64,000 nucleotides of DNA from Sphingomonas alba (GTDB lineage Bacteria; Pseudomonadota; Alphaproteobacteria; Sphingomonadales; Sphingomonadaceae). Positions 1 to 64,000 of the stretch are shown piece after piece (positions within the stretch are counted from its first letter, which is position 1; the number at the start of each line of letters is the position of its first letter). The notes under the pieces are model-generated. The model ran no database searches. It was not told the DNA's origin and was given only the letters and a program-made list of their open reading frames with translations. A program made the translations under genes and the position numbers. The stretch covers positions 1,178,001 to 1,242,000 of the forward strand of contig NZ_JAMGBD010000001.1 in NCBI RefSeq assembly GCF_023516555.1, read 5' to 3'.

Positions 1-1387
1 CCGTCACCTCCTCGCGGCGTCCGCCCCAATCGATGTGGCGGGTGGCGTACATGACGCCGGCCAGCGCCGCGAAGAGCAGCAGCGAACCGATCAGCAACGA
101 GAAGGCCTCGAGGCTGAGCAGGATGTAGAGGACCGCATAAAGGCCGATCAGCAGCCCGCCGATAAACGTCGCGCGACGCCAGCTCTTCAGCACCGCTGCC
201 GAATAGGCCGTGTTGAGACCGGCGATTGCCGCCGACGCCAGCACATAAGCAGGCGTGAAGCCGATGACCTCGGCGAAGGCCAGCAACAGGACGAAGAACA
301 GCACCAGCGCCGCGCCCATCAGCAAATATTCCACCGCCGATACGCGAACGCCGCCGATGACATCGAACAATAGCAGCGCGAGAAACGTGAAGCCGATGAA
401 CAGGAAACCGTATTTCACCGACCTGTTGACCTGCGAATAGAGGTCGACGGTCTGGATCAGGCTGATCTGGGCAGACTGCGCCTGGCCGGCATCCTGCATG
501 ACCACCGGCGCCGGCTTCATGGTCGGGGCGGGCGTATCCGCGACCGCGCCCGCGTCGGCGGTCGAGATCAGCGAGCGGCCAAGCGCCAGGTTGCCAATGT
601 CATAGCTGGCGGTGAAACCCTTGCCGGTGACACTGCGGTTGCCGGGAATGAACGACCCTCCGAAGCTCGGGCTCGGCCAGTTGGAGGTCACCGCCCATTT
701 GGTGTCCCCGGCCTGCGGGGCCAGGCTGAGGGCGCCGTTGCCGCGCACCTCATAGGCATAATTGACCGCGATATTGCCGCCACTGGCCAGCGATGCCGCG
801 TCGATGAATGCGAAAAAGCCGCGCCCGCCGCTGCTGCCGCCGCCGGGTTGGAGCCGCAGCGGCGTGCCTTGTGCAAGGACCTTGGGATTGGCGCCGAGGC
901 CGCGCGGATCGCTGAGCGAGAAGCGCAGTTCGGCGCGGTCGAACTTGAGGTCGGGCAAGCTAATTCCGAAACGGGCTAGGTCGGGCGGCAGCACGAATCG
1001 CGCTCGGCCTTCCATCTTCGCATTGTAAATCACCGCCTCGTAAATCGAGCGCTTCCGGTGCTGCGACTGTATGTCGGTCTTGAGCTCGACGGTTTCGGGA
1101 GCGAGGGTCAACTCCCGCACCACGTCGCGTGCCACCGTCGTGCTCTTCCCTGCCTGGACGACCGTGTCCGTGGCGGTGGCGCGATAGGGGATGACCAGTA
1201 CCGGCCCGGCCATCGCCTGTGGGCCGCCCCAGCCTTCGGTGATCGAGGCTTGGGCCTGCTCCGACTGGTTCTGGCGGTCATAGACCAGCGCCCAGACCAT
1301 GAAGGTCGGAATCGCCAGCGCCGCGGCAATGAGTATCGCCATCAGCAATTTGAAACCCGGTGACCGCTCACCGCCCGATTTGATCAT
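1..1387 (-). CDS. creD: CreD-family inner membrane protein (C-terminus cut by window edge)
   Basis: The frame opens at an ATG at 1387, a few bases after a GGAT/GGAG-like ribosome site, and stays open for 462 codons until the window ends, reading DWGGRREEV near the edge. An N-terminal membrane segment (about residues 13-34) is followed by a large extracytoplasmic domain and then a block of several hydrophobic helices from about residue 330 onward. That is the CreD/cell-envelope integrity layout; E. coli CreD is about 450 residues, so only a short tail should be missing. CreD is linked in Enterobacteria to CreBC signalling and envelope or beta-lactam responses, but no creBC is visible here. It lies downstream of the metallo-hydrolase on the same strand with a gap of about 90 bases. 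Family assignment is firm; the physiological role is inferred. Confidence 0.85.
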   Translation of the reverse strand, partial: MIKSGGERSPGFKLLMAILIAAALAIPTFMVWALVYDRQNQSEQAQASITEGWGGPQAMAGPVLVIPYRATATDTVVQAGKSTTVARDVVRELTLAPETVELKTDIQSQHRKRSIYEAVIYNAKMEGRARFVLPPDLARFGISLPDLKFDRAELRFSLSDPRGLGANPKVLAQGTPLRLQPGGGSSGGRGFFAFIDAASLASGGNIAVNYAYEVRGNGALSLAPQAGDTKWAVTSNWPSPSFGGSFIPGNRSVTGKGFTASYDIGNLALGRSLISTADAGAVADTPAPTMKPAPVVMQDAGQAQSAQISLIQTVDLYSQVNRSVKYGFLFIGFTFLALLLFDVIGGVRVSAVEYLLMGAALVLFFVLLLAFAEVIGFTPAYVLASAAIAGLNTAYSAAVLKSWRRATFIGGLLIGLYAVLYILLSLEAFSLLIGSLLLFAALAGVMYATRHIDWGGRREEVT

Positions 1388-1478
1388 GCTCCATCCCCTT
1401 GCTTGTCATGGCTGCACATTGCCGGCCTGACCGGCAAGGGGTCATGAGCGGAGGGTGAGCAATTGCTGAATTGAGCGC

Positions 1479-2426
1479 TCAGCGGTTGAGCGGCTTGCAA
1501 TAATGCTGCTGCTCTTCGGGTGACGAACGCAGGCGGGTCGTCACATAATATTCCGCCGCTTGGCTCGCATAGTCGCGATGCGCATCGTCGATGAAGGGCG
1601 CCGCGTCCTTCAACCATCCGGCGAAGCATTCCGCGACCGGTTTTGTCGAATGCCCGCAGTCAACGAAGTTCCCGTAGGCGGACTTCCATTGCAAGAAACG
1701 CGCGCGATCCATGGGTTCGCCGTGACCGGGAATCAGAGTCTCGAACCGGGTCGCCGCCACCTCGTCTATCGCCTTACGCCAGCCGTCCGGGCAGGCCGTG
1801 TCCATGAAGGGCACAAGGCCGACGACGAGGTCACCGACAATGGCCAGCCTCGCCTTGGGATCGTAAAGCCACAAGTCCGCCTCGGTTGCCGCAAAATGCG
1901 CAACATGGACGTCGAGCCTGCGACCGCCGATTGTGAGGCTCCGAGATTCCTTGACGACATCAGTCGGTCGCAACGTGTCGGGGTGATCCATCACATAAAA
2001 GCCGCGCTGGAGCTCCGCCTGCATCGCCGGCGGCACTTTGCCAGATTTCAGATACTCCTCGGCGCCCTTGCGGCTCTTCGGAAAGAAGTCCGTGATCGCA
2101 CCGTCGATGGCATCCGTCGCATAGACACGTGCCCGCGGATAAGCGGCGCGGATTTCGGCATTGCCCGTCGTGTGATCGAGGTGCCAGTGCGTGTTGAAGA
2201 TGGCGATGATCGCCCGCCCGCGCTCCTTCGCATAAGCCAGCAGGCGGTCGCGATGTTCGGGATGCCGCCCGGTATCGATCAGGATCAGCCCGTCCTTCGT
2301 GTCGAGGAAGATGCTGTTGCCGTCCGGTCCCTTGCCGGGCGTCACCTGTCCTGACACGAGGTGATAGTCGACCGGCACCGAAGCCGCCGTCAGCAACCCT
2401 GCCGCGATGATCAAAAGCCTGCGCAC
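1479..2426 (-). CDS. Exported metallo-beta-lactamase-fold hydrolase
   Basis: The 315-residue protein starts with a basic, hydrophobic signal-peptide-like segment (MRRLLIIAAGLLTAAS). The zinc-binding signature HWHLDH sits at residues 80-85, followed by further metal-ligand blocks GDLVVG and PGHGEPM, so both metal sites look intact. The family includes beta-lactamases, quorum-quenching lactonases and other hydrolases. The wider motif lacks the TPGH-PGG-TTW signature of subclass B3, so an antibiotic substrate is not supported. It is located between sdhA (upstream, 98-base gap) and creD (downstream), all on the minus strand. Substrate is unknown. Confidence 0.85.
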   Translation of the reverse strand: MRRLLIIAAGLLTAASVPVDYHLVSGQVTPGKGPDGNSIFLDTKDGLILIDTGRHPEHRDRLLAYAKERGRAIIAIFNTHWHLDHTTGNAEIRAAYPRARVYATDAIDGAITDFFPKSRKGAEEYLKSGKVPPAMQAELQRGFYVMDHPDTLRPTDVVKESRSLTIGGRRLDVHVAHFAATEADLWLYDPKARLAIVGDLVVGLVPFMDTACPDGWRKAIDEVAATRFETLIPGHGEPMDRARFLQWKSAYGNFVDCGHSTKPVAECFAGWLKDAAPFIDDAHRDYASQAAEYYVTTRLRSSPEEQQHYCKPLNR

Positions 2427-2524
2427 CGGCGCCCCCTTTGCCCTGCCGCTCGCAGGCTAGGGCGGTGCGCAGCATCGGAAAGCGGCGGTCGGCAGAGGCG
2501 TCAGGATTTTCGCCTAACGGAGGC

Positions 2525-4330
2525 TCAGTACACCCGGGCCTTGGGCTTGATGTAATCGACGTCGCTGGTCAGCGTATATTCGTGGACCGGTCGGTAATCG
2601 ATCTTCACGCCGCCTCCGTTGCCGCCCCAGCCGTCGAACCAGGCGATGGTGTGCTTCATCCAGTTCTTGTCATCGCGCTTGGGGTAATCCTCATGCATGT
2701 GCGCGCCGCGGCTTTCCTTGCGATTGGCGGCGCAATGCATGGTGACAACCGCCTGGCTAAGGAGGTTGTCGAGCTCCAGCGTCTCGACCAGGTCGGTGTT
2801 CCAGATGAGGCTGCGATCGGTGACGCGAACGTCCGCCATCCTCTTGTAAACGGCGTCGATCTTCGCCTGGCCCTCGTCCAGCGTGCGTTCGGTGCGGAAG
2901 ACCGCGCAATCGGCCTGCATCACTCGCTGCATCTCCAGCCGGATTTCGGCGGTGGGGGTGCCCCCTTCGGCATGGCGGAACTTGTCGAGCCGCGACAACG
3001 ACAGATCGGCGCTGTCCTTCGGCAACTCGGGCTGCTTGCCGTTCGCCTGCAGGATTTCGCCCAGCCGGTGACCGGCTGCGCGTCCGAAGACGACCAGGTC
3101 GATGAGGCTGTTCGAGCCGAGGCGGTTGGCGCCATGAACCGAGACGCAAGCCGCCTCGCCGACCGCGAACAGGCCGGGGACGACGGCGTCGGGATTGCCG
3201 TCCTTCAGCGTGACGACTTCGCCGTGATAGTTCGTCGGGATGCCACCCATGTTGTAGTGGACGGTCGGCGTCACCGGGATCGGCTGGCGGGTCAGGTCGA
3301 CGCCGGCGAAGATCTTCGCGGTCTCGGTGATGCCCGGAAGGCGCTCGGCCAGGATCTTCGGGTCGATGTGGTCGAGATGGAGGAAGATGTGATCCTTGTG
3401 CTCGCCGACGCCGCGGCCTTCGCGAATTTCCATTGCCATCGAGCGTGAGACCACATCGCGGCTGGCGAGGTCCTTCGCGCTCGGCGCATAGCGCTCCATG
3501 AAGCGCTCGCCCTCGCTGTTCGTGAGATACCCTCCCTCGCCGCGCGCGCCTTCGGTGATCAGCACGCCGGCGCCGTAAATTCCGGTCGGGTGGAATTGGA
3601 CGAACTCCATGTCCTGCAAAGGCAGCCCGGCGCGGAGCACCATGGCGTTGCCGTCACCGGTGCAGGTGTGCGCGGATGTCGCGGAGAAATAGGTGCGACC
3701 ATAGCCGCCGGTCGCAAGCACGACCGACTGGGCGCGGAAGCGGTGGATCGAGCCGTCGTCGAGGCACAGGGCGACGAGGCCGCGGCACGCGCCGCCTTCC
3801 ATGATCAGGTCGAGGGCGAAATATTCGATGAAGAAGTCAGCGTCGTATTTCAGGCTCTGCTGATAGAGCGTGTGCAGCATGGCATGGCCCGTGCGGTCGG
3901 CGGCGGCGCAGGTGCGCTGTGCGGCCGGGCCCTCGCCCATATTCTGGGTCATGCCGCCAAAGGCGCGCTGGTAGATCTTGCCTTCGTCGGTCCGGCTGAA
4001 CGGCATGCCGGCATGTTCAAGTTCGTAGACGGCGGCGGGCGCCTCACGGACGAGATATTCAATCGCGTCCTGGTCGCCGAGCCAGTCGCTGCCCTTGACG
4101 GTATCGTACATGTGCCACTGCCAATGGTCGGGGCCCATGTTGCCGAGCGAGGCGGCGATGCCACCCTGGGCGGCGACGGTGTGGCTGCGGGTCGGGAAGA
4201 CCTTGGTAACGCAGGCGGTCTTCAGGCCCTTCTCGGCCGCGCCCATCGTCGCGCGCAGGCCGGCGCCGCCGGCTCCAACGACGACGACGTCATAGACATG
4301 GTCGATGACCTTGTAGGCGCTGCTCGTCAT
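2525..4330 (-). CDS. sdhA: Succinate dehydrogenase flavoprotein subunit
   Basis: A 601-residue protein that oxidises succinate to fumarate in the TCA cycle and complex II of the inner membrane. The N-terminal FAD fold ([15 protein letters not shown]) is followed by the SHTVAAQGG block that carries the His used for covalent FAD attachment. The substrate-site region HPTGIYG, the block [11 protein letters not shown] and the catalytic Arg region are present. Length matches the family. The start ATG overlaps the stop of sdhD by four bases, so translation is probably coupled. The usual next gene, sdhB, does not follow: the next gene is the metallo-hydrolase. Confidence 0.97.
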
Positions 4331-4722
4331 GCTGCGGCTCCGAAGGCGATTTTCAGCAGGCTGAACAGGGCCCAGGCACCGCCGCCGATGCCGGCGAACA
4401 GGATCAGGCCGTTGAGCGCGAGGTTGTTGCCGGCGTCGTGGACGTAATCATCGACGACGACCTTCAGGCCATCGATGGCGTGGACGAAGGCGGTGACGAC
4501 GAACAGGAACATCGGCACGAAACCGCTGGCAGACTTCAACCACTCGGCCAGCGTCGCCCGGTCGAGCGACGGCAGCAGGACGAGCGAGACGATCAGCCAG
4601 ATGCCGAGCAGCAGCAGCGCCGCACTGGTCAGCCGCTCGCGAAGCCAGTGGCCGCCGCCATGATGCGAGGAGCCGAGGCCGCGAACCTGGCCGAGCGGGG
4701 TCGAACTTTCCTGCGCGCTCAT
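4327..4722 (-). CDS. sdhD: Succinate dehydrogenase hydrophobic membrane anchor subunit
   Basis: A 131-residue protein with three hydrophobic helices. The conserved block [16 protein letters not shown] carries the His and Asp-Tyr residues that bind heme b and ubiquinone in SdhD proteins. Together with SdhC it anchors the catalytic subunits to the inner membrane and passes electrons to quinone. It overlaps sdhC upstream and sdhA downstream by four bases each, giving a tightly coupled operon. Confidence 0.93.
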
Positions 4723-5114
4723 TGATTCACTCCCAAAATCAGGAACACGGTCAAGGCCGTCAGGAAAAGGCCGCCGACAATGGTTAGCACCGCGAAAAAC
4801 CGGTTGGTCTTGAGCTCGAACCCGGCGCCGATGTCCATGACCAGATGCCGGATGCCGCTGAGCAGATGCTGCCAGAAGGCCCAGGTCAGGCCGATCAGTA
4901 CGACCAGCCCGTACCAGCGCGTCGCGTGAGTGGTGAAGGTCGCATAGGCGTCACCGCCCGCAGCGATCGCCCACAGCCACCAGGTCAGCACGGCGAGGCC
5001 GACCACCGCGAGCCCGCTGCCCGTGATACGGTGAAGGATGGAGACGGTCATGCCCGGCCCCCAGCGCCAGACTTGAAGATGTGGCGATAACGGCCGGTCC
5101 GAATTGCGGCTCAT
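4719..5114 (-). CDS. sdhC: Succinate dehydrogenase cytochrome b556 subunit
   Basis: A 131-residue protein with three membrane helices and both classic SdhC motifs: SILHRITGSGL near the N-terminus, whose His and Ser-Arg face quinone, and SGIRHLVMDIG, which supplies a heme-ligand region. It is the first gene of the sdhC-sdhD-sdhA unit. The 150-base gap to the divergent chemoreceptor gene must contain the promoter, though no clear consensus element is visible. Confidence 0.94.
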   Translation of the reverse strand: MSRNSDRPLSPHLQVWRWGPGMTVSILHRITGSGLAVVGLAVLTWWLWAIAAGGDAYATFTTHATRWYGLVVLIGLTWAFWQHLLSGIRHLVMDIGAGFELKTNRFFAVLTIVGGLFLTALTVFLILGVNQ

Positions 5115-5265
5115 GCGCTTGGATGCTCCCGATGGAATGGCGCTGACCGCTTAGGAGGCACTTGTCGGCGGCGCAAGTTTCGCGCCCCTCCCTAACCCGG
5201 TCTTAACCATTCGCCCCTCATAGCCGCCCGCTAGAGACGGCAATTGGCTTTCGAGGATTGTGAGA

Positions 5266-6603
5266 ATGGCGAGCGTGCGTGGCAATTCGAGTTACGATCT
5301 GGCGCGTGGTGTGCGCCTGTATGAGGAGGACGGCCCCCTTCCGGAGCGGGCCGCCAACCTCTGGCGTGTCGTCGCCTCCGCCGACGCTGAAATGGCTCGT
5401 GCCTTCTGGCTCCGTTATCGCCGCTCGGACGAGGTGATGAGTCCGATTTCGGATGCCAAGGTCAATGAGCTTGTAAGCGACATCCTCCCTTACCTCCGCG
5501 ACAAGTTCGAGCGCATCGCCAGCCCGCAATGGGTCGAGACGGCGCGCGGCTTCGTCGAAAACGCGCTGGCCAAGAACGTCACGCTGTCGACCTTGCTTGC
5601 CGGCCTTGCCGCCCAAACGGACGCGGCCTTCGCTGCCCTCCGTGCCGCGGTCGAAGAAGGCCCGGAACTGGTCAATTGCTGCCGGACGCTCAGTGACGTC
5701 CAGATGCTGGAAATCGATGTCTTCGTGCATCACGCCGTTGCTTTCACCCGCGCGGAAGCCGACGCCCGCCAGGCTAGCCACGCCAATAATTTCAACCAGA
5801 AGGTGGTGGGCGTCGTCCAGCGCTGCACCGCGGAGAGCGAGCAGCTGCGCTCGCAGGCATCGACCACGTCGAGCGCGGCTCGCGGCATGCTCGGCAAGAC
5901 CAGCGAAGTCGCCGCCGCCGCGGAGCAGTCGGCGACCGCCATGCGTGAAGCCGCGCAGACCGCGGCCGGCCTCATTCGCGCCATTGAAGACGCCCGTTCC
6001 GAAGTGGAAGTCGCCGCCGGCGTCGCCACTCGCGCCGGCGACCAGGCCGAGGCTGCCGTGAAGGTTAGTCAGGCCCTCAGCTCGCACGTCGAAGCCATCG
6101 AATCGATCCTCGGCCTGATCCGCGATATCGCCGGCCAGACCAACCTCCTTGCCCTGAACGCGACCATCGAGGCTGCCCGCGCCGGTGATGCCGGCCGCGG
6201 CTTCGCGGTCGTCGCCCAGGAGGTGAAGAGCCTCGCGTCGCAGACTGCCCGCGCCACCGACGACATCACCGCCAAGATCAGCGCCATCACCGCCGCGACC
6301 AAGCAGACCGTCGAAGCAAACGGCTCGATCCAGGCGACGGTCGAGGAGGTCGAAGCTTCCGCCAACCGCATCCGCGAGGCCATGGAGCTCCAGGCCCAGA
6401 CCGTTACCATGATCACCGCAGCCGTCGACGAAACCGCGCTTGCCGCGGATTCCATGTCCTCGACCATCGCCGCCATCCGCAGCGATACGGAGAATGTCGC
6501 CAAGGACATCGACAATGTCGAACAGGGCTTCGGCCGCTTTTCCGAGCAGATCTCCGACTTCCGGTCGGCGACCAGCGAGTTCGTTTCGAAGTTCGCCGCG
6601 TAG
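5266..6603 (+). CDS. Soluble methyl-accepting sensor, globin-like N-terminus (copy 1)
   Basis: A 445-residue receptor with no membrane segment. Residues about 1-170 are all-helical and resemble the globin-coupled-sensor class (block [16 protein letters not shown]). The HemAT-type proximal His (HxRIG in that family) appears to be replaced, so heme binding is doubtful. From about residue 205 comes a chemotaxis signalling coiled coil with the hairpin tip [20 protein letters not shown] and [22 protein letters not shown] at 5260 is possible, but GAGGA at 5253-5257 is spaced eight bases from the ATG at 5266, which I prefer. The gene is followed 24 bases later by a paralogue. It probably signals to CheA/CheW, which are not in the window. 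Confidence 0.85.
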
Positions 6604-6627
6604 GAGCAACCCGAGGGATATTTTCCC

Positions 6628-7902
6628 ATGACCGCCTTGCAGCCATTGACGGATACCCAAGTGCAGAACCGTCTCGACGCCTACAATGCCGGCGGCAAGC
6701 TGGAGCGTGACATCCGCGCGCTCTGGGATGATTCCGGAGACCTCATCGAAGCCGAGGTCCGCGACCAGTTCGGCGAGCAGGCCGCCGAGCGCGTCCGCAA
6801 GCATTACACGTCGAAAGTCGATGCCGACTGGGTGCAGGAAATCGCCGAATATGGCCGCCGCATTTTCAGCGAGAAGACATCGGTCCCGGCCTACATCGCC
6901 GAGCGTGACAAACTCGTCGGCAAGATCACGGCGCGGATGTTCGAGCGCTTCGCAGCCGAGCCCGACAGGCTGCTTGAAAACACGCTCTCCTTCCAGCGGC
7001 TGACTACCTATGAGACGGACATCATCCTGGCCCAGGTCGCATTGCTCGAGGCCGACGATGCCGCCGAGGCTCGCGGCGAGCAAACCAAGATGTTCGAGCG
7101 CAAGGTTACAGACCTCGTCGGCAAGGGCGTCAGCCAGTCCGAAGCCCTGATCCAGCGCACTGGCGCCACCGCTGCCGCCGCTCGCGGCATGCTCGGCAAG
7201 ACCAGCGAAGTCGCCGCCGCCGCCGAGCAGTCCGCGACCGCCATGCGCGAAGCCGCGCAGACGGCGGCTGGCCTCATTCGCGCCATCGAGGACGCCCGTT
7301 CGGAAGTGGAAGTCGCCGCCGGTGTCGCCACTCGCGCCGGCGACCAGGCCGAAGCCGCAGTGAAGGTTTCCCAAGCCCTGAGCTCGCACGTGGAAGCGAT
7401 CGAATCGATCCTCGGCCTGATCCGCGACATCGCCGGCCAGACCAACCTCCTCGCGCTGAACGCCACAATCGAAGCCGCCCGCGCCGGTGACGCCGGCCGC
7501 GGCTTCGCGGTCGTCGCACAGGAAGTGAAGACGCTGGCTGCCCAGACGGCCCGCGCCACCGACGACATCACCAACAAGATTACGGCCATCACCGCCGCCA
7601 CCCGCGAAACGGTCGAGGCCAATGGCTCGATCATGGGCACGGTCGAGGAGGTCGAGGCTTCCGCCAACCGTATCCGCGAGGCGATGGAATTGCAGGCCCA
7701 GACAGTGACGATGATCACCGCTGCCGTCGATGAAACGGCTTTGGCTGCCGACTCGATGAGCTCCACCATCGCCGCGATCCGCAGCGATACGGAGAATGTC
7801 GCCAAGGACATCGACAGCGTCGAGCAGGGCTTCGGCGAATTCGGCAAGCAGATGGTCGACTTCCGCGCCGCCGCGAAGGACTTCGCCAGCCGCGTTGCCT
7901 GA
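6628..7902 (+). CDS. Soluble methyl-accepting sensor (copy 2, tandem paralogue)
   Basis: A 424-residue soluble receptor. Its N-terminal about 175 residues differ strongly from copy 1 (blocks [14 protein letters not shown] and [13 protein letters not shown]) but keep the same helical, globin-sensor-like character. From ARGMLGK onward the signalling domain is almost the same protein as copy 1 through AQEVK, and still very similar to the end. GAGGGA at 6613-6618 precedes the ATG by nine bases. The pair looks like a tandem duplication in which the sensing half diverged and the signalling half was held constant, so both should feed the same kinase. The ligand is not predictable. Confidence 0.85.
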
Positions 7903-7909
7903 GGACCCC

Positions 7910-7928
7910 GCCCCGCGCTAGTCGGGGC
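7910..7928 (+). promoter_or_regulatory. Hairpin covering the SDR ribosome site
   Basis: GCCCCG at 7910-7915 pairs perfectly with CGGGGC at 7923-7928, loop seven bases. The 3' arm contains the only purine-rich ribosome-site candidate (CGGGGCAA) for the SDR ATG at 7931. It may reduce translation of that gene or slow read-through from the receptor genes. There is no T-run, so it is not a classic terminator. Confidence 0.4.
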
Positions 7929-7930
7929 AA

Positions 7931-8629
7931 ATGAACATCCTGCTCACCGGCGCGAGCCGCGGCATCGGTGCCGCCACCTATGAACTGCTGCGATCAAAGG
8001 GCCACCAGGTTGTCGGCCACTGCACGCAGGGCAGCGAGGATTTGGTTGCCGGCGACCTTGCCGAACCAGGCGCGCCCCGGAAGATCTGGGACGAGGCCCT
8101 CGCCCGGCTCGGCCGCATCGACGTGCTGGTCAACAATGCCGGCATCTTCGAAGCCATTGAGGACGACGCCTCTGACGCCGAGTGGCAGGCCGGCTGGACC
8201 CGCACTCTAACCGTCAATTTGACGGCTTCCGCCGACCTCTGTCGCTTCGCCGTCCAGCATTTCAAGGCGAATGGCGGCGGCCGCATCGTCAATGTCGCCA
8301 GCCGCGCCGCCTTTCGCGGCGACAGCCCCAGGCACTGGCACTATGCCGCCTCAAAATCGGGCATGGTCGGCATGACCAAGACCATCGCTCGCGCCTATGC
8401 GGCCGATGGCGTCCTCGCCTTCTGCGTCGCGCCCGGATTTACCGTTTCGGAGATGACCGAGGAATATCTGAGCGGGCGCGGCGGCGCATCGATCCTCGCC
8501 GACATCCCGCTCGGCCGAGTCACCAGCACCACCGAAGTCGCCGAGGCCATTCGCTGGCTCGCGACCGAGGCGCCCGCCGCTTCGACCGGCTCGGTGATTG
8601 ATCTCAATGGAGCCAGCTATGTTCGTTAG
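7931..8629 (+). CDS. Short-chain dehydrogenase/reductase
   Basis: A 232-residue classical SDR: nucleotide-binding TGASRGIGAA at residues 6-15, NNAG block, catalytic Ser in NVASRAAF and the YAASK motif (Tyr-x-x-x-Lys). It uses NAD(P)(H); the substrate cannot be told from sequence. Its 3' end overlaps the start of the B3 metallo-beta-lactamase by 11 bases, which in turn overlaps prmA, so the three are co-transcribed. Confidence 0.93.
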   Translation: MNILLTGASRGIGAATYELLRSKGHQVVGHCTQGSEDLVAGDLAEPGAPRKIWDEALARLGRIDVLVNNAGIFEAIEDDASDAEWQAGWTRTLTVNLTASADLCRFAVQHFKANGGGRIVNVASRAAFRGDSPRHWHYAASKSGMVGMTKTIARAYAADGVLAFCVAPGFTVSEMTEEYLSGRGGASILADIPLGRVTSTTEVAEAIRWLATEAPAASTGSVIDLNGASYVR

Positions 8630-9469
8630 CCTCGCCGCCGCCGCGCTGGCCGCCTCGGGTCCCGCGAGCATGCCCGAGTGGCACACGGCCTGTGACGGCA
8701 AGGAAGCCTGGAGCGATCCCGCGCCGCCGCTTCACGTCTTCGGCAATGTCTATGACGTTGGCACCTGCACGATCACGGCGTTGCTGATTACCTCGCCGAA
8801 GGGGCACATCCTGCTCGACGCCGGTCCCGCGGAGTCCGCGCCGGCCGTCGCCGCCAACATCGAGCGGCTCGGGTTCAAGCTGTCGGACGTCAAACTGATC
8901 GGCGGCAGCCACGAACATGTCGACCATGTCGGCGGCATCGCCGCGCTGCAGAAACTGACCGGCGCGACCGTCATGGCCGCTGCCCGCGCCTATAATCCCT
9001 TTGAGACCGGCGAGCTCGACAAGTCGGACCCGCAGTCGGGCCTCCTTCCCCCTTATCCAGGTTCGGACGTCGGCATGATCCTTTGGGACGGCCTCGTCGT
9101 CGATGAAGGGCCGCTGCACCTGACCGCCCACATGACCCCGGGCCACGCGCCGGGCGGCACGACCTGGTCGTGGCGATCCTGCGAGGACAAGCGCTGCGTC
9201 AGGATCGTCTATGCCGACAGCGTGACGGCGGTGTCGCGCGACGATTACCGCTTCAGCGACCATCGCGGCTACGTCCTCCGCTTCCGCCGCAGCCTCGGCG
9301 AGATCGGCCGCCTCGATTGCGATTTGCTGATCACGCCGCATCCGGGAGCCAGCAATTTCATCGACCGTCTCGACGGCAAAGCTCCGCTGATCGATTCCGG
9401 CGCCTGCAAGGCCTATGCGGACAAGGGCCGCGCGGCGCTCGATGAACGGCTCGCGAAGGAAAAAACGCC

Positions 9470-9473
<4 letters not shown>
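8619..9473 (+). CDS. Subclass B3 metallo-beta-lactamase (putative)
   Basis: A 284-residue protein with an N-terminal export signal (MFVSLAAAALAASG). The zinc ligands are in B3 order: HEHVDH (H116, H118, D120, H121), TPGHAPGGTTWSW around H196, and ITPHPGAS around H263. The TPGH-PGG-TTW string and the VYADSVTA block separate B3 enzymes from general MBL-fold hydrolases. I chose the ATG at 8619 because GGAG at 8609-8612 is correctly spaced and the signal peptide then starts properly. It should act in the periplasm on beta-lactams, possibly carbapenems, by analogy to the family; activity is not proven. Two Cys pairs (TACDGK, SCEDKRC) could form disulfides. Confidence 0.87.
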
Positions 9474-13104
<3,631 letters not shown>

Positions 13105-13105
<1 letters not shown>

Positions 13106-14757
13106 TATGCCGCCTCCATCAGCCGCGCGGCCTGAGCGCGGGCCTCATCGGTGATTGCCGCGCCTGAAAGCATGCGGGCGATTTCCTCGCAACGCTCTTC
13201 CGGCGAAAGTTTGCGCACCGTCGTCCGGGTGCCGCCGTCGCCGTGGCTCTTCTCGATCCGGTAATGGTGCGCTGCCCGCGCGGCGACCTGCGGGCTGTGG
13301 GTGACAACCAGCACCTGGGCATCGGCCGCCAACCGCGCAAGCCGTTCACCGATTGCGCTCGCGACCGCGCCCCCGACACCGCGATCGACCTCGTCGAAGA
13401 TCATTGTCCGCGCGTTGCCGGCTTCGGCCAGCGCCACCTTCAGCGCCAGGATGAAGCGCGACAATTCGCCGCCGGAAGCGATGCGGGTCAGTGCCCCGAA
13501 CGGCGCGCCGGGATTGGTCGAGACCTCGAACTCGACTCGGTCCATGCCTTTCGGGCCGGGCTCCGCATCCGCGATCGCGGTCCGGAACCGGGCCGCATCC
13601 AACTTCAGCGGCGCGAGTTCCTCGGCGACTTTGGCATCTAACCGCCGCGCGGCCTCTTCCCGTCGGGAGCGCAACGCACTGGCGACGGCATCATAGGCAA
13701 CTCGCGCCTCGCGCAGCGCCCTCTCCAGTTCGGCAAGCCGCTCGCCGCCCGCTTCTATGGCCTGCAGTTTCGCCTGCATTTCTTCGCCCAGCGCCGCCAG
13801 CGCATCAGGATCAACGCGATGCTTGCGGGCCAAGGCGCGAATCTCGAACAGCCGTGCCTCCGTGGCCTCCAGCCGCGCCGGGTCGAACGCCAATGCATCC
13901 GCGGCGCGTGCGATTTTGTCCTCGGCCTCGCCCGCCTCGATCACCGCCCGATCGAGCGAGGCCAGCGCTTCGGCCAGCAACGGATGATCCGCCGCGCCTC
14001 GTTCGATCCGCCGTGCCGCCAGCCGCAAGTTTGCCAGCGCGCCGTCCGATCCGCCGAGCAATTCGTCGAGTCCGGTCAGGCTTTCCCCGGCCTTTGCGCC
14101 GGCCTGCATTGCCGCCCGCTCCTCGGCCAGCCGCGTCTCCTCTCCCGCTTCCGGGCCAAGTGCCGCAATCTCGTTCGCCGCATGCTCGAGATAATCGCGG
14201 TCGCGCTCGGCATTGTCCGCCAGTTCCCGGGCCTCATCCAGTTCCCGTGCGATCTCCTCGACCTGGTTCCAGGCCGCCTCCACGGTCGAGACATCGATAC
14301 GCCCGAAAGCGTCGAGCAAGGCGCGATGGCCACGGGGATTGAGAAGCCCACGATCATCGTGCTGGCCGTGGATCTCGATCGCCTGCGCGGAAACGTCGCG
14401 CAGCAGCGACGCCGGCACGCTCGCGGCCCCTGCAAAAGCCCGGCTGCCGCCATCGGCCTTCAGCGATCGCCGCAGGATGACCGGCTCGCCCGGCTCATGG
14501 TCGATGCCCTGCTCGTCGAGCACCGCCAAGGCGGCATGGCCGTCCGGCAGCTCGATCTCGGCCGATACGCTGGCTTGGCCCTGTCCGCTGCGCACCAGCG
14601 ACGCATCCGCGCGGTTACCCAGCGCTAGCCCGAGCGAATCGAGAAGGATGGATTTGCCGGCGCCGGTTTCACCGGTCAGCACGCCGAGGCCCGGCTCGAA
14701 CTCGAGCGCGAGCCGGTCGATCAGCACCACGTCCTCAATGATGAGCTGCCTCAGCAT
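13105..14757 (-). CDS. recN: DNA repair protein RecN
   Basis: A 550-residue SMC-like ATPase involved in double-strand-break repair. It has Walker A GETGAGKSI near residue 31, a long central coiled coil, the ABC signature ASGGELSRFILALK and Walker B MIFDEVDRGVGG. Length is typical. It follows bamD by 19 bases and shares a base with the next gene. The bamD-recN-ligA order is common in alphaproteobacteria. No clear LexA box is seen directly upstream, as expected for an internal operon gene. Confidence 0.95.
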
Positions 14758-14776
14758 CCGGAGGCGCCCGCGAGGA

Positions 14777-15574
14777 TCAGCTCTGCGGCGTCGCTGCCGC
14801 TGCCGGCGCGTGCCGCTGCATCAATTTGTAGCTGCGATCATACCACTTGCTGCCAGGGTAGTTGGCGCCCAGCACTGCCGCGGCCTTCTGCGCCTCATCG
14901 GGAATGCCGAGGGCAAGATAGGATTCGACCAGGCGCTCAAGCGCTTCGGGCGTGTGGCTGCTGGTCTGGTATTTATCGATAACGGTTCGGAAGCGAATCG
15001 TCGCCGCCAACCAATTGCCCTGGCGCTGGTAGAAGCGGCCTACCTCCATCTCCTTGCCGGCAAGGTGGTCGTTGATGAGGTCGAGCTTCAGCCGCGCATC
15101 GGCGGCATAGCGGCTCTCGGGATAACGGCGGATTAGCTCGTTGAAGGCGTCGGATGCCTGCTGCGTAATCCCCTGGTCGCGGTTCACGTCCTCGATCTGC
15201 TGGTAATAGCTCATCGCGATCAGATAGTTCGCGTACGGGGCGTCCTTGTTGCCCGGGTGAATGGTCAGGAAGCGTTGCGCCGAGCTGATCGCGTCCGGAT
15301 AGGACTGCGCCATATAATAAGAGAAAGCGCTCATAAGCTGCGCGCGCCGCGCCCAGACCGAATAGGGATGCTGGCGCTCGACTTCGTCGAAGGTCTTGGC
15401 CGCCATCAGGTAATCCTTCTGGTCCAGCCGCTTCTTGCCCAGGCTGTACAGCGTGTTGACGTCGCGGGCGACGTAGGCCGTATCTCCCTTGATCTTGTTC
15501 TTCGCGCAGCCGGCGACGGGGAGGATCAACGCGGCAGCGACGAGCGGCGCTGCGATACGGGTCAGGGTCGACAT
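14777..15574 (-). CDS. bamD: Outer membrane assembly lipoprotein BamD
   Basis: A 265-residue protein. I start at the ATG at 15574, which gives a proper lipoprotein signal (MSTLTRIAAPLVAAALI then lipobox PVAGC); an upstream in-frame ATG adds an unlikely 12-residue leader. After the lipid-anchored Cys come TPR-like repeats (YSLGKKRLDQKDYLMAAKTF, AISSAQRFLTIHPGN, FNELIRRYPESRYA). BamD is a periplasmic subunit of the BAM complex that folds outer-membrane beta barrels. It lies between secF (77-base gap) and recN. Confidence 0.93.
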   Translation of the reverse strand: MSTLTRIAAPLVAAALILPVAGCAKNKIKGDTAYVARDVNTLYSLGKKRLDQKDYLMAAKTFDEVERQHPYSVWARRAQLMSAFSYYMAQSYPDAISSAQRFLTIHPGNKDAPYANYLIAMSYYQQIEDVNRDQGITQQASDAFNELIRRYPESRYAADARLKLDLINDHLAGKEMEVGRFYQRQGNWLAATIRFRTVIDKYQTSSHTPEALERLVESYLALGIPDEAQKAAAVLGANYPGSKWYDRSYKLMQRHAPAAAATPQS

Positions 15575-15651
15575 GGCGGGCTTTCTAGCGCGGGGTATTG
15601 GGGAGGCCAAGCGTCTGGATGGAGCTTATTTTCTGAACCGCCGATTGCCGG

Positions 15652-16614
15652 TCAGGAGTCGCGGGCCGGCTCGCCGCGTCCTGCCGGCCGTGCCTCGTCC
15701 GCCGGCGGCGGCCCCGAGGACAGGCCGAGCGTGATCAGCAGCGAGGACGAGACATAGATCGACGAATAAGTGCCGATGATGATGCCCAGGATCATCGCCG
15801 AGGTGAACCCGCGCAGCACATGGCCGCCGAAGATCAGCAGGGCGCCAAGGGCCAGCAGGATGGTCAAGGACGTCATGACCGTCCGCGGCAGCGTCTCGTT
15901 CACCGACAGGTCGATCAAATTGCCGAGGTTCATCTTGCGGTATTTGCGCAGATTCTCGCGAATGCGGTCGTCGATGACGATCTTGTCGTTGATCGAGTAG
16001 CTGATGATGGTCAGCACGGCGGCGACAATGTTGAGGTCGAACTCCATCCTCGTCAGCGCAAAGAAGCCCAGGGTCATGAGCACGTCGTGGGCAATGGCGA
16101 CGAAGGTCGAGACGCCGAACTGCCATTCGTACCGGAGCCATGAGAAGATGGCGATTGCGAACACCGCCAGGAACACGGCGAGAAGCCCGTTGCGGATAAG
16201 CTCGCCCGAAACCTTGCCCGACACGGTATCCGACCGCGTAAACTGCACGCCCGGATTGGTCTGCTCGACGGCCGCCTTCACCTTGGCGACGACACGGTTG
16301 GTAGCGCCGGAGTCCGTCTCATGCGGCAGCGGCAGGCGGATCGACACCGTCTTCGGGTCACCGAATTGCTGCAACGAGCTCTGGCCGACGCCGAGGCTGT
16401 CGATCGTGCCGCGCAGCGTGTCGAGATGCGCCGGCTGCTGGAACTTGGCCTCGATCATCAGGCCGCCGACGAAATCGACGCCGAGGTTGAGGCCGCGGAT
16501 CCCGACCAGCGCCATCGCCCCCAGCGTCAGGGCGGCGGTGATTCCAAACGCCCAGTAGCGCAGCTTGACGAAGCCGATGTTGGTGTTGTCGGGAATGAGC
16601 TTCAGGTGACGCAT
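15652..16614 (-). CDS. secF: Protein translocase subunit SecF
   Basis: A 320-residue inner membrane protein with six predicted helices. The first periplasmic loop begins after LGVDFVGGLMIEAKF, the SecD/F family signature. The C-terminal helices include SYSINDKIVIDDRIREN, matching the conserved D-x-x-R motif region. It works with SecD to pull exported proteins across the membrane using proton flow. It lies 12 bases after secD. Confidence 0.95.
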   Translation of the reverse strand: MRHLKLIPDNTNIGFVKLRYWAFGITAALTLGAMALVGIRGLNLGVDFVGGLMIEAKFQQPAHLDTLRGTIDSLGVGQSSLQQFGDPKTVSIRLPLPHETDSGATNRVVAKVKAAVEQTNPGVQFTRSDTVSGKVSGELIRNGLLAVFLAVFAIAIFSWLRYEWQFGVSTFVAIAHDVLMTLGFFALTRMEFDLNIVAAVLTIISYSINDKIVIDDRIRENLRKYRKMNLGNLIDLSVNETLPRTVMTSLTILLALGALLIFGGHVLRGFTSAMILGIIIGTYSSIYVSSSLLITLGLSSGPPPADEARPAGRGEPARDS

Positions 16615-16626
16615 TGCGTTCGGGCC

Positions 16627-18222
16627 TTAGATATTGAGCACGCGGGGCCGGACGCGCCGGAGCCACAGCGCGACAAGCATGCGGGTGAAATAGACTGCGG
16701 TGAACACGGACGTGATGATGCCGATCAGCAGGACGACCGCGAAGCCGCGCACCGGCCCGGAACCGAGCGCCAGCATAATGACGCCGGAAATCGCGTGGAC
16801 GGTATTGGCTTCGAAGATGGTGCGGCTCGCTTCCTTGTAGCCGAACTCGATCGACTGGATGACGCCGCGGCCTCGTCGCTGTTCTTCGCGTATGCGCTCG
16901 TTGATCAGCACGTTTGCGTCGACCGCGGCGCCGATGGTCAGAATGAAGCCGGCAATGCCCGGCAGCGTCAGCGTCGCGTTGAACAGCGCCATGACGCCGA
17001 TGATCACGAAGGCGTTAATCACCAGCGCGATGTCGGCATAGACGCCGAATCGCCCGTAGGTGATCAGCATGAAGATGATCACGGCCAGCGTCGCGACGAT
17101 GCTGGCGACGACGCCCTTCTGGATCGAGTCCTTGCCGAGCTCCGGTCCGACCGTTCGTTCCTCAATGACGTTCAGCTTCACCGGCAGCTTGCCGCTGGCA
17201 AGGCTGACAGCCAGCTGATTGGCGCTCTCTACGGTGAAATTGCCGCTGATCTGCGCCTGGCCGCCAAGGATGGGTTCGTTGATGTTCGGGGCCGACAGGA
17301 CCTTGTCGTCAAGGATGATCGCGAACGGCTTGTTGACGTTCTCCTGGGTCACCCGGCCAAAGCGGCGGGCGCCGGTCGAGTTGAATGTGATCGAGACGAC
17401 CGGGCGGCCGTCCTGGTCGAAGCTTTGCTTGGCATCGGTCAATTGCTCGCCGGAAACCATGACGCGGCGCTTGACCGCGATCTTGGAGGAACCGTCCGCC
17501 ATCGTCAGCACCTGGCTGCCTGCGGGCGCACGGCCCTGCGCGACCTGGGCCGGGTCGGCCGTAAGGTCGACCAGCTTGAACTCAAGCCGGGCCGTCTGGC
17601 CGATCAGCTGCTTCAGCGCTTCTGGGTCTTCGACGCCCGGCACCTGCACCAGGATGCGGTTGCCGCCTTGGGTGATGACCGTGACTTCCTTGGTTCCGCC
17701 CGGATCGATGCGGCGGCGGACGACCTCGCGGGCGACGCTCATCGCATTCTCGATGGCCTGCTTGGAACCACTGGCGGTCGGGGTCAGCACGACCCGCGTC
17801 GTGTCGACCACCTGGACGTCCCAGTCGCGCTGGCCGGTCATGCCCTGCGGGCGGGTCATGGCCCGCATGCGCTCGACCGCGGCATCGACCTGCGATGGGT
17901 CGCGGACCATGAACGACAGGCGCCCACCCTGCGTCGAGATGTCACCGATGGCGATCTTGGGGTCGCCGCGGCGAAGCTCGGTCGTGACCGAATCCTCCAT
18001 CGCCGCAAGGCGCGTCTTGTCCATGTCCCGCGCATCGGCCTCGAGCAGCAGGTGACTGCCGCCGGCAAGGTCGAGACCCATGCTGATCTTGTAATGGGGA
18101 AGCCACTTCGGCCAGCTCGACGCCAGCGGCGTGCCGGCGATCAGGCTAGGGATGGAAAGGAAGATGCCGACCGCAATGGTCAGCGAAATCAACCAGATTT
18201 TCCAGCGCGGGAAATCGAGCAT
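16627..18222 (-). CDS. secD: Protein translocase subunit SecD
   Basis: A 531-residue inner membrane protein. The N-terminal helix is followed by GLDLAGGSHLLLEAD (the conserved first-loop motif), a large periplasmic P1 domain, and a C-terminal helix bundle with DANVLINERIREE, the proton-path Asp-Arg motif. It starts 12 bases after the yajC stop and is followed by secF, forming the standard yajC-secD-secF unit. Confidence 0.96.
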   Translation of the reverse strand: MLDFPRWKIWLISLTIAVGIFLSIPSLIAGTPLASSWPKWLPHYKISMGLDLAGGSHLLLEADARDMDKTRLAAMEDSVTTELRRGDPKIAIGDISTQGGRLSFMVRDPSQVDAAVERMRAMTRPQGMTGQRDWDVQVVDTTRVVLTPTASGSKQAIENAMSVAREVVRRRIDPGGTKEVTVITQGGNRILVQVPGVEDPEALKQLIGQTARLEFKLVDLTADPAQVAQGRAPAGSQVLTMADGSSKIAVKRRVMVSGEQLTDAKQSFDQDGRPVVSITFNSTGARRFGRVTQENVNKPFAIILDDKVLSAPNINEPILGGQAQISGNFTVESANQLAVSLASGKLPVKLNVIEERTVGPELGKDSIQKGVVASIVATLAVIIFMLITYGRFGVYADIALVINAFVIIGVMALFNATLTLPGIAGFILTIGAAVDANVLINERIREEQRRGRGVIQSIEFGYKEASRTIFEANTVHAISGVIMLALGSGPVRGFAVVLLIGIITSVFTAVYFTRMLVALWLRRVRPRVLNI

Positions 18223-18234
18223 CGATCGTGCGCC

Positions 18235-18576
18235 TTAGTCGTTGGCCGGTTTGGCGTTCTTGCTGAACACCTGGCTCAGAGTCGACTTGACCACGCGGAC
18301 CTTCACGCCTTGCGCGATTTCCACCTCAACCTCGTCGTCGGTGATCTTGGTCGCCTTGCCGCGAATTCCGCCGCCGGTGATGACCTCGTCGCCCTTCTGC
18401 ACCGCGTTGATGGCCGCGGTGTGCGCCTTCATGCGCTGGTTCTGCGGACGCAGGACGAGAATGTAGAAAATGATGAAGACCAGGGCCATCGGCATGATGA
18501 AGCCGATGAGGCCGGCAGCGCCGCCTGCAGGGGCCGCGGCCGAGGCCAGGGTGGTCGCGAAAATCGAGCTGGACAT
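18235..18576 (-). CDS. yajC: Preprotein translocase accessory subunit YajC
   Basis: A 113-residue protein with one strong membrane helix (MPMALVFIIFYILVLRPQNQ) followed by the conserved cytoplasmic beta domain (GDEVITGGGIRGKATKI). I start at the ATG at 18576; a longer frame would run back into tRNA-Pro. YajC associates with SecDF. It is the first protein gene of the minus-strand block that ends with ligA. Confidence 0.95.
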   Translation of the reverse strand: MSSSIFATTLASAAAPAGGAAGLIGFIMPMALVFIIFYILVLRPQNQRMKAHTAAINAVQKGDEVITGGGIRGKATKITDDEVEVEIAQGVKVRVVKSTLSQVFSKNAKPAND

Positions 18577-18650
18577 GAGAGGAAGAGATTCCCTTCGAAG
18601 GACTTGGCCGCGTTCTTTGCGCGATCGCGCGGATAGCGCAAGAAATGCGA

Positions 18651-18727
18651 TGGTCGGGGCGACTGGATTCGAACCAGCGACCCCCACACCCCCAGTGTGA
18701 TGCGCTACCAGGCTGCGCTACGCCCCG
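18651..18727 (-). tRNA. tRNA-Pro (GGG)
   Basis: Read on the minus strand from 18727, the acceptor arms CGGGGCG and CGCCCCG pair over seven bases. The D-arm GCGC/GCGC, the five-pair anticodon stem and the T-arm with loop TTCGAAT all fold. The seven-base anticodon loop CTGGGGG gives anticodon GGG, which reads proline codons. Discriminator A is followed by an encoded CCA at 18653-18651. It sits 75 bases upstream of yajC on the same strand. Confidence 0.96.
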
Positions 18728-18800
18728 ACCGATGCCACCGCTCAGGGCAGCGAGGGGCATCTAGTCAGGCGGGCCAGCCAAGGCAAGGTCAGGAGGAAGA

Positions 18801-19502
18801 GTGCCGCGTCGAAAGTCCAAAAGAAACAGGCTCCTCAGGCGAATCGCGCTGGCGATTGCGGCGATTCCAGCGGCCTATCTGCTGGCGGCGCTCATCGGCT
18901 CGCTGATCCCGGTCAATCGCGCCTGGAATGAGCCTGACGACGGAATCACCATCTATGTCGCCAACAACGGCGTCCATGCCGACCTCATCCTGCCCGCCGA
19001 CGTCCAGGGCCTCGATTGGGCGCTGCTCCTGCCGAAAGGCGACTTTGCCGCGCCCGACCCGCAAGCGCATTGGGTCGCGTTCGGCGCCGGCGAGCGGCGG
19101 GTCTACCTCGACACGCCGCGCTGGCGGGACATCACCCTGCCCACAATCTGGTCGGGCTTGAGCGGCGGCGGGAGGGTCATGCACGTCGAATGGGTCCGCG
19201 ACCCGGCTTATGCGGCTCGCGCCATTCGCCTGCGCCCCGAAGAATATCGCCGCCTGTGGCAATCGATCCGCGCGGAGTTCGCCCTCGACGCCAATGGCCG
19301 ACCGACCCGCATCGATCATCCGGGTTACGGCCCGGACGACGCTTTCTACCAGGGCCGCGGCAAGGCCAATGCCATCAGCACCTGCAACGTCTGGGCCGCC
19401 GACCGCCTGCGGTTGGCAGGCGTCAGGACGAGCTTGTGGTCACCCTTCTCACAGGGGCTCGTCTGGCGATATCGCTCGGAAGGAACGCTCGCGAAACAAT
19501 AA
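18801..19502 (+). CDS. TIGR02117 (DUF2459) family membrane-anchored protein
   Basis: A 233-residue protein with one N-terminal membrane helix (residues about 13-35). The conserved residues of this family are present: His in VANNGVHADL and Cys in AISTCNVWAADRL, an arrangement that resembles a Cys-His hydrolase site. The start is GTG at 18801, with a strong AGGAGGA at 18791-18797. Its biochemical role is not established. It is divergent from tRNA-Pro and yajC. Confidence 0.85.
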   Translation: MPRRKSKRNRLLRRIALAIAAIPAAYLLAALIGSLIPVNRAWNEPDDGITIYVANNGVHADLILPADVQGLDWALLLPKGDFAAPDPQAHWVAFGAGERRVYLDTPRWRDITLPTIWSGLSGGGRVMHVEWVRDPAYAARAIRLRPEEYRRLWQSIRAEFALDANGRPTRIDHPGYGPDDAFYQGRGKANAISTCNVWAADRLRLAGVRTSLWSPFSQGLVWRYRSEGTLAKQ

Positions 19503-19560
19503 TGCTTGCATAGCCGCGGCATCGGCCCACAGTTCGCCACGAAATTCGGGGGCTTGGCCC

Positions 19561-20931
19561 ATGGCGACTGTCGCACTTGATTCCGCCGCACCGGCGGCGG
19601 TCCGCCGTCACCCTCCGGGCCTGTGGACGCTGGCAGCCACCGAACTGTGGGACCGCGCCAGCTTCTATGGCATGCAGGCGCTGCTGATCCTGTACATGAC
19701 GCAATACTTGCTGCTTCCTGGCCCAGTCGACCAGGTGGTTGGGCTGCACACGCTCAAGTCGGTTATTACGGCCGTCCGGGGCCCGCTTAGCGTTGAAGGT
19801 CAGGCGACCCAAATCTTCGCGCTCTACATCACGGTGCTTTCGCTGCTGCCACTTGTCGGGGGCTGGCTCGGCGACCGGTTCATCTCGCGGCGAGCGGGGG
19901 TGATCGCCGGGGCGTCGCTGATGAGCGCGGGTCATGTCTTTCTCGGCTACACTGCGACCTTTCTGGTCGGTCTAATGCTGGTGCTTGCCGGTGCGGGATT
20001 GCTCCGTGGCAACGTCACTCCGCAAATCCGGGCGCTTTACGACGCCGAGGACACACGCACCGCCGAAGCCTTCCAAATCTTCTATCTCACGGTTTCGGGG
20101 GGCGGCTTCATTTCGCCGCTCATCATCGGCATCGTCAACGAGCGGTATGGATTCCATCCCGCCTTCGCCATCGCAGCGGTCGGCATGCTGATCGGTCTCG
20201 CCTGGTATCTCGCACGGATGAAAACGCTCCCGCCCGACCCACCCCGGACGATGCGTGTCGACAAGGCCGCGGCGCTCACGAGTGCAGAGAAACGCAATGT
20301 CCGCACACTCCTCCTGTTCTTCGCCGTGCCCCTCGCCTTCTGGGTGGCGCAAGCGCAGGTCTGGAACATCTACAACATATGGGTGAAGGACCATGTGGAC
20401 CGCGTGATCGGCGGGTTCAGGATCCCGATCCCCTGGCTGCAGTCTTTTGACAGTCTTGCACCGATGGTGATGGCGATCGCTGCCATCTTCTATTGGCGGA
20501 AGGGTGTACCCCGCACCGAGAATTACGGGCGGATGGCGGCGGGCTGCGCCCTGTTCGGCCTCGGTATGTTGATCCTCGCCGCCGCGCCCTCCATCGCCGG
20601 GCGTGAGTCCCGGATTCCAATCTTGCTGCCGATCGCCTTTCACATCGTTTCGAACGCGGGCTGGGTCCTGTTCGTCCCGACCTGCGCCGCTTTTGTCGCC
20701 ACTTACGCACCCGAGAGTTGGCGCGGAACGATGCTCGGGCTCAACTTGCTGACCGTCAGCGTTGCCGGCTTCGTCAGTGGCCCGCTTAGCAGTATCTACG
20801 AGGCGCGCGGGCCGACCTTTTTCTGGGCGGCGATCGCAGTCGTGCCGATTGCCGGAAGCGTCATCCTGCTCGTCGCGACACCGTCACTGCGACGTCTCCT
20901 AACACCTCTGGAGGTGCCTCAGAGCACGTAG
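19561..20931 (+). CDS. POT/PTR-family peptide transporter (MFS)
   Basis: The 456-residue protein has about 12 hydrophobic helices. Helix 1 reads [20 protein letters not shown], matching the POT proton-coupling motif ExxERFxYYG, but the second acidic residue is Asp rather than Glu. The POT block [12 protein letters not shown] and the conserved Asn-Val-Pro-like [11 protein letters not shown] follow. It should import di- or tripeptides with protons through the inner membrane. A longer frame upstream lies over the TIGR02117 gene and is not used. Its end overlaps the convergent hslU end by 13 bases. Confidence 0.82.
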
Positions 20932-22214
20932 CGGCTGAGGTCGGCGTTGCGCGCAATGCCGGCCAGCTGCGCCTCCACGAAAGCCTTGTCGACGACCAGG
21001 CTATCGCCCTTGCGGTCCTCGGCGGTGAAGCTGACCTCTTCGAGCAGCTTCTCCATCACCGTCTGCAGCCGCCGCGCGCCAATATTCTCGACCGCCTCGT
21101 TCACTTCGGCGGCGATCCGCGCCAGCGCCTCGATGCCGTCGTCCGCGAACTCGATCGTCACGCCTTCGGTCGCCAGCAGCGCCCGATATTGCTCGGTCAG
21201 GCTGGCGCGCGTCGCCGACAGGATCCGGACGAAATCCGCCTGGCTGAGCGCCTTCAGTTCGACCCGGATCGGCAACCGTCCCTGCAACTCGGGCAACAGG
21301 TCCGCGGGCTTGGCGATGTGGAACGCGCCTGATGCGATGAACAGGATATGGTCCGTCTTCAGCGGTCCATATTTGGTCGCCACCGTCGTCCCTTCGATCA
21401 GCGGCAAGAGATCGCGCTGGACGCCCTCGCGGCTCACTGAACCGCCGCGCACGTCGCTGACGGCGATCTTGTCGATCTCGTCGAGGAAGACGATGCCGTT
21501 CGCTTCGGCATCGGCCAGCGCGACGCGTGCCACATCGTCCTGATCGACGCGCTTGTCGGCTTCCTCCTCGAGCAGCTTCTCGAACGCCGCCGGCACTTTC
21601 AGCTTGCGCCGCTTCTTCGGCGGCCCGCCCATGGCCTTCGACATCATCTCACTAAGATTGATCATGCTGACGCCGTTGCCCGGCATCTCGAACTGCATGG
21701 CGGGCGCCTCGGCGACCTCCACCTCGACCTCTGCATCGCTCAGCGCCCCGTCGCGGAAGCGCTGGCGGAAGCTCTCGCGCGTCGCCTCGCTCGATCCCTT
21801 GCCGGTCAGCGCATCGAGCAGGCGATCCATCGCCTCGCCTTCCGCCGCCTCACGGACGCGCTGGCGGCGCCGCTCCTTCTCAAGGCGCACCGCTTCCTCC
21901 ACCAGGTCGCGGGCGATTTGCTCGACGTCGCGGCCGACGTAGCCGACCTCGGTGAACTTGGTCGCCTCCACCTTGACGAAGGGCGCATCGGCGAGCTTCG
22001 CCAGCCGGCGGCTGATCTCCGTCTTGCCGCAGCCCGTCGGCCCGATCATCAATATGTTCTTGGGCGTCACTTCCTGCTTGAGCTCGGGCTTCAGCCGCTG
22101 CCGCCGCCACCGGTTACGCAGCGCCACCGCGACCGCCTTCTTGGCGTCCTCCTGCCCGACGATATGCGCATCGAGCGCGGCGACGATCGCCTTCGGCGTA
22201 AGGTTGTCGTTCAT
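20919..22214 (-). CDS. hslU: HslUV protease ATPase subunit
   Basis: A 431-residue AAA+ unfoldase. Walker A is [13 protein letters not shown] and Walker B is [11 protein letters not shown]. An inserted I-domain of about 110 residues lies between them, and the conserved C-terminal tail ends DLSRYVL, which docks into HslV. It partners with HslV to degrade misfolded or regulatory proteins. Its ATG overlaps the hslV stop (TGATG). Confidence 0.97.
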
Positions 22215-22750
22215 CAGCCGATCGTCTCCACGGTCAGGCGATCGTTGGTGAACACGCAGACCTCGGCGGCAATGGCCATGGCCCGACGCGCCAGCGTCTC
22301 CGGATCCGGCTCATAGTCCGCCAGGGCCCGCGCCGCGGCGAGCGCATAATTGCCGCCGGACCCGATGGCGGCGATCCCGCCTTCCGGTTCCAGCACGTCG
22401 CCATTGCCGGTGAGGATCAGCAGCGAATCCGTGTCCGCGACGATCATCATGGCTTCGAGGTTGCGAAGGTATTTGTCGGTCCTCCAATCCTTCGTCAGTT
22501 CGACCGCTGCCCGCATCAGCTGGCCGTTATGCTGCTCCAGCTTCTTCTCCAGCCGCTCGAACAGAGTGAAGGCGTCCGCGGTCGCCCCGGCGAACCCGCC
22601 GATGACCTGCCCGTCCGCGCCCAGGCGCCGGACCTTCTTCGCATTGGGCTTAATGACCGTATTGCCCAGGCTCACCTGACCGTCGCCGGCGATAACGGTC
22701 CTGCCGTCCTTGCGGACACCCAGGATCGTAGTTCCGTGATATTGTTCCAA
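22214..22750 (-). CDS. hslV: HslUV protease proteolytic subunit
   Basis: A 178-residue threonine protease. The sequence [15 protein letters not shown] shows the short propeptide ending in Gly, so the catalytic Thr becomes the N-terminus after cleavage. GDGQVSLG and [11 protein letters not shown] are conserved. No ATG fits; I use TTG at 22750 because GGGAG lies seven bases upstream and the propeptide length then matches the family. A longer frame reaching 22867 would overlap the upstream esterase gene. Confidence 0.93.
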
Positions 22751-22799
22751 CGAGATGCTCCCGCTCAGTTGCAGGAAATCTGGGAAGCGGGTGGAAGCC

Positions 22800-23579
22800 T
22801 TACAAGCCGGATGCCGGAACCGTCCCCCCGAGCGCATAGGCAAGCCCGTCGGAAAGTGCGCTGTCATCGATATGATGATCGCCGACGAAAGGCCGGAATA
22901 TTGGCTTCAGGTGGTTGGCTATGATCAAGCCGGCAATGTCCTTCTCGGCAACCTGGAACGGCAGCACCTGATCCTGCCGGCCATGGGCAATGAACACATG
23001 CTGCGAAGGCGCTACCATCTTCGGTATAACGACGAATCCCGGCGAGAAAGCGAGCACCGTCGTGAACAGCTGCGGGTTGGCCAGCCCCAGCGACAATGCG
23101 TAACTCGCGCCATCCGAGAAGCCGAGCAGGACGACGTGGCGCGTATCGATCGGCATATGGCTGAAAAGATCGCTGAGTGCAGCGTCGATACGGGCAATAT
23201 CCGCTCCAAACCGCAAGTTCGGTGCTGATTTCATCGCCAGCGGCCCGTCTCCGCCGTCATGGCGCGGAATCAGGTCCCAGGTCGGCCCTTTCGATTGCAA
23301 GGCAAGAAGGATGACGCCCCGGTTGTCCGCTTCCTTGGTGAAGCGGTTGAGGAACTGGTCAGCCTTGCCACCATAACCATGCAGCAGGACGATCAGCGGC
23401 ATGGGTTTGCCGTTCGCGGAGGCCGGAACGTAGGCGATTGCACCATTGGCTACGACGGTCCGGCCACTCGGCAGGACCGATGCCGTCGCGGTCGGCTTCG
23501 CGGTCAGGATCGGGGAAACCGCACCGGGGGCGAGGCTCGGCACTGCCACCAGAACCAGGAACGCGAACAGCCGGCGCAT
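22800..23579 (-). CDS. Exported alpha/beta hydrolase (esterase/depolymerase-like)
   Basis: A 259-residue protein with a signal peptide ([20 protein letters not shown]). Oxyanion-hole region [12 protein letters not shown], nucleophile elbow GFSDGAS, acid in [10 protein letters not shown] and a His in VGDHHIDDS form a complete Ser-Asp-His triad. It resembles the phospholipase/carboxylesterase and PHB-depolymerase-like groups. The ATG at 23579 overlaps the stop of the TMEM175-like gene (TGATG), so the two are co-translated. Substrate unknown. Confidence 0.85.
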
Positions 23580-24148
23580 CAGGGCTGGCGCGCGAAGCGG
23601 CGGTCCGGGACGATCCAGATCAGCGCGACCGCCACATACATCGCAACGGAGACATATGGGCTCCAGAACGCGACAGCGATCGCCGCGAGGTAGATTGCGA
23701 GGCTCGAATATTCCTTCAACGGATGCTGGACGACTTCCCTGATCCGCGCGCCTTCGCTTGCCGCAGCCGCCAATGCCCATTGCAGCATCCTGAACGTCAG
23801 TGCGGCGCCCGCAAGCACGATTCCAAACGAAGCCACCGGCCAGGGAGTCACGCCGGCCTCGCCAATCCAGCGGATCATTAAGGGAAACAGGGTCAGGCAG
23901 AACAACAAGGCGTGGTTCGTCCACAAGACCAGGCCGGTCACCCTCTGCGCCGATTGCATCATGTGATGATGGTTGTTCCAGTAGAGGCCCACGTAAATGA
24001 AGGCGAGGAGGTAGGCCGCAAGCAGCGGCATCACCTCCATGACCGCCGCGAACGTGTTTTCGGCCGGGAACTTCAGCTCCAGCACCATGATGGTCAGCAC
24101 GATGGCGACGACGCCGTCGGTCAGCGCATTCAGTCTCTCGGGTCTCAT
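23579..24148 (-). CDS. TMEM175-family (DUF1211) potassium channel-like protein
   Basis: A 189-residue protein with six hydrophobic helices. The first helix contains the family signature RLNALTDGVVAIVLTIMVLE (R-x-x-x-F/L-x-D selectivity region). I start at the ATG at 24148, with AAGG nine bases upstream; a start 15 codons earlier exists but lacks a ribosome site. Bacterial members conduct K+ as tetramers. It is coupled to the downstream esterase gene. Confidence 0.87.
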   Translation of the reverse strand: MRPERLNALTDGVVAIVLTIMVLELKFPAENTFAAVMEVMPLLAAYLLAFIYVGLYWNNHHHMMQSAQRVTGLVLWTNHALLFCLTLFPLMIRWIGEAGVTPWPVASFGIVLAGAALTFRMLQWALAAAASEGARIREVVQHPLKEYSSLAIYLAAIAVAFWSPYVSVAMYVAVALIWIVPDRRFARQP

Positions 24149-24238
24149 GGCGGCAACCTTATCGGCAAAATCCTGAGGCCCAAAGCGGGACACCCCCGGA
24201 TGGACGGAGCAAAGCGCGCGACGGAGGGTTGAACCGTC

Positions 24239-24739
24239 GTGAACAGGGGCCGCGAGCTGAAGCTGATCTGCGCCGGGCTGAGCGCCTGCTTGGCGAGCGC
24301 TGCTTTTGCGAAGGACGATCCGCCTTCGCTTTCCATCGACCCGATCGTCGCGCGCGGCCTGCTCGCCCCCATCGATGAGGCGACAGCGCCCTCCTCCTAC
24401 CGTCTCGACCCGGGTCCTGACCCCTCAGCCGGACAGCGCGCCAAGCTGACGTTCGACCTTGGCAAGGCGTCGCTGTTCGCGATCACTGGCCGCATCAAGC
24501 GCGAGGCCGCGCCGACCGGCCCGCTCGATCCCGGCCACGCGCGCCTGCTTGGCCAGAAACGCGACAGCGGCAAAATCTATGGCGCCGGCGTTTCCGGCAC
24601 CTTACACGGCATCGATCTCAGCGCGACCTACCAGTACAGCAAGATCAGCGCCGAGCAGGGCGATAGCGACAGCGTCGCCGATGGCCCGGGCCGCAGCCAT
24701 TCGCTCCGCGCCACCGCCCGCCTCCATTTCCGCCGCTAG
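24239..24739 (+). CDS. Hypothetical exported protein
   Basis: The 166-residue protein starts at GTG 24239 after GGAGGGTT. It has a signal peptide (LICAGLSACLASAAFA, cleavage after AFA). The C-terminal half has alternating polar and hydrophobic residues (KIYGAGVSGTLHGIDLSATY, HSLRATARLHFRR) and ends in Arg-Arg, which suggests beta structure, possibly an outer-membrane-associated strand set. No known family is recognised. It converges on the lysis cassette with a four-base overlap. Confidence 0.65.
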   Translation: MNRGRELKLICAGLSACLASAAFAKDDPPSLSIDPIVARGLLAPIDEATAPSSYRLDPGPDPSAGQRAKLTFDLGKASLFAITGRIKREAAPTGPLDPGHARLLGQKRDSGKIYGAGVSGTLHGIDLSATYQYSKISAEQGDSDSVADGPGRSHSLRATARLHFRR

Positions 24740-25260
24740 TCTTTGGATGGCGCGACCGCCGCTTGCGCCCGCACCCACTTGATCAGTTCGTCGAGCTGGA
24801 TCGCCTGTTCCGTCGCCGTCAATTGGTCGGGCTGAGGAAGTCCACCTTCTTCGGTGTCTTGAGCAACCCGCTTGGCGGCAATGGATAGGCCGGGCACTGG
24901 CGCTGTTCCGCCATTGCGGGAATCGCTTGCGGCGGGGCTGAGTGCGCGCAGGCCCCCGGCAGCAGCGCGAGCAGCGGCAATACGATCTTCAAATTCATTC
25001 TCTGTCCTTTCGTTGATTGCCGCCTGCTCGGCCTTCACCCGCGCGGCATTGGCCGCGTCTAAGGCACGCGCCTGCTCGGCGGCGGCGCGGACATTGGCGA
25101 CCGTCGCGGCATGCGCCGCCCGCTCGCCCGCCAGCATTTCGGCATAATTTTCTGTCTTCGCCTTCCAGCGGTTGCGGTCATGAACCAGCAGCGCCAGCAG
25201 CAGCACGCAGCCAATGCCGACGATGAGCTTCGGCGCCAAGCGGTTCGGGATCGGGATCAT
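24736..25260 (-). CDS. Rz-like inner-membrane spanin
   Basis: The 174-residue protein has one N-terminal membrane helix (LIVGIGCVLLLALLVHDRNR) followed by a long Ala-rich, charged coiled coil, then a Pro-containing tail. This is the i-spanin (Rz) design that spans the periplasm from the inner membrane. It overlaps the holin-like gene by four bases. A second gene with lipoprotein features is nested in another frame inside it, as in lambda Rz/Rz1, which strongly supports the call. Confidence 0.82.
   Translation of the reverse strand: MIPIPNRLAPKLIVGIGCVLLLALLVHDRNRWKAKTENYAEMLAGERAAHAATVANVRAAAEQARALDAANAARVKAEQAAINERTENEFEDRIAAARAAAGGLRALSPAASDSRNGGTAPVPGLSIAAKRVAQDTEEGGLPQPDQLTATEQAIQLDELIKWVRAQAAVAPSKD
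24819..24998 (-). CDS. Rz1-like outer-membrane lipoprotein spanin nested inside Rz
   Basis: In a different frame within the Rz-like gene, an ATG at 24998 preceded by AAAGGA opens a 59-residue protein. It has a short signal and a lipobox-like site (LPLLALLPGAC), then a Pro-rich mature chain (HSAPPQAIPA, CPAYPLPPSGLL). This is the o-spanin (Rz1) pattern: a small, proline-rich lipoprotein fully embedded in Rz. With Rz it would disrupt the outer membrane at lysis. The lipobox has Pro at -3, which is slightly unusual. Confidence 0.75.
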   Translation of the reverse strand: MNLKIVLPLLALLPGACAHSAPPQAIPAMAEQRQCPAYPLPPSGLLKTPKKVDFLSPTN

Positions 25261-25580
25261 TCACCCTCCGCTTCCAGGCTGACGCCGTCTTTGCCCGCCG
25301 CACCCTTGAACCGTCCCACGGGTCCGCCGACCAGCAGGCCGACAATCACCGAGCTCATCGCGGCGATGAATCCGCCGAGTGCACATCCGAAGATGACGAC
25401 GATGCTATGCTCCTGGGCCGCGCTCCAGCCGCCCCACATCAGCAGGCAGACCATCGCGACCGCCGCAATGGCACAGAACATGCCGGCCGCGGCCGCCAGC
25501 CAGCCGTAAATCAGTCTCTGGCCCTCGGCGAACGTGAGAGGCGGAGGAAAGCTCAAGCGGTTCGTCCTGCTCTCCATCAC
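25257..25580 (-). CDS. Holin-like membrane protein
   Basis: A 107-residue protein with a charged N-terminus and two, possibly three, strong hydrophobic helices (LAAAAGMFCAIAAVAMVCLL and FGCALGGFIAAMSSVIVGLL) and a polar tail rich in Lys and Glu. Size, topology and position between a muramidase and a spanin gene point to a holin. It overlaps both neighbours by four bases. No family-specific motif is visible, so the call rests on context. Confidence 0.68.
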   Translation of the reverse strand: MMESRTNRLSFPPPLTFAEGQRLIYGWLAAAAGMFCAIAAVAMVCLLMWGGWSAAQEHSIVVIFGCALGGFIAAMSSVIVGLLVGGPVGRFKGAAGKDGVSLEAEGE

Positions 25581-26119
25581 GAACCTATCCGGTTTGCTAG
25601 CCAGCCATAGAGAAAGGCCTCATTGGCCGGCCGGCGCTCGGCGAGGCGCAGGTAGCGCTCGCCCTGCAGCGCCTCGATCGCGCGCAGCAGAACGGTTTCA
25701 CCCTTGGCTCCGCGGCTGGCGAGGAAGGCATCGAGCGCCGCGAGCGTCGCCGGACCGATCCGCCCGTCCGGCACCAGGTCCGGATAATCCTGGCCGTTGC
25801 GGTTCAGCGCCGTCAGCGTCCGCTGCAGGAAGGTGAGGGCGACCGCCGGGCCCATATTGACGCCGGTGTCGAACAGCTCCGCCGCCAGGCGCTCCGACCG
25901 TTCGGCGACCGCATCCAGCCTCGGCCGCAGCCAGTAAAGCCGACGGTAGATCGCCGCAGCTTCCTCGCGCGGCAATGACGTCATGACGCCGGTATAGCCA
26001 TGCGCCCGCGCCACCGCCTCGGTAATCCCGAACTTCGTCGGCCCGCCCTTGTCGGCGGGATGATGGACGTACCCGCCCTCCCGCTCAATCAGTTCGTCAA
26101 TCAATGTGTCGACCGTCAT
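25577..26119 (-). CDS. Phage-type endolysin, GH108 N-acetylmuramidase
   Basis: The 180-residue protein starts with the GH108 signature, EGGYVHHPADKGGPTKFGIT; Glu14 is the expected catalytic acid. A C-terminal peptidoglycan-binding-like region has DGRIGPATLAALDAF. No signal peptide is present, consistent with release by a holin. It is the first gene of a tightly overlapping cassette (muramidase, holin, Rz). A gene of this type releases gene transfer agents in Rhodobacter capsulatus; that parallel is inference. Confidence 0.88.
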   Translation of the reverse strand: MTVDTLIDELIEREGGYVHHPADKGGPTKFGITEAVARAHGYTGVMTSLPREEAAAIYRRLYWLRPRLDAVAERSERLAAELFDTGVNMGPAVALTFLQRTLTALNRNGQDYPDLVPDGRIGPATLAALDAFLASRGAKGETVLLRAIEALQGERYLRLAERRPANEAFLYGWLANRIGS

Positions 26120-26151
26120 CCACGTCCTCCGGTTTACCGAGTCGCGATGAA

Positions 26152-26168
26152 ATAACCGTATAGGTTAT
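26152..26168. promoter_or_regulatory. Palindromic operator-like site upstream of lysis cassette
   Basis: Arms ATAACC (26152-26157) and GGTTAT (26163-26168) are perfect inverted repeats around GTATA. The site is 33 bases upstream of the muramidase ATG and 68 bases upstream of the divergent M20 peptidase ATG. It is AT-rich against a GC-rich background. It may bind a dimeric regulator; no T-run follows, so it is not a terminator. Confidence 0.5.
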
Positions 26169-26235
26169 CTGTAGGACAGAGAAATTATCCCGCGTGCGCG
26201 GTTGCACCCTCATGCTCTGGCGCTAAGCTGCCACC

Positions 26236-27543
26236 ATGCTCCGCACCCTCACCGCTTTCGCCAGCCTGTCGCTGCTCGCCGCCGTTCCCGCCTCTGCGGC
26301 CTTGTCTCCGCAGGAACGCAAGATGACCGCCATCGTCGATGCCGAGCAGGCGCGCACGCTCGCCATGCTGGAGAAATGGGTCAACCAGAACAGCGGCTCG
26401 CTCAATATCGAGGGCGTCACCAGGGTCCGCGACATGCTCCGCGCCGAACTGGAGCCGCTCGGTTTCGACGTGCAGTGGGTCGACATGCGCGCCACCGGCC
26501 GCGCCGGCCACATCGTCGCCCGTCACAAGGGCAATGGCGCCGGCAAGCGCCTGCTCCTTATCGGCCACCTCGACACTGTGTTCGAACCGGACTCGCCCTT
26601 CCAGAAATGGACGCGCCAGGGCGACTGGGCGGAAGGCCCCGGCTCCGGCGACGACAAGGGCGGCATGGCCGTCATGATCGCGGCCCTGCGCGCCATGCAG
26701 GCCGCCGGCACATTGAAGAACGCCGACATCAGCGTCGTCCTCACCGGCGACGAGGAAGACGCCGGCGACCCGATCACCATCGCCCGCCGCGACCTGATCG
26801 CCGAGGGCAAATGGGCCGACGTGGCGCTCGATTATGAAGGCCTGGTCGTCGATGGCGGCAAGGACTGGGGATCGACCGCCCGCCGCAGCGCCGGCGGCTG
26901 GACCGTCACCGTCAAGGCGAAGAGCGGCCACTCGTCCGGCATCTTCACGCCGGGCGCAGGCGCCGGGGCCATCTACGAACTGTCGCGGATCATCGACACT
27001 TTCCGCCGCGAGCTTCCGGAGGACAAATTGACCTTCAACGTCGGCCTGATCGGCGGCGGCGCCAGCGCCGATCTCGACGCGGGCCGCATCCGGCTGCAGG
27101 CGACGGGCAAGACCAACGTCATCGCCGCCTCTGCAGTCGCGCGCGGCGACCTCCGCGCCATCAGCCAGGAGCAGATCGACCGCACGCAGGCGAAGATGCG
27201 CGCCATCGTCGCCCGCTCGCTGCCCGGCGCGACCGCGACCATCACCTTCGACACCGACGGCTATCCGCCGATGGCGCCCACCGCCGGCAACCGCGCCATC
27301 CTTGCCCGGCTCAACACCGTCAACCGCGACATGGGGCTGGAACCGATGGGCGAGCTCGACCCGGTCAAGCGCGGCGCCGGCGACATCAGCTTCGTCGCCG
27401 CCGACACCGACGGCCTCGCCGGCCTCGGCCCCGACAGCGCCGGCGACCATGCGCCCGGCGAAAAGGTCAACATCCCATCGATCTGGCGCCAGGCCAAGCG
27501 CGCCGCGATCCTGATGAGCCGGCTGTCAGCGGAGAAACGCTAG
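26236..27543 (+). CDS. Exported M20-family metallopeptidase (glutamate carboxypeptidase-like)
   Basis: A 435-residue protein with a signal peptide (LTAFASLSLLAAVPASA). Metal and catalytic motifs are in M20 order: GHLDTVF (His-x-Asp), GSGDDKGGMA, TGDEEDAGD (catalytic Glu and metal Glu), and the dimerisation domain in the middle (SGHSSGIF). The last metal His is in AGDHAPGE. It is a zinc exopeptidase acting outside the cytoplasm. The start ATG sits 10 bases after GCGCTAAG with only a weak ribosome site. Confidence 0.92.
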   Translation: MLRTLTAFASLSLLAAVPASAALSPQERKMTAIVDAEQARTLAMLEKWVNQNSGSLNIEGVTRVRDMLRAELEPLGFDVQWVDMRATGRAGHIVARHKGNGAGKRLLLIGHLDTVFEPDSPFQKWTRQGDWAEGPGSGDDKGGMAVMIAALRAMQAAGTLKNADISVVLTGDEEDAGDPITIARRDLIAEGKWADVALDYEGLVVDGGKDWGSTARRSAGGWTVTVKAKSGHSSGIFTPGAGAGAIYELSRIIDTFRRELPEDKLTFNVGLIGGGASADLDAGRIRLQATGKTNVIAASAVARGDLRAISQEQIDRTQAKMRAIVARSLPGATATITFDTDGYPPMAPTAGNRAILARLNTVNRDMGLEPMGELDPVKRGAGDISFVAADTDGLAGLGPDSAGDHAPGEKVNIPSIWRQAKRAAILMSRLSAEKR

Positions 27544-27619
27544 AGTCCGGAATCGACGCCAAAGCTGCGAGAATGCCGATTTCTCGGTTCGGCGGGAAAA
27601 TGCGGCAACCCCGAGCCGA

Positions 27620-27763
27620 CTACTGTTCTTCACGTTCCTCGGCCGCAAGCGCTTTATCGGCCTCGTCGATCGCTGCCACGAGATCGATGAAGCATGGGTC
27701 ATCATTGACCGGGAAGTATCGCCTGAACTCCTGGCCAAGGATGTCCAGGTCGCTCTGGGTCAA
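27620..27763 (-). CDS. Small hypothetical protein (47 residues)
   Basis: From TTG 27763 a 47-residue frame runs to TAG at 27620-27622. It is acidic and reads as a plausible two-helix protein (LTQSDLDILGQEFRRYF, FIDLVAAIDEADKALAAEER). Base composition at third positions looks coding. The ribosome site is weak (ATAGG); an in-frame GTG upstream is an alternative start. It fills the otherwise unexplained stretch between the M20 peptidase and the GAF gene. Confidence 0.45.
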   Translation of the reverse strand: MTQSDLDILGQEFRRYFPVNDDPCFIDLVAAIDEADKALAAEEREEQ

Positions 27764-27844
27764 TAAACCTATAGCTATGATGGGGCCTCTATTCACAGGC
27801 CTCGAACGAACGGATGGCAGACGCGTGCCTTTCGTTACGGGTCC

Positions 27845-28381
27845 TTAGGTCGCGTGAACCTCTTGGTCCACACGGCTGCGGCGATAATTCAGCACAAGCC
27901 CGCAAAGCTCAGCGAACGCATCGGCGGTCGTCAGGTCGCTCCGGTTAAGGCCCGATTTCGGCGGATAGGCGACGACAAAGGTTCCAAGGGCTGTCCCGTT
28001 AGAGTGCTTTGCGGGGATGGACACCAACGCCTCAAGTCCATGCGTGAGTCCCAGGTCCTTCCAGGCGGATGTGAAGCGGGAATCCGCCGCCACGTCAGTG
28101 CTGACGACGGTTCGGCCCTCATAAACCGCAAGCGCACAGGACCCCGGCTTGTCCGCGACGGCGATCCCTTGGAGAGCCTTCGCGTATTCAGGTGAAAGCG
28201 AGGGAAATATTGCATGTTCGAATGTGTGCAGGTGACGATCGAGAATGGTCACTCCGGCTCGGGTGCCGGGCGAATGCCCCTCGAACGAAATGCACAGATC
28301 CTCCAGGATTTCTCCCGGCTCTGTTCTATCCGCGATTTGCTGAACCACCCTATCCCGGACCGAGGTGATGACTACGGTCAT
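27845..28381 (-). CDS. GAF-domain protein
   Basis: A 178-residue single-domain protein. The residues around PGTRAGVTILDRHLHTFEHA, KPGSCALAVYEGRTVVSTD, GLEALVSIPAKHSNGTALG and TFVVAYPPKSG follow the GAF fold in order. I start at the ATG at 28381; an upstream in-frame start has no ribosome site. GAF domains bind small molecules or act in light and redox sensing. There is no attached output domain, so it may act through a partner not seen here. Confidence 0.8.
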   Translation of the reverse strand: MTVVITSVRDRVVQQIADRTEPGEILEDLCISFEGHSPGTRAGVTILDRHLHTFEHAIFPSLSPEYAKALQGIAVADKPGSCALAVYEGRTVVSTDVAADSRFTSAWKDLGLTHGLEALVSIPAKHSNGTALGTFVVAYPPKSGLNRSDLTTADAFAELCGLVLNYRRSRVDQEVHAT

Positions 28382-28527
28382 GACTGTACTGCCCTCTCTC
28401 GGCTGGGAGCACCTTCGTCTCTCTGTCGTTCGCGGGCCGGCCAAAGGGCGGACGATGCCGGGTAAGTATCACGGGTGCGGCAACGACGCCAACCAACTGC
28501 ATCTGCATCGACCTTTAGATAGGCCCT

Positions 28528-29013
28528 CTAGACGTACATCCCGTCACGCAGGTTGATGCGATGCTCGACCCACATTTTGAGCGCGCACAGCATCTGGCTC
28601 CAGCCCATGCAATTGCCGTAGCTCGCCTTGAGCGCGCCCTCATTCTCGCGCCAGCCTTCCTCGGCGATCTCGACCATGGTCCGCGCGCCATCGTCGAGGG
28701 GGGAGAATTTCATCGTCACCGTCGTCTTGTAATCGCTGCCCGTCATCTCGCCACCCTCGACGTTCGGCGGCTCGCCTTCATTGGCCTGCCATTTGAGGAT
28801 GATCGTCTCGTCCGGCACGACCTCGACCACCTCGACCGGGAAGGCGCCGGGGAAATCGTGGAAATCCCACATCACCGTCGCGCCTGTCTCCAGCCGCCCT
28901 TTGGCGCCGCCGGTCGTGAAGTAATGTGACAATTGGTCGGGATCGGCGACCGCTTCGAACACCTCATGCACCGGCCTGGCGATGCGCGCGGCCACACGGA
29001 ATTTCAGCTCCAT
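28528..29013 (-). CDS. SRPBCC/AHSA1-type ligand-binding protein
   Basis: A 161-residue protein with the SRPBCC (START-like) pattern: AARIARPVHEVFEAVADPDQ at the start, GATVMWDFHDFPGAFPVEVVE, then MVEIAEEGWREN and a final helix GWSQMLCALKMWVEH. The fold makes a deep hydrophobic pocket. Ligand and partner are unknown. It is 53 bases downstream of the DHFR-like gene on the same strand. Confidence 0.87.
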   Translation of the reverse strand: MELKFRVAARIARPVHEVFEAVADPDQLSHYFTTGGAKGRLETGATVMWDFHDFPGAFPVEVVEVVPDETIILKWQANEGEPPNVEGGEMTGSDYKTTVTMKFSPLDDGARTMVEIAEEGWRENEGALKASYGNCMGWSQMLCALKMWVEHRINLRDGMYV

Positions 29014-29066
29014 GGCAATTCTCCTCAGCCGTTCAAACGCGCGCCATCCATCGCGGAGCCACGCAA

Positions 29067-29597
29067 TCAGGCCGGCACGTAGGTCAGCCGGATGACATCC
29101 TCGTCGATCCGCTCGCTATCCACGAAACGAAGCCGCGGCCGCGGCCCGTGGAAATAGGGGTTCCCGCGGCCGAGCACGACCGGGTGCAGATAGATCCGGT
29201 ATTCGTCGATCAGGTCGAGGTCCGTCAGGCTGCGCGCCAGCACCGGCCCGCCGACCTCGATCTCGCCTTCCACCTCGGACTTCAGCCGCCGCATCGCCGC
29301 GCCAAGGTCGCGCCCCACGAGCGTCGCGTTCGGCCCGACCGATCTCAGCGTGCGCGACACCACCCATTTGGGTTGCCGCCGCCAGGCCTCGGCGAATTCC
29401 CGCTCCGGCTCGCCCCACTCGGGACGGTCCTCGTCCCAATAGCGCATGATTTCGTAGAGGACGCGGCCATAGACGCTCCCCGCCTGTTCGCGCGCCTGCT
29501 CGATGAAATGACGGAAGAGCACCGGCCCCGGCCCGAACGCCATATGGTCGACATAGCCGTCCAGCGACTGGTTCATTCCAAAGACGAGCTTCGCCAT
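29067..29597 (-). CDS. Dihydrofolate-reductase-like (RibD C-terminal domain) protein
   Basis: A 176-residue protein of the RibD C-terminal/DHFR-like superfamily: MAKLVFGMNQSLDGYVD at the start, GRVLYEIMRYW, VGRDLGAAMRRLKSEVEGEI and GGPVLARSLTDLDLIDEYRI with the PVVLGRGNPYF close. It binds NADPH in related proteins. It is probably a stand-alone reductase of unknown substrate, not true FolA. Confidence 0.87.
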   Translation of the reverse strand: MAKLVFGMNQSLDGYVDHMAFGPGPVLFRHFIEQAREQAGSVYGRVLYEIMRYWDEDRPEWGEPEREFAEAWRRQPKWVVSRTLRSVGPNATLVGRDLGAAMRRLKSEVEGEIEVGGPVLARSLTDLDLIDEYRIYLHPVVLGRGNPYFHGPRPRLRFVDSERIDEDVIRLTYVPA

Positions 29598-29702
29598 GCG
29601 CCGATCCCCAGGGTCCAGGTTTTCAGCATAGCTTGGGCCTGTGCGGACGATCTACCCATAGTCCCTACCTTTGGGCGGCGAATGCGAGTAGGCGCTCCAC
29701 CC

Positions 29703-31394
29703 ATGCAACAATCCGGAATTCACGCCGCGCTCGCGGACGCGCTGGCCGTTCGCGGCTATGACACGCTCACATCCGTCCAGTCGGCCGTCATCGAGGAGCA
29801 AGCGCACGGCCGCGACCTCATCGTCTCCGCCAAGACCGGCTCGGGCAAGACCGTCGCCTTTGGCCTCGCGATCGCCGGCCAAGTCCTGGAGGGCGACAAG
29901 GCGCCCTGGACCCGTGAGCCGCTGGCGCTGGTCATCGCCCCGACCCGCGAGCTCGCCATTCAGGTCAGCAAGGAGCTTGAGTGGCTCTACGCCTCCGCCT
30001 CGGCTCGCGTCGTCACCTGCGTCGGCGGCATGGACCCGATGAAGGAGCGCCGGGCGCTGCAAAGCGGCGCCCATATCGTCGTCGGCACACCCGGCCGCCT
30101 GCGCGACCATCTCGAACGCGGCGCGCTCGACCTCTCCGCGCTTCGAGCGGTGGTCCTCGATGAGGCGGACGAGATGCTGGACATGGGCTTCCGCGAGGAG
30201 CTTGAGGAAATCCTCGACGCGACTCCGGCTGAGCGGCGCACCCTCCTATTCTCCGCCACCATGCCGCGACCGATCGTCGCGCTTGCACGGCGCTACCAAA
30301 AGGACGCGCTGCGCATCGAGACCATTGGCGAGCGCGAGGCCCATGCCGACATCGCCTACCAGGCTGTCGCCGTCTCGCCGCCCGATATCGAGCATGTCGT
30401 CGTCAACCTGCTGCGGCTGCACGAGGCGGAGACCGCCATCCTGTTCTGCGCCACCCGCGACGCCGTGCGCCGCCTGCACGCCAGCCTGACCGAGCGCGGC
30501 TTCCAGGCGGTGGCGCTGTCGGGCGAGCACAGCCAGAGCGAGCGTAACAACGCGCTGCAGAGCCTCCGCGACAAGCGCGCCCGCGTCTGCGTCGCCACCG
30601 ACGTCGCTGCCCGTGGCATCGACCTGCCCTCCGTCTCGCTCGTCATCCATGTCGAACTGCCCCGCGACGCCGAGGCGCTGCAGCACCGTTCGGGCCGCAC
30701 CGGCCGCGCCGGCCGCAAGGGCATTGCCGTGCTGATCGTGCCCTTCCGCCGCCGCCGCAATGTCGAGACGATGCTGCGCAATGCCCGCATCAACGTCGAA
30801 TGGATCGACCCGCCGATGCCGGAGCAGATCCGGGACCGGGACCGCGAACGCTTGCTCGAAATGCTCTCGGCGCCGGTCGAGGTCGACGACAATGACCGCC
30901 AGCTTGCCGAACAATTGATGGCTGAGCTGCCACCCGAAACCATCGCCAATGCTTTGGTCCGCACGCTCCGCACCGACCTCCCGGCACCGGAGGACATTCT
31001 AAGCTCGGGCGGCGGCCAGGATCGCGGCGAGCCCGGCCCGCGCGCCGGGTTCGAAGGCTCGACATGGTTCGTCATCAACGCCGGCCGCCGCCACAATGCC
31101 GACCCGCGCTGGCTGCTGCCGGTCATCTGCCGCTACGGCCACATCGGCCGCAACGACATCGGCGCGATCCGTATCGCCGCGAACGAAAGCTATTTCGAGG
31201 TCACGCAGCGGGCGACGCCCGGCTTCATCAAGGCGCTGCGCCGCGCCGTCATCGCGCCGGAGGACGAAGGCATGGTGATCGAGCAGGCGCCGCCGCGCTC
31301 GGCCGAGGCGGAAGCCCGGCCCCGCCGCGCCCCAATGGCGAATCCGCGGCACAAGCCGAAATGGCAGGGAAAGAAGGCCGGCCGCCGGAACTAG
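29703..31394 (+). CDS. DEAD-box RNA helicase with DbpA-type RNA-binding domain
   Basis: A 563-residue helicase: Q-motif region, Walker A SAKTGSGKT, PTRELAIQ, DEAD box VLDEADEMLDMG, SAT motif FSATMPRP, and motif VI HRSGRTGRAGRKG. The C-terminal block STWFVINAGRRHNADPRWLL to FIKALRR resembles the DbpA RNA-recognition domain, followed by a basic tail rich in Arg and Lys. It may act in ribosome assembly. I use the ATG at 29703; an in-frame ATG at 29682 is possible. A much longer frame upstream is read-through over the DHFR-like gene. Confidence 0.92.
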   Translation: MQQSGIHAALADALAVRGYDTLTSVQSAVIEEQAHGRDLIVSAKTGSGKTVAFGLAIAGQVLEGDKAPWTREPLALVIAPTRELAIQVSKELEWLYASASARVVTCVGGMDPMKERRALQSGAHIVVGTPGRLRDHLERGALDLSALRAVVLDEADEMLDMGFREELEEILDATPAERRTLLFSATMPRPIVALARRYQKDALRIETIGEREAHADIAYQAVAVSPPDIEHVVVNLLRLHEAETAILFCATRDAVRRLHASLTERGFQAVALSGEHSQSERNNALQSLRDKRARVCVATDVAARGIDLPSVSLVIHVELPRDAEALQHRSGRTGRAGRKGIAVLIVPFRRRRNVETMLRNARINVEWIDPPMPEQIRDRDRERLLEMLSAPVEVDDNDRQLAEQLMAELPPETIANALVRTLRTDLPAPEDILSSGGGQDRGEPGPRAGFEGSTWFVINAGRRHNADPRWLLPVICRYGHIGRNDIGAIRIAANESYFEVTQRATPGFIKALRRAVIAPEDEGMVIEQAPPRSAEAEARPRRAPMANPRHKPKWQGKKAGRRN

Positions 31395-31660
31395 GCCCGG
31401 TATTCGCCTCCGGACGCCGCCAGCAAATCCATCAGGTTTCGCGCCGCTTCCCGCTCCGCTTCGTCCTTGAAGGCGACATCGAGGTCGGGCGCCTGCCCCA
31501 GCATGTATAGCACCGACCACAAGGCGAAGCGCCGGGCGCGATCGCGCTCCAGCCCGAAATCGACGCGCATCTTGTCGATGCCGGACTGCTGCACGGCCGC
31601 GGAAACCTGACTGAGGTCCGTGGTGCCGAAATAGCGCTGCAGGAGGTCGTCGAAGTTCAT
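31391..31660 (-). CDS. Conserved hypothetical protein (89 residues)
   Basis: A small, helical, soluble protein (LLQRYFGTTDLSQV, DKMRVDFGLERDRARRFALW, ERAARNLMDLLAAS-like end). It has no membrane or signal features and no family I recognise. It converges on the helicase gene with a four-base overlap. Coding character is good. Confidence 0.6.
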   Translation of the reverse strand: MNFDDLLQRYFGTTDLSQVSAAVQQSGIDKMRVDFGLERDRARRFALWSVLYMLGQAPDLDVAFKDEAEREAARNLMDLLAASGGEYRA

Positions 31661-31735
31661 GGGCGTCGGCCGGGAAAAGGCTCGGGCGGCGCAAAGGCCT
31701 GACAGGCCGCCGCGATCCGCTCAGGACATTGGCGA

Positions 31736-31843
31736 CTAGGCGTCAGGCTGCTCGGACTTGGACTTGAAGGCAAGGATCAGCGCCGTGGCTATGCACAGGA
31801 TGAATCCGAGAATGATTGCGACTGTTGCGATTGACTGGATCAT
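31736..31843 (-). CDS. Single-helix membrane microprotein (35 residues)
   Basis: An ATG at 31843 is preceded by a strong GGAGGA five bases upstream. The frame encodes one hydrophobic helix (IATVAIILGFILCIATALIL) and a short charged tail (KSKSEQPDA) ending at TAG 31736-31738. The ribosome site, amphipathic ends and stop make it convincing although it is tiny. Function unknown; such proteins often bind a larger membrane partner. Confidence 0.65.
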   Translation of the reverse strand: MIQSIATVAIILGFILCIATALILAFKSKSEQPDA

Positions 31844-31946
31844 CCGCGTCCTCCGTGGGCCGCCGCCATTCTAGCAGCTTGGCGCCCGCATTCCACCCAT
31901 TGCCGATAGCCCCCGCGAATGAGATGCTTCGGCAGGGGGGATCAGC

Positions 31947-32546
31947 ATGAGTGCGATCGAATGGCTGCTCAATCTGTTCACGCTGTTGCTCGGCTTCATC
32001 CTTGTTGAGGTCCTGAGCGGGTTGATGCGAACGCTTCGTGCCCGCTTGCCCAGCGGGCCCGGCGTCAAGGCCGACATCCACATAGGCTGGCTGACGCCGA
32101 TGCTGGGGGCCTACATCATGCTCAACGTCCTGCTGATGTGGGGGACGCTCTGGGTCTACAGCCCGATGATTCCGGTCGGCTATGACACGATGACCCTCGG
32201 CCTCATCCTCTGCAGCTTCTATTATTTCGCCGCTTCCATGATCTTTCCGGACAAGCCGCGCGACTGGCCCGACGTCGACGCGTGGTTCTGGCTGCACCGG
32301 CGGCAGGTCCTGGGCTGCATTCTGGCGGCAAACATCCCCGTCATGTTGCCGGACTATTTGGTCTGGAAAGCCACGGCGAGCGAGATGGCCGTCAACTCGG
32401 TCGTGGTTGTGTTGCAACTGGGTTCGCTGCTGCTGGCGATCTTCGCGCGGAAACACGCAGTCGTGTTGGCGGCATTGGGACTTCTAATCGCGATCCACTT
32501 GTCCTTCATCCCACTCGAATATCTTCACCGGCAGGGAATCTGGTAG
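31947..32546 (+). CDS. Multi-pass hypothetical membrane protein
   Basis: A 199-residue protein with five predicted helices (LFTLLLGFILVEVLSGL, MLGAYIMLNVLLMWGTLWVY, LGLILCSFYYFAASMIF and two more). AGGGGGG lies shortly upstream of the ATG. No domain is recognised. It is isolated from neighbouring operons by intergenic repeats. Confidence 0.7.
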   Translation: MSAIEWLLNLFTLLLGFILVEVLSGLMRTLRARLPSGPGVKADIHIGWLTPMLGAYIMLNVLLMWGTLWVYSPMIPVGYDTMTLGLILCSFYYFAASMIFPDKPRDWPDVDAWFWLHRRQVLGCILAANIPVMLPDYLVWKATASEMAVNSVVVVLQLGSLLLAIFARKHAVVLAALGLLIAIHLSFIPLEYLHRQGIW

Positions 32547-32548
32547 AG

Positions 32549-32578
32549 TCCGCTTTCGACCCATTGCGGACGTTAGCC
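32549..32578 (+). repeat. Intergenic hairpin repeat, copy 1
   Basis: A 30-base element containing GTCCGC and GCGGAC arms separated by 12 bases, which can form a hairpin. A copy at 54197-54226 matches it in 26 of 30 positions on the opposite strand, and a degraded copy at 33098-33127 matches 24 of 30. All three are intergenic. Confidence 0.65.
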
Positions 32579-32660
32579 GAAGCAGCAAGCGGTTGACCGA
32601 TCAGGAGGCAGGCTACGGCGGCAAGCCGAGGGGCTCACCGCCATAGGCAGGGATTCGAGA

Positions 32661-33005
32661 TTAGTCGTCGTCCTCGCTGGCGTTGATGCCGGCCAGATAC
32701 TCGCAGGTCGCCTCGGTCGTATCGCCGGCATAGTGATAATCCACGCCCGCGCCGGTGTAGCCGCTGTCGCCGTACGTGTAGATGTCGCTGATGCTGTCCG
32801 AACGCATTTCGAGGCGCATCGCAATCGACAGGGGCAGATATTGGGCCTTTGCAACGCCCGCATCGGCCTGGCTGGCGGCAGCTTCTTCCGACACGAAAGT
32901 TACAAGGCAGACCTTGGGATCGTGTCCATAAGCCTTTCCGGCCGCAAATGCTGGGCCCGAGAACGCGGATCCGACTGCTAGTGAAACCATCAACAAAGTA
33001 CGCAT
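32661..33005 (-). CDS. Small exported hypothetical protein
   Basis: The 114-residue protein has a signal peptide (MRTLLMVSLAVGSAFSGPAFA, GAGGAG eight bases before the ATG). The mature chain has two Cys that could bond (VCLVTF and ATCEYL) and an acidic tail ending EDDD. No family is recognised. It probably lives in the periplasm. Confidence 0.65.
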   Translation of the reverse strand: MRTLLMVSLAVGSAFSGPAFAAGKAYGHDPKVCLVTFVSEEAAASQADAGVAKAQYLPLSIAMRLEMRSDSISDIYTYGDSGYTGAGVDYHYAGDTTEATCEYLAGINASEDDD

Positions 33006-33097
33006 GTGGGAACTCCTCTCCGCTTCGGACGGACGAACAAGGAAGCCATCGCCCAAAGCTCGCCAAGAACGAACGGAAATTTAATAGGGTCCGAGAA

Positions 33098-33127
33098 TCC
33101 GCCTTCGACCCATTCTGGCCTCTAGCC
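33098..33127 (+). repeat. Intergenic hairpin repeat, degraded copy 2
   Basis: It shares the start TCCGCCTTCGACCCATT with copy 1 but the second stem arm is changed (CTGGCC instead of GCGGAC), so the hairpin is broken. It lies between the small exported protein and the L,D-transpeptidase genes. Confidence 0.5.
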
Positions 33128-33135
33128 CGACCATC

Positions 33136-34674
33136 CTAAGGCCCGATATCCCCGCCCTTCGACCGCAGCACGCGCCGCGTCCGTTGCGGTAATTGCAGGG
33201 CGTTGGCGACATCGTCGTCCCAGCCATAGGCGTCTGCCTGCAGCCTGAGCGTGCCGCCATCGTCGAGGAAGGCAGTGTGGTAGAGCAGGCGCACCGGCAC
33301 CGGCGTCTTCATGGTCACGAAGCTCTCGTCTTCGCCCGTCTCCGCTTCCTGGAACTTGGGCAGCACGCCGTCGTCTCCCGCCAGCATTTCCGCGAAGCCG
33401 ACTGCGTCGTCGACGCGGATGCAGCCGTGGCTGCGGTGGCGTTCATTCGCTCCGAACAAAGCCTTGGCCGGCGTGTCGTGGAGGTAGATTGCGTGGTCGT
33501 TCTTCATGTCGAACTTGACGAGGCCGAGCGAATTGTCAGGCCCAGATTCCTGCACCAGCCGGCCGTTCTTCCGGACGATATGGTTCTCGGCGAGATAGGC
33601 CTCGCCCTTGGGCGCCAGCTCCTTTTCCTCGATCGACTTGGGCACGTTCCAGGTCGGGTTGGCGACCAGCTGGACGATTGGCGACAGCAATTGCGGCGTC
33701 TCCCATTCCGGCTGGCCGACGACGACGCGGCGCTTGTCGCGCAAGCTGCCGTCCCGCCAATATTCCAGGAACGTCCCGGCCGTATTGACGTCGATCCTGG
33801 TCCCCGGCGGGTTGCGGTCCAGCCAGCGCCGCCGCTCCAGATTCACCGCCAGTTGCCGTGCGCGGTCCGCCGGGCCGGTGTTCAGCACCTGCAGCGTTTC
33901 CGGCCCGACAACGCCGTCGTCCTTGATCCCGTAATTGGCCTGCAGCCCCTTCACCGCATTGGCGATCGCCTGTGTGTAGAGCTGCGGCTTTTCGGACTTC
34001 GGCAATTTGTCCGGCAGATAGCCATTGGCCTGCAGCGCCGCGACCAGGGCCGGCACGCGCGGGTCGGACTGGCCGACCTTGATCGTATCGCCGCCGCCGA
34101 TTGCCGGTGCCGCCGACAGGTTCTTCAACTGGTCGACATAGGCCGCCGACAGCGCCTTATATTCTTGCGTTTGCGGGGCCAGGGATTCCAGCCACTCGCC
34201 CACCTTGCCCCGCTGCACGGCCGTATTGAGGCCACCGGCCAAATCCAGATCCGGCACCGGCAGGGTATAGATCGCCCACAATTTCTTCGGGTTCACGACG
34301 CCGTGCGACAGGGCCTTGGCATAATTGAGCGCGGCGCTGGTCAGCGCGATTTCGCGCGCCGTCGCATCCGCGGGCGCCGTCTTGGGCAGGAAGGCGATAT
34401 GCTCCAGCGCGTGTTTTTGCGCCTGCGACAGCGCCGCCGTGAGCTGCGCCGCATGGTCCTTGTCCCAGGCCGCTGCCCACTGCCGCGCCTCGTAGAAGCG
34501 GCGGAGATCCTCATCCTTGACCGCGGCCTTCAGCGCTTCCGGGCTGACGCTCGCCGCATCGCTCCACTCTTGCGCGGTCTGCGCAGCGGCATCCTGATTG
34601 GAAATCATGCCGCATCCGCTCAGGGAAATGACGGAACAGGCGACCAGCAACGCTCGATACTTCAATGTACGCAA
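33136..34674 (-). CDS. YcbB/LdtD-type L,D-transpeptidase lipoprotein
   Basis: A 512-residue protein with a lipobox-like signal (LLVACSVISLSGCG). Domain order: scaffold domain, peptidoglycan-binding domain (VGQSDPRVPALVAALQANGY, KDDGVVGPETLQVL) and catalytic YkuD domain with the signature HRSHGCIRVDDAV, whose Cys and His are catalytic. It makes 3-3 cross-links in peptidoglycan and can bypass beta-lactam-sensitive transpeptidases in E. coli; resistance here is only inference. Confidence 0.92.
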   Translation of the reverse strand: MRTLKYRALLVACSVISLSGCGMISNQDAAAQTAQEWSDAASVSPEALKAAVKDEDLRRFYEARQWAAAWDKDHAAQLTAALSQAQKHALEHIAFLPKTAPADATAREIALTSAALNYAKALSHGVVNPKKLWAIYTLPVPDLDLAGGLNTAVQRGKVGEWLESLAPQTQEYKALSAAYVDQLKNLSAAPAIGGGDTIKVGQSDPRVPALVAALQANGYLPDKLPKSEKPQLYTQAIANAVKGLQANYGIKDDGVVGPETLQVLNTGPADRARQLAVNLERRRWLDRNPPGTRIDVNTAGTFLEYWRDGSLRDKRRVVVGQPEWETPQLLSPIVQLVANPTWNVPKSIEEKELAPKGEAYLAENHIVRKNGRLVQESGPDNSLGLVKFDMKNDHAIYLHDTPAKALFGANERHRSHGCIRVDDAVGFAEMLAGDDGVLPKFQEAETGEDESFVTMKTPVPVRLLYHTAFLDDGGTLRLQADAYGWDDDVANALQLPQRTRRVLRSKGGDIGP

Positions 34675-34740
34675 ACTCCTCTGTGCATTGGCCTAACAAG
34701 CGAAGGCCCGACAGCGTTCCGCCGCCGAAACTTGACAGGC

Positions 34741-34767
34741 CGGACGGAAAGGCATTCCCTCCGTCCG
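34741..34767. promoter_or_regulatory. Perfect inverted repeat in divergent promoter region
   Basis: CGGACGGA (34741-34748) and TCCGTCCG (34760-34767) are exact inverted arms around 11 bases. The site sits in the 136-base gap between the L,D-transpeptidase start and the divergent small membrane protein start, so it could be an operator for either. No T-run follows. Confidence 0.45.
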
Positions 34768-34810
34768 TGCCGGGGCGTCTTCGGCCCTGGCCTCTTGGGG
34801 GAGGGGCAAG

Positions 34811-35272
34811 TTGCAAAACGCTGTGAGAGAACGGACCCCGGTCCATTTGTGGATCGTCGGCGGGCTGGCGGCCCTTTGGGGCGCCTTCGGCTGCTACGAC
34901 TATACGATGACCCGCATGCGCAACACGGATTACATCGCCAGCATGATGCCCGGCGTCGATCCGCAGGCAGTGCTGAACTGGGTCGACGGTTTCCCGATCT
35001 GGGTTGCCTTCGGTTGGGGCCTTGGGGTCTGGATGGGCCTTGCTGCCGCGTTGCTGCTGCTTTTCCGCAGCCGCTGGGCCGTTCCGGCGCAGGGCCTTTC
35101 CCTGATCGGGGCTTTGCTTGGCCTTGGCTACCAGATCATGGGCGGCGCGGAACCGCTGCCCGGCATGGAAGACACGATGGTGAACAAGCTGATGCCGTTC
35201 ATCATCATTGCCATCGCGCTCGGCCTGTTCCTTTATGCCCGCGCCATGGCGAACAGGGGTGTGCTGAAATAG
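34811..35272 (+). CDS. Four-helix membrane protein of unknown function
   Basis: A 153-residue protein with four hydrophobic helices (LWIVGGLAALWGAFGCYDYT, WVAFGWGLGVWMGLAAALLL, GLSLIGALLGLGYQIM, MPFIIIAIALGLFLYA). GAGGGG lies just before a TTG start at 34811. Similar small proteins occur widely in sphingomonads but I recognise no defined role. Confidence 0.7.
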   Translation: MQNAVRERTPVHLWIVGGLAALWGAFGCYDYTMTRMRNTDYIASMMPGVDPQAVLNWVDGFPIWVAFGWGLGVWMGLAAALLLLFRSRWAVPAQGLSLIGALLGLGYQIMGGAEPLPGMEDTMVNKLMPFIIIAIALGLFLYARAMANRGVLK

Positions 35273-35293
35273 CTTTTCGGGCGGTGCGCGGGG

Positions 35294-35572
35294 CTATTTG
35301 ATGGCCCAGCGCGCCGTTACGAAATCCTTGGCCCGCCGATACTCAAAGGTCGTCACCCGGCCGTCCTTGTCGGCGTCGGCGATTTCCTTGAACGCCGCCA
35401 GCGCCGGCTGCGCCTCGAACAGGGTCAGCCAGCCGTCATGGTTGGTGTCGAACAGCCTTAGCGCCCAGGCCTTCAGCTCCGGATCGCGGTCGAACAGTTC
35501 ATTCGCGTTCGGGTTCACCGGCGCCGACGCCAAAGTCGCCTGTGCAGCCAGTCCGATGATGAAGCCAATCAT
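35294..35572 (-). CDS. EF-hand calcium-binding protein (small)
   Basis: A 92-residue protein with an N-terminal hydrophobic signal or anchor (MIGFIIGLAAQATLASA) and two EF-hand loops: DTNHDGWLTLFE and DADKDGRVTTFE, both with the Asp/Asn-x-Asp-Gly pattern. I start at the ATG at 35572, 14 bases after the stop of the hybrid kinase; a longer in-frame start would overlap it. It probably binds Ca2+ in the periplasm. Confidence 0.78.
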   Translation of the reverse strand: MIGFIIGLAAQATLASAPVNPNANELFDRDPELKAWALRLFDTNHDGWLTLFEAQPALAAFKEIADADKDGRVTTFEYRRAKDFVTARWAIK

Positions 35573-35586
35573 GCCGCCCCAAACGC

Positions 35587-37941
35587 TTAAGGGCCGCCAT
35601 TCTTTCCCTTCTCCAGGCAATCTCGCACCGCGGCGTCCAGCGCGTCCGGGCGGAAAGGCTTGGCGAGCAGCTGCGCGTCCGGCGCCGCCGCGCGGATCGC
35701 CTCCGTCTCGTTATAGCCGGAAACGAACAGGATCGGCTGGCCCGGCACCTCGCGCAGCATCCGCGACGCCACCTCGCTGCCGTTCATGCCGGGCATTGCA
35801 TAATCGAGGATGACGAGGTCGGGCCTTTTCTCCTCAAACGCCTTCAGCCCCTCCACCCCATCCACCGCCTCGCGCACCGCATAGCCGAAGTCGGCCAGGC
35901 TAGCGGCGATGAACTCGCGGACGTCCGGGTCATCGTCCACGACAAGGACCGATGCCTTGCGACGACGGCCCTTGGCGACGGTAGCAGCTTCGGCCACCTC
36001 CTCGGCACTCTCCTCCGCGCGGCGGAAGTACAGCCGGACGGTCGTCCCCTCGCCCGGCCGGCTCTCGATCCGCGCCGTGCCGCCCGATTGCCGGGCGACG
36101 CCATAGACCATCGACAGGCCGAGCCCGGTCCCCTTGCCGACTTCCTTGGTGGTGAAGAAGGGCTCGAAGGCGCGGGCGATGACGTCCTCGCCCATGCCCT
36201 CGCCGGTGTCCGAGACCGCAAGCTCGATATAATCGCCGTCCGCCAGTTCGGGGTCGCCCTCGACATCGACCTTGGCGGTGGTGAAGCTCAGCACGCCGCC
36301 GTCCGGCATGGCGTCGCGAGCGTTGATCGCGAGGTTCAGCACCGCCAGCTCCAGCTGCGTCGGGTCCGCCATCACCGGGATCATCGCCTCGTCGAGGTCG
36401 AACTTTTTCTCGATCGTCGGGCCGAGCACGTTCCTGAGCAACGGCCGCATCGCATCGATCAGCACCGCGACATGGGTCGGCTTGACCTCCAGCCTCTGCA
36501 CCCGGCTGAACGCCAGCAGCTGCGCCGTCAGCCGCGCCCCCCGTTCCGCCGCCGTCAGCGCATTGGCCGCGTAGCGCTTGAGCCTTTCCTCCTTCACATT
36601 CTTCTCGATGAGGTCGAGCCCGCCGACCACCACGGTCAGCAGATTGTTGAAGTCGTGGGCGATACCCCCCGTCAGCTGCCCCAGCGCCTCCATCTTCTGG
36701 CTCTGCCGCAGCTGCTCCTGCGCCGCCTTGAGCTCGGTCACGTCACGCGCTTCGAACAGGAGGTAGACGACCTTCCCCGCCGGATCGCGGATCGGCTGGA
36801 CGGCGACGTCGAGGAAGGCGGTCGCCACCCCCTCGCGCTCCATCTTCACTTCCTCGTTGAACAGCTCGCCCTTCGCCGCCGCCTTGATGCCGCGCTTCAT
36901 CGTCGGGACGTGTTGCGGATAGGCGATGAGGGTCGGCGAATCCCAGATCTTCTTGCCGATCGCCTTGCGCGGTTCGGGATCGCGCCACACCGCCGACTTG
37001 TGGTTCAATTCCAGCACCGTGCCCTCGGGGTCGAGGAGGACGATCACCTCCAGCACCGTGTCGAAGATCGCCCGGAACCTTTGCTCGCTGACCGCCAGCT
37101 CGCCGGCTTGGCTTTCGACCAGCGCCATGAGGTTGAGCTCCGCCTCCTTCGCCAGCGTCACGTCGCTCGCCACCCCGATGAACCCGACCAGCTCCCCCTC
37201 CGGCCCGAAGCGCGGCTGCGACACGCTCCTGAGCCACCGCCACTCCCCATCGAACCTCTGGTACCGCCCCTCCAGCGTGAACATCCGCTGCGAAGCTTCC
37301 CCGGCGATGCTCTCGCGGACGATGCGATCGACATCGTCGGGGTGGATCCGCGTCCGCCAGTCGAGCGCTTGCGCCTCCTCGCGGCTCAGCCCCGTGAACT
37401 CCATGTAAGCGTCGTTGACGAAGTCGCGGGTGCGGTCGAGCCGCGTCACCCACATCATCGCCGGCGCCGAATTGGCGATGCGGCGGAAGCGCTCCTCGCT
37501 CTCGCGCAGCGCCTTTTCGGCCAGCTTCTGCTCGGTGACGTCCGTGACCAAAGCGACGATGCCGGCGACCGATCCGTCGGCGGCATGTTGCGGAATATAT
37601 TCGGCCTGGATCGACAGCGGCCCGCGCGTCGGGTGCTCATATTCCGCGACGAAGAACTGCCGCTCGCCGCCATAGGCCGCGGCCAGCATCGGCTTGCGGA
37701 TTGCATAAACCTCCGGCCCGACAAGCTCTTCCATGGTCGCACCGAGGATCTCCGAGCGCGGCCGCTCGAAGAACTCCGCCAGCGCCCTGTTGACGAAGCG
37801 ATAGCGCCGCCCCGCATCCAGATACGCAATCGGCATCGGCAAGGCGTCGGCGATGGCGAGCACCGCCTGGAAATCCCACGCGGCCGCGGGCGCCGGGGCT
37901 GCCCCGCTACCCGTCGAATCGCTGCCCGCACGCTCCGCCAT
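35587..37941 (-). CDS. Hybrid PAS sensor histidine kinase with receiver domain
   Basis: A 784-residue soluble protein: three PAS domains (about residues 20-130, 145-275, 290-390), a HisKA domain with phospho-accepting His in [12 protein letters not shown], a HATPase domain ([35 protein letters not shown]), and a C-terminal receiver ([13 protein letters not shown], phospho-Asp in [14 protein letters not shown], Lys in LAKPFRPD). The output partner is not linked. It is followed by the EF-hand gene after 14 bases. Confidence 0.93.
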
Positions 37942-38019
37942 CAGCGAAGGCTACGCCCTATCTCGCGCCGGACAAGAAAAGAGATGTACAGCATTCCGGT
38001 GCCGAAATGCTTTGGCGCC

Positions 38020-38412
38020 CTAAGGTTCCCTGACCGCCTTAAACTGTCCCGCGCCCACCTGCCGGTACCAATCCCCGCCGCAGTAGAAATAGGCCCCGCC
38101 CGCCTCCACCATCTTCATGCATCCGCCCGGCAGGGAGGCGTAGGTCGCCCCGAGCGCCCAGGGCTTGCGCGGCGGCGGTGGCGGCTCGGGCAGCGGCGCG
38201 GGCACCTGCACCTCATGCACGACCTCTCGCTCGATGACATGCACCACCTCGCGGTCGGGATAGAAGAACGGAATTTGGAAGCCTTGGTTGGGCATAACCC
38301 CACCGCCATTGGCCTGCGTCGAACTGCTCCTGGGTCCACCCGGAAAATTGTTCTGCGCCTGGGCTGCGGACGTCAGGCCGCAAAGCACCAGGGCAAAAGC
38401 GAAGGCTTTCAT
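38020..38412 (-). CDS. Exported Pro-rich hypothetical protein
   Basis: The 130-residue protein has a signal peptide (MKAFAFALVLCGLTSAAQAQ), a Pro-rich stretch (VPAPLPEPPPPPRKPW) and a C-terminal region with two Cys (PGGCMKM, YFYCGGDWY). The layout suggests an envelope-located domain on a flexible linker. No family recognised. It is 78 bases upstream of the hybrid kinase on the same strand. Confidence 0.65.
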   Translation of the reverse strand: MKAFAFALVLCGLTSAAQAQNNFPGGPRSSSTQANGGGVMPNQGFQIPFFYPDREVVHVIEREVVHEVQVPAPLPEPPPPPRKPWALGATYASLPGGCMKMVEAGGAYFYCGGDWYRQVGAGQFKAVREP

Positions 38413-38478
38413 CGCCCCGCCCCCTTACTCCAATTTGCGCGCTTCACTTATAGGATTTGATTTGCTCCACCCTCGCGG

Positions 38479-39354
38479 ATGGAAAATCCCAACCAGCAAA
38501 TCCCCGTCATCTGCGATCAGTGCCGCGCCACCGGCATGGCCGGCGACGAGGCTTTCTCCGCCATCCCCGACATCCTCGACTTCACGCCGGTGCAGCGCCG
38601 CGCCCACGTCAACGGCTGGAAGGACGAGCACCAGCGCGCCTTCATCGCCGCCCTCGCCATCACCGGCTCCCCGCGCCAGGCCGCGCGCGCCATCGGCAAG
38701 CACGCATACGGCGCCGAGCAGCTCCGCACCAACCGCGCCGGCAAGAGCTTCGCCGCCGCCTGGGACGCCGCGCTGGAGCTCGCCCGCGAACGCGAAACCC
38801 ACCGCATCCACCACAACCTCACCGACCTCGCCCAGCAGCGCGAAGCCGAACTCGCCTCCCTCTCCGTTCGTCCTGAGCTTGTCGAAGGGCGTTCACGCCA
38901 CCCCGAATCCTTCCCACCAGGCTACGACCCCGAGTTCGACGACGAAGACCGCCTCGAATATCTCGAGGCCAGGATGAACATCCGCCGCAAGCTGCTCGCC
39001 GCCCGCCGCCTCTACCTCGCGCGGATCGCGGAGTGCCCCCGCAAGCGGCTGGCCTGGGAATTGCTCGTCGGCCCCACGGATTGGGAGAAAGCCGGGCGCA
39101 TGGAGCCGCAGGACGACGAGCCCTGCCCCGACCCCGACCGCAACCCGCAAGGCATGCCGCGCATGACCAGCGCGGACATGATCCTGACGGTGGACGGCGG
39201 AATGCTGCCGGATTTGACCGGCGGCGAGGACGCACTGGCCCCGCTGCGTGCAGCCTTCAGCGGACAGCGGCTGCTAACCGGCGACCCGGAAACCGACGCG
39301 ATGTTCGCGGCGATTGCGGCGGCAAGGGAGGCGCATCCCGAAGACTTTGACTAG
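38479..39354 (+). CDS. Hypothetical protein with terminase-small-subunit-like helix-turn-helix region
   Basis: A 291-residue protein. Residues about 43-100 (DEHQRAFIAALAITGSPRQA then AARAIGKHAYGAEQL and FAAAWDAALEL) look like the helix-turn-helix part of phage terminase small subunits. The middle carries the peptide VRPELVEG, which is a REP-like DNA element read in frame. The C-terminal half is acidic with no known domain. No capsid or large terminase gene is adjacent, so it is probably a conserved chromosomal protein of phage origin. Confidence 0.6.
   Translation: MENPNQQIPVICDQCRATGMAGDEAFSAIPDILDFTPVQRRAHVNGWKDEHQRAFIAALAITGSPRQAARAIGKHAYGAEQLRTNRAGKSFAAAWDAALELARERETHRIHHNLTDLAQQREAELASLSVRPELVEGRSRHPESFPPGYDPEFDDEDRLEYLEARMNIRRKLLAARRLYLARIAECPRKRLAWELLVGPTDWEKAGRMEPQDDEPCPDPDRNPQGMPRMTSADMILTVDGGMLPDLTGGEDALAPLRAAFSGQRLLTGDPETDAMFAAIAAAREAHPEDFD
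38864..38899 (+). repeat. REP-like element inserted in a coding frame
   Basis: The sequence CCGTTCGTCCTGAGCTTGTC, continuing with GAAGGGCGTTCACGCC, is the well-known alphaproteobacterial dispersed repeat type (its translations read VRPELVEG in one frame and LSLSKG in another). Here it lies inside the terminase-like gene, and the frame stays open. Confidence 0.75.
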
Positions 39355-39380
39355 ATCAGGGGACCGTCTAACGAGTCACT

Positions 39381-39575
39381 ATGGCCAAGCGCAGAATCCC
39401 CACCTCGTTTTGGAACGGAATCGCAAAGGTTTTCTTCTGGCTCGTCGTGATCGCCGGAGCGCTGATCATCCTCAAATGGCTGGCAATCATTGCCCTCGGT
39501 TTGATCGCATTTTTCTGGATTGCCGACCGGCTGTTCGGGTCTTCGGGCGACGATCCGGCTACGGACTCCGAATAA
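39381..39575 (+). CDS. Small membrane protein (64 residues)
   Basis: A short basic N-terminus (MAKRRIPTSF) then one or two hydrophobic helices (VFFWLVVIAGALIILKWLAI, ALGLIAFFWIADRLFG) and an acidic tail (SGDDPATDSE). Composition is credible for a real membrane protein. The ribosome site is weak. Role unknown. Confidence 0.6.
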   Translation: MAKRRIPTSFWNGIAKVFFWLVVIAGALIILKWLAIIALGLIAFFWIADRLFGSSGDDPATDSE

Positions 39576-39616
39576 TCCTTGTTCCTGAAATGTTCTCATC
39601 GGCGTAAGCCAATGGA

Positions 39617-39859
39617 ATGTCTTTCAGGCGAGTCAAAACCATCGGGGAATTGCTGCGGCATCGCTGCGCTTTGCAGGTGATCTGTACCTTTTGCGAGAAC
39701 ATCCGAACGCTGACCTATCTCGAATTGGGCAGGCTGCCGGGACAGACCCCCCTCGAGGGTTTGCACCGCCGCTTTCGCTGCCACCGCTGCGGTTTCAAGC
39801 AGGCGCGAACCAAGCTGCTCTTGCCGATCAGCGGCCAAGAGCCGTTTCGGCTGCCCTAG
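39617..39859 (+). CDS. Zinc-ribbon hypothetical protein
   Basis: An 80-residue basic protein with two Cys pairs: CTFC (about residue 23) and CHRC (about residue 55), the spacing of a zinc ribbon, plus many Arg residues. It could bind nucleic acid. It is 32 bases before the SRAP gene on the same strand and may be co-transcribed. Confidence 0.65.
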   Translation: MSFRRVKTIGELLRHRCALQVICTFCENIRTLTYLELGRLPGQTPLEGLHRRFRCHRCGFKQARTKLLLPISGQEPFRLP

Positions 39860-39891
39860 ATTTCCGCTTCGACCAGTCGCAGATTGCGACC

Positions 39892-40491
39892 ATGTGCAAC
39901 CTCTACAACATGCGGAAGAACGTCGATGAGGTCGCCCGGCTGTTCCGGGCCGACCCCGACCCGCGCGGCAATGCCGGGGAGATGGTCTATCCCGGCTATC
40001 CCGGCCTTGTCGTTGCAGGCGGCCGCGTGCGGCAGATGACATGGGGCTTCCCGCTGACGCTGAAGGGCAAGAACGGCCAGCCGCTGAAGCCCAAGCCGGT
40101 CAACAATTGCCGCACCGACAAGCTCGACAGCTTCATGTGGCGCTATTCGTTCCAGGAACGGCGCTGCCTGATCCCCGTCAGCGCCTTTTGCGAGGCGGAA
40201 GGGGAAAAGGGCGCCAAGACCCGCACCTGGTTCTCACTGCCCGACCAGGAGCTGTTCGCCGTCGCCGGCATCTGGCGCGACACGGACGAATGGGGACCGG
40301 CCTATTCGATGGTGATGACCGAGGCCTGCGAGCATGTGCAAGGCGTCCACGACCGCATGCCCGCCATCCTCCCGCCGAGCGACTGGGACGATTGGCTGAA
40401 CGGCGCGCCGGATGCGGCGGGATTGCTGTGCAGGCCTTACGAGATGGTGATGACGGTTGAGCGGACCGAGGAGCCTTGGGTTCGGCGGTAG
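39892..40491 (+). CDS. SRAP (YedK/HMCES)-family abasic-site protein
   Basis: A 199-residue protein. The start Met is followed by Cys2 (MCNLYNM), which becomes the N-terminal nucleophile, and the other SRAP residues are present: Asn and Arg in NNCRTDKLD, Glu in FCEAEGEKG, and His in HDRMPAIL. Family members cross-link to abasic sites in single-stranded DNA and protect them. I use the ATG at 39892 since it places Cys2 correctly; a longer frame is not needed. Confidence 0.93.
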   Translation: MCNLYNMRKNVDEVARLFRADPDPRGNAGEMVYPGYPGLVVAGGRVRQMTWGFPLTLKGKNGQPLKPKPVNNCRTDKLDSFMWRYSFQERRCLIPVSAFCEAEGEKGAKTRTWFSLPDQELFAVAGIWRDTDEWGPAYSMVMTEACEHVQGVHDRMPAILPPSDWDDWLNGAPDAAGLLCRPYEMVMTVERTEEPWVRR

Positions 40492-40492
40492 A

Positions 40493-40699
40493 TTAGGCGT
40501 CAGAGATACGATGGGGCCGGGTCATATCAGGCTCCCAATACATTGTGGCGAGCACCAAAACCCTACGGACCTCATCTTCGCTGTCGACTTGCACGATAAC
40601 GTCGGTCCCGGAGCAATAACGTTCCGTCCTAAGTTTTCCGGCTTTTTGAAGCGTAAAAAGATGCGCCTTGGTTCGGTAATCCATTCGAATCCGTGGCAT
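40493..40699 (-). CDS. Small hypothetical protein (68 residues)
   Basis: A basic N-terminal half (MPRIRMDYRTKAHLFTLQKA) and a more acidic C-terminal half (IVQVDSEDEVRRVLVL). The ATG at 40699 has only a weak ribosome site. It lies within the lower-GC patch with the dCTP deaminase and shares its strand. No family is recognised, and reality of the gene is uncertain. Confidence 0.45.
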   Translation of the reverse strand: MPRIRMDYRTKAHLFTLQKAGKLRTERYCSGTDVIVQVDSEDEVRRVLVLATMYWEPDMTRPHRISDA

Positions 40700-40773
40700 T
40701 TGGCTATCTCACATCCGCTCGATGATAGCAGTGTAAGTAAGCTGAATTAATGGATGCAGCAGGCGCGCGCGAT

Positions 40774-40941
40774 CTACTTCGCGACCAGACCAGAGCGTTC
40801 CAGGTCTTTCATTAATCTCTTGCGGGATTCGTCGATCTTCGCCTTCTCAGACGTAACCGCGCGAGCATCCTTCCGGCTGGTGAAGCCGATCGGCAGCAAG
40901 AGATTTAATTGTGAGCGATTAGGCTGCTGTTTCTGGATCAT
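40774..40941 (-). CDS. Small basic protein (55 residues) overlapping the dCTP deaminase 3' end
   Basis: From ATG 40941, 23 bases inside the end of the dCTP deaminase, a 55-residue frame runs to TAG 40774-40776. The purine-rich stretch GACGGTGAAGGTG lies just upstream. The product is polar and helical, rich in Lys, Arg and Glu (SEKAKIDESRKRLMKDLERS). The overlap suggests translational coupling to the upstream gene. It resembles no family I know. It may be a partner or regulator of the deaminase, but this is inference. Confidence 0.55.
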   Translation of the reverse strand: MIQKQQPNRSQLNLLLPIGFTSRKDARAVTSEKAKIDESRKRLMKDLERSGLVAK

Positions 40942-42469
40942 CACCTTCACCGTCCCCCCCGGCGTTTAGTTTTGAGATCACCAAATTTTCGGTCATCGTA
41001 TATGAATCCAAGGGCGTTGCGAATATCGGTTTAGCTTCCCGAGGATTCGCTTCAACGAATTTTCCGTTCTCCTTACGTTCTCTTCCGCTGCTTGAAAAGA
41101 GTCTGAGGGACGTCCGAGGCGCAAAGCCCTCGTACTGAAGAAACCGCACCTTTTCGCCTAAGCTTTCATCCAAGGTGATGGAGTCGCTGTGCAGCTCCAG
41201 CGCCAAGCTCTTAGAGTATGGCTCTACGTAATAGACCGTGCTGACTCCGGCCGCCACGATGTGCCGAGCACAATTATGACAGGGGAATGTAGTGGTATAA
41301 AGCGTTGCGCCTATCGTGGAGCCCGTACCCAGCCGAGCGACGGAAACGATTGCCTCCATTTCAGCGTGAACCGAACGCGAAAACTCGATCAGGTTCGCAA
41401 CGCCACCCTCCATCGCTTCTGCGACAAGGTCAGTTGCATTTTCCTTGGTAGTCCCCACGGCGGCAACGATGTTCGTTGCAAGCGAGAGCTTGTGCTTGTC
41501 ATTGTGGCACTCATTTTCTTGCCACCGGAAGCAGCGGTGATCCGCGCCCCCATCCTCACCATAAAGACCCCCGCCAGACTTCGGCACATCATTGCAGCCT
41601 ACTCCGAGCAAGTCTCCCTTTTGATCGTAGATCGCCGCCCCCACCTGGCGCGACAGGCACGCTGACCGAACAGCTGCTGACGCAGCTTCCATCATCCCCT
41701 TTTCGGCATATGTCGGAGTGTGAAGCTCGATGCCGAAAATTGTCTGAAGAAACCTCTCGCAAGGCGCCTTGAGATCTTCCTTATTCTCCGATGAATTTCG
41801 GATAAAGTAATTCGCTTGGTGAGCGATCTTACTGACCTTTTGGCCAGAGTTGAGCTCCTCATCGTAATCCCGTGTCATCGCATAGCGTGCGTCGCTGTCT
41901 TCCATTCCCTTCCGTTTCAGGCGTTCCAGCCGAACATCCTCTGGCGCGAAGACGCTAACGACCCAAAGGAGATCGCCGTAAACCTGTCTCAACCTCTTGA
42001 GTTCAGCAGGATTCTTCAAGGAATCAAGGAAATAGGCGCGACGCTGCGGCACCACGACACGGGTGTCGCCAACGGCTTCATAACCCTTTCGCTGGTCGCG
42101 CTCGATTGCGATCTTTTCGATCGCTCGGTCGGCAAGATATCGATCGGCAAACCTTGACCGGAGCGCATTTCCTGCTGTCTGAAATCGGTCGATACGATCA
42201 CTCGCGCTTAGGGCGGCTGGAAAGTCCATGAAGACTTCGTGCGCGTGATCTTTGATAAGGTCACTGAACACGATGTGGACCGTGTCGTAGCCGTACTCGT
42301 CGGCAAGTTCTTTCGACAGCGTTTCGTATGTCGTTGTGCAGCCCGAACCTACGGGGCCAACGAGAGCGATCACCAACTCTAAGCTGAGCCGATCGTCGAT
42401 ATCTGCGAATTTGGGTTTCGGAGCAGTTGAATCGTCAAGGTCATTCGCGACCGGTGATGTACTGGCCAT
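40919..42469 (-). CDS. Anti-phage dCTP deaminase
   Basis: A 516-residue two-domain protein. Residues 33-250 form a P-loop kinase-like domain (LVGPVGSGCTTTYETLSKEL). Residues 255-480 form a zinc deaminase domain with HAE (H368-E370) and PCHNC (C397-C400). The order matches anti-phage dCTP deaminases, which convert dCTP to dUTP during infection and starve the phage. The ATG at 42469 follows GGGGAA at six bases. The gene has lower GC and more AT-ending codons than its neighbours, a sign of transfer. Confidence 0.88.
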   Translation of the reverse strand: MASTSPVANDLDDSTAPKPKFADIDDRLSLELVIALVGPVGSGCTTTYETLSKELADEYGYDTVHIVFSDLIKDHAHEVFMDFPAALSASDRIDRFQTAGNALRSRFADRYLADRAIEKIAIERDQRKGYEAVGDTRVVVPQRRAYFLDSLKNPAELKRLRQVYGDLLWVVSVFAPEDVRLERLKRKGMEDSDARYAMTRDYDEELNSGQKVSKIAHQANYFIRNSSENKEDLKAPCERFLQTIFGIELHTPTYAEKGMMEAASAAVRSACLSRQVGAAIYDQKGDLLGVGCNDVPKSGGGLYGEDGGADHRCFRWQENECHNDKHKLSLATNIVAAVGTTKENATDLVAEAMEGGVANLIEFSRSVHAEMEAIVSVARLGTGSTIGATLYTTTFPCHNCARHIVAAGVSTVYYVEPYSKSLALELHSDSITLDESLGEKVRFLQYEGFAPRTSLRLFSSSGRERKENGKFVEANPREAKPIFATPLDSYTMTENLVISKLNAGGDGEGDDPETAA

Positions 42470-42599
42470 GCAGGTTCCCCATGCACGCCGATACCAATGC
42501 CGACGCGCCCCACCCGAGCAGGATTAGATTCGTGTTAAATTGGCTCGAATGCAAGGGCTTATACGTAGACCTGCCTGGGGTGCAACGGAACCGCCAAGC

Positions 42600-42644
42600 C
42601 TCATCCCCCATCCGCAGCGCATCAATAAACGCCTCCTGCGGGAT
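42600..42644 (-). pseudogene. Fragment resembling the 3' end of lepA
   Basis: On the minus strand the segment reads IPQEAFIDALRMGDE, differing at only two positions from the true LepA C-terminus [15 protein letters not shown] (43202-43246). In DNA it keeps blocks of 12 and 13 identical bases. It lies upstream of the dCTP deaminase inside an otherwise unexplained stretch (42470-42703), and can be read as part of a 77-codon frame starting at 42674. Probably a relic of recombination at lepA. Confidence 0.65.
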
Positions 42645-42703
42645 GTTCTCTAATTCAGTGCCGTGTTCGGTCATGCCCCGAAGTGACGCGTGCTCGCACT
42701 CCC

Positions 42704-43000
42704 CTACCGCCTATTCTTCCGAGCCGCATAGCGGGCGTCGCGGGTGGCTTTTTTCTCTTCTTCGGTGGGCGGGGCTGATGCGGCTGCCTTGATGGCATCG
42801 TCGGCTGCCTTGGCTTCGGCGGCGGCCTTTTTCGTTGCCGCCTTTTCGGCCTTGGCGGCTTCGCGGCGCTCGGCGGCGGCCTTGCGTTCGGCGGCGGCTT
42901 TCTCGTCGACCGGCGGCCTGGATTTATATTGCTCCAGCAACTTCTGCTTCGCCTGCGCGGCCTGGCCGGCGCGGTCCTGGAATGTGCTGTTGTAGGTCAT
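42704..43000 (-). CDS. DUF6481-like Lys/Ala/Glu-rich protein
   Basis: A 98-residue, highly charged protein rich in Ala, Lys and Glu (EKAAAERKAAAERREAAKAE, ATKKAAAEAKAADDAIKAAA) with a conserved-looking start (MTYNSTFQDRAGQAAQAKQK). It is predicted to be largely helical. I start at the ATG at 43000 because the protein then begins like related family members and AGGAG lies upstream. Role unknown, possibly RNA or DNA binding. It lies between lepA and the lepA-tail fragment. Confidence 0.7.
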   Translation of the reverse strand: MTYNSTFQDRAGQAAQAKQKLLEQYKSRPPVDEKAAAERKAAAERREAAKAEKAATKKAAAEAKAADDAIKAAASAPPTEEEKKATRDARYAARKNRR

Positions 43001-43078
43001 GATCTCTAATCTCCTGGCCGTCGCTATAGGCGTTTCGGGGCCGGTTGCGGGGATAATCGTGGGCAAGCAAAGAAAGGC

Positions 43079-43179
43079 CGTCACGAACTGAATTCGTGAC
43101 GTCGGTCGGGCTCGCTGCGCGACCCGCCGTCCGGAATGCGCCGTCTCTTCGCGCTGGCTCCCGATTGCTTGCGCAATCG
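43079..43179 (-). other. Multi-hairpin intergenic region downstream of lepA
   Basis: The first hairpin has nine-base perfect arms CGTCACGAA (43079-43087) and TTCGTGACG (43093-43101). A middle element has GGTCG/CGACC arms. The last has CGATTGC (43162-43168) and GCAATCG (43173-43179). Three stems in about 100 bases is dense. No T-run follows, so it may be a structured RNA tail or a palindromic repeat cluster rather than a simple terminator. Confidence 0.5.
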
Positions 43180-43198
43180 CTCACCTGCGCTCGGCGGC

Positions 43199-45034
43199 TT
43201 ATTCTTCCCCCATCCGCAGGGCCGCGATGAAAGCCTCCTGCGGGATTGAGACGTTGCCATATTCCCGCATCTTGGCTTTGCCCTTCTTCTGCTTCTCCAG
43301 CAGCTTGCGCTTGCGGGTCGCGTCGCCGCCGTAGCATTTGGCGGTGACGTCCTTGCGCATGGCGCTGATCGTTTCACGGGCGATGACCTTGCCGCCGATC
43401 GCGGCCTGGATCGGGATCTTGAACAAATGCCTGGGGATCAGCTCCTTCAACCGCTCGCACATGCCGCGCCCGCGCTGTTCGGCGGTGCCGCGGTGGGTGA
43501 TCATGCTCAGCGCGTCGACGGGCTCCTCGTTGACCAGGATGCTCATCTTGACGAGGTCGCCCTCGCGGTAGCCGATCTGCTCGTAATCGAAGCTGGCATA
43601 GCCGCGGCTGATCGACTTTAAGCGGTCGTAGAAGTCGAACACGACTTCGTTCAATGGCAGCTCGTACTTGACCTGCGCGCGCTGGTGGGCGCCGCTGCCG
43701 ACATAGGTCAGCCCCTTCTGGATGCCGCGGCGGTCCTGGCACAGTTTGAGGATCGCGCCCAAATATTCGTCGGGGGTGTAGATGGTCGCCTCGATCCACG
43801 GCTCCTCGATGCGCTCGATCCGATTGGGGTCGGGCATGTCGGCGGGGTTGTGCAACTCGATCGTCTGCGCCGGCTCGTTCTTCGAATGGGTGAGGTGCAT
43901 CTTGTACACCACGGATGGCGCGGTGGTGATGAGGTCCAGGTCATATTCGCGGGTCAGCCGCTCCTGGATGATCTCGAGGTGCAAAAGGCCGAGGAAACCG
44001 CAGCGAAAACCGAAGCCCAATGCCGCGCTGCTCTCGGTCTCGAAGCTGAAGCTCGCGTCGTTGAGGCGCAGTTTGTAGAGGCTGTCGCGGAGCTTCTCGA
44101 AGTCGGCGGCGTCGACCGGGAACAGGCCGCAGAAGACGACCGGCTGGACTTCCTTGAAGCCGGGGAGCGCCGCGGACGCGGGCTTCTTGGCGTCGGTGAT
44201 GGTGTCGCCGACGCGGGTCTCCGAGACTTCCTTGATCTGGGCGGTGATGAAGCCGATCTCGCCGGGGCCGAGCTCGGGCAAGTCGGTGCGCTTGGGCGTG
44301 AAGCAGCCGACGCGGTCGATGAGGTGGGTCGTCCCCGCCGCCATGAACTTGACCTGCTGGCCCTTGCGGATCGCGCCGTCCATGACCCGGACGAGGATGA
44401 CGACGCCGAGATAGGGGTCGTACCAGCTGTCGACCAGCATCGCCTGCAGCGGCTTGTCGCGGTCGCCTTTCGGGGGCGGGATCTTGTCGACGATCGCCTG
44501 CAGCACGTCGTCGATGCCGATGCCGGATTTCGCGCTGGCGAGGACGGCTTCACTGGCGTCGAGGCCGATGATCTCCTCGATTTCCTGGCGTACGCCTTCC
44601 GGGTCGGCGGCGGGGAGGTCGATCTTGTTGATGACCGGCACGATTTCATGGTCGTGCTCGATCGACTGGTAGACGTTGGCGAGGGTCTGGGCCTCGACGC
44701 CCTGCGCCGCGTCGACGACGAGGAGCGCACCCTCACAAGCCGCGAGCGACCGCGAAACCTCATACGCGAAGTCCACATGACCCGGCGTATCCATCAAATT
44801 CAGCTCATAGCCGTTCCACGTCAGGCGGACGGTCTGGGCCTTGATGGTGATCCCGCGCTCCTGCTCGATCTCCATATTGTCGAGGATCTGGCCGTGCGTC
44901 ATCTCGCGGTCCGTGAGGCCGCCGGTGCGCTGGATCAGCCGGTCGGCAAGCGTCGACTTCCCGTGATCAATGTGGGCAATGATCGAGAAATTTCGGATGC
45001 GATCGATTTTGGTCGATGTGGGCGATGTGGTCAT
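43199..45034 (-). CDS. lepA: Elongation factor 4 (LepA)
   Basis: A 611-residue ribosomal GTPase: G1 [10 protein letters not shown]2/G3 with DTPGHVDF, G4 NKIDL, and the LepA-specific C-terminal region with [16 protein letters not shown] and [17 protein letters not shown]. It acts on stalled or mis-translocated ribosomes and during initiation. The end, [15 protein letters not shown], is intact. It is followed by DUF6481-like and accessory genes. Confidence 0.97.
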
Positions 45035-45133
45035 TGTGCGCGCCGCTAGCAGTTGCGGTGAACGGTGTCAGCACTGCCTCGCTTGCCCGGTTAAATAGTG
45101 GTAGGGGCTGGACCGTTACTTCAGGGGGTAATG

Positions 45134-45925
45134 ATGCGTAAATTGATGATTGCGCTGACCGTTTCGGCCGCGCTGACCGTTCCTTCGATGGCCTCGGCGC
45201 AGACCAGCAACACCGGCATGAGCTCGGCGCACAGGATGCAGCTGAACGCACAGAGCCAGATCCCGGTTTGCACCAAGAATCTCGGCACGATCGCCATCGT
45301 CCCGCCCGACAACGAGTGGTGGCATGCCTATAATCTCGGCAGCCCCGAGGCGATCCTCAAGGTCTTCATCCAGCAGTCGCGCTGCTTCAGCCTCGTCAAC
45401 CGCGGCAGCGCCATGCGCAGCCGGGCGATGGAGCGGGCGATGGCCGACAATGGCGACCTGCAAGCCGGCTCCAACGTCGGACGCGGCCAGGTGAAGACCG
45501 CCGACTATTTCATGCAGCCCGACATAGTCACCGCGAACCAGAACAGCGGCGGCGGCGGCGCGGGCGCGGCAATCGGCGGCATCCTCGGTCATATGGGCGG
45601 CTGGGGCGGCACGTTCGGCTCGCTGGCAGGCGGCATCAACGTCAAGAAGGGCGAGGCGGCAGTCACGCTCGACCTCGTCAATGCCCGCACGACCGAGGAC
45701 ATGGCACTGACCCAGGGCTATGCCCGCAAGAAAGATGTCAGCTGGGGCGCCGGTGGCGGCGCGGCCTGGTGGGGCGGCTTCGCGGGCGCCGGCGGCGGCG
45801 GTTATCAGAATACCGAGATCGGCCAGGTCATCGTCCTCGCTTATCTCGACGCCTACATCCAGATGGTGACGCAGCTCGGCGGCCTTCCGGCCAATCCGTC
45901 GGCGGCGGCCCCGCAAGCGCAGTAA
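45134..45925 (+). CDS. CsgG/HfaB-like exported protein
   Basis: A 263-residue protein with a signal peptide (LMIALTVSAALTVPSMASAQ). Its mature part has the CsgG-like pattern: IAIVPPDNEWWHAYNLGSPE, RCFSLVNRGSAM, GQVKTADYFMQPDIV, a Gly-rich middle (GGGGAGAAIGGILGHMGG) and VTLDLVNARTTEDMALTQG. CsgG proteins form outer-membrane secretion pores, but this one lacks the lipobox, so it may be soluble in the periplasm. ATG at 45131 and 45134 are both possible; AGGGGG fits the latter better. Confidence 0.6.
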   Translation: MRKLMIALTVSAALTVPSMASAQTSNTGMSSAHRMQLNAQSQIPVCTKNLGTIAIVPPDNEWWHAYNLGSPEAILKVFIQQSRCFSLVNRGSAMRSRAMERAMADNGDLQAGSNVGRGQVKTADYFMQPDIVTANQNSGGGGAGAAIGGILGHMGGWGGTFGSLAGGINVKKGEAAVTLDLVNARTTEDMALTQGYARKKDVSWGAGGGAAWWGGFAGAGGGGYQNTEIGQVIVLAYLDAYIQMVTQLGGLPANPSAAAPQAQ

Positions 45926-45945
45926 GCCGGACGATCAGTTCAGGA

Positions 45946-45979
45946 GGTGCGGTCCCTTCGCGGGGGCCGCGCCTTTCTT
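45946..45979 (+). terminator. Rho-independent terminator after the CsgG-like gene
   Basis: GGTGCGGTCCC (45946-45956) pairs with GGGGCCGCGCC (45963-45973) over 11 pairs with two wobbles, a six-base loop and the T-rich tail TTTCTT. It lies 20 bases after the stop and just before the convergent regulator ends. Confidence 0.75.
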
Positions 45980-47321
45980 ATGCGGCGAGCCTGTATCCAA
46001 CGGCCGGTTCATTGAGGATCAGGCGGGGGCAGGAAGGGTCCTCCTCCAACTTCTGACGCAGCGCCCGAACGGCGACGCGAAGATAATCCGTCTGATGTTC
46101 CTGGGCCGGGCCCCATGCGACCCTGAGCAAATGTGCGTGGGTCAAAACCCTACCCGGATGCTTCGCCATCTCCGCCAGCACCGCATATTCCTTTGGGGTC
46201 AGGTGCACTGGCGCGCCGTTCCTCGACACTGTCCGATGAAAAAGGTCGATGGTCACCTCGCCGACTTCGACCGGCTTCTGGTCGTCGTCCGAGCCGGTCT
46301 CGCTCAGGTTTGCAAGATAGCGCTCCAGCTTTGTCGCCTCTGAGGCGAGCGCTGACATCATTTCCTTTTTGTCCTCGCCGCCGCGCCTGAGACCGCTCAC
46401 CGCCCTGACAATCGCCGACAGGCGCGGGCCCATGTCCTGAGCGATGGTCGACAACAAGGCCGAACGGATCCGGTCACGGTCGCGCGTCGCTTCGAAGTCG
46501 CGCGTTTCGGCTTCCAGCCGCGATCGTTCCATCGCCAGCGCAAGCTGGTCAGTGAGGTTGTCGAGCAGGTCGATCTGCCCAGCCGCAACTGGCCGTGTGC
46601 CGTCGTCGCGGGCAAGTCCGATCGTTGCCAGCACGGCACTTTCCGATCTGATCGGGTAGAAGACCCACTCGGTGGCGTTGACCGCCTCGGCGCCGCGGCC
46701 GGCAGGGCGGCCCGATTGCATCGCCCAGGCTGCGGCGGCGATGTCGCTGGGGGTCAACAAGGCGTGAGTAGGCCGCGCCGCGACCAGCTGCGGCTCCTCG
46801 ACCCCCGCCATGAACACTGCATTGCACTCGAAGAGACCGGCAAGCTCGCGGCAAGCGATCCTGCCAATCTGCTCGTCGTTCGACGTAGAAAGAAGCCTTC
46901 GCGCGAAGCCTGCGATCGTTGCGTTGCGCGCCGCATTGGCCTCGGCAATTCGAGCCGCCCTCCTCATTCGCGCCGCAAGCTGGCTGGTGACCAGAGCGAC
47001 CAGGAACAGCAAGGAAACGGTTGCGACGTCCTGTGCACTGGCGATGCGGAACGTGTGGAAGGGCGCCGTGAAGTAATAATTGAACGCCAGCGCCGAGCCG
47101 ACGGCGGCAACCAGGCCGGGACCTAGGCCATAAAGTGCGGCAGCGGCCAGCACGGCCGGGAGATAGAGGAGATCGACTGGGGAATTTCCCCAGCGCGGCG
47201 CCACCAGCATGCCGGCAAGGGTCGACACGGCCACCATGACCAGCGTCTCGGCATAGGGCCTGACGAGACCGATGGCAGTCGCTTCCCGGCGCTTGGCGAT
47301 CGAAATCGATGCGTCGTCCAT
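45978..47321 (-). CDS. Membrane one-component regulator: KdpD-like sensor fused to KdpE-type DNA-binding domain
   Basis: A 447-residue fusion. Residues about 20-115 hold four helices of the KdpD DUF4118 type (NYYFTAPFHTFRIASAQDVA). Residues 145-270 form a GAF-like domain. Residues 283-345 resemble the KdpD dimerisation domain, but the expected HDLRTP site reads AQDMGPRL, with Gln295 where the phospho-His should be. No ATPase or receiver domain follows. Residues 352-447 are an OmpR/PhoB winged helix closest to KdpE (VHLTPKEYAVLAEMAKHPGR, EPAVGYRLA). It therefore should bind DNA directly from the membrane. It is divergent from kup, its likely target. Confidence 0.88.
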   Translation of the reverse strand: MDDASISIAKRREATAIGLVRPYAETLVMVAVSTLAGMLVAPRWGNSPVDLLYLPAVLAAAALYGLGPGLVAAVGSALAFNYYFTAPFHTFRIASAQDVATVSLLFLVALVTSQLAARMRRAARIAEANAARNATIAGFARRLLSTSNDEQIGRIACRELAGLFECNAVFMAGVEEPQLVAARPTHALLTPSDIAAAAWAMQSGRPAGRGAEAVNATEWVFYPIRSESAVLATIGLARDDGTRPVAAGQIDLLDNLTDQLALAMERSRLEAETRDFEATRDRDRIRSALLSTIAQDMGPRLSAIVRAVSGLRRGGEDKKEMMSALASEATKLERYLANLSETGSDDDQKPVEVGEVTIDLFHRTVSRNGAPVHLTPKEYAVLAEMAKHPGRVLTHAHLLRVAWGPAQEHQTDYLRVAVRALRQKLEEDPSCPRLILNEPAVGYRLAA

Positions 47322-47403
47322 GGCCGCCAGATGCGCCTTGCCGATGCCGCCGTCGAGACTTCCCTATGGTTCATTCCCGAAAACCACATGGAATCTTTAT
47401 GCT

Positions 47404-47422
47404 CCCCGCCGCCACTTCGGGG
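47404..47422 (+). promoter_or_regulatory. Hairpin next to the kup start
   Basis: CCCCG (47404-47408) pairs with CGGGG (47418-47422) around a nine-base loop. The 3' arm includes the only ribosome-site-like bases before the kup ATG at 47425. It lies in the 103-base gap between the fusion regulator and kup, so it could modulate kup translation or mark an operator. Confidence 0.4.
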
Positions 47423-47424
47423 CC

Positions 47425-49341
47425 ATGACAAGCATCACCGCGACGGCCGACACCGTCCCCGCTCCAAGCGCAGCTCACCAGGGTCCGCGCGACAAATTGC
47501 CGATCCTCATGCTCGGCGCCATCGGCGTCGTTTACGGCGACATCGGCACCTCCCCGCTTTACGCGCTGAAGGAGAGCTTCATCGGTCCCCACCCGATGGC
47601 GGTCGATCGGCTGCATATCTTCGGCGTCATCAGCCTCATCTTCTGGTCGTTGATGCTGGTCGTCACGGTCAAATATGTCTTCGTCGCGATGCGCGCCGAC
47701 AATCGCGGCGAGGGCGGATCACTGGCCTTGCTCTCCTTGATCCAGCGAAGCCTGCCCGGCCGAAAATGGACGGCCAGCCTTGTCACCATGGGGGTCCTGG
47801 CGACCTGCCTTTTCTACGGCGATGCCATGATCACGCCGGCCATTTCGGTGCTTTCGGCGGTCGAGGGCCTGACGATCGTCGAAGCCGGGCTTCAGCCTTT
47901 GGTGATTCCCATTTCAATCGGAATCCTCGTAGGCCTGTTCCTTGTCCAGGCGCGCGGCACCGCCCGCGTGGGCGCGATGTTTGGGCCAATAGTCCTCGTC
48001 TATTTTGCCGCCCTGGCGGTCCTTGGCGTAAACAATATCGCCTTGCATCCCGATATCCTGGGAGCGCTCAGCCCCAACTGGGCCGTGGAGTTCTTTCTCT
48101 ACAATCCGAAGCTGGCCTTCCTCGCCATGGGTTCGGTGTTCCTGGCGGTGACAGGCGCTGAAACGCTCTATGCCGACATGGGGCATTTCGGACGCAAGGC
48201 TATCGGCTTTTCCTGGTTGGGGCTCGTCTATCCGTGCCTCATGATCAACTACATGGGGCAGGGCGCACTGTTGCTCAGCAATCCCGCGGCTGCGGAAAAT
48301 CCCTTCTACCTCATGGCCCCCGAATGGGCGCGTTTGCCGCTGGTCGGAATCGCCACGCTGGCGACCATCATCGCCAGCCAGGCCGTCATTTCCGGTGCAT
48401 TCTCGGTCACCCACCAGGCGGTCCAGCTCGGGTTCCTTCCCCGACTGAAGACCATGCAGACCAGCGCCAAGGCCGCGGGACAAATCTATATCCCCGCGGT
48501 CAACTGGCTCCTGCTGGCGATGATCATCATCCTGGTCCTGGGATTCAAGGAATCGACCAACCTTGCCTCGGCCTACGGGATCGCGGTTACAGGAACGATG
48601 CTGATCACCACACTGATGCTGGCTTTCCTGGTGTTCCAGGTCTGGAACTGGAACCGCTTCCTGGCGATTCCGATCATCGGCATCTTTGCATTGGTCGACG
48701 GCATTTATTTTGCGTCGAACATTACGAAGATTCCGGACGGCGGCTGGTTCCCGCTGGTCGTGGCTGCGATTAGCTTCACCGTCCTCACGACCTGGGCGCG
48801 CGGCCGGCAGCTGCTGCGCAAGGCGCTGGAGGAAAATTCGGTGCCGCTGCAGGTTTTCGTCAAATCGGCCAAGTCGGCCTTCCGCGCCCGTGGCACCTCG
48901 GTCTTCATGTCATCCTCGGCTGACGGCATCCCCTCGGCGCTGCTTCACAATTTGAAGCATAACCAGGTCGTACACGAGCGTGTCGTCATCCTGACCGTAA
49001 AGGTGGAAGGCGTGCCCCACGTCGATGCCGCCAATCGCAGCGAGACGAAGGAAGTCGGTGACGGCTTTTATCGCGTCATCCTCCATTACGGCTTCATGGA
49101 AGAGGTCGACATCCCCGGCGACTTGCAGCGGGTGACCGACGCGGGCGGTCCATTTGACATGATGCGCACCAGCTTCTTCCTTGGCCGCCAGAAATTGATC
49201 GCGACAAAGGAGCGGCCCGGCATGGCCCTGTGGCGCGAACGGCTGTTCGCCTGGATGCTCAAGAGCTCGGAGAGCGCGATGGAATTCTTCCGCCTGCCGA
49301 TCAATCGCGTGATCGAGCTTGGCAGCCAAGTGCAGATATGA
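47425..49341 (+). CDS. kup: Low-affinity potassium transport protein Kup
   Basis: A 638-residue protein with about 12 helices. The N-terminal signature is GAIGVVYGDIGTSPLYALKE; the conserved DNRGEGG, FYGDAMITPAISVLSA and GAETLYADMGHFGRKAI blocks are present, and the C-terminal cytoplasmic domain has VVILTVKVEGVPHVD. It imports K+ with protons. The ATG at 47425 gives the family length. Its stop overlaps the ATG of the next gene. The fusion regulator is divergent 103 bases upstream. Confidence 0.96.
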   Translation: MTSITATADTVPAPSAAHQGPRDKLPILMLGAIGVVYGDIGTSPLYALKESFIGPHPMAVDRLHIFGVISLIFWSLMLVVTVKYVFVAMRADNRGEGGSLALLSLIQRSLPGRKWTASLVTMGVLATCLFYGDAMITPAISVLSAVEGLTIVEAGLQPLVIPISIGILVGLFLVQARGTARVGAMFGPIVLVYFAALAVLGVNNIALHPDILGALSPNWAVEFFLYNPKLAFLAMGSVFLAVTGAETLYADMGHFGRKAIGFSWLGLVYPCLMINYMGQGALLLSNPAAAENPFYLMAPEWARLPLVGIATLATIIASQAVISGAFSVTHQAVQLGFLPRLKTMQTSAKAAGQIYIPAVNWLLLAMIIILVLGFKESTNLASAYGIAVTGTMLITTLMLAFLVFQVWNWNRFLAIPIIGIFALVDGIYFASNITKIPDGGWFPLVVAAISFTVLTTWARGRQLLRKALEENSVPLQVFVKSAKSAFRARGTSVFMSSSADGIPSALLHNLKHNQVVHERVVILTVKVEGVPHVDAANRSETKEVGDGFYRVILHYGFMEEVDIPGDLQRVTDAGGPFDMMRTSFFLGRQKLIATKERPGMALWRERLFAWMLKSSESAMEFFRLPINRVIELGSQVQI

Positions 49342-50099
49342 GCTCGCTCCTGCTCGCCGCGGCTGCCGCGGCTGCTGCGGCCCTAGACACGCCGATCTGC
49401 GCCGACCGACCGGCCAAGGCCAATGCCGTCTGCACCGTGCCGGCCGGGCATTTCCAGTTGGAGGTCGGCGCGATTGATTGGGCGCAGATCAAGGAAGGCG
49501 GCGAGACGGTCGAGGCGACCGCGTTGGGGTCGAGCCTGCTGAAGGTTGGCGTCGATGACCGGTCGGACGTCGAATTGAATATCACGCCGTACGTCCGGAT
49601 CACGGGCGACGCGGGCAAGGCGTCCGGATTTGGAGATATTTTGGTCCGATACAAATACCGGCTGTCGGATGATGACGCGCCGGTTCAGCTTGCGCTCCTG
49701 CCATTCGTGAAATTTCCCACCGCCAAGCACGATATCGGCGACGGAAAGCTGGAAGGCGGACTGGCTATTCCCGTCAGCTTTTCATTGGGCGGGGCGGTCA
49801 GTGCGACGCTCGGCCCAGAGGTGGATCTTCTCGCCGATGTGGACGGTCATGGTCGCCACGCCGCCTTGGTCAACGTCCTCAATATTTCCGCGGCGGTTAC
49901 GCCCCGGCTGACGATCGGCGGCGAGCTGTGGAGCAGCTTCAATTTCGACCCGGCGGAAACCGTTAGCCAGGCATCGGCGGACGCCGCCATCGCCTATGTC
50001 ATCGGCAATGATGTGCAGTTGGACGCGGGCGCCAATTTCGGTTTGACCCGCGAGACTCCCGACCTGGAATTCTACGGCGGAATTTCGGCGCGATTCTGA
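49338..50099 (+). CDS. Putative outer-membrane transporter-like protein
   Basis: A 253-residue protein with an Ala-rich signal peptide (MSSLLLAAAAAAAAALDTP). The mature chain has alternating strands (LNITPYVRITGD, FGDILVRYKYRLSDDDAPV, LALLPFVKFPTAKHD, DLEFYGGISARF) and ends in Phe, as outer-membrane barrels do. It fits the MetA/phenol-degradation-type transporter family. Two Cys near the start. Its ATG overlaps the kup stop, so it is co-transcribed with kup. Confidence 0.65.
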   Translation: MSSLLLAAAAAAAAALDTPICADRPAKANAVCTVPAGHFQLEVGAIDWAQIKEGGETVEATALGSSLLKVGVDDRSDVELNITPYVRITGDAGKASGFGDILVRYKYRLSDDDAPVQLALLPFVKFPTAKHDIGDGKLEGGLAIPVSFSLGGAVSATLGPEVDLLADVDGHGRHAALVNVLNISAAVTPRLTIGGELWSSFNFDPAETVSQASADAAIAYVIGNDVQLDAGANFGLTRETPDLEFYGGISARF

Positions 50100-50215
50100 A
50101 GCGGTTCCGGTCGTTTATCGATGCCCGGCGCGCTTTAACCGAAGACAGTTGCGCTTGCGCGTCAGCCGCTTAGTGTGCGCCCGCATATTTTCTCTTCATC
50201 CGGAGCCTCCCTCCC

Positions 50216-53074
50216 ATGCGTAACTTGTCCAAGCTGACCGTCCTGCTTGCGTCCGCGTCCGTGCTGGCGGCCTGCGCTCCCAGCGCCCGCGTCCAGTCCG
50301 CGGCCGTCGCCGATCTTACGGCAGCGGTTGCGCCGGCCATCCCGCCTGCCCCGCCCGTGATTCAGGCCGCTCCGGTGAGCGCGCTGGTCAGCCAGGTCGC
50401 CATCCCGCACACAGAGTTCAAGCTGGCGAATGGCCTGACGGTCATCGTCCATGAAGACCACAAGGCGCCGGTCGTTGCGGTGAGCACCTGGTATAATGTG
50501 GGCTCCAAGGACGAACCCGCCGGCAAGACCGGCTTCGCGCACCTGTTCGAGCATTTGATGTTCAACGGCTCGGAAAACCTGCCGGGCGATTACTTCACCT
50601 ATCTGCAGCAGATCGGCGCGACCGATTACAACGGCACGACCTGGTTCGACCGCACCAATTATTTCGAGACGGTTCCGAGGGGCGCGCTGGAACGGGCCCT
50701 GTTCATGGAAAGCGACCGCATGGGCTATCTGCTCGGCGCGATCGACCAGTCGAAGCTCGATAACCAGCGCGGCGTCGTGCAGAATGAAAAGCGGCAGGGC
50801 GACAACCGCCCAGGCGGCCTCGTCGACTATGAAGTGCTGGCGACCCTTTTCCCGGGCGCCCACCCCTACCATCACGACACCATCGGCTCGATGGCCGACC
50901 TCGACGCAGCGACGCTCGCCACGGTGAAGGAATGGTTCATCGACAAATACGGCCCGAACAATGCCGTGCTGGTCCTTGCCGGCGACATCAACGCCGCCGA
51001 GGCGCGGCCGCTGGTCGAGAAATATTTCGGCGCGATCAAGCCAGGCCCGGTCAACAATCCGGCACAGGCGAATGTCCCGACCCTGCCGGCGACCAAGACG
51101 ATCGAGATGAAAGACCATGTCGCCGCGGTCGAGCTGCAGCGCCACTGGGCCGTCCCGGGCATCAATTCGCCGCAGCTGGCCGCGATCGACCTTGGCGGCT
51201 CGATCCTCGGCGGCCTTGCCAGCTCGCGCCTCGACCGCATCCTGGTCCGCGACGAGAAACTGGCCGTCTCGGTCAGCGCCGGCCTGCAGGTCTTCCAGCG
51301 CATCGGCCTGTTCGAGGTCAGCGCGACGGTTAAACCCGGCGTCGATCCGGCGGTGGTCGACAAAAGGCTCGACGAGATCATGGCCGACTATCTGGCCAAC
51401 GGCCCGACCGAGGAAGAGGTCGCTCGCGCGGCGACGCAGGACGTTGCCGGCCGCATCCGTGGCCTCGAAACGGTCGGCGGCTTCGGCGGCAAGGCCGTCG
51501 CGCTGGCCGAAGGCAAGGTCTTCACCGGTGACAGCGATTTCTACAAGCGCTCGCTGAACCAATATGCCTCGGTCTCGGCGGCCGACGTCAAGGCGGCGAT
51601 GCAGCAATGGCTCGGCCGGCCGGCGTTCAAGGTGAACCTCGTACCCGGTGAGCGCCCGCCGTACGAGGAAGCCAAGGGCGGCAAGGCCAAGGGCAAGGAC
51701 ATCCCGACCAAGAAGACCCCGCGTGTCATGCCGGCGGTCGCCCAGACGCCGCCGCTCGACTTCCCGAACGTCACCCACACGACACTGTCGAACGGCGTCC
51801 AGGTCCATTACGCCCAGCGCAATGCCATCCCGACCACGCAGGTCGCTCTGTCGTTCGACGCCGGTTATTCGGCCGACGCCGTTTCGGGTCGCGGCTTGCA
51901 GAATTTGACGCTGAACCTCCTGGAAGAAGGCGCGGCCGGCAAGACGAGCCAGCAAATCGCCGAGGAAGAGGAGAGCCTGGGAGCCGAAGTTTCGGCCAGC
52001 GGGAGCGCCGACCGGTCCACGATCATCCTCGGGGCCCTGTCGGCGAACCTGTCGCCGTCGCTCGACTTGCTGCGAGACATCGTCGAACGGCCGGACTTCA
52101 ACGCCCCGGATGTCGACCGTGTGAAGACCCAGACGCTGACCGCGATCAGCCAGGCGCAGAAGGAGCCGAATTCGATGGCGGCCCGCGCCTTGCCGGCGCT
52201 GATCTACGGCGAGAACCACCCCTATGCGACGACCGGGCTGGGACAGGTTGCGGCTGTGACCGGTTTTACGCCGGATAACCTCAAGGCGTTCCACAGCACC
52301 TGGCTGCGCCCGGACAATATGGAGATTTTCGTAGTCTCCAACCTGCCGCTGGCGGAACTTCAGCCGCAGCTGGAGCAGCGTTTCGGCACCTGGACCGCGC
52401 CGGCAACTCCCAAGGGCGTCAAGACCTTCAGCGCGCCGCCGGCTCGTCCGTCCGCCCAAAGGATCTACCTGATCGACCGTCCGGGCTCGCCGCAGTCGAT
52501 CATCTATGGCGGCCAGCTGACGGGTATCAATCCATACGGAGAAATCGTCCCTTACAGCGGCGCCAATGAGGTTCTGGGCGGCAACTTCCTGTCGCGCATC
52601 AATATGGACCTCAGGGAAACCAAGGGCTGGTCCTATGGCGTGCGCTCGTCGATCGCCCTCAACGTCAATGCCGTGCCGTATTTGATCAATGCGCCCGTGC
52701 AGGCAGACAAGACGGGCGAGTCCATCCGCGCGCTTAACAACGACCTGCAGATCATGCTCAACAAGCAGGGCGTGACTCAGGAGGAACTGACCCGCCTCGT
52801 CTCCAACAATGTCGACGCGCTTCCGGGCCGGTTCGAGACAAGCGGAGCGGTGCTTGCAGCGATGATGGCCAACGACCTCTACCGCCGGCCGGACAATTAT
52901 TATGAGCTGCTGGCCGACAAGTATCGCGGCCTGACCCGCGCAGGCCTCGACCAGGCGCTGAAGACGGCGGTCGACCCGAACGGCTTCAGCTGGGTCGTCG
53001 TCGGCGACGCCAAGCAGGTGAAGCCGCAGCTCGACAAGCTGGGCATTCCGGTCGAGGTGATCCAGCCGAAATAA
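50216..53074 (+). CDS. Periplasmic M16-family metallopeptidase lipoprotein
   Basis: A 952-residue protein with a lipobox signal (VLLASASVLAACAPS). The first M16 domain is active, with the zinc motif HLFEHLMFNGS (HxxEH) and the distant Glu region RGVVQNEKRQ. The second M16 domain from about residue 525 lacks HxxEH (NLLEEGAAGKTS) and should be structural. Together they form the usual clam-shell peptidase. It may degrade peptides in the envelope. No close operon partner. Confidence 0.92.
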   Translation: MRNLSKLTVLLASASVLAACAPSARVQSAAVADLTAAVAPAIPPAPPVIQAAPVSALVSQVAIPHTEFKLANGLTVIVHEDHKAPVVAVSTWYNVGSKDEPAGKTGFAHLFEHLMFNGSENLPGDYFTYLQQIGATDYNGTTWFDRTNYFETVPRGALERALFMESDRMGYLLGAIDQSKLDNQRGVVQNEKRQGDNRPGGLVDYEVLATLFPGAHPYHHDTIGSMADLDAATLATVKEWFIDKYGPNNAVLVLAGDINAAEARPLVEKYFGAIKPGPVNNPAQANVPTLPATKTIEMKDHVAAVELQRHWAVPGINSPQLAAIDLGGSILGGLASSRLDRILVRDEKLAVSVSAGLQVFQRIGLFEVSATVKPGVDPAVVDKRLDEIMADYLANGPTEEEVARAATQDVAGRIRGLETVGGFGGKAVALAEGKVFTGDSDFYKRSLNQYASVSAADVKAAMQQWLGRPAFKVNLVPGERPPYEEAKGGKAKGKDIPTKKTPRVMPAVAQTPPLDFPNVTHTTLSNGVQVHYAQRNAIPTTQVALSFDAGYSADAVSGRGLQNLTLNLLEEGAAGKTSQQIAEEEESLGAEVSASGSADRSTIILGALSANLSPSLDLLRDIVERPDFNAPDVDRVKTQTLTAISQAQKEPNSMAARALPALIYGENHPYATTGLGQVAAVTGFTPDNLKAFHSTWLRPDNMEIFVVSNLPLAELQPQLEQRFGTWTAPATPKGVKTFSAPPARPSAQRIYLIDRPGSPQSIIYGGQLTGINPYGEIVPYSGANEVLGGNFLSRINMDLRETKGWSYGVRSSIALNVNAVPYLINAPVQADKTGESIRALNNDLQIMLNKQGVTQEELTRLVSNNVDALPGRFETSGAVLAAMMANDLYRRPDNYYELLADKYRGLTRAGLDQALKTAVDPNGFSWVVVGDAKQVKPQLDKLGIPVEVIQPK

Positions 53075-53101
53075 GCGGCGGGATACCTCGCGAAACGATG
53101 G

Positions 53102-53136
53102 CGGCGGTTGCCTTCCGGCGGCCGCCGTTTTCGTTT
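53102..53136 (+). terminator. Rho-independent terminator after the M16 gene
   Basis: CGGCGGTTGCC (53102-53112) pairs with GGCGGCCGCCG (53117-53127) over 11 pairs with two wobbles, loop TTCC, then TTTTCGTTT. It lies 28 bases downstream of the M16 stop. Confidence 0.8.
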
Positions 53137-53196
53137 GGGGCTAAGGGCGACTTTAGGCGGAAACCGGATGCGGCCGTTTTGGGTGGAAAGCTGCCG

Positions 53197-53640
53197 TCAG
53201 CGGGCTTCCAACTTTGCGGACCTCACCAGGAAGCGCTTCTCGGCATTGAGATAGGTCCATTCGACGCCAGCGCATCGACATACGATCCTTTTGCCCAGCA
53301 AGGGGATTGCTTCGCCCTTGAGGTAAACCCGGCCGGGTTGAATGAAGTCATCGAAAGCCGCCTGGACCTGCTGATCGGCAAAGTCGGGCCATAGGTCGTC
53401 GCCGGGGTGGTCTACAGGCGTCAGGGTGTAGCCGTAGTGCATTTCCCAGCCCACGTAGAACTCACGCTCCACGTTGGTTGGTGACGCCTGCACTTCGCGG
53501 AGAGCGGCCGCCCGGCCGTCGGCAATTTCCCTCTGGACGGCATCCATATCCACGCGCTCAAGGACAGGAGGGCTCGGGACGCAGGCGGTCAGGCAGCAGA
53601 GAGCGAACGCCGCGGCACATAATTGATGCGTATCGCTCAA
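53197..53640 (-). CDS. Hypothetical lipoprotein
   Basis: A 147-residue protein with a lipobox-like signal (AAAFALCCLTACVPS). I start at TTG 53640, which overlaps the TGA of the upstream lipoprotein (TTGA); no ATG is suitably placed. The mature chain has a conserved-looking end with the CRCAGVEWTYLNAEKRFLV block. No family recognised. It is co-transcribed with the next gene upstream. Confidence 0.6.
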   Translation of the reverse strand: MSDTHQLCAAAFALCCLTACVPSPPVLERVDMDAVQREIADGRAAALREVQASPTNVEREFYVGWEMHYGYTLTPVDHPGDDLWPDFADQQVQAAFDDFIQPGRVYLKGEAIPLLGKRIVCRCAGVEWTYLNAEKRFLVRSAKLEAR

Positions 53641-54176
53641 TTCGATTGCCGGTACGTATCGATCATCACGGATTTCACGCATCCTCCGCGGGGTTCGGGC
53701 AATTCGAAAGACAGCGTGCCCCAACTCTGCCGAGCTTTGTAATACCAGCATTGCGCGTCGAGACAGGATTGCTCGACCCCACCGCCCTCGAAGTGTCGGG
53801 CCATCACGCTTGCCCTCACGCATTTCCCGGAAATGTCGTCGAGCTCGAAGATCAGCCCGTTGCGGTCGAACCTCATCTCGCCCTTTCGCGCGACCATGCC
53901 GCCAATGGCGGTTTGGCCAAAGTGGCATCCGTGTGTCGCGCACTCGCTTTGCAGATTGAAGGCGCGGGCCACGGCCGCAGCCGTTACGGGCTGCTTTTTG
54001 AGTGCATCGGCAAGGCGTTCGAACAGCTCGCTCTCGCTGCGATTGGGTCGATCATCGCTGGGTTCCAGCGGAAAACCCGTCTGGAGTGGCTCCGGCTCGA
54101 TCGGCCCGGCAATCGGCGGCTCCGTTGAGCATCCGGCCGCGCAAAGAAATGCCAACAAAGCGACGAACACACGCAT
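53637..54176 (-). CDS. Hypothetical lipoprotein
   Basis: A 179-residue protein with the lipobox signal MRVFVALLAFLCAAGCSTEP. The mature part begins Pro-rich, then carries several Cys (SECATHGCHFGQ, CVRASVMA, SCLDAQCWYYK). These could form disulfides in the periplasm. I chose the ATG at 54176; the upstream frame reading RSRPIADIG comes from the intergenic repeat, not a real coding region. Function unknown. Confidence 0.65.
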   Translation of the reverse strand: MRVFVALLAFLCAAGCSTEPPIAGPIEPEPLQTGFPLEPSDDRPNRSESELFERLADALKKQPVTAAAVARAFNLQSECATHGCHFGQTAIGGMVARKGEMRFDRNGLIFELDDISGKCVRASVMARHFEGGGVEQSCLDAQCWYYKARQSWGTLSFELPEPRGGCVKSVMIDTYRQSN

Positions 54177-54196
54177 AACCCAATGCTTACAGGCAA

Positions 54197-54226
54197 GGCC
54201 AATGTCCGCAATGGGCCGAGAGCGGA
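54197..54226 (-). repeat. Intergenic hairpin repeat, copy 3
   Basis: On the minus strand it reads TCCGCTCTCGGCCCATTGCG then GACATTGGCC and keeps the GTCCGC...GCGGAC-type arms. It matches copy 1 (32549-32578) at 26 of 30 positions. It lies in the gap between two divergently oriented genes. Confidence 0.65.
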
Positions 54227-54325
54227 CATAAGCGGCGTCGCCAACACTCAAGCGTGTGGCGTGATCGCGAAATGCTTTTTTTGCCTGCCCAATAGTGTCT
54301 CGCGCCTGTTGTTTTGGGATGTGCG

Positions 54326-54886
54326 ATGAGTCTTGTCGGCGTGCTCAAGCGGTGGCTGGTCGAGCCGCCGGTGTTCGATGCCATGGTGCTGCCCTGCGCC
54401 TTTGCGGCGGTGACGGTTCCGACCGCCCTGCGTTTCGTAGTCGATGACCACATTTCCGGCGTCGCCTTCTCGCCCTATTTGCCGTTCGTGCTGATCGCGG
54501 CGCTGCTGATGGATTGGCGCTATGCCGCGCTGGTTGCGCTGGCGTCGGCGGCGGTTGCGGACATGATGTTCATCGACCCGCGCTTCGTGCCGATCGCCGG
54601 ACCGACCGACGTCTTCGGCATCCTCGTCTTCCTGGGCACATCGGCGTTGATGCTGACGCTGGTGCGGGCGGCGCGCTACTTCGTTCGCAACAGTCCTGGA
54701 CCGGTGGCGTGCGAGAGCAAGGCGACGGGTATCATCTTCAGCCTGGAGGACGGCCAGGCCTGGGCCAGCTGGTCCGGCTGCGGTTCGAGGCAGCGCCTCG
54801 GGCCCGAAGAGGAAGTTGCGGGCATGATGAAGGACTTTCTTGCCCAGGTGGAGATCGGCAGGCGGCTCAACCGCCAACCGCTTTGA
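54326..54886 (+). CDS. Membrane protein with DUF4118-like helices and a soluble tail
   Basis: A 186-residue protein. Residues about 15-120 hold about four hydrophobic helices (AMVLPCAFAAVTVPTALRFV, PFVLIAALLMDWRYAALVAL, FGILVFLGTSALMLTLV), arranged like the KdpD-type DUF4118 region. The C-terminal 60 residues form a small cytoplasmic domain (KATGIIFSLEDGQAWASWSG, EEVAGMMKDFLAQVEIG). No kinase or DNA-binding domain. Assignment to that family is tentative. Confidence 0.55.
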   Translation: MSLVGVLKRWLVEPPVFDAMVLPCAFAAVTVPTALRFVVDDHISGVAFSPYLPFVLIAALLMDWRYAALVALASAAVADMMFIDPRFVPIAGPTDVFGILVFLGTSALMLTLVRAARYFVRNSPGPVACESKATGIIFSLEDGQAWASWSGCGSRQRLGPEEEVAGMMKDFLAQVEIGRRLNRQPL

Positions 54887-55021
54887 CTAGTTAATCCATG
54901 TTGCCAATTTGCTGAAACGCGACATGTCGTGATTTCTTAAATTCAAGGCGCTCAAGCCAAGTTGCCCCTTCCCCGCAACCGTTACGTCACACCCGTACTC
55001 CAAGCGAACTGGGGGCAGTCG

Positions 55022-55240
55022 ATGTTTCGCTACAATCTCTATGTTTTCGACCGCGAAGGCGGGCTGATCATTCAATATCATCCATTCGAAGCAGCCGGCC
55101 ATGAAGCGGCGGTCGACCATGCCGGCAGCCTGAACGGCCATCAACCGATGGAATTGTGGAGCGAGGACGCCTTGGTGAAATCCTGGCCGCATAGGAGCAG
55201 CGGCGCCACTTGCACATGCGGATGCGCCTGCGCCGCCTAA
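55022..55240 (+). CDS. Small hypothetical protein with Cys-rich tail
   Basis: A 72-residue protein. The core (MFRYNLYVFDREGGLIIQYH) could be a small beta fold, and the end carries a Cys-rich cluster (TCTCGCACAA) that might bind metal. GGGGG lies just upstream of the ATG at 55022. It converges on the next gene with a four-base overlap. Function unknown. Confidence 0.6.
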   Translation: MFRYNLYVFDREGGLIIQYHPFEAAGHEAAVDHAGSLNGHQPMELWSEDALVKSWPHRSSGATCTCGCACAA

Positions 55241-55521
55241 TAATGGGCTAGCCAGACGGGCACGCACGCCGCGGCGATCAACGCCAACTGCAGTGCCATC
55301 ATGGGTATCGTGAAACGCCTGCGCAGGTCCGCCGTCGCGATCGAAATGGCGACCAACGGCACCTGGGCCGTCATCAGCAGCTGCCAGAGATGCGCGCTGG
55401 TCGTCTCGTCCGCTTTAGGGCCGATGCCAGCCAGGATGTTGGCGAACACCACGAAGAGGGCGAGGGCCGAACAGGCGAGGGACGTGATCAACGCGCAGCG
55501 GTGGACGTCCCTTCGGCTCAC
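55237..55521 (-). CDS. Small membrane protein, three helices
   Basis: A 94-residue protein with three hydrophobic helices (LITSLACSALALFVVFANIL, LLMTAQVPLVAISIATADL, ALQLALIAAACVPVWLAHY). I start at GTG 55521, preceded by GGAAGGGG and placed one base after the stop of the gene upstream, which supports coupling. No family recognised. Confidence 0.6.
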   Translation of the reverse strand: MSRRDVHRCALITSLACSALALFVVFANILAGIGPKADETTSAHLWQLLMTAQVPLVAISIATADLRRRFTIPMMALQLALIAAACVPVWLAHY

Positions 55522-55522
55522 A

Positions 55523-56092
55523 TCATCCCCTTCCCGCCAGCCGGAATAGCATCGAAGAACCAAGCCAGAGAAGCACGAACATGCCGCTGGCGCCCATCAG
55601 GTCGAGCGGCCAGTTGGGGTCCTCAACGCCAAGGCCGGAGCCAAGCGCGATGCCGGCGACGACCGCTTGGGCGATCGCGGCCAGAGCCGTGACCCACACC
55701 ATCGCCCTTGCCCGCCCGCGGACGACGACCGCTCCGACGATGACGATGCCGAGGACGGCGAGGTAAATCTGGTTCGCCGGATTGTCGTCCGAGCCGATAA
55801 TGCCGACGGCAAGATTGACCCAGACGAGCAGGAAGCAGGTGAGGATCGCGAGGCCAAAGCCGGCGCGATAGGCACGGCGGTCGGACAGGCGCGCGACGAG
55901 CTCATAGGAACCGCAGGCGAGGCCCAGCATCGCCCCCATGACGATGAAGTCTTCCGGGCCCCAGACGACGCCGCTGCCGGGGAACTGCATGGCGATAGCC
56001 GGGAGCAGCAGGAGAGCTGCGGCCCCTCCCCAGATTATCCACCGCATCCGGTTGCCGCGCCTTATGCCTTGCCCCTCTGCATTGCTTGCCAT
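55523..56092 (-). CDS. Multi-pass hypothetical membrane protein
   Basis: A 189-residue protein with about five helices (IIWGGAAALLLLPAIAMQF, FGLAILTCFLLVWVNLAVGI, YLAVLGIVIVGAVVV, MVWVTALAAIAQAVVAGIAL, MFVLLWLGSSMLFRL). The ATG at 56092 has GGGAG seven bases upstream. It is followed by the three-helix protein. Unknown function. Confidence 0.65.
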   Translation of the reverse strand: MASNAEGQGIRRGNRMRWIIWGGAAALLLLPAIAMQFPGSGVVWGPEDFIVMGAMLGLACGSYELVARLSDRRAYRAGFGLAILTCFLLVWVNLAVGIIGSDDNPANQIYLAVLGIVIVGAVVVRGRARAMVWVTALAAIAQAVVAGIALGSGLGVEDPNWPLDLMGASGMFVLLWLGSSMLFRLAGRG

Positions 56093-56354
56093 GACCTTTC
56101 TCCCAATCGGCAAATATGGTCGTAACGGTGCCATTGCATGCCGCTGAACGTCATGAGCGGGGCATGAGGAAATGCTGAAACGCGCGCAAATGTCATTCCG
56201 GGAGCGTCAGGGTTAACCCGCGCAAAACTGTCCCAGGTTGCATCATTGGACTCGATTCACCCCGTCCCAGCAACGTCCGAACGCAGGATTCATCGCTAAT
56301 CAATGAAGTTCGCGTAGACCTTATCCTTTCGATTCAATCCGATACGGGAGCGAT

Positions 56355-57212
56355 ATGAGGCGGCTAACTGGGGCTCTGGTCTGTTTCTATGCGCTGATTG
56401 CGACCCCCGCTCTGGCGGAGGCGCCGGACGGCCTGCGGTTCCTTGAGAGCAACCTCAGCTCAATCGCCAATTCGAGCCCGGGCAATATCGGCATTGCAGC
56501 ATTGGACCTGAAGACCGGCGAGCTGGTTGCCGTGCATGGCGACCAGGCCTTCCCGATGGCGAGCACGGTCAAGGTCGCGGTCGCCGCCAACTATCTCGCC
56601 CAGGTCGAATTCGGCCAACGCGACCTCGATGAAATCATCGGCGGCCAGACTGCCTCGCAGCTGATGGCGCGAATGCTGATTCACAGCGACAATCACGCCA
56701 CCGACCTGCTGATCCGCAATCTCGGCGGGCCGGCCAAGATCCAGTCCTGGCTGGAACAGCGCAATGTCACGGGCCTGCGCATCGACCGCAACATTGCCGA
56801 CCTGCTCGCTGCCAAGCGCGACCTTTGGGACGTGCGCGATTCCGCCAGCCCCAAGGCCATGGTCGAGCTGCTGCGGCGGATCGACAATGGCACGCTGCTA
56901 AGGCCGCAAAGCAAGTCCTATTTGCTGAGACTCATGGCCCAGTGCCAGACCGGCAAGAACCGCATGCGCTACCTGCTGCCGGCGGGGACGCCGGTCGAGC
57001 ACAAGACGGGGACGCTGACGGGCCTGACCAGCGATGTCGGCTTCATCACACTGCCTAACGGCCGCCGGCTGGCGGTGGCCTTCTTCGCCCGCGCCGGCAC
57101 CAACCGGCCGCAGACGATCGCGACCGCCGCGAAGGCCGTTTACGACGGCTTCGTCTATTACCTGCGCCAGCCGTTCACGGTGTCGTTCGGCTCGCAGTAC
57201 GGGACGCCCTAA
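56355..57212 (+). CDS. Class A beta-lactamase-like serine hydrolase
   Basis: The 285-residue exported protein (LTGALVCFYALIATPALA) has the three class A motifs: STVK in PMASTVKVAVAANYL, SDN in HSDNHATD and KTG in EHKTGTLTG. In the omega loop, the position aligned with Glu166 reads Asp (block DLLAAKRDLWDVRD) and Asn170 reads Ala, so deacylation may be weak or altered. GGGAG precedes the ATG. Its end overlaps the convergent purK by four bases. A second possibility is a carboxypeptidase-like role. Confidence 0.82.
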   Translation: MRRLTGALVCFYALIATPALAEAPDGLRFLESNLSSIANSSPGNIGIAALDLKTGELVAVHGDQAFPMASTVKVAVAANYLAQVEFGQRDLDEIIGGQTASQLMARMLIHSDNHATDLLIRNLGGPAKIQSWLEQRNVTGLRIDRNIADLLAAKRDLWDVRDSASPKAMVELLRRIDNGTLLRPQSKSYLLRLMAQCQTGKNRMRYLLPAGTPVEHKTGTLTGLTSDVGFITLPNGRRLAVAFFARAGTNRPQTIATAAKAVYDGFVYYLRQPFTVSFGSQYGTP

Positions 57213-58267
57213 GGCTCCACCTTCGTGAAGTGACCCATCTTGCGGCCGGGGCGGGCTTCGCCCTTGCCGTAGAGGTGCAAATGCACGCCGGGCGCGGCCA
57301 TCAGTTCGGGCCAGCGCTCGACCTCAGGACCGATCAGATTTTCCATCACCGCCTTGCGGCCGGCAAGCGCGGTCGAGCCCAAGGGCAGGCCGCAGACAGC
57401 GCGGATATGCTGTTCGAATTGCGAGGTCTCGGCGCCCTCGATCGTCCAGTGACCGCTGTTGTGGACGCGCGGGGCGATCTCGTTGACGACCGGCCCGTCG
57501 GCGGACGCAAAGAACTCGACCGTCAGCACACCAACATGTCCGAGCGCCTCGGCAATGCGGAGCGCGAAGTCGCGGGCTTCCTCGACCTGGGCCAGGACGG
57601 CGGCCGGTGCGGGAACCGTCGAGCGACGGAGGATGCCGCCTTCATGGCTGTTGTCGGGCGAATCCCAGAAGGCATGGCTGCCATCGGCACTGCGGGCGAG
57701 GATGACCGAGAATTCGTGGTCGAAAGGGACGCCCTTTTCGGCAACTGCCGGTTCGCGCCCGATGGCATCCCAGGCGGCTTCCGCCTCGTCCGCCGATCGA
57801 ATCCAGGCCTGGCCCTTGCCGTCATAACCGTAACGGCGGGTCTTGAGCACAATCGGATGCCCGAGCGCCTCGACGGCCGAGCGGACATCTTCGGCGCTGT
57901 CGATGCATCGCCAGGGCGCGACCCGCGCGCCGCAGCCTTCGATGAATTCCTTCTCGCGACCACGATCCTGGGAGATACCCAGCGACTTGGTGCCGGGCAG
58001 CAGCCGCTTGCCGATGACCAGCAAGGGATCGACCGGCAAATTCTCGAACTCGTAGGTCACGACATCGACCTGAGCGGCGAAATCCTCCATCGCCAGCAGG
58101 TCGTCGAAATCGGCGCAGACATGGCCGGCGGCGACGTCGGCGGCGCAGGTCCGCCTGTTCGGATCAAAGATGATTGTGCGATAACCGAGCTGTGCCGCGG
58201 CCATGCTGAGCATCCGGCCGAGCTGGCCGCCGCCGACGATGCCGATGGTCTCGCCCGGTGCAATCAT
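57209..58267 (-). CDS. purK: N5-carboxyaminoimidazole ribonucleotide synthase
   Basis: A 352-residue ATP-grasp enzyme of purine synthesis that carboxylates AIR. It starts with the Rossmann-like block [16 protein letters not shown], and contains the ATP-grasp signature [16 protein letters not shown] and metal-site region [16 protein letters not shown]. Its ATG overlaps the purE stop by four bases. Confidence 0.96.
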
Positions 58268-58740
58268 TCGGGATGTTCGGCGACGCTACTGGTCTGGCGC
58301 TCGCGGTGCTCGTCGAGCTTGCGGCCCAGCTCTGGATCGGCGGTGGCGAGGATCGAGGCGGCGAGCAGCGCCGCATTGACCGCGCCAGCCTGGCCGATGG
58401 CGAGTGTCCCCACCGGCACGCCGGCCGGCATCTGGACGATGCTGAGCAGGCTATCCATGCCCTTGAGCGCCTTGGATTCCACCGGCACGCCGAGCACCGG
58501 CAGAGTCGTCATCGATGCGGCCATGCCGGGAAGGTGCGCTGCCCCGCCAGCGCCGGCGATGATCACCTTCAGCCCACGGCCCTTGGCGCTGTGCGCATAA
58601 TCATAAAGCCGCTGCGGCGTGCGGTGCGCGGAGACGACTTTCTTCTCGTAGGCGACACCCAGCATGTCGAGCGTTTCGGCGGCATGGCGCATCGTCTCCC
58701 AGTCGGAGGTCGATCCCATGATGATTCCGACCAGCGCCAT
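58264..58740 (-). CDS. purE: N5-carboxyaminoimidazole ribonucleotide mutase
   Basis: A 158-residue enzyme that moves the carboxyl group to give CAIR. It has [11 protein letters not shown] near the start, SAHRTPQR with the catalytic His, and [14 protein letters not shown]. The ATG at 58740 matches the family length of about 160. It forms a purE-purK operon. Confidence 0.97.
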
Positions 58741-58815
58741 TTGAATTCCAAGCCCCTTACGAACAGGCCTGCGGTTTAGGAACAACAGTTGGTTGGCGCA
58801 ATCTGAGACAACCGC

Positions 58816-58833
58816 AAACGGCTAATTCCGTTT
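58816..58833. promoter_or_regulatory. Perfect inverted repeat before the GGDEF gene
   Basis: AAACGG (58816-58821) and CCGTTT (58828-58833) flank CTAATT, forming an exact inverted repeat. It lies in the 141-base gap between purE and the divergent GGDEF gene and may be an operator. Confidence 0.35.
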
Positions 58834-58881
58834 CAGTTGAAATTCGGCTATTTGGGAAAAGGGCAAAGCGGGCATCACGAT

Positions 58882-59457
58882 ATGGATCAGCGCGTTATCA
58901 GCGTGGACCCAGAAACATTGGTCGCCGAAATCTCGCGGTTGCGAGCCGAAGTGGCGCGTCTGGAATCGCGGGTGGAGGAACTCGATCGGCTGGCGAACAT
59001 GGATTCGCTGGTGCCGGTCGCGAACCGCCGCGGCCTGGTCGCCTCGCTCGACCGGATGATCGCCCGCCAGGAGCGCCACGGCACGCCGTCGGCTCTGTTA
59101 TTCGTGGACGTCGACGGGTTGAAGGCGCTCAACGACGCGTTCGGCCATAGCGCCGGCGATGCTGCACTGATCCATTTGACAGAGATGATGGTGGCTAGCG
59201 TTCGGCAGACCGACATGGTCGCGCGGATCGGCGGCGACGAATTCGCCATCCTGCTCGACCATGCCGACGAGAAGAGCGCCGAAGAGACCGCCGCGCGGCT
59301 GGCCGACCAGGTCGCGGATTGCGAGTTCTGCTTCGGGGGCAAGTGCCTGCCGCTTAGCATCGCCATCGGCTTTACGGTGCTCCAGACCGGCGACTCTCCA
59401 GCATCTGTCCTCGATCGGGCCGATGAGGCGATGTACCGGGAAAAGGACGCTGCCTGA
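58882..59457 (+). CDS. Diguanylate cyclase (GGDEF), soluble
   Basis: A 191-residue protein: a short N-terminal coiled coil (LVAEISRLRAEVARLESRVE) then a GGDEF domain with RIGGDEFAILL intact and the inhibitory RxxD site RQTD five residues before it. It should make cyclic di-GMP and be feedback-inhibited. The N-terminal coil is likely the dimer interface. There is no sensory domain. I use the ATG at 58882; a longer TTG start exists. Confidence 0.9.
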   Translation: MDQRVISVDPETLVAEISRLRAEVARLESRVEELDRLANMDSLVPVANRRGLVASLDRMIARQERHGTPSALLFVDVDGLKALNDAFGHSAGDAALIHLTEMMVASVRQTDMVARIGGDEFAILLDHADEKSAEETAARLADQVADCEFCFGGKCLPLSIAIGFTVLQTGDSPASVLDRADEAMYREKDAA

Positions 59458-59464
59458 CCGCGTC

Positions 59465-60154
59465 TCAGCTGCGTTCGGTCAAATAATAGCGGTCGTGGAC
59501 TGAGAGATCGTCCGCCAGCTCATAGACAATCGGCTCACCGGTCGGGATTTCCAGGCTGACGATTGCGTCGTCGCTGATCTTCGACAGATGCTTTTCCAGA
59601 GCCCTCAGCGAATTGCCGTGCGCGGCAACGATGATCCGCTGGCCCTGCATGAGGCGCGGCGCGATCTCCGCCTGATAGTAAGGCAGCGCCCGCTCGATCG
59701 TATCCTTGAGGCTTTCGCTCGCCGGCACGTCAACGCCTGAATAGCGACGGTCCCTGCCGACGAAGTAGGGACTGTCCTCTGGAAGAGGTGGCGGCGGCGT
59801 GTCGAAGGAGCGACGCCAGATCTTGACCTGCGCGGCCCCGACCTTGTCGATCATCTCCTGCTTGTTGAGCCCGGTCAGCCCGCCATAGTGACGCTCGTTG
59901 AGGTGCCAGTCCTTGGTCACCGGCAGCCACAGGCGGTCCATTTCATGCAGGACGAGGTGCAGGGTGCGGATTGCCCGCGTCTGCACGCTGGTGAAGCATT
60001 GATCGAAATCGAACCCGCGATCCTTGAGCAGCTTTCCGGCGGCGCGCGCCTCGGCAATGCCCTTGTCGCTGAGGTCCGAATCCCACCAGCCGGTGAAGCG
60101 ATTCTCAAGGTTCCACTGCGACTGTCCGTGCCGCAGCAGGACGAGCTTAGGCAT
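59465..60154 (-). CDS. gpmA: 2,3-bisphosphoglycerate-dependent phosphoglycerate mutase
   Basis: A 229-residue enzyme of glycolysis. The catalytic His is in [11 protein letters not shown] at the N-terminus; RNA-like [10 protein letters not shown] and [12 protein letters not shown] follow, and the second catalytic His is in [11 protein letters not shown]. The ATG at 60154 gives the standard length; a longer frame lies over the peptidase end. It overlaps the M14 peptidase end by eight bases. Confidence 0.96.
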
Positions 60155-61313
60155 CGACCTTCTCGGACTTCGAGCTCGCCGACTGCGCAGCCTTGAGGTC
60201 CGGCAGGATCGCATGCAGCGAATCCAGGCAGGAGAACGCCAAATATTTCGAGCGGTCCGGCGACCAGCCATAGACCTCGTCGGGCAGGTCGAAATTGTCC
60301 TTGAAGGGCATTTCCAACGTCATCGACACGCAGCCGTAGCGCTCGGCCAGCTGGGTCGTGGACATCGACATATTGGCCTGGCCCGGGGCCGGGATCTCAT
60401 AGCCCTGGCGGGTCTGGAAGTCGGGCGATAGCCGCTCAAGCGTGTCGCTGAACAGCTTGAAGAGCCTTGTCTGGCTGTCCTTCAGCGACGGGATGCCTTC
60501 GAAACCGGCAAGGAAGTTGGCGGGGATCGCCTCGTCGCCGTGGACGTCCATGGCGAAGGCCGGCGGCTGCTCATCCATGGCATTGCGGACGCACAGGACT
60601 TCCGGGCTCTTGTCTGCGCTTGGGGCATGCCATTCGCGGTTGAGGTTCACGCCGACGGCGTTGGTGCGCAGGTGGCCGCGTCGCGACCCGTCCGGGTTCA
60701 TATTCGGAACCACATGGAACGTGCATTCGCTGCGGAGGACACGGGCGACTGGATCGTCTGGATCGGTCAGCTTCTCAAGCGCGCCTTCCATCCACCATTC
60801 GGCCATGCTCTCGCCCGGATGCTGGCGCGCATAAAGCCAGACGGTCAGCTTGCCCTCCCCGATCGTCAGGCAGTCGATGTCCTGGCCGTCCAGGCTCTTG
60901 CCGAGCGAGCGGTAGGCAACGCCCGGAAGCGCGGCAATCGTCGAAACCAGGTCGTGGTGCCGCTCCATCGAATAAGGCGCGAAGTAAGCGATCCAGACGA
61001 TGTCGGCTTCCGGCGTGAAGCGGATGGAAAGAGTGCCGTCGGCGTAGCTGGTGCCGTCGATGCGGGTCCAATCCTCACGGTCGATCGAAACGCAAGCCTT
61101 GTAGTCCGGCCAGCCGCCCGGATAGGCCGAGCCGCCGCAATTGGTGATCTTCAGCGTTACTTCGCGGCCGGCTGCGCCCGCTAGGCGGAAGTGGAACCAC
61201 TGGTAGAAGTCGCTCATGTGATCGGTGACGATCTCCAGCTCGGCAGTCGTGCCCGATTGCTTGACGACGCGAATGTTGCCGGCGTCGAAGGCGCTGGAGA
61301 TGGTGATCGACAT
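60147..61313 (-). CDS. M14-family zinc carboxypeptidase, cytosolic type
   Basis: A 388-residue protein with an N-terminal domain of about 120 residues that resembles that of cytosolic carboxypeptidases (CCP), then the M14 domain: zinc motif ARQHPGES (His, Glu), [20 protein letters not shown] with the substrate Arg-Asn, third zinc His in VHGDEA, and catalytic Glu in SMTLEMPFK. No signal peptide. CCPs trim side-chain or C-terminal Glu; the target here is unknown. The ATG at 61313 has AAGGG upstream. It is followed by gpmA with an eight-base overlap. Confidence 0.9.
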
Positions 61314-61388
61314 GAAAGGCCCTTCGGAATTTATGGTGAATTTGGCGGCCTGATAGAGCCCCCGGCGGCTCCTCGCAAACCCTAGTGC

Positions 61389-61418
61389 TTGACAGGCAGG
61401 CCGTCGGAGCCGAAGCTT
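61389..61418 (+). promoter_or_regulatory. trp promoter, consensus -35 element
   Basis: TTGACA at 61389-61394 is a perfect -35. With 17-18 bases of spacing the -10 falls near GAAGCTT (61412-61418, weak). The start of transcription would then be about 61424-61425, right at the leader ATG. This would make the leader mRNA begin at or near AUG, as for the leaderless trpL of Sinorhizobium. Confidence 0.6.
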
Positions 61419-61424
61419 ATGGGG

Positions 61425-61520
61425 ATGGCTAACGCTTTTGCATCGCTGACGAATTTTACGGCTCGCGGCTGGTGGTGGCGTTCGCACTCGTTTGGCGCGG
61501 CCCGATGGCGCGGCTGGTGA
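61425..61520 (+). CDS. trpL: trp operon leader peptide (Trp-rich)
   Basis: A 31-residue frame from ATG 61425 (an in-frame ATG at 61419 would add two residues) ends at TGA 61518-61520. It contains the run GWWWRS and two further Trp near the end (FGAARWRGW), five Trp in all. The rich Trp codons stall ribosomes when charged tRNA-Trp is scarce, which controls attenuation of trpD-trpCF. A terminator follows. Confidence 0.9.
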
Positions 61521-61535
61521 AGCTCTAGATCACCA
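61515..61535 (+). promoter_or_regulatory. Leader hairpin at the trpL stop codon
   Basis: TGGTGA (61515-61520) pairs with TCACCA (61530-61535) around nine bases. It includes the leader stop codon and lies 14 bases before the terminator, so it could act as a pause or alternative structure in attenuation. Confidence 0.55.
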
Positions 61536-61549
61536 ACCCAAGTCCTTCG

Positions 61550-61575
61550 AAGCCCGCCCTCAAGGCGGGTTTTTT
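61550..61575 (+). terminator. trp attenuator terminator
   Basis: CCCGCC (61553-61558) and GGCGGG (61564-61569) form the core, extended by A-T and G-T pairs to nine, loop CTCAA, then six T at 61570-61575. It sits between the leader peptide and the trpD ATG, so it ends transcription early when Trp is plentiful. Confidence 0.92.
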
Positions 61576-61602
61576 CTTGCCTTAGCCAAACGAGATCAGC
61601 CC

Positions 61603-62673
61603 ATGTTGTCACAAGCCCAAGTTGAGCTGCCGCCGCTTCGCCACGAGGTCGTCGACCACGGCCCGGTGCCCAATCCCCTGCCTCGGCTCCTGTCCGGCCA
61701 TGACCTCAGTTCGGAGGATTCCGAGCATCTGTTTGAACGCCTCGTGCTCGGAAAGCTGGAGCCCGCCGAAATTGCCGGAATGCTCATTGCCTTGCGCATG
61801 AAGGGCGAAACGACCGAGGAGATGATCGGCGCGGCGCGCGGGCTCTTCGCGGCGGCAACGCCGTTCGATCGGCCCGATTACCTCTTCGCCGACTGCTGCG
61901 GCACGGGCGGGGATGGATCGGGCCTGATCAACGTATCGACCGCGACCGCCTTCGTTGCGGCCGCCTGCGGCCTGCCCATCGCCAAACATGGAAATCGTGC
62001 CGTCAGCTCGAAATGCGGATCGGCCGATGTGCTGGAAGCCCTGGGCGCGAAGATCGAGCTCGCGCCGGACAAGGCGCGTCGGCTGCTCGACACGACCGGC
62101 TTCTGTTTCCTTTTCGCGCCGGCCTATCATCCCGGCCTGCGCCATGCGGGACTGGTGCGGCGCCAGCTTCAGGTGCGGACCGTGCTCAACCTGCTCGGAC
62201 CCTGCATCAATCCGGCCCGGCCCCCTGTGCAGCTGCTGGGCGTCGCCGATCCTGCGAGGCTGCACATGATCGCAAAGACACTGGATGCAATGGGCGTCGA
62301 GCAAGCGTTGGTCGTCCACGGCTCGGGCCTCGACGAGATCGCTTTGCACGGCGAGACGCATGCAGTGCGTCTCGATCGCGGCCGGCTGGAGGAGCAGATA
62401 TTGGTGCCGGAGGACGTCGGCCTGCATCGCGCACCGCTCGAGACGGCAGTCGGCGGCGATGCCGAGGAAAATGCCGCGCGCCTCCGGGTGCTTCTCGCCG
62501 GCGCCGGCACCAAGGCCGAGCAGGACATCACCGCGCTCAACGCCGGGGCCTTGCTGATGACCACCGGCAAGGCGTCGAGCCTGCGCGAAGGTTTCGGTCT
62601 GGCGCGTGACGCCTTGCTCTCGGGCGAAGCGGGGCGCGTCCTTAACCTCTATGTCGAGGCGAGCCATGACTGA
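61603..62673 (+). CDS. trpD: Anthranilate phosphoribosyltransferase
   Basis: A 356-residue enzyme of tryptophan synthesis. The PRPP motif is CGTGGDGSGLINVSTA, followed by AKHGNRAVSSKCGSADVLEA, typical of TrpD. The start ATG at 61603 is 27 bases after the attenuator T-run. Longer frames upstream run over the leader. Its end overlaps trpC by eight bases. The substrate-producing trpE and trpG are not in the window. Confidence 0.95.
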   Translation: MLSQAQVELPPLRHEVVDHGPVPNPLPRLLSGHDLSSEDSEHLFERLVLGKLEPAEIAGMLIALRMKGETTEEMIGAARGLFAAATPFDRPDYLFADCCGTGGDGSGLINVSTATAFVAAACGLPIAKHGNRAVSSKCGSADVLEALGAKIELAPDKARRLLDTTGFCFLFAPAYHPGLRHAGLVRRQLQVRTVLNLLGPCINPARPPVQLLGVADPARLHMIAKTLDAMGVEQALVVHGSGLDEIALHGETHAVRLDRGRLEEQILVPEDVGLHRAPLETAVGGDAEENAARLRVLLAGAGTKAEQDITALNAGALLMTTGKASSLREGFGLARDALLSGEAGRVLNLYVEASHD

Positions 62674-64000
62674 CGTCCTGGCCGGTATCGTCGCGCGAAA
62701 GCGGAGCGAAGTCGCGGATCGGCTTCGCGGCCGCTCGTTCGAAGTCCGGCCCTCGACCCGTAGCCTGTACGACACGCTGGCCAGGGACGGCGCGCGGTTC
62801 ATCATGGAGGTAAAGCGCGCCTCGCCCTCCGGCCATCGTAGCAGCCTGCCCGTGATAGATGCGGTAAAAGCCTATGCGCCGGTCGCGGACGCGATCAGCG
62901 TGCTGACCGACGGGCCGGCCTTTGCCGGTTCGCTTGCAGATCTCTCCAAGACGCGGGAGCTGTTCGACGGCCCGATTCTCGCCAAGGATTTCATCGTCGA
63001 TCCGGCCCAGGTGCTGGAAGCGCGCGCCGCCGGGGCCGACGCGGTGCTGGCGATGATGTCGGTGCTGACCGACGGAGAGGCCCGGACGGTCATGACCGAA
63101 GCCGAGCGCCTCAACATGGATGTCATTGTCGAGGTGCATGACGAAAAGGAGCTGGAGCGTTCCCTGTCGCTTCGGCCGAAGATCATCGGTGTCAATAATC
63201 GGGACTTGAAGACGCTGGCGACCGACCTTTCCGTCACCGAGCGGCTTGCGCCGCTCATCCCCGCCGGCGTGCTGGCGATCGCCGAATCCGGCATCGCCGC
63301 GCGCAGGGACGTCGACCGTCTAGCCCCCTTGGTCGACGCCTTCCTGGTCGGTTCGGCGCTCATGGCAGCGCCCGATACCGGCCAGGCGGCGAGGGCACTG
63401 GTCCATGGCAACGTCAAAATATGCGGACTGACATGCGTGGAAGATGTGAAGCTGGCGGGAGCGGCGGGCGCGACCCATGCCGGTTTTATTCTCGCGCCAT
63501 TCTCGTCACGAACAGTAACTGCCCAGCGTGCGAAAGCCTTGGCCGAGGTGGCGCGATCGGCAGAGATGAAGCCGGTCGGCGTGTTTCGCGACGCACCGGT
63601 GAACGAGGTCATCCGTGTCGCCGCAAAGGCGGGCTTGGCTGCTGTGCAATTGCATGGCGCGGAGACGGAACAAGAGATCGCGACCGTCCGCGCGGAACTG
63701 CCCGAAGATGTCGAGGTCTGGGCGACCTGCCCAGTAAACGGCCATGCCCCAGCTGCCCGCAGGGGCGCCGACCGGAGCCTGTTCGACACTGCACGCGACG
63801 GACGCGCCGGCGGCACGGGCGAGACGTTCAACTGGTCGCTGGTGAGGGAGCGGAACGACCTCCCCTCCGCGTTCCTCGCCGGCGGCATAGGACCAGACAA
63901 CGCCCGTACGGCGCAGGCTGTTGGCGCCTTTGGACTCGACCTTTGCTCGCGCGTCGAATGTGCGCCCGGGTTGAAGGATCCTGACAAGGTCGCAGCCCTG
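62666..64000 (+). CDS. trpCF: TrpC-TrpF fusion: indole-3-glycerol phosphate synthase / PRA isomerase (C-terminus cut)
   Basis: From ATG 62666 one frame stays open for 445 codons to the window edge. Residues about 1-250 are TrpC: EVKRASPSG with the catalytic Lys, AKDFIVDP, IVEVHDE, GVNNRDLKTL and AESGI. From residue 251 (NVKICGLT) the chain continues into TrpF: the catalytic Cys is in KICGLT and the Asp region is FDTARDGRAGGTG. No stop or new start separates them. This is a bifunctional enzyme as in E. coli, which is unusual for an alphaproteobacterium. The end lies outside the window. Confidence 0.92.
   Translation, partial: MTDVLAGIVARKRSEVADRLRGRSFEVRPSTRSLYDTLARDGARFIMEVKRASPSGHRSSLPVIDAVKAYAPVADAISVLTDGPAFAGSLADLSKTRELFDGPILAKDFIVDPAQVLEARAAGADAVLAMMSVLTDGEARTVMTEAERLNMDVIVEVHDEKELERSLSLRPKIIGVNNRDLKTLATDLSVTERLAPLIPAGVLAIAESGIAARRDVDRLAPLVDAFLVGSALMAAPDTGQAARALVHGNVKICGLTCVEDVKLAGAAGATHAGFILAPFSSRTVTAQRAKALAEVARSAEMKPVGVFRDAPVNEVIRVAAKAGLAAVQLHGAETEQEIATVRAELPEDVEVWATCPVNGHAPAARRGADRSLFDTARDGRAGGTGETFNWSLVRERNDLPSAFLAGGIGPDNARTAQAVGAFGLDLCSRVECAPGLKDPDKVAAL

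Follow-up and report, generated by a model that had tools for sequence, protein, structure and literature searches.

Can a sensor kinase and its response regulator become a single membrane protein that controls transcription, and which genes would such a protein control? The question is raised by one gene in the 64,000-nucleotide stretch of Sphingomonas alba DNA analysed here (the window). A preliminary description had read this gene as a KdpD-like membrane sensor joined straight to the DNA-binding domain of KdpE and lying divergent from kup. The features of the locus, in window coordinates, are as follows.

45978..47321, minus strand: fusion regulator gene, KdpD-type sensor plus KdpE-type winged helix, 447 aa
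46941..47255, minus strand: DUF4118 / KdpD four-helix membrane domain, residues 23-127 (Pfam, 6.8e-26)
46524..46868, minus strand: GAF domain, residues 152-266 (Pfam GAF_3, 2.2e-6)
46293..46523, minus strand: DHp-like helical hairpin without phospho-His, residues 267-343; Gln295 at the His position
45981..46271, minus strand: KdpE-type winged helix, residues 351-447
47352..47357, minus strand: CTCGAC at a conserved position, possible -35 element of the fusion gene's own promoter
47381..47402, plus strand: KdpE-like candidate operator, half-sites CACATGG (47385-47391) and TTTATGC (47396-47402), 11 bp apart
47425..49341, plus strand: accessory kup K+ transporter gene, probable target, 638 aa (Pfam K_trans, 3.3e-185; NCBIfam kup)

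Domain architecture and distribution of the fusion

The reading frame runs from ATG to TAA with no internal stop. The Pfam matches to DUF4118 and GAF_3, the DHp-like hairpin in the AF2 model and the NCBIfam KdpD profile agree on the KdpD sensor half that had been proposed. In the AF2 model, the membrane domain consists of helices at residues 16-44, 47-64, 66-84, and 96-144, of which residues 29-121 match KdpD in PDB 2ksf, and the hairpin region is formed by helices 247-313 and 319-342. Trans_reg_C was matched at residues 369-445 (Pfam, 2.3e-19); this winged helix is of the OmpR type, and its best matches are to KdpE, with YycF tied within 1 Z. Based on the NCBIfam profiles, residues 25-299 correspond to positions 404-677 of 895 in KdpD and residues 344-445 to positions 122-223 of 225 in KdpE, and the winged helix directly follows the sensor, as described. 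Both scores lie far below the whole-protein cut-offs, as expected for a protein that holds only parts of each.

Of the profiles suggested for a check of this architecture, DUF4118, GAF_3, and Trans_reg_C were matched, whereas HisKA and HATPase_c were not; Response_reg was likewise unmatched, in agreement with the claimed absence of ATPase and receiver (Pfam listing to E = 1, where HMMER filters remove most matches above about 0.1). In alignments with the short KdpDs of two relatives, G003 and G257, Gln295 falls at the phospho-His position, which bears out the claimed replacement of this residue; in a 29-row alignment of fusions the H-box position holds Gln, Glu, Asp, Thr, Arg, or Lys, and never His. 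Compared with a KdpD/KdpE system, the protein thus has the same membrane (DUF4118), GAF, and dimerisation parts, the same winged helix, and a box with an 11-bp period, but it is one protein that lacks the N-terminal KdpD/Usp domains, HATPase_c, the H-box His, and the receiver, and it sits at kup (once at trkAH) instead of kdpFABC. One chain holds both membrane helices and a DNA-binding domain, the structural definition of a transmembrane one-component regulator.

Among 199 family genomes, 12 carry a full-length fusion, as do 17 of the 71 genomes of the source genus, and a box search of 296 order genomes added three more. Altogether, 29 distinct genomes, the source genome included, carry a complete fusion, and all belong to one family. 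In this count L004 and G367, which give one same match, were counted once, and a partial (G243) and a broken copy (G209) were left outside. With 29 complete copies, the fusion gene is genuine, and a sequencing artefact, a frameshift, or chance can be ruled out. The proteins are 440-468 aa long, depending on the chosen starts, and share 72 invariant columns, the winged helix being the best conserved part. Alignment A1 contains 28 of the 29 rows, without the fusion of G215 (L115, TTG start).

Incomplete forms were also observed. The gene is in pieces in G209, a genus genome that is 86% complete; only its second half is present in G243, at a contig end; and G213 carries a sensor-only fragment near kdpA (L106, 4473-6721, minus strand), where a 286-aa sensor-only DUF4118 protein and a 460-aa ORF lie upstream of kdpA. 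At E <= 1e-40, 385 genomes sampled from the class and 398 from the phylum yielded no full-length fusion outside the family: the single carrier in the class sample is the source genome (G000), and the three in the phylum sample (G000, G079, and G050) are all of the same family. A KdpD-like match in a 1261-codon open frame (L152, G498:C1:2062635) is possibly a longer KdpD fusion.

Linkage to potassium uptake genes and the intergenic box

As stated in the preliminary description, kup is divergent from the fusion gene, and its start lies at 47425. The survey of sphingomonad genomes that it had called for recovered the same domain order in all 29 genomes, with the fusion divergent from kup in 28. 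At the 29th locus (G238; L118, 605-3489, minus strand), trkA and trkH stand in kup's place (Pfam TrkA_N, TrkA_C, and TrkH), with a weak copy of the box between; among the 18 genomes searched for TrkH (G257 and the 17 carriers of the fusion in the genus), G238 alone has it. As a rule, the kup next to a fusion is of an accessory type: a kup at least 70% identical to that of the window occurs in 15 of the 71 genus genomes, in all 15 beside a complete fusion (13), the broken fusion of G209, or a two-component pair (G257). Some kup is present in 62 of the 71, mostly at 55-63% identity to the window's kup, and the source genome holds a second kup of this type at G000:C1:320402-322348. A different kup stands beside the fusion in G210 and G264 (57%), and yet another in G242 (52%, truncated at the contig end). 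It seems that the transporter was exchanged and the regulator kept.

A complete kdpD/kdpE pair elsewhere had been named as a finding that would speak against the proposal. Searches of the source genome (99.99% complete) with DUF4118, the KdpD N-terminal domain, and KdpA revealed no separate KdpDE pair: KdpA and the KdpD N-terminal domain were not found, nor was TrkH. DUF4118 was matched three times, by the fusion gene, a 190-aa protein at 54314-54886 on the plus strand of the window (7.3e-8, no other Pfam match), and, more weakly, a 338-aa ORF at G000:C1:1056092, which has kinase-like letters and is too short for KdpD. Across the genus, KdpA occurs in 7 of 71 genomes, of which only G205 also has the fusion, and G149 contains a second KdpD-like frame of 897 codons followed by a KdpE-like match. 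Since G205 and G149 hold both kinds, the fusion and Kdp are not mutually exclusive, which rules out the fusion as a strict replacement of Kdp.

The intergenic region contains a near-invariant 21-bp block, AATCCACATGGAATCTTTATG on the kup strand (47381-47401 in the window). When the 330 nt preceding each fusion were scanned for their best match, the box had 0-3 mismatches in 28 loci and 5 in the trk locus of G238; none of 100 shuffles of the window gave a match with up to three mismatches. Each base of the box carries 1.3-2.0 bits of information, compared with 0.1-0.4 bits for each of the 12 bases upstream. An in-frame kup start follows 23-27 nt past the box in 28 of 28 loci (23 or 24 nt in 26), and nearer in-frame starts are possible at some of them. 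At up to three mismatches, the box occurs in 14 of 199 family genomes: all 12 with the fusion, at one site each, and 2 of the 187 without it (G082 and G150, each with three mismatches). One box per fusion genome across the family sample suggests a dedicated regulator that acts locally. A match on a 4.6-kb contig of G336, which shows no fusion or kup match, was taken as chance, and a sigma-54 promoter at the box was dropped after inspection by eye.

The E. coli KdpE site is reported to consist of TTTATA and TTTACA with 5 bp between (PMC3264566). The box, a direct repeat, has the same 11-bp period and the layout of a KdpE site. In its second half-site, 18 loci match all 7 positions of the KdpE half-site and 10 loci match 6, whereas the first half-site departs from it, with 3-5 matching positions (4 in 22 loci and 3 in 6). 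Sites such as CTTACGCGATCCTTACGC occur in the kdp regions of the family, and in 8 of 20 such regions some site reaches 13-14 of 14; the half-site pattern was written after viewing those regions, which makes the comparison post hoc, and the shuffle maxima (20 shuffles per region) were 11-13, as high as the site of L139 with its 13. For the pair at kup in G003, the site is TTTACGCAATCCTTATGG, with a score of 13 of 14 (shuffle maximum 11). In G257, CACATGGCATCCTTACAC aligns with the fusion box and scores 10 of 14, no higher than the best shuffle (10); a second site in this region reaches 12 of 14, and the fusion box pattern itself is absent from G257 at up to five mismatches. KdpE residues R193 and R200 are described as needed for DNA binding, and T215 is also named (PMC3264566). 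With an inferred two-residue offset of the PDB chain, the two arginines align with R415 and R422 of the fusion, and T215 aligns with Asn437, a mismatch; all three fusion residues are invariant in 29 of 29. Control of kup, as proposed from the window, is strongly supported by the conserved KdpE-like box together with the linkage in 28 of 29 genomes.

Additional motifs surround the box. Of the 29 loci, 27 have CTCGAC or CTCGAT within 70 nt upstream of the chosen fusion start (23 of them at -36 or -37), and this motif could be the -35 element of the fusion gene; CTCGAC is also found in G257, upstream of an inner ATG in the KdpD frame. An invariant CA lies 12-13 nt past the box, within CCACAT in several loci. 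In several loci (for example L040, L042, L044, and L122) CCCACAT stands 7-8 nt before the kup start; this leaves little room for a leader, and leaderless transcripts are possible for kup and perhaps also for the fusion.

Two-component relatives and origin

Intact short-KdpD/KdpE pairs lie divergent from kup in G257, a member of the same genus, and in G003. Their KdpDs contain DUF4118, HisKA, HATPase, and the H-box His, and the adjoining KdpEs contain a receiver and a winged helix. In the sensor tree (71 rows, rooted on an outside KdpD), the fusions form one clade (100/99), with the G257 KdpD as their sister (100/99) and the G003 KdpD next (100/98). In the winged-helix tree (101 columns), the fusions are not one clade, and the KdpEs of G257 (88) and L049 fall among them; this tree neither resolves nor contradicts the branching order. 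The tree input consisted of 61 sensor and 56 winged-helix matches, reduced to 59 and 55 rows by dropping L081 as a duplicate of L105 and leaving out matches with fewer than 250 or 85 aligned positions. The final sensor tree went from 88 to 71 rows, with 18 names listed for exclusion (duplicates, the broken row L049, and thinning).

The window's fusion matches the G257 KdpD at 50% over residues 21-339 and the G003 KdpD at 40% over residues 20-360, and from residue 347 it matches the G257 KdpE at 70%. Because the protein follows a short KdpD to about the end of the DHp and then the winged helix of the adjoining KdpE, the simplest event would be an in-frame loss of the HATPase and the receiver. 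It thus appears that a two-component system linked to kup was reduced, through loss of the ATPase and the receiver, to a transmembrane one-component regulator acting on K+ uptake. The collapse suggested in the preliminary description is supported by the domain order and the two-component sisters. In G035 and G127 kup also adjoins a short KdpD/KdpE pair, but these KdpDs branch elsewhere, on a long branch, and were rejected as relatives of the origin. There (L047 and L048) kup is followed on the same strand by the divergent pair, perhaps an independent association with kup.

Predicted mode of action and precedents

We consider it probable that the protein is a transmembrane one-component regulator, derived from a collapsed kup-linked KdpD/KdpE pair, that would switch on the accessory kup at low K+; its response to potassium and the direction of control are our inferences. 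Against this reading count the poor fit of the first half-site, Asn437 in place of T215, the DHp dN/dS of about 1 in two pairs, and the winged-helix tree that does not group the fusions. According to published work, KdpD detects K+ outside the cell through an externally accessible site and K+ inside it through the C-terminal cytoplasmic domain (PMC5936718; PMC11018627), and the membrane and GAF domains of the fusion may sense both in the same way. The hairpin, without phosphorylation, would dimerise and set two winged helices on the 11-bp direct repeat. In a genus mostly without Kdp and Trk, the fusion would act as an inducible switch for K+ uptake. On balance, though with less assurance, we favour a broader view, in which one internal collapse turned a two-component system into a phosphorylation-free one-component switch with operator and target kept, the KdpD membrane-GAF-DHp module can relay a K+ signal mechanically to DNA with no need for ATP, His, or receiver, and the regulator outlived swaps of its transporter.

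The sign of control might be the opposite, with the fusion repressing kup from the same operator, at high K+ or constitutively, if the box covers the core promoter. The box ends so near the kup start in most loci (23-24 nt in 26 of 28) that its TTTATG could act as a -10 element. Pho boxes, however, stand in for the -35 element; by that geometry the invariant CA past the kup box falls at about the place of a -10 element, so the box may replace -35, which favours activation. The parent KdpE, too, is an activator (PMC5936718). Its E. coli site at -72 to -50 sits further upstream than the box, and its isolated DNA-binding domain is reported to bind with no activation in vivo (PMC3264566), so activation by the fusion is not a given. 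Taking these points together, we regard repression as somewhat unlikely.

We find it doubtful that the fusion controls kup in response to something other than K+, such as turgor, membrane state, a GAF ligand, or the state of Kup itself. Adjacency to kup would permit co-sensing with the transporter, but the linkage persists with the other kup types of G210, G264, and G242 and with trkAH, which argues that K+ uptake, and not one transporter, is the common factor. A functionless, decaying KdpDE remnant is highly improbable. The broken copy in G209, the sensor-only fragment in G213, the 54 of 71 genus genomes lacking a full-length copy, and the DHp dN/dS near 1 in two of the eight pairs listed (L121/L126 and L039/L121; 0.8-0.9 in two more) might point to decay. 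Across the seven pairs other than the closest, dN/dS was 0.29-0.57 overall and 0.34-1.06 in the DHp. Against decay stand the 29 complete copies with their invariant columns, the overall dN/dS of 0.20 for the closest of these pairs, L040/L042, with values as low as 0.06 for its DHp and 0.09 for its winged helix, and the box, kept in 29 of 29 loci, weakly in one.

In regulators of the ToxR/CadC type the winged helix is N-terminal and is combined with a single membrane helix and a periplasmic domain, whereas the winged helix of the fusion is C-terminal and follows a four-helix membrane domain and a GAF domain. Transmembrane transcription regulators are described as a recognised class for which a two-component origin has been proposed, with gonococcal Rsp as an example (PMC10269533). 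Rsp of Neisseria gonorrhoeae is a fusion of nps and npa, a PilS/PilR-like pair (PMC10269533, PMC6528607), and its role is reported in two ways, as repression of pilA (PMC10269533) or as no role in pilE transcription (PMC6528607). In both cases a membrane sensor kinase and its response regulator were fused into a sensor with a DNA-binding domain. The parts of Rsp are of the PilS/PilR type, whereas the Kdp fusion is kept in 29 genomes, its box is conserved among them, its probable target lies next to it, and it has sisters that are still two-component systems. Hybrid two-component systems of Bacteroides likewise join a sensor to a DNA-binding domain in one chain (PMC10269533; PMC11253607), but, as described, they contain both a histidine kinase and a response regulator, unlike the fusion. 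A published section on KdpD variants in 5495 species with Kdp mentions no such fusion (PMC11018627). Titles and abstract openings in the open-licence PMC literature yielded no description of a fusion of KdpD with the KdpE winged helix. Gonococcal Rsp is the nearest precedent for a collapsed two-component system, and the idea is already known.

In most discussions, one-component systems come first and two-component systems arise from them. This locus offers the reverse step, with a kinase and regulator in G257 and G003 and a fused form, box conserved, in 29 genomes. Its special value lies in the intact two-component sisters, the inherited box, and the transporter swaps. It makes testable how a dimerisation hairpin could signal without phosphorylation and how KdpD reads K+ when the kinase chemistry is gone. 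For these bacteria, mostly without Kdp and Trk, it points to an inducible Kup system.
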